DNA of 11,897 nt from an uncultured Saprospiraceae bacterium (GTDB lineage Bacteria > Bacteroidota > Bacteroidia > Chitinophagales > Saprospiraceae), in assembly GCA_938044055.1 (NCBI GenBank), contig CALIQO010000256.1, positions 1 through 11,897 on the forward strand, given 5' to 3'. Positions 1-11,897 of this stretch are shown here, piece by piece. Both the position numbers and the translations under genes were made by a program. Position 1 is the first letter of the stretch; each line of letters starts with the position of its first letter. The notes beneath the pieces were generated by a model. The model had not been told where the DNA came from. It worked only from the letters and a program-made list of their open reading frames with translations, and made no database searches.

Positions 1-166
1 GACTTAAACAAACACATTGCATCAACCATTGTGTGCATATGTTATATTGGACTTCGATTGACATTCATGAGATATGTTTTATCTTTTATTTATTATGAGT
101 AGTATTTCAGTTTGGCGAATTGTAAATCAATAGGATCTATAGTGGTCATGATTGATCATTTCAATC

Positions 167-709
167 TTAAAACTTAATCAATGTATATCCTTTAGAAGTG
201 TGCGCATAGATAACGGTCATTGCAGATAAGGCAACCTTAACTTCTGGAAGCAAGAGGTTTCTGTCTAATCCTCTTGAATGCATCGTCTGACCACACAGAT
301 AAAACTCAACTCCAGCTGCACTTAGTTTTTTAATCAACTCAGCATTGGGGTTGTTTACGCCATACTTTTTATAATGAAATTCATCCTGCATCATGTCGTT
401 TCCTGCAGTTCCATGAATCACGGCAACAACCTTAATCTTTTCTATACCCACTCCCGCATTGACATGCATGTTGATAAATCTTGCAAGTGTATTTATAGAG
501 GCGTTAACTTTCGATGCGTCCTCTGGTTTTTTATAGAGATCAAAAATCAGATGATATTTTAGATTAGGATCAAGCTTCAATTCAGAGGAATCGATTACCC
601 ATGTATCGCCGTAACCTAGAATGACGGGGCCTTTTATTTTCTGGTTTTCTTGCCCCATGACAATCTGACCTAAAAGAAGAATTAGCAGATAGGTTAATAC
701 AGTTTTCAT
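167..709 (-). CDS. Secreted DsrE-family protein
   Basis: Probable exported protein of the DsrE/DsrF-like (sulfur-relay fold) family; the exact role is unknown. The chosen start gives a typical signal peptide (MKTVLTYLLILLLGQIVMGQ, cleavage probably near Gly-Gln). An ATG seven codons upstream (position 730) is in frame and would only add a polar MIRKNEH stretch, so the inner start is preferred. The C-terminal half has the family pattern: a beta strand VVAVIHG, then GVEFYLCGQTM around residues 133-143, with a lone Cys at about residue 139 in the place of the DsrE active-site cysteine, then SRGL. It is the only Cys in the protein. It is transcribed alone, divergently from the S41-like gene, and is separated from the sulfur operon by that gene, so a role in sulfur transfer is not shown. 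Family call is good; function is open. Confidence 0.8.
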   Translation of the reverse strand: MKTVLTYLLILLLGQIVMGQENQKIKGPVILGYGDTWVIDSSELKLDPNLKYHLIFDLYKKPEDASKVNASINTLARFINMHVNAGVGIEKIKVVAVIHGTAGNDMMQDEFHYKKYGVNNPNAELIKKLSAAGVEFYLCGQTMHSRGLDRNLLLPEVKVALSAMTVIYAHTSKGYTLIKF

Positions 710-843
710 ATGTTCATTTTTTCTGATCATTGAGATGGTTTCTTGTAGACGTGCCTGTCAGGTTTTTAACATCTTTATTTTATTTCATCGCAAAATATAT
801 TATTGATGGTATACATTAAAAAAGTAGACCGATAATAATTCGT

Positions 844-885
844 GAGCAATATCGCGCAATTATGTTCATTACCGCACAATATGTT
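844..885. repeat. Imperfect direct repeats between divergent genes
   Basis: The spacer between the DsrE-like and S41-like genes holds three related copies of a short motif: GCAATAT (846-852), GCGCAATTATGTT (854-866) and GCACAATATGTT (874-885). The last two start 20 bases apart, about two helical turns, which would suit a dimeric regulator binding one face. AT-rich DNA gives such repeats by chance, so this is only a candidate operator. Confidence 0.25.
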
Positions 886-984
886 TTAATTGATAATATA
901 TAATCCCTTGTAATTCACTTTGAAAATTCTTGGCACACACCTTGACTTTTAGAAATACCTAAACCACCTATTAAATGTCACGGT

Positions 985-2571
985 ATGAAACAGAATAATC
1001 TTATTCTATTTATTGTATGTTTATTAAGTTGCCAATTGCCCATCGGGTGTCAATCCCCTTTTCTGAATCTAGACCAGCGATCTGAACTTTTTAATATGTT
1101 GGTTAGTGAAATTGAAACCCTCGATGCAGAGGCCATCCATACGAGAAACATTACTAAGAAAACCAACTGGAAAGGTTTTATTTCTCTTAGAAAAGCGGCG
1201 ATACTAGAAGCTGAGAATGCACAGGAATTAAAAAAAGCACTTGATCTTTTCTTTTCAGGATATGTCAACTTACATTCCCGATACCAGTTTCTCTATCCTA
1301 TGGATGAGTTACCATCCGTGAATTGGAAAAGTAAACAAGAGCTCGGATTTACATATCCTGGATTCCACTTTTTCGAAATGGAAAGTGGCGATAAGATTGA
1401 CCTAATCAATGGAGTGGCTATTGACAGTTTGTTTGAAAGTTATTCAGATCTCAGATGTAGAGGTGGCAATAAATCATATTGTGCTGGAAGATTTATTTCG
1501 GATATCGAGAGAAACAGATTGATCGTTGGTCGTGATTCTCTATCTGGTTTTACACTAGAAAATGGTAAAGAAGTAAAGCTACATTACGATACCACTTCCA
1601 CCAGAGATAGATACGCTGAAATTATTAAGTCCATTGAAATCGAAGATTATCTAGATGACTGGACTGTAGTTGAAACAGGATACAAGGTGGCACTCCTCCA
1701 GAAAGATAATATAGCACTTGTAAAAATTAAAGACTTTGTTTACACTAAGGGAAGTGATGGAGGATTGAGATGTTCAGAAGAAGCTGCGGATTCTACCCAG
1801 TGCAGTGATATACAACTTCTGCGCAAGGGGCTCGTTTCCATCAAGGAAAAAACGGAACATCTAATCATAGACCTACAAGACAATCCTGGAGGAAATGAGA
1901 ACAGTCGGTTTGTAGCAGAATTGTGCCCAGAAGCATTTATGGATCTAGCGGTTCAATTTCGTAAAACAACCATTCTTGATGACCCAGAACTTAGGAACTA
2001 TTTATTCTATGGTTCTGAAAAAACCGAGAACTGGTATCAAGGACTTAAGCAGAATGGCATGTACGAAAAAATTGAGGAAGGTGCCTTCTTTCCTGCCATC
2101 GGTGACTTCTGCCGAGGATCAGATTCTTGCGCCCTTGTTCCTATTCGTCCCAATCCATCAGCCAGAAATAATTGGAAAAGTATATCTGTCCTTGTCAACG
2201 AAGGCACAGCCAGTTCTGGTGACGATTTCGCATATCGGCTACAGAAGTATGGTCGTGCGCGTATAGTCGGTCAGCCACAATGTGCCGACTTAACCTATTC
2301 TGTACTTAAAGTGATTTTCTATATCGATAAGGAAGGAAACATTCAGAAGAAGTATGTCAAGAACCCTAAGGAGGATTACGAAGTTGCAGGTTCACTATTG
2401 CTGGAGTGCGACATTCCTTTTTCTCGTTCCATAGATGATGAGGGCAACCACCTTCAAGGGAGTCCCTTACTTTTAGATATTACTGTCCCACTTACTCCAC
2501 TAAATTTTAAGGATAGAAATGAAGTAGTGTTAAATGCGGCGATGGAGAAAATAGGTAAGGGTCCGAGATAG
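985..2571 (+). CDS. S41-family peptidase-like lipoprotein
   Basis: Probable envelope serine peptidase of family S41 (tail-specific protease/tricorn-like). The N-terminus has a short hydrophobic signal ending LLSC, a plausible lipobox with Cys16 as the lipidated residue; LPIGC at 18-22 is a poorer alternative. Family motifs: LIIDLQDNPGG (293-303), the usual strand before the active site, and VNEGTASSGDDFA (404-416), in which Ser410 aligns with the S41 nucleophile. The Lys found about 25 residues later in CtpA enzymes is absent (GQPQCAD, 429-435), so a Ser/His arrangement as in the tricorn-type branch is more likely; His97 in VNLHSRY is a candidate. No clear PDZ domain was recognised. Cys pairs 158/166, 263/273 and 376/382 could form disulfides outside the cytoplasm. 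ATG start at 985 follows directly on a stop-rich region. Substrate unknown. Confidence 0.75.
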   Translation: MKQNNLILFIVCLLSCQLPIGCQSPFLNLDQRSELFNMLVSEIETLDAEAIHTRNITKKTNWKGFISLRKAAILEAENAQELKKALDLFFSGYVNLHSRYQFLYPMDELPSVNWKSKQELGFTYPGFHFFEMESGDKIDLINGVAIDSLFESYSDLRCRGGNKSYCAGRFISDIERNRLIVGRDSLSGFTLENGKEVKLHYDTTSTRDRYAEIIKSIEIEDYLDDWTVVETGYKVALLQKDNIALVKIKDFVYTKGSDGGLRCSEEAADSTQCSDIQLLRKGLVSIKEKTEHLIIDLQDNPGGNENSRFVAELCPEAFMDLAVQFRKTTILDDPELRNYLFYGSEKTENWYQGLKQNGMYEKIEEGAFFPAIGDFCRGSDSCALVPIRPNPSARNNWKSISVLVNEGTASSGDDFAYRLQKYGRARIVGQPQCADLTYSVLKVIFYIDKEGNIQKKYVKNPKEDYEVAGSLLLECDIPFSRSIDDEGNHLQGSPLLLDITVPLTPLNFKDRNEVVLNAAMEKIGKGPR

Positions 2572-2574
2572 TTT

Positions 2575-2601
2575 ATGCAAGAAAGGATGAATTGCTTGCA
2601 T
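2575..2601 (+). terminator. Weak hairpin after the S41-like gene
   Basis: ATGCAAG (2575-2581) pairs with CTTGCAT (2595-2601), giving a 7-bp stem with a 13-base loop three bases after the stop codon. The only T-run is five bases at 2616-2620, well separated from the stem, so this is at best a weak terminator. No better terminator was seen between this gene and the convergent ferredoxin gene. Confidence 0.25.
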
Positions 2602-2690
2602 CAAACCTTCCATATCTTTTTAAGCCCAATACATTTTTCGATCAGATAAAATTGCGGAGTAAACATCAATAGCTTTTAGTATAATTATGC

Positions 2691-3020
2691 TCAATCCCCC
2701 ACCGGAGCCAGCTTTACCTTGATTCCATCAAGTTCCTTAGAGATTCTTATCTGACAACTCAGTCTAGAATTATCTTCCACGAAGAAGGCTTGATCCAGCA
2801 TGTCTTCTTCATCTTCTGAAGGCTCACTGAGTTCGTGATCAGTTAGTACATAACAATGGCAGGATGCGCATAAAGCCATACCGCCGCACGTCCCTTCTAC
2901 AGGAAGTTCATAAGAGCGACACACTTCCATCAGGTTCATGGCCATATCGGTAGGAGCCTCTAATTCGTGGTTTTCTCCCTCTCGATCTACAACCGTAAGG
3001 GTTATTATATCATCATCCAT
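2691..3020 (-). CDS. 2Fe-2S ferredoxin, adrenodoxin type
   Basis: Small soluble electron carrier with one [2Fe-2S] cluster. The ligand pattern C-x5-C-x2-C (Cys45, Cys51, Cys54 in EGTCGGMALCASC) with Cys89 in SRLSCQI is the adrenodoxin/ISC-type signature, not the plant-type CX4CX2C. At 109 residues and strongly acidic (an SEPSEDEED stretch around 66-73 and EEAPTD-like acidic patches) it fits a full-length ferredoxin. It is the last gene of the sulfur operon, six bases after the stop of the ferredoxin-NADP reductase gene, which strongly suggests that the two proteins are partners. Inferred job: passing electrons from the reductase to sulfite reductase (8283-6157). Service to other enzymes cannot be excluded. 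Confidence 0.93.
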   Translation of the reverse strand: MDDDIITLTVVDREGENHELEAPTDMAMNLMEVCRSYELPVEGTCGGMALCASCHCYVLTDHELSEPSEDEEDMLDQAFFVEDNSRLSCQIRISKELDGIKVKLAPVGD

Positions 3021-3026
3021 TCTTCT

Positions 3027-4037
3027 CTATGATTCGAATCCATTTACTCCAGCAACAGTCGTATACTTAAAGCTTAACTTCTGATCTGGATTTATGTACT
3101 TAAAGGCAGATTGTACCATAAGAGTTCCCTCATGGAATCCACAGAGGATTAATTTTAGTTTTCCTGGATAGGTATTGATGTCACCGATGGCATAGATTCC
3201 CGGTACTCCAGTACTGTAATCTCGCGTATCTACTTCTATGGCATTCTTATCTATGGTAAGTCCCCAGTCTGCAATAGGGCCGAGTTTCGGAGAAAGTCCG
3301 AACAATGGAATAAAATTATCTACCGATTGTGTTATCTCTCCGTGTGCTTTCGTTTTAACCACAACTTCCTTGAGTACGCCATTGCCATTCAGACCTATGG
3401 CTTGAGCTTCAGTGATGAGATTTACTTTCTTATCCTTAGCAAGATCCATCACTTTCTCTACACTGTCTAGTGCACCTCGGAACGAAGTTCTCCTGTGTAT
3501 GAGTGTTACCTCATCGGCTATGTCACTTAAAAATATTGTCCAGTCGAGCGCAGAATCTCCACCACCGGCAATCAATAATTTTTTTCCTTTATAGACTTCT
3601 GGATCACGGATGATATAGTCTACCCCTTTGTCTTCATACTTTTCAATTCCTTCTATAGGAGGTTTACGCGGTTCGAAACAACCCAGTCCTCCTGCTATGC
3701 AGATTACAGGCGCTTCTATCTGTGTACCACGCGAAGTAGTCAAGCGGTACATTTTATCACCTACTTTTTCTACAGTCTCTGCTCTTTCTCCTAGAGTGAA
3801 TCCTGGCTTGAAAGGTTCGATCTGCTCCATGAGATTATCTACCAGTTCTCCAGCAAGAATGCTGGGATAACCTGGAATATCATAGATTGGTTTCTTAGGA
3901 TAGATCTCACTTAGCTGCCCACCAGGTTGAGGAAGGGCGTCTACCAGATGACAGCGGAGCTTCAGCAATCCAGCCTCGAATACGGTAAATAGACCACATG
4001 GCCCTGCTCCGATTATAAGTATATCTGTCTGTATCAT
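3027..4037 (-). CDS. Ferredoxin/flavodoxin-NADP+ reductase, thioredoxin-reductase-like
   Basis: FAD enzyme that moves electrons between NADPH and ferredoxin. The FAD-binding Rossmann motif IIGAGPCG is at residues 8-15, the NAD(P)-binding motif IAGGGDSALDW at 156-166 followed by HRR (181-183), which fits binding of the NADPH 2'-phosphate, and the second FAD motif GIYAIGDIN at 280-288. The redox CxxC of thioredoxin reductases, expected between the two nucleotide motifs, is absent, and the C-terminal FKYTTVAGVNGF tail is characteristic of the type-2 (YumC/YcgT-like) ferredoxin-NADP reductases. Length 336 is normal for that group. It lies between cysH (45 bases upstream) and the ferredoxin gene (6 bases downstream), so it probably feeds the sulfite reductase through that ferredoxin. 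Confidence 0.92.
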   Translation of the reverse strand: MIQTDILIIGAGPCGLFTVFEAGLLKLRCHLVDALPQPGGQLSEIYPKKPIYDIPGYPSILAGELVDNLMEQIEPFKPGFTLGERAETVEKVGDKMYRLTTSRGTQIEAPVICIAGGLGCFEPRKPPIEGIEKYEDKGVDYIIRDPEVYKGKKLLIAGGGDSALDWTIFLSDIADEVTLIHRRTSFRGALDSVEKVMDLAKDKKVNLITEAQAIGLNGNGVLKEVVVKTKAHGEITQSVDNFIPLFGLSPKLGPIADWGLTIDKNAIEVDTRDYSTGVPGIYAIGDINTYPGKLKLILCGFHEGTLMVQSAFKYINPDQKLSFKYTTVAGVNGFES

Positions 4038-4082
4038 AATGCAAAAATAAGTTTGAATAGTGATATTAAAGTGTCGTAGAGA

Positions 4083-4742
4083 CTATTTCTTTTTATAATA
4101 AAAACTGGTGTGCAATCCACATTCCGTTTTTCCTTTAGAAGTCCAGCGTCCAGCACGCTTCTGTCCAGGCCTGGTACAATGGCTACATCCTACAGAATGA
4201 TAGCCTTGAGCTTCAAGTGGATGTGCGGGTAGATTCCACTTTCCTTTGTGGTATAAGAACTCTCCTTCTGGCATATCTATGATAGGATGGAACTTAGCTA
4301 TATCTCCATTTTCTTCCCATACCCTTAGTCGAGATCGATGTGAAGTCTGGAAGTGCAACAATCCGGATATCCAGATTTTATATTTTCCGACTACTGAATC
4401 TAGTGGGGCAATCTTGTTGACTGTACAGCACATATTAGGGTGATCAATCCACCAGCTTTCATCTGTTGTTAATTTATTCTGTATCGGGTCAGGATATACA
4501 TGTTCTACTTTTAGATTGTATTTTTCCGTCAGCTCTTCTTTATAAGCGAGCGTCTCAGGAAAGTGATATGTTGTATCGATAAACTTGATTACTTGCGCCG
4601 GATTTATTTCTTGTACGATGCGGATTAAAAATGCCGACCTCGTTCCGAAAGATGAAGTAAATAAGATGTCTTCTTGTGGAAATTGCTTGTACAATTTTTC
4701 CAGACGTTCTCTGAAGCTGAGTTTAGCATAAGATTTATTCAA
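4083..4742 (-). CDS. cysH: Assimilatory APS reductase (CysH family)
   Basis: Reduces adenylyl sulfate to sulfite and AMP with electrons from thioredoxin or glutaredoxin. The nucleotide-binding SSFGTRSA is at residues 30-37. The cluster motif Cys105-Cys106 plus Cys186-x2-Cys189 (NMCC and GCSHC) marks the 4Fe-4S form that prefers APS over PAPS. ECGLH near the C-terminus carries the catalytic Cys208. The loop GLLHFQTSHR (127-136) departs slightly from the usual GxRRxQ form. The start is unusual: there is no in-frame ATG; a TTG at 4742 is used here, and its first bases overlap the TGA of a seven-codon ATG mini-ORF (4762-4739), as in coupled translation. An ATT at 4757, about seven bases after AAGGAT, is an alternative. 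The frame stays open upstream to 4821. It belongs to the sulfite reductase operon. Confidence 0.93.
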   Translation of the reverse strand: MNKSYAKLSFRERLEKLYKQFPQEDILFTSSFGTRSAFLIRIVQEINPAQVIKFIDTTYHFPETLAYKEELTEKYNLKVEHVYPDPIQNKLTTDESWWIDHPNMCCTVNKIAPLDSVVGKYKIWISGLLHFQTSHRSRLRVWEENGDIAKFHPIIDMPEGEFLYHKGKWNLPAHPLEAQGYHSVGCSHCTRPGQKRAGRWTSKGKTECGLHTSFYYKKK

Positions 4743-4763
4743 TGACTTATAGTCAATCTCATA

Positions 4764-4776
4764 ATCCTTATCCTTT
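4764..4776 (-). promoter_or_regulatory. Purine-rich ribosome-binding site before cysH
   Basis: On the minus strand AAAGGA (4776-4771) and AAGGAT (4769-4764) stand in tandem. The first is about eight bases from an out-of-frame ATG at 4762 that opens a mini-ORF MRLTISH ending in TGA at 4741-4739; that stop overlaps the TTG proposed as the cysH start. The second is about seven bases from an in-frame ATT at 4757. The arrangement decides between a coupled TTG start and a rare ATT start, but does not settle it. Confidence 0.45.
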
Positions 4777-4809
4777 CTTTTATTAGAAGACAGAGACTTC
4801 GGTATAGAC

Positions 4810-5400
4810 TTACCCAGTGATCAATGATTTAGTAAGTTCGTTCAATTGCTTAACTTTCGCTTCGAAGTTGCCTTTCATACGATCCCGTAAAATTTCTAAG
4901 TGTGTCAATAAGTCATCCGTCTCTGGTGGCAAGATTGATTCCAGTACTTGTCGGAATCTTTTTGAAAAAGTCGGTGATTTTCCATTGGTAGAAATTGCAA
5001 TTTTCAAGTTTCCTCTGGTTACAATTGAACCCATATAGAAGTCGCACATATCAGGTGTATCGGCTACATTGATAATCTTACCATGGGATTTAGCCCAGCG
5101 ATAAACTTGCTGATTTACAACTGGAAAGTTGGTTGCAGCAACAATCAGATCGTAATCCACAACGTCTGATTCCCTGACTTCTCTGAGGATAACTTGTGTT
5201 TCTTTTTCTCTACCATTGATAATTGCCTGCACGTCTTTTCCGACCCATGTAGCAACGATAGTGACTTGTGCGTCGGGACTGCTCTTAAGTATAAAACGTA
5301 ATTTTTCTTCTCCGACTTCACCTGCACCTACGATTAGCATCTTGACTTTATCTAGTCTGAAAAATACAGGGTAGAGGTTGTTCTGTTTTATGCTCGACAT
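4810..5400 (-). CDS. Precorrin-2 dehydrogenase/sirohydrochlorin ferrochelatase
   Basis: Carries out the last two steps of siroheme synthesis: NAD-dependent oxidation of precorrin-2 to sirohydrochlorin and, in bifunctional members, insertion of iron. It corresponds to the N-terminal domain of CysG and to yeast Met8p. The Rossmann motif MLIVGAGEVGEEK is at residues 21-33, VAATN at 87-91, NVADTPDMCDF at 111-121 with Asp114 in the position of the catalytic aspartate, and ISTNGKSPTFSKRFR at 136-150, a conserved family segment. Length 196 suits the stand-alone form. Its first 13 bases overlap the end of cobA, so translation is probably coupled. The split of CysG into two adjacent genes supplies siroheme for the reductase at the head of the operon. 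Confidence 0.92.
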   Translation of the reverse strand: MSSIKQNNLYPVFFRLDKVKMLIVGAGEVGEEKLRFILKSSPDAQVTIVATWVGKDVQAIINGREKETQVILREVRESDVVDYDLIVAATNFPVVNQQVYRWAKSHGKIINVADTPDMCDFYMGSIVTRGNLKIAISTNGKSPTFSKRFRQVLESILPPETDDLLTHLEILRDRMKGNFEAKVKQLNELTKSLITG

Positions 5401-6152
5401 AAGGCTTTTATTTTATTCTCTGTAAAAGCAGGATGAAGAGATACAACAGATCCGATGACGATAATTCCAGGTGATCCGATTTTAGATTTTCTTACATCGT
5501 CAACTACATTTTCTGCGTCAGTTATCAGTACTTTCTCGTCTTGTCTGCTTCCATTCTGGATGATCATCATCGGTATATTTCCTTTTCCGGAAGTAAGAAG
5601 CAGCTCTGCAATCTGTGGAATTTTTCTTATGCCCATCAGGATGACAAGGGTCGTATCTGTTTCTACAGCTTTATAGATGTCACCGGATAATTTTTTCTCT
5701 GTTGTGGTTCCAGTGATTACCCAGAAACTATCGGCAACACCTCTTCTTGTCAAGGGCACAGATTGCAACAATGGAAGTGAAGTGGCGCTAGATATTCCTG
5801 GTACAACTTCTACTTCTATTCCGACTTCTTGTAGATGCACAAGTTCCTCATGCCCCCTTCCGAATACGAATGGATCACCACCCTTCAGTCGTACTACATT
5901 TTTATATTTGGCGGAAGCTTCAACCAGTAACTTATGTATGCCTTCTTGAGAATATTTATGTTTTCCTGCACGCTTGCCCACATAGATTAAGGCACATGTT
6001 TCTGTAGCTTCTTTCAGCAATTCTTTATTGACCAGCGCATCGTATAGAATGACATCTGCTTTCTGAATGATTTTCAATCCCCGCACAGTTATCAAGTCTA
6101 CAGATCCTGGACCTGCACCTACGAGCCACACTTTTCCTTTTTTCTGATTCAT
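5388..6152 (-). CDS. cobA: Uroporphyrinogen-III C-methyltransferase
   Basis: SAM-dependent enzyme that methylates uroporphyrinogen III at C2 and C7 to give precorrin-2, the branch point to siroheme. Family signatures are clear: VWLVGAGPGSVDLITVRG (8-25) at the N-terminus, VVRLKGGDPFVFGRG (86-100), VVPGISSA (116-123) and the PLTRRG loop (133-138). At 254 residues it is the single-domain form without a fused uroporphyrinogen synthase or dehydrogenase. It starts four bases after the sulfite reductase stop codon and overlaps the dehydrogenase gene by 13 bases, so the three are one tightly packed unit. With no cobalamin genes nearby, the siroheme role is the natural reading. Confidence 0.95.
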   Translation of the reverse strand: MNQKKGKVWLVGAGPGSVDLITVRGLKIIQKADVILYDALVNKELLKEATETCALIYVGKRAGKHKYSQEGIHKLLVEASAKYKNVVRLKGGDPFVFGRGHEELVHLQEVGIEVEVVPGISSATSLPLLQSVPLTRRGVADSFWVITGTTTEKKLSGDIYKAVETDTTLVILMGIRKIPQIAELLLTSGKGNIPMMIIQNGSRQDEKVLITDAENVVDDVRKSKIGSPGIIVIGSVVSLHPAFTENKIKALCRA

Positions 6153-6156
6153 CTTC

Positions 6157-8283
6157 TTATGCTTTGTAGTAACTTTCTATTACAGGTTTGTTAGGTTGAG
6201 CACTCAACGATCTATAGTTGAGAACTGAGTCATAGAATGTTCTGGCTTTCGCCAAATATTCTGTTGCGAATGCCTGACTGGGTTTTTTCTTTTTCATCTC
6301 TAATACTTCTTCCGTGAAAGCGCCATCATAGGTTATCAATCCTTTTTCAATTATGTTTTCTTGAAAATCATTTAAGATTTTAATGTGGGTATTGCACTTA
6401 ATATCTTCACCTAGTAGGACAGCTTTGGCACTAATTACAAAGGCACTGTACGTATGATAGATTGCATCGTTGTAAGCTTTTCTTTCAACCGATTTACTTG
6501 CCCAGTCTAGTTTCTGTTCCGCATCTTTCAGAATGGTTCCTACAACATCTAGAATTACTCCTGCGCATTCTCCGACTCCGATGGCCTGGTTGTATAGGTG
6601 TTCTTGGCCCCAGTCCATAAAATCCTCTTTCTCGATTCCGGTCACGTCAGCCAGTGGTTTTAATACGGCATAGAAATACCGCTTTCCTTGTCTTTTACAA
6701 TAGTGAATATATTCTTCACCCAGATTTCTGTTTTCTTCATAATCCTGAAGTAGTGCATTGACAGCTGTCGGAATTCTTTTCGTAGGCAACTTAATTACTT
6801 TGTCCCCCATATGTCCGAGGCCATCGCTGTCGATACCTCCGCCGACGACTACTTGCATCGCTGGGATGACACCATCGGCATGCTTGATGGAACTTCCGTG
6901 AAAACCTATGCCCGATGCCATGTGTTGTCCACAAGCATTCATGCAACCACTTATCTTGATATCGATCCCTTTCTCCATAAGTAAGGAAGGGTGTTCTTTT
7001 CTCAATCTTTCTTCTAGAGTGACAGCTAATCCTGTACTATTCGTCACGCCTAGATTACAAGTATCAGTTCCGGGGCAAGCTGTTATATCTGCTATGGTAT
7101 CGTAACCATAATCTGCTAGATTGATGGCTTGTAGATCTATGAATAGAGCTTTTAAGTTTTCCGGTTTCACGAAGCGGAGGAGGAGGTTTTGGTTGATGGT
7201 AATCCGTACATCATCGGCAGCGTATTTTTTAATTACAACAGCCAACTTGCGAGCAGTATCAGCATGTATATCTCCGAGTCTTACCTTGACATAAACACCT
7301 CGATAGGCGCTCTGCTTCTGAGTGAATGTATTGGTAAGAACCCATTTGGCGAAAGCAACATCATCAACCTTATCATCTTCTACTGGATATATATCTTCAG
7401 GAATTTCTGGTAATTTATCTTCTACAATTATCGGGATAGATTGCTTTTCAAGAGAAGATAATTCTTCCTGTACCAAGCTCATCCATTTTTCGAGACCCAT
7501 ATCCTTAAGCAAGAATTTCATCCTTGCTTTCTGTCTTTTCTCCCTTTCTCCATATCGATCGAAAACCCTTAAACTTGCTTCAATAAACGGAATCACTTCA
7601 TCCGCTGGAATAAAATCGAATGCTTCTTGCGCGGGAATTGCTAGGGCTCCTAGACCGCCGCCGACTACAAACTTAAATCCACGTACCCCATCTCTTATTT
7701 CTGGAGTAAGGCCGAAGTCACTGAAGTAGGTGTATGCCGTATCCTTGCTACTTGATGAAAAAGCTGGTTTTATTTTTCTGCCCATCTCTTGACAGATGGG
7801 ATTTCTTAAAAAGTAATTGAAGACAGCATCCACATATGGCGTTACATCGAATGCTTCATCTGGGTCAATACCAGCAGCAGGACTTGCGGTTATGTTTCTT
7901 ACTGTATTTCCACAGGCTTCTCTAGCGGTCATTCCTATTTCTGATAACTGTGCCCACACTTCTGGAGAGTCATCCAGCTTGACATAATGAAGCTGGATAT
8001 TCTGTCGTGTCGTCAAGTGAAGATTACCAGTAGCAAAAGCATCTGATATATCAGCTACTCCTGCTAACTGGGATGCAGTGATCTTGCCAGAAGGAATTTT
8101 CAATCGGAACATCTGCACGCCTAACTGTCGCTGACCATAGACTCCTCGGGTGAGTCTGTAGAGTTTGAATTTTTCTTCATCTTCCTGGCCGGTCTTGAAT
8201 CCTTTGATCCGAGATTGAAGTTCGAGTATGTCGATCCGATCTTCTTCCTTGATGTTTCTTTCTGTTAATTGCAAGTCCTGCAT
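6157..8283 (-). CDS. Ferredoxin-type sulfite reductase with C-terminal HEPN domain
   Basis: Six-electron reduction of sulfite to sulfide with siroheme coupled to a 4Fe-4S cluster. Two nitrite/sulfite reductase repeats are visible: residues about 45-270 with LTTRQNIQLH (90-99) and GNTVRN (125-130) for siroheme and substrate contact, and about 310-545 with the cluster/siroheme ligands Cys403-x5-Cys409 (ACPGTDTC) and Cys447-x3-Cys451 (GCMNACGQH). After about residue 575 follows an extra all-helical region (AIYHTYSAFVISAKAVLLG, then NTHIKILNDF) that resembles a HEPN domain; the RNase motif R-x4-6-H of toxin HEPNs is not seen. This domain explains the length of 708 residues against about 550 for plain ferredoxin reductases. 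Nitrite as substrate is possible from the fold, but cysH, siroheme genes and the cysteine-codon leader favour sulfite. First large gene of the operon; ATG at 8283. Confidence 0.92.
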   Translation of the reverse strand: MQDLQLTERNIKEEDRIDILELQSRIKGFKTGQEDEEKFKLYRLTRGVYGQRQLGVQMFRLKIPSGKITASQLAGVADISDAFATGNLHLTTRQNIQLHYVKLDDSPEVWAQLSEIGMTAREACGNTVRNITASPAAGIDPDEAFDVTPYVDAVFNYFLRNPICQEMGRKIKPAFSSSSKDTAYTYFSDFGLTPEIRDGVRGFKFVVGGGLGALAIPAQEAFDFIPADEVIPFIEASLRVFDRYGEREKRQKARMKFLLKDMGLEKWMSLVQEELSSLEKQSIPIIVEDKLPEIPEDIYPVEDDKVDDVAFAKWVLTNTFTQKQSAYRGVYVKVRLGDIHADTARKLAVVIKKYAADDVRITINQNLLLRFVKPENLKALFIDLQAINLADYGYDTIADITACPGTDTCNLGVTNSTGLAVTLEERLRKEHPSLLMEKGIDIKISGCMNACGQHMASGIGFHGSSIKHADGVIPAMQVVVGGGIDSDGLGHMGDKVIKLPTKRIPTAVNALLQDYEENRNLGEEYIHYCKRQGKRYFYAVLKPLADVTGIEKEDFMDWGQEHLYNQAIGVGECAGVILDVVGTILKDAEQKLDWASKSVERKAYNDAIYHTYSAFVISAKAVLLGEDIKCNTHIKILNDFQENIIEKGLITYDGAFTEEVLEMKKKKPSQAFATEYLAKARTFYDSVLNYRSLSAQPNKPVIESYYKA

Positions 8284-8350
8284 TTTCTTGATTTTGATAT
8301 TGAAGTGGTTTGTATTTACACTTCTATGAATAAAGAAATTTTAATTCTAA

Positions 8351-8391
8351 TGAATAAAAAAGCCTTCTGAAAACGAATTCTCAGAAGGCTT
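8351..8391 (-). terminator. Intrinsic terminator/attenuator 2 before the sulfite reductase gene
   Basis: Read on the minus strand, AAGCCTTCTGA (8391-8381) pairs perfectly with TCAGAAGGCTT (8370-8360), an 11-bp stem with a 10-base loop, followed at once by a T-tract (8361-8356) and ATTCATT. It lies 25 bases after the stop codon of the second Cys-rich leader peptide and 67 bases before the sulfite reductase start, so it can only serve to stop transcription before the operon. A competing pairing exists: GATGGCTT (8447-8440, inside the leader ORF just after the Cys codons) with AAGCCTTC (8391-8384), seven pairs and one T.T mismatch. Confidence 0.9.
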
Positions 8392-8416
8392 CACTATTTA
8401 TAATTATATAACTAGG

Positions 8417-8518
8417 TCAACTTATGAGAACAGCACGATAAGCCATCATACAGCAGCAACAACAGCAAGAAGTGCTTGTCATTGTAGTGTTAATAAATAT
8501 GCTTTTCGCGTTTTTCAT
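8417..8518 (-). CDS. Cysteine leader peptide 2 (six consecutive Cys codons)
   Basis: A 33-codon ORF on the minus strand: MKNAKSIFINTTMTSTS, then six Cys, then MMAYRAVLIS and TGA. The Cys codons are at 8467-8450 (TGC TGT TGT TGC TGC TGT). An inner ATG at 8482 would give a 21-residue form; the outer start is preferred because the reading frame and the MK...KSI opening resemble leader peptide 1. It lies 23 bases after terminator 1, leaving hardly any room for its own promoter, and is followed 25 bases later by terminator 2. By analogy with amino-acid leader peptides (trp, his) and with polycysteine uORFs reported in mycobacteria, ribosome stalling at these codons when charged tRNA-Cys is scarce would let RNA polymerase pass the terminator. 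Expression is inferred, not shown. Confidence 0.85.
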   Translation of the reverse strand: MKNAKSIFINTTMTSTSCCCCCCMMAYRAVLIS

Positions 8519-8540
8519 AAATTGTAACTCAACCTGTTAA

Positions 8541-8578
8541 AATTAAAAAAGGTCTTTCCAGAATGACCGGAAAGACCT
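8541..8578 (-). terminator. Intrinsic terminator/attenuator 1 between the two leader peptides
   Basis: On the minus strand AGGTCTTTCC (8578-8569) pairs with GGAAAGACCT (8559-8550), a perfect 10-bp stem with a 9-base loop, followed directly by TTTTTT (8550-8545; the first T also closes the stem) and AATTTT. It follows leader peptide 1 by 28 bases. In between is an AU-only 8-bp hairpin (8580-8587 with 8593-8600). No convincing antiterminator within the leader 1 ORF was found; TTAGGTCT of the terminator arm could pair with AGATCTAA far upstream (8700-8693). Confidence 0.9.
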
Positions 8579-8606
8579 AATATATTTTATAGAAATATAT
8601 ACGTAT

Positions 8607-8669
8607 TTACCGCGTCGTAGAAGTTCTACAACAACAGCAACACATCATATTTCTTTTTATGCTTTTCAT
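8607..8669 (-). CDS. Cysteine leader peptide 1 (five consecutive Cys codons)
   Basis: A 20-codon ORF on the minus strand encoding MKSIKRNMMCCCCCRTSTTR, stop TAA at 8609-8607. The Cys codons (TGT TGC TGT TGT TGT) are at 8642-8628. Directly after them the RNA has the dyad GTAGAACTTCTAC (8629-8617), which could act as a pause hairpin. The ORF is followed by an intrinsic terminator 28 bases downstream, then by a second unit of the same design. The ten bases GAAAAGCATA at its start recur in leader 2 (8508-8499), evidence that one unit arose from the other. Five cysteines in a row in 20 residues, upstream of a cysteine-sulfur operon, are very unlikely by chance. It is a leader of the attenuation type; alternative starts at the two inner ATGs (8648, 8645) cannot be excluded. 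Confidence 0.85.
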   Translation of the reverse strand: MKSIKRNMMCCCCCRTSTTR

Positions 8670-8705
8670 TTCTGACACAATTTTAAATATATTTAGATCT
8701 ATTCA

Positions 8706-8713
8706 CAAAGGAA
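8706..8713 (-). promoter_or_regulatory. Candidate -7 box for the sulfur operon leader
   Basis: On the minus strand TTCCTTTG (8713-8706) matches the Bacteroidota -7 consensus TAnnTTTG except for the second base. A transcript would start near 8699, some 30 bases before leader peptide 1. A good -33 TTG is not found at the right distance (only GTTAAAG near 8739-8733), so this is a weak call; the promoter must nevertheless lie between 8670 and the divergent ATPase gene at 8754 or inside it. Confidence 0.25.
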
Positions 8714-8753
8714 TACTGAAAATATTTTTTCTCTTTAACTGAATTATAACAAT

Positions 8754-10310
8754 ATGCTTGCCAAAACTTATGCTGCTGCTGTTCATGGTGTCGAGGCAAC
8801 GACAATTACGGTTGAGGTCAATGCCGGTGGCAATGTCCAGACTGGGAAAAACTTCTTTCACCTCGTAGGTCTACCTGATAGTGCTGTGAAGGAAGGCTTT
8901 CAGCGAGTAGAAGCTGCTATTAAGAATATAGGATTTAAGATGTTGCGCCTCAAGCTTGTAATCAATCTTGCTCCAGCCGATATCAGAAAAGAAGGGGCTG
9001 CCTATGACTTGCCGATTGCGCTGGGCATACTTGCAAGCACCGGACAGATCGATAGTGAGAAGATGGAATCCTACATGATGATGGGAGAGCTTGCACTCAA
9101 CGGAGACTTGCGCCCGATTAAGGGGGCGCTACCGATTGCCATACAAGCGAGGAAAGAAAAGTTTAAAGGAATTCTTGTGCCTAAGGAGAATGCAAGGGAA
9201 GCAGCTATTGTCAATGATCTACCTGTATATCCCATCCAGCATCTTACCGAGGCTGTAGAATTTATGAACGGAACACTCGACTTGCAACCCATGCAGTATG
9301 ACACCAGAGATGAATTCGTCGAGACTGGGAATAAGTACAGTGCAGATTTTTCAGATGTTAAAGGACAGGAGAATATAAAGCGTGCTCTTGAGATTTCTGC
9401 AGCTGGGGGACACAACTTGATACTTATAGGACCTCCTGGTGCTGGAAAAACCATGCTTGCCAGAAGATTGCCTACCATTCTTCCACCGCTCAACCTACAC
9501 GAAGCACTTGATACAACGAAGATCCATTCTGTTGCAGGTATGCTCGATTCAGGTTCTTCCTTGGTTACAGAGCGACCTTTTCGATCGCCACACCACACCA
9601 TAAGTGATGTCGCACTTGTAGGCGGCGGCTCTAATCCGAATCCTGGTGAAATATCTCTTGCGCACAATGGAGTCCTCTTCCTAGATGAGTTGCCAGAATT
9701 TAAGCGCTCAGTGTTAGAAGTTTTAAGGCAACCGATGGAAGAAAGAAAGGTTACCATCTCGCGAGCTAGAATCTCCGTGGATTATCCAGCTTCGTTTATG
9801 TTGGTTGCTTCTATGAATCCATGCCCTTGTGGTTTTTACAACCATACTGATAAAGAGTGTGTCTGCGGTCCAGGAATAGTAAAAAAATACCTCAATAAAA
9901 TCTCTGGTCCACTACTCGATAGAATCGATCTCCATGTAGAAGTAACTCCTGTGTCTTATGACGAACTCTCTTCTAGAGAATTTAAATCTGAAAGGAGTGA
10001 AGAAATTGTCAAGCGCGTTATTGTAGCAAGAGAAATCCAGGATGCCAGGTTTAAAGAAGTAAAAGACATCTACAGCAATGCACATATGACCAGTCGGATG
10101 GTCCGGGAGATCTGTGAAATAGATAAGCAAGGTACCATCTTGCTGAAGACAGCAATGGAGCGCCTGCAATTGTCTGCACGTGCCTATGACCGTATTCTTA
10201 AAGTAGCTCGGACAGTGGCTGATCTTGCGGGAAGCGAATCCATTAAAATGGAACATCTGGCTGAAGCAATTAATTATCGGAGTCTTGATAGAGAAGGGTG
10301 GGCAGGATAA
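8754..10310 (+). CDS. comM: YifB/ComM-family AAA+ ATPase (Mg-chelatase-like)
   Basis: Cytoplasmic AAA+ ATPase of the YifB family. Characterised ComM proteins are hexameric helicases that help branch migration when foreign DNA is integrated during natural transformation, though the gene also occurs in bacteria not known to be competent. Residues 1-180 form the N-terminal ChlI-like/Lon-protease-like domain (HLVGLPDSAVKE at 36-47). The ATPase core follows: Walker A GPPGAGKT at 226-233, Walker B GVLFLDELPEF at 306-316, the PFRSPHHT segment at 275-282 and the cysteine set NPCPCG (355-360) with CVC (369-371), a possible metal knuckle. The C-terminal helical lid has SARAYDRILKVARTVADL (474-491). Length 518 is normal and the gene looks intact. 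It is divergent from the sulfur operon leader, with no functional link apparent. Confidence 0.93.
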   Translation: MLAKTYAAAVHGVEATTITVEVNAGGNVQTGKNFFHLVGLPDSAVKEGFQRVEAAIKNIGFKMLRLKLVINLAPADIRKEGAAYDLPIALGILASTGQIDSEKMESYMMMGELALNGDLRPIKGALPIAIQARKEKFKGILVPKENAREAAIVNDLPVYPIQHLTEAVEFMNGTLDLQPMQYDTRDEFVETGNKYSADFSDVKGQENIKRALEISAAGGHNLILIGPPGAGKTMLARRLPTILPPLNLHEALDTTKIHSVAGMLDSGSSLVTERPFRSPHHTISDVALVGGGSNPNPGEISLAHNGVLFLDELPEFKRSVLEVLRQPMEERKVTISRARISVDYPASFMLVASMNPCPCGFYNHTDKECVCGPGIVKKYLNKISGPLLDRIDLHVEVTPVSYDELSSREFKSERSEEIVKRVIVAREIQDARFKEVKDIYSNAHMTSRMVREICEIDKQGTILLKTAMERLQLSARAYDRILKVARTVADLAGSESIKMEHLAEAINYRSLDREGWAG

Positions 10311-10354
10311 GTTAATCCATAATGGATGTATCTTACTTATTTACTTTTGACTTA

Positions 10355-10390
10355 GTTACTGCTGGGTAACGCTTGCGTAATTTTTTATTT
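10355..10390 (+). terminator. Possible terminator after the ATPase gene
   Basis: GTTAC (10355-10359) pairs with GTAAC (10366-10370), and ACGC-TT-GCGT (10369-10378) forms a second small stem; AATTTTTTATTTT follows from 10379. Both stems are short, but the T-tract sits right behind them, 70 bases after the ATPase stop codon. Confidence 0.35.
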
Positions 10391-10612
10391 TCCCGATTCT
10401 ATAATCTTCCCAAGATTGACTTATCTATATTTCATTAAAAATGTAGGCACTCGTTTGCATGATAAAATATGAACAGGAGTATCCATAATCTGATTTACAA
10501 CTATTAATCAAATCGTTTATGGATAGTTACTTGCAGAATAGTTTCTGAGAAAAATATACACCTGCACACCACAAGAGAGAAGTGATGCATCTTAAAAATA
10601 TTGTAGAAATAC

Positions 10613-10643
10613 TTGTACAAACGAAGAAAACATTCTACATTTG
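10613..10643 (+). promoter_or_regulatory. Bacteroidota-type promoter of the repressor/M56 operon
   Basis: A -33 TTG at 10613-10615 and TACATTTG at 10636-10643, a full match to the TAnnTTTG -7 box, are separated by 20 bases, the usual Bacteroidota spacing. Transcription would start near 10650, giving an 18-base leader before the ATG at 10668. The -33 element is itself within the palindrome TTGTACAA (10613-10620). Confidence 0.7.
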
Positions 10644-10649
10644 TAGAAT
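10632..10649. promoter_or_regulatory. BlaI/MecI-type operator over the -7 box
   Basis: ATTCTACA-TT-TGTAGAAT is a perfect 18-base inverted repeat with the TACA-nn-TGTA core known from BlaI and MecI operators. It covers the -7 box, so a bound dimer would block RNA polymerase. Upstream, TTGTAGAAA (10601-10609) repeats a half-site and TTGTACAA (10613-10620) carries another TGTACA core, a likely second site. Confidence 0.75.
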
Positions 10650-10667
10650 ACAATTAATATAACACCT

Positions 10668-11039
10668 ATGCAGTTAAAGTTATCGCCGGCAGAAGAACAA
10701 TTGATGGAAATCATCTGGAGTAAGAAAAGGATTTTTATGAAGGAAATCCTTCTGTCTTATCCTGAGCCTAAGCCTGCGGCCTCTACAGTCGCAACCTTAT
10801 TGAAAAGAATTCAAGTAAAAGGATATGTTGATTTTAAGTTGTATGGTAATTCACGAGAATACTTTCCTTTAATCAAGAAGAATAAATACTTCAAGGGAAA
10901 AATGAAGGAAATGGTTAATAATTTTTTCGGGGGCAGCGATGTTGCTTTTGCTTCTTTTTTCGCAGAAGAAAGCAAGATGAACAAGCAAGAACTAGAAGAT
11001 TTAAAAGCCCTTATTGAGCGCAAAATAAGAGATAAGTAA
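10668..11039 (+). CDS. BlaI/MecI/CopY-family transcriptional repressor
   Basis: Dimeric winged-helix repressor, 123 residues, the usual size. The N-terminal domain starts LSPAEEQLMEIIW (5-17), a hallmark of the family, and the DNA-contact region KPAASTVATLLKRIQVKGYVD spans about 35-55, with the wing KLYGNSREYFPLI after it. The C-terminal helices (about 75-120) would form the dimer that is cut or released on signal. In BlaI and MecI systems the partner M56 membrane peptidase senses the inducer and leads to cleavage of the repressor. Here that partner gene follows after one base. The operator on its own promoter implies autorepression. The inducer and the other target genes are unknown; no beta-lactamase or copper ATPase gene lies in the window. 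Confidence 0.93.
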   Translation: MQLKLSPAEEQLMEIIWSKKRIFMKEILLSYPEPKPAASTVATLLKRIQVKGYVDFKLYGNSREYFPLIKKNKYFKGKMKEMVNNFFGGSDVAFASFFAEESKMNKQELEDLKALIERKIRDK

Positions 11040-11040
11040 G

Positions 11041-11897
11041 ATGGAGCTGATTATAAAAGCAATAGGTATCCAGATTTTATTCTGGTGTGTATATAAAGGA
11101 GTCTTATCGAAGTATACCTCCTTTAATTTTAATAGAGGTTTCTTACTCACAGGCTTACTGGCTATGATGTTGGTTCCATGGATAGAAATTCCCATCCTTA
11201 GCTATATAGAGTATGTCCCTATCGCAGATTTCTATTTTTCTCCTTCTGAAGAACCAGTATCAAATAATGAAAACAACTTTTTCACCCTCTTTAATATATA
11301 TGTAGTTGCACTATTCTTTCTTTCTACCTTATTCATATATAAGGTTATAAGAATTCTAAAACTGAAAAACGATCCCATAGGAGTTTCTCCATATGGCTAT
11401 AAGATTTTCAGATTACCGATAGGCTTCGTTCCTTTTTCTTTCTGGCCATCAATATACCTTTCAGACATAGGTGACACCTATGAAGAAGATAAAGACTTGA
11501 TTATCCAGCATGAAGAAATTCACTTGCGACAGTTCCATACTATAGATGTTATCATTGGCGAGCTGGTTGCTGTCGTCTTATGGTTTTCTCCACTTTCAAG
11601 AATGTATATTAAGTGCATAAAAAACAACCACGAATTTATAGTTGATGATATAATTGTCAGTGACACAAATATAAAAGAAAAGTATCTCAGGCTTCTCTTC
11701 AAGCAATGGAGCACTCCATCTCCGGCTATGGTTTCAAGAATTGATTATTCCACCATTAAAAATAGAATTATGATTATGAATCTAAAGAATAGAGTTCTTT
11801 CCTGGACGATGTCATTCTGTATTGCAGCAGGAGTCAGTCTTCCACTAGTACTCATGTCTTTTACTTCCGAGAAGGTATATGTGCCAGCTTATGAAGA
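11041..11897 (+). CDS. M56-family (BlaR1-like) membrane metallopeptidase, 3' part missing
   Basis: The reading frame from ATG 11041 stays open to the window edge (285 codons), so the gene is cut, not broken. It encodes a membrane protein with hydrophobic segments near residues 4-18, 33-50, 81-103, 167-185 and 254-274. The zinc motif HEEIH (157-161) fits HExxH, and HEFIVDD (197-203) supplies the usual third ligand, Glu198. This is the M56 peptidase domain of BlaR1/MecR1 sensors. Bacteroidota members often carry varied extracytoplasmic C-terminal domains, for example TonB-type or sensor regions; which one is present here cannot be told. It starts one base after the stop of the repressor gene and is surely co-transcribed. 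Role inferred: sensing an envelope signal and inactivating the repressor. Confidence 0.9.
   Translation, partial: MELIIKAIGIQILFWCVYKGVLSKYTSFNFNRGFLLTGLLAMMLVPWIEIPILSYIEYVPIADFYFSPSEEPVSNNENNFFTLFNIYVVALFFLSTLFIYKVIRILKLKNDPIGVSPYGYKIFRLPIGFVPFSFWPSIYLSDIGDTYEEDKDLIIQHEEIHLRQFHTIDVIIGELVAVVLWFSPLSRMYIKCIKNNHEFIVDDIIVSDTNIKEKYLRLLFKQWSTPSPAMVSRIDYSTIKNRIMIMNLKNRVLSWTMSFCIAAGVSLPLVLMSFTSEKVYVPAYE

Follow-up and report, generated by a model that had tools for sequence, protein, structure and literature searches.

Classical ribosome-mediated attenuators are of the type found in E. coli trp and his, in which a short leader ORF carrying consecutive regulating codons and a mutually exclusive antiterminator and intrinsic terminator precede the operon for that amino acid. 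Attenuation across bacteria was reportedly the subject of work by Lopatovskaya in 2010, and mycobacterial polycysteine uORFs are said, in the title of a 2020 article by Canestrari, to be cysteine-responsive and leaderless. The locus described here lies in a window (the whole stretch of 11,897 nucleotides that was analysed) from an uncultured Saprospiraceae bacterium. It has the same parts as the E. coli attenuators, but differs from them in that two complete units stand in series, that both concern the same amino acid, that this amino acid is cysteine, and that the host belongs to the Bacteroidota.

Single cysteine leaders have been described in Actinobacteria, and the cys operons of Mycobacterium are presented, in the parts of the article available to us, as having no obvious or conserved terminators (Seliverstov 2005, PMC1262725). 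The window shares with these polycysteine uORFs the Cys-run leader peptides before cys operons; in contrast to what the available parts of that article describe, it has two intrinsic terminators, antiterminators, and two units (PMC1262725). The nearest described case that we found, as far as the accessible text of that paper goes, is mgtCBR of Salmonella, where two leader ORFs lie in one leader before one operon and respond to different signals, ATP and proline, with stem-loops unlike intrinsic terminators, whereas here Cys runs are present in both leaders together with two intrinsic terminators (PMC3641672). The Bacteroid-trp motif (RF01692) is likewise a candidate cis-regulatory RNA of Bacteroidetes, linked by its name to an amino acid operon in the accessible part of its description (PMC2864571); the window gave no Rfam match at gathering score and is set apart from this motif on that ground. 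In the available main text of a 2010 survey of premature terminators, no word begins with Bacteroid or Flavobacter (PMC2965389). The titles and starts of abstracts among the matches listed yielded neither tandem same-signal leader-peptide attenuators nor cysteine attenuation in Bacteroidota, and an earlier mention may exist. Provisionally, we regard serial classical leader-peptide attenuators for one amino acid as new.

On the minus strand of the window, leader 1, terminator 1, leader 2, terminator 2 and the sulfite reductase gene follow one another in this order, the leader elements spanning 8669-8359 and the ATG of the gene standing at 8283, 75 nt beyond the end of terminator 2 (Table 1). 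Leader 1 contains five consecutive Cys codons (8642-8628) and leader 2 contains six (8467-8450), and relatives have Cys-run leaders at the place of leader 1. The two hairpins, which were chosen beforehand, were each better than 200 of 200 shuffles, terminator 1 folding at -18.5 kcal/mol (z -6.5) and terminator 2 at -19.8 kcal/mol (z -5.4). A simple terminator scan of the whole window found a number of candidates not above chance (10 vs 7.6 +- 3.2 in shuffles), and the longest stems in that scan were those of terminators 1 and 2. On the basis of the sequence, the ORFs and the comparison of the hairpins with shuffles, the tandem pair that a sequence-only reading had placed before the sulfite reductase gene is real and its coordinates hold; only the stem lengths given there, 10 and 11 bp, were slightly short of those found here (Table 1).

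Table 1. Leader elements and operon genes in the window, listed in the direction of transcription
Feature	Position	Strand	Details
Leader ORF 1	8607..8669	(-)	ATG 8669, stop 8607; 20 codons; peptide MKSIKRNMMCCCCCRTSTTR
Predicted antiterminator 1	8565..8616	(-)	8616-8601 pairs with 8578-8565
Predicted intrinsic terminator 1	8550..8578	(-)	12-bp stem, 5-nt loop, T run after
Leader ORF 2	8417..8518	(-)	first in-frame ATG 8518, stop 8417; 33 codons; peptide MKNAKSIFINTTMTSTSCCCCCCMMAYRAVLIS
Predicted antiterminator 2	8377..8431	(-)	8431-8419 pairs with 8390-8377
Predicted intrinsic terminator 2	8359..8392	(-)	15-bp stem, 4-nt loop, T run after
Sulfite reductase, first operon gene	6157..8283	(-)	Pfam NIR_SIR domains and context
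Uroporphyrinogen-III C-methyltransferase (siroheme)	5388..6152	(-)	
CysG N-terminal type protein (siroheme)	4810..5400	(-)	
PAPS/APS reductase	4083..4742	(-)	TTG start as listed
FAD-dependent NAD(P) oxidoreductase, thioredoxin reductase-like kind	3027..4037	(-)	
2Fe-2S ferredoxin	2691..3020	(-)	

Sulfite reductase, siroheme and (P)APS reductase genes serve the established pathway that takes sulfate to sulfide for cysteine synthesis. From the genes found here and knowledge of this pathway, the controlled operon supplies cysteine, the amino acid of the leaders. The window combines three attributes expected of an attenuator, namely consecutive Cys codons in a short ORF, a predicted intrinsic terminator between the leader ORF and the structural gene, and an operon for the amino acid concerned. 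The name sulfite reductase is taken from Pfam domains and context, with scores below the curated NCBIfam cut-offs, and the closest named relatives of this protein are from Saprospiraceae. The upstream neighbour of the leader region is a YifB-type Mg chelatase-like gene, which is divergent and lies at 8754.

The sequence-only reading had interpreted the leaders in terms of attenuation, and this interpretation is strengthened by antiterminators that are predicted in both units and could be masked by a ribosome at the stop codon. In the general anatomy of a unit, the 5' strand of the antiterminator lies around the leader stop codon, and its 3' strand is the terminator's own 5' arm. Within the window, the 5' strand of antiterminator 1 straddles the stop of leader 1, and the 3' strand comprises the 5' arm of terminator 1 and the first bases of its loop (12 pairs; fold -16.7 kcal/mol, z -3.4), while the 5' strand of antiterminator 2 reaches the stop of leader 2 and its 3' strand is the 5' arm of terminator 2 (12 pairs; fold -17.8 kcal/mol, z -2.1). 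The fold of each unit began 12 nt inside the Cys run and ended at the terminator loop; a ribosome stalled in the run would leave this part free. Measured against shuffled spacers, antiterminator energy had a mean z of -2.1 in 31 upstream units, -1.9 in 31 downstream units and -1.7 in 22 single units, and the pairs made with the terminator 5' arm averaged 12-13, compared with about 8 in shuffled spacers. Seven of the 84 units had no antiterminator better than the shuffle mean (L027 upstream; L088, L089 and L100 downstream; L059, L097 and L140 single). Nearly all of the bases in the antiterminator 5' strands (98%) fall no later than stop+12, a region that a ribosome positioned on the stop codon could cover.

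The pairing is also specific to each unit. When arms were exchanged among 86 units, a test to which genome base composition could contribute (the shuffle and within-locus tests being less affected), a unit's own arm gave a mean of -14.1 kcal/mol and foreign arms -9.6 kcal/mol; none of 2000 permutations did as well, and for 51 of the 86 units the own arm was within the best 10% of arms. In the 31 loci with two units, spacer 1 paired at -15.7 with arm 1 and at -11.5 with arm 2, and spacer 2 at -15.2 with arm 2 and at -11.3 with arm 1. The preference of each spacer for its own arm makes the units look like two distinct switches. Judged on duplex energy alone, unit 1 of the window is moderately special, with 9.5% of foreign arms pairing equally well, and unit 2 is unremarkable (48.8%); what supports the window's two antiterminators is their fold against shuffles. 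Concerted evolution of the two terminators was considered and rejected, the own arm being the best match in only 5 of 31 loci. Terminator arms of the same locus are slightly more alike than foreign arms (8.1 vs 6.9; 0 of 2000 permutations as high), an excess that may come from shared base composition.

We give a probability of roughly 0.85 to the reading that the window carries two complete and independent trp-type attenuators, arranged in series on the same leader transcript and both reading charged tRNA-Cys. Its basis, computed here, consists of the anatomy of the units, their conservation, the specific antiterminator pairing, the geometry of masking and a promoter-like motif enriched before leader 1 only; from these we infer termination, stalling, the cysteine response and multiplication. 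With plentiful cysteine, a ribosome would pass the Cys codons, arrive at the leader stop and cover the antiterminator 5' strand, and the terminator would form. With scarce Cys-tRNA, the ribosome would stall in the Cys run, the free 5' strand would pair with the terminator 5' arm, and RNA polymerase would read on. At the second leader, the same cysteine test would be repeated by a ribosome that has to be newly loaded. The operon would be transcribed only when both tests are passed, so the read-through fractions would multiply; if each unit allowed a read-through p, the operon would get about p squared in cysteine-rich cells. Since the second test would come slightly later, brief dips in Cys-tRNA may be filtered.

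A comparison with the leaders of orthologous operons, which the sequence-only reading had proposed as a check, revealed Cys runs and terminators in relatives. The sulfite reductase loci came from a Saprospiraceae sample of 150 genomes and from named genomes (80 loci), and removal of 16 duplicates from 130 loci left 114. In the sample, 60 of the 150 genomes matched, 53 of them strongly; 50 of these 53 were used, with G139, G048 and G106 (contig-end cuts) as well as the seven weak matches left out. The strict finder, which looks for a run of at least three Cys and a terminator of -12 kcal/mol or better, scored 31 of the 114 loci with two units, 22 with one and five with a leader only. With the relaxed finder, two units were scored in 31 loci, one in 24 and none in 59; no unit appeared in its controls, which were 330 shuffled and 110 opposite-strand upstream regions. 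With both finders combined, two Cys-leader/terminator units in series are present in 32 of 114 loci, one unit in 24 and none in 58; the total of 32 includes L073, scored two by the strict finder only, and L097, scored two by the relaxed finder only, and the 58 include L065, L103 and L114, which have too little upstream sequence. Within the Saprospiraceae sample, 25 of the 50 loci have two units, 12 have one, and 13 have none (two of the 13 with <310 nt upstream).

Two Cys-rich leader ORFs are also present in five further loci that were not scored as two-unit. Three of these (L093, L110, L113) have one scored terminator each, and in the other two (L096, L099) leader 1 has, by eye, only two adjacent Cys and the second hairpin (-8.4) is below the threshold, in our terms just under it. 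Three of the five are from cultured relatives, L093 being Marinoscillum furvescens DSM 4134, L096 Flexithrix dorotheae DSM 6795 and L110 Pontibacter mucosus. In the wider phylum, an ORF with three Cys in seven residues was found in two of 26 loci outside the family (L160 and L166, among L149 and L152-L176), as ORFs only. The pattern that the sequence-only reading had named as speaking against it, hairpins kept where Cys runs are lost, is mostly not seen: among the 58 unit-less loci, eight retain a hairpin within 300 nt that reaches -12 kcal/mol or better. Of these eight, L096 and L099 have Cys leaders, L010 has a broken Cys run, and L127 and L134 have a two-Cys leader. The true exceptions, with a hairpin and the Cys run gone, are L063, L131 and L135, all of them outside the tree clade that holds every two-unit row. 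The relatives with Cys-leader/terminator units provide comparative evidence for classical attenuation with intrinsic terminators in Bacteroidota and a candidate cysteine sensor for Saprospiraceae.

The features that are kept among the leaders also bear on whether the peptides might act themselves, as poly-Cys metal or thiol binders, with the terminators being the ordinary ends of small genes. Cys-rich small proteins exist, and no part of the peptides is as constant as the Cys run. However, the flanking residues and the lengths vary, whereas the pairing between the 3' part of the leader and the terminator arm is kept, as is the spacing from stop to terminator (median 27.5 nt in 86 units; 19-35 nt in 70 of them). 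TGT and TGC codons are mixed in 79 of 86 leaders, which indicates that the amino acid is conserved and not a DNA repeat. The genomic distribution argues against a function of the peptides as well: in a poly-Cys pattern search for leaders at other genes in 61 genomes of the family, 29 new loci (L192-L220) were scanned among the matches listed, and units were found in three (L198, L199 and L220), each before sulfite reductase. The units of L220 repeat those of L054, and many of the remaining matches lie in dense runs, like a Gln-repeat case in the window's own genome. We give hardly any credence to peptides that act by themselves.

That genome is a draft of 3.25 Mb in 666 contigs, 74.6% complete, and contains runs of five TGY codons at five places, two of which are the window's leaders. 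The single runs on C153 and C486 were rejected as leaders because each falls within a long ORF read in a different frame; a cluster of three TGY runs on C640 was rejected because it is antisense to a poly-Gln ORF. A parallel scan for His-run leaders (41 genomes, 30 loci scanned) gave three His-run ORFs, none with a terminator after it; it concerns His only, and leaders for other amino acids are possible.

The reading of two attenuators in series presupposes a common transcript. Alternatively, unit 1 could be part of a short transcript of its own, from a former gene or as a small RNA, and a separate promoter could serve leader 2, in which case the units would be neighbours and not a series. For the Bacteroidota-type -7 element, the consensus of which we take to be TAnnTTTG, we scored TANNYTTG in the 31 tandem loci, with the inter-unit region defined as terminator 1 to the second Cys run. 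Upstream of leader 1 the motif was present in 16 of 31 loci, a count that none of 300 shuffles attained (mean 6.0). None of the 31 inter-unit regions contains it; the shuffle mean there is 2.9, yet 16 of 300 shuffles also give zero, so that this absence is weak alone. With TAnnTTTG itself the counts are 10 of 31 before leader 1 (mean 4.9) and 0 of 31 between the units (mean 2.5). A looser form picked after seeing the data, TANN[ACT]TTG, raises the counts to 24 (mean 9.6) and 2 (mean 4.9) of 31 loci, the last two loci counting in favour of a promoter between the units. In the window, the stretch before leader 1 contains no exact TANNYTTG. Leader 2 has its first in-frame ATG within 35 nt of terminator 1 in 16 of 30 loci, which argues against separate transcripts; in seven of 30 this gap is at least 67 nt, and should translation really begin at the last in-frame ATG, only nine of 30 gaps are at most 35 nt, both of which would leave room for them. 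Given that the motif is enriched ahead of leader 1 but not in the inter-unit region, both units are probably on one transcript, which agrees with the sequence-only reading, and we consider separate transcripts highly improbable.

A further question is whether both attenuators of the series regulate. The tree (FastTree, midpoint root) comprised 111 of the 114 sulfite reductases, with L065, L103 and L114 left out. On this tree the two-unit state requires 11 changes, whereas 300 shuffles of the labels required 27.9 on average and never fewer than 22, and all 32 two-unit rows are inside one 64-row clade. Among the rows branching before the last 36-row clade (midpoint root), 24 of 27 have two units and three have one, with Marinoscillum L093 (scored one) counted apart. 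Judged from these sequences, the tandem state clusters on the sulfite reductase tree and looks old. Both the clustering and the early-branching rows stand against the proposal that regulation depends on one unit alone, the other being a redundant or decaying copy that drift has left behind. So does the finding that the antiterminators of the two units are similar in quality and different in sequence, and so do the leaders themselves, as Cys codons are more numerous downstream than upstream in 24 of 31 pairs, less numerous in four and equal in number in three (medians 8 downstream and 6 upstream), which looks like a division of labour and not like decay.

The proposal of a redundant unit draws on the 24 of 114 loci in which one unit suffices, on several Saprospiraceae that have none, and on the immediate neighbourhood of the window. 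In its ten-row subclade, the window is the sole two-unit row, six rows having one unit and three none, and the nearest tree row to it (L012) has no unit, so the pair is not strictly kept in its own lineage. There, the pair was either kept amid losses in relatives or regained. This isolated place on the tree, together with the seven units that fail the antiterminator test, makes two working attenuators slightly less favoured and a redundant unit slightly more so; we still regard the latter as improbable.

The serial pair is present in half of the sampled family loci (25 of 50), and its occurrence in many relatives suggests a double lock on an expensive pathway. Taken together with the excess of Cys codons downstream, it makes it rather probable, in our judgment, that the two attenuators form a homotypic double gate, a two-step check in which repression would be multiplied, the response would be steeper and brief dips in Cys-tRNA would be ignored. 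In the available part of the literature, the arrangement of RNA switches in tandem has been connected with a more digital control of genes (PMC2864571). The relatives with two, one and no units could be compared directly to learn whether repression is multiplied, and sensitivity raised, when attenuators are stacked.

Several minor observations were made at these loci. The sulfite reductase of the window has a C-terminal extension, residues 585-647 of which match HEPN weakly (PF05168, E 6e-5, 23.6 bits, cut-off 22). Eight loci of the Neolewinella/Lewinella clade have no Cys-leader unit (L029, L048, L075, L079, L081, L086, L091, L095). By eye, L010, L017, L024 and L078 share, ahead of their first leader and a few tens of bases 5' of a TATACTTG-like element, a stretch resembling CCTATCGGATTAGTATTG, and this stretch is possibly an operator of a sulfur regulator. 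In Pedobacter (L127 and L134), a very short ORF with two Cys codons (HCMC) lies before the terminator, about 190-130 nt upstream of sulfite reductase, and is perhaps a minimal form of the same switch. Finally, in three Cytophagales loci, those of Marinoscillum furvescens (L093, 262-378) and two Pontibacter species (L110, 2359-2461; L113, 2339-2441), a SAM riboswitch (RF00162) lies directly 5' of Cys leader 1, so that the riboswitch and the Cys leaders stand in series before sulfite reductase, which would mean one more gate.
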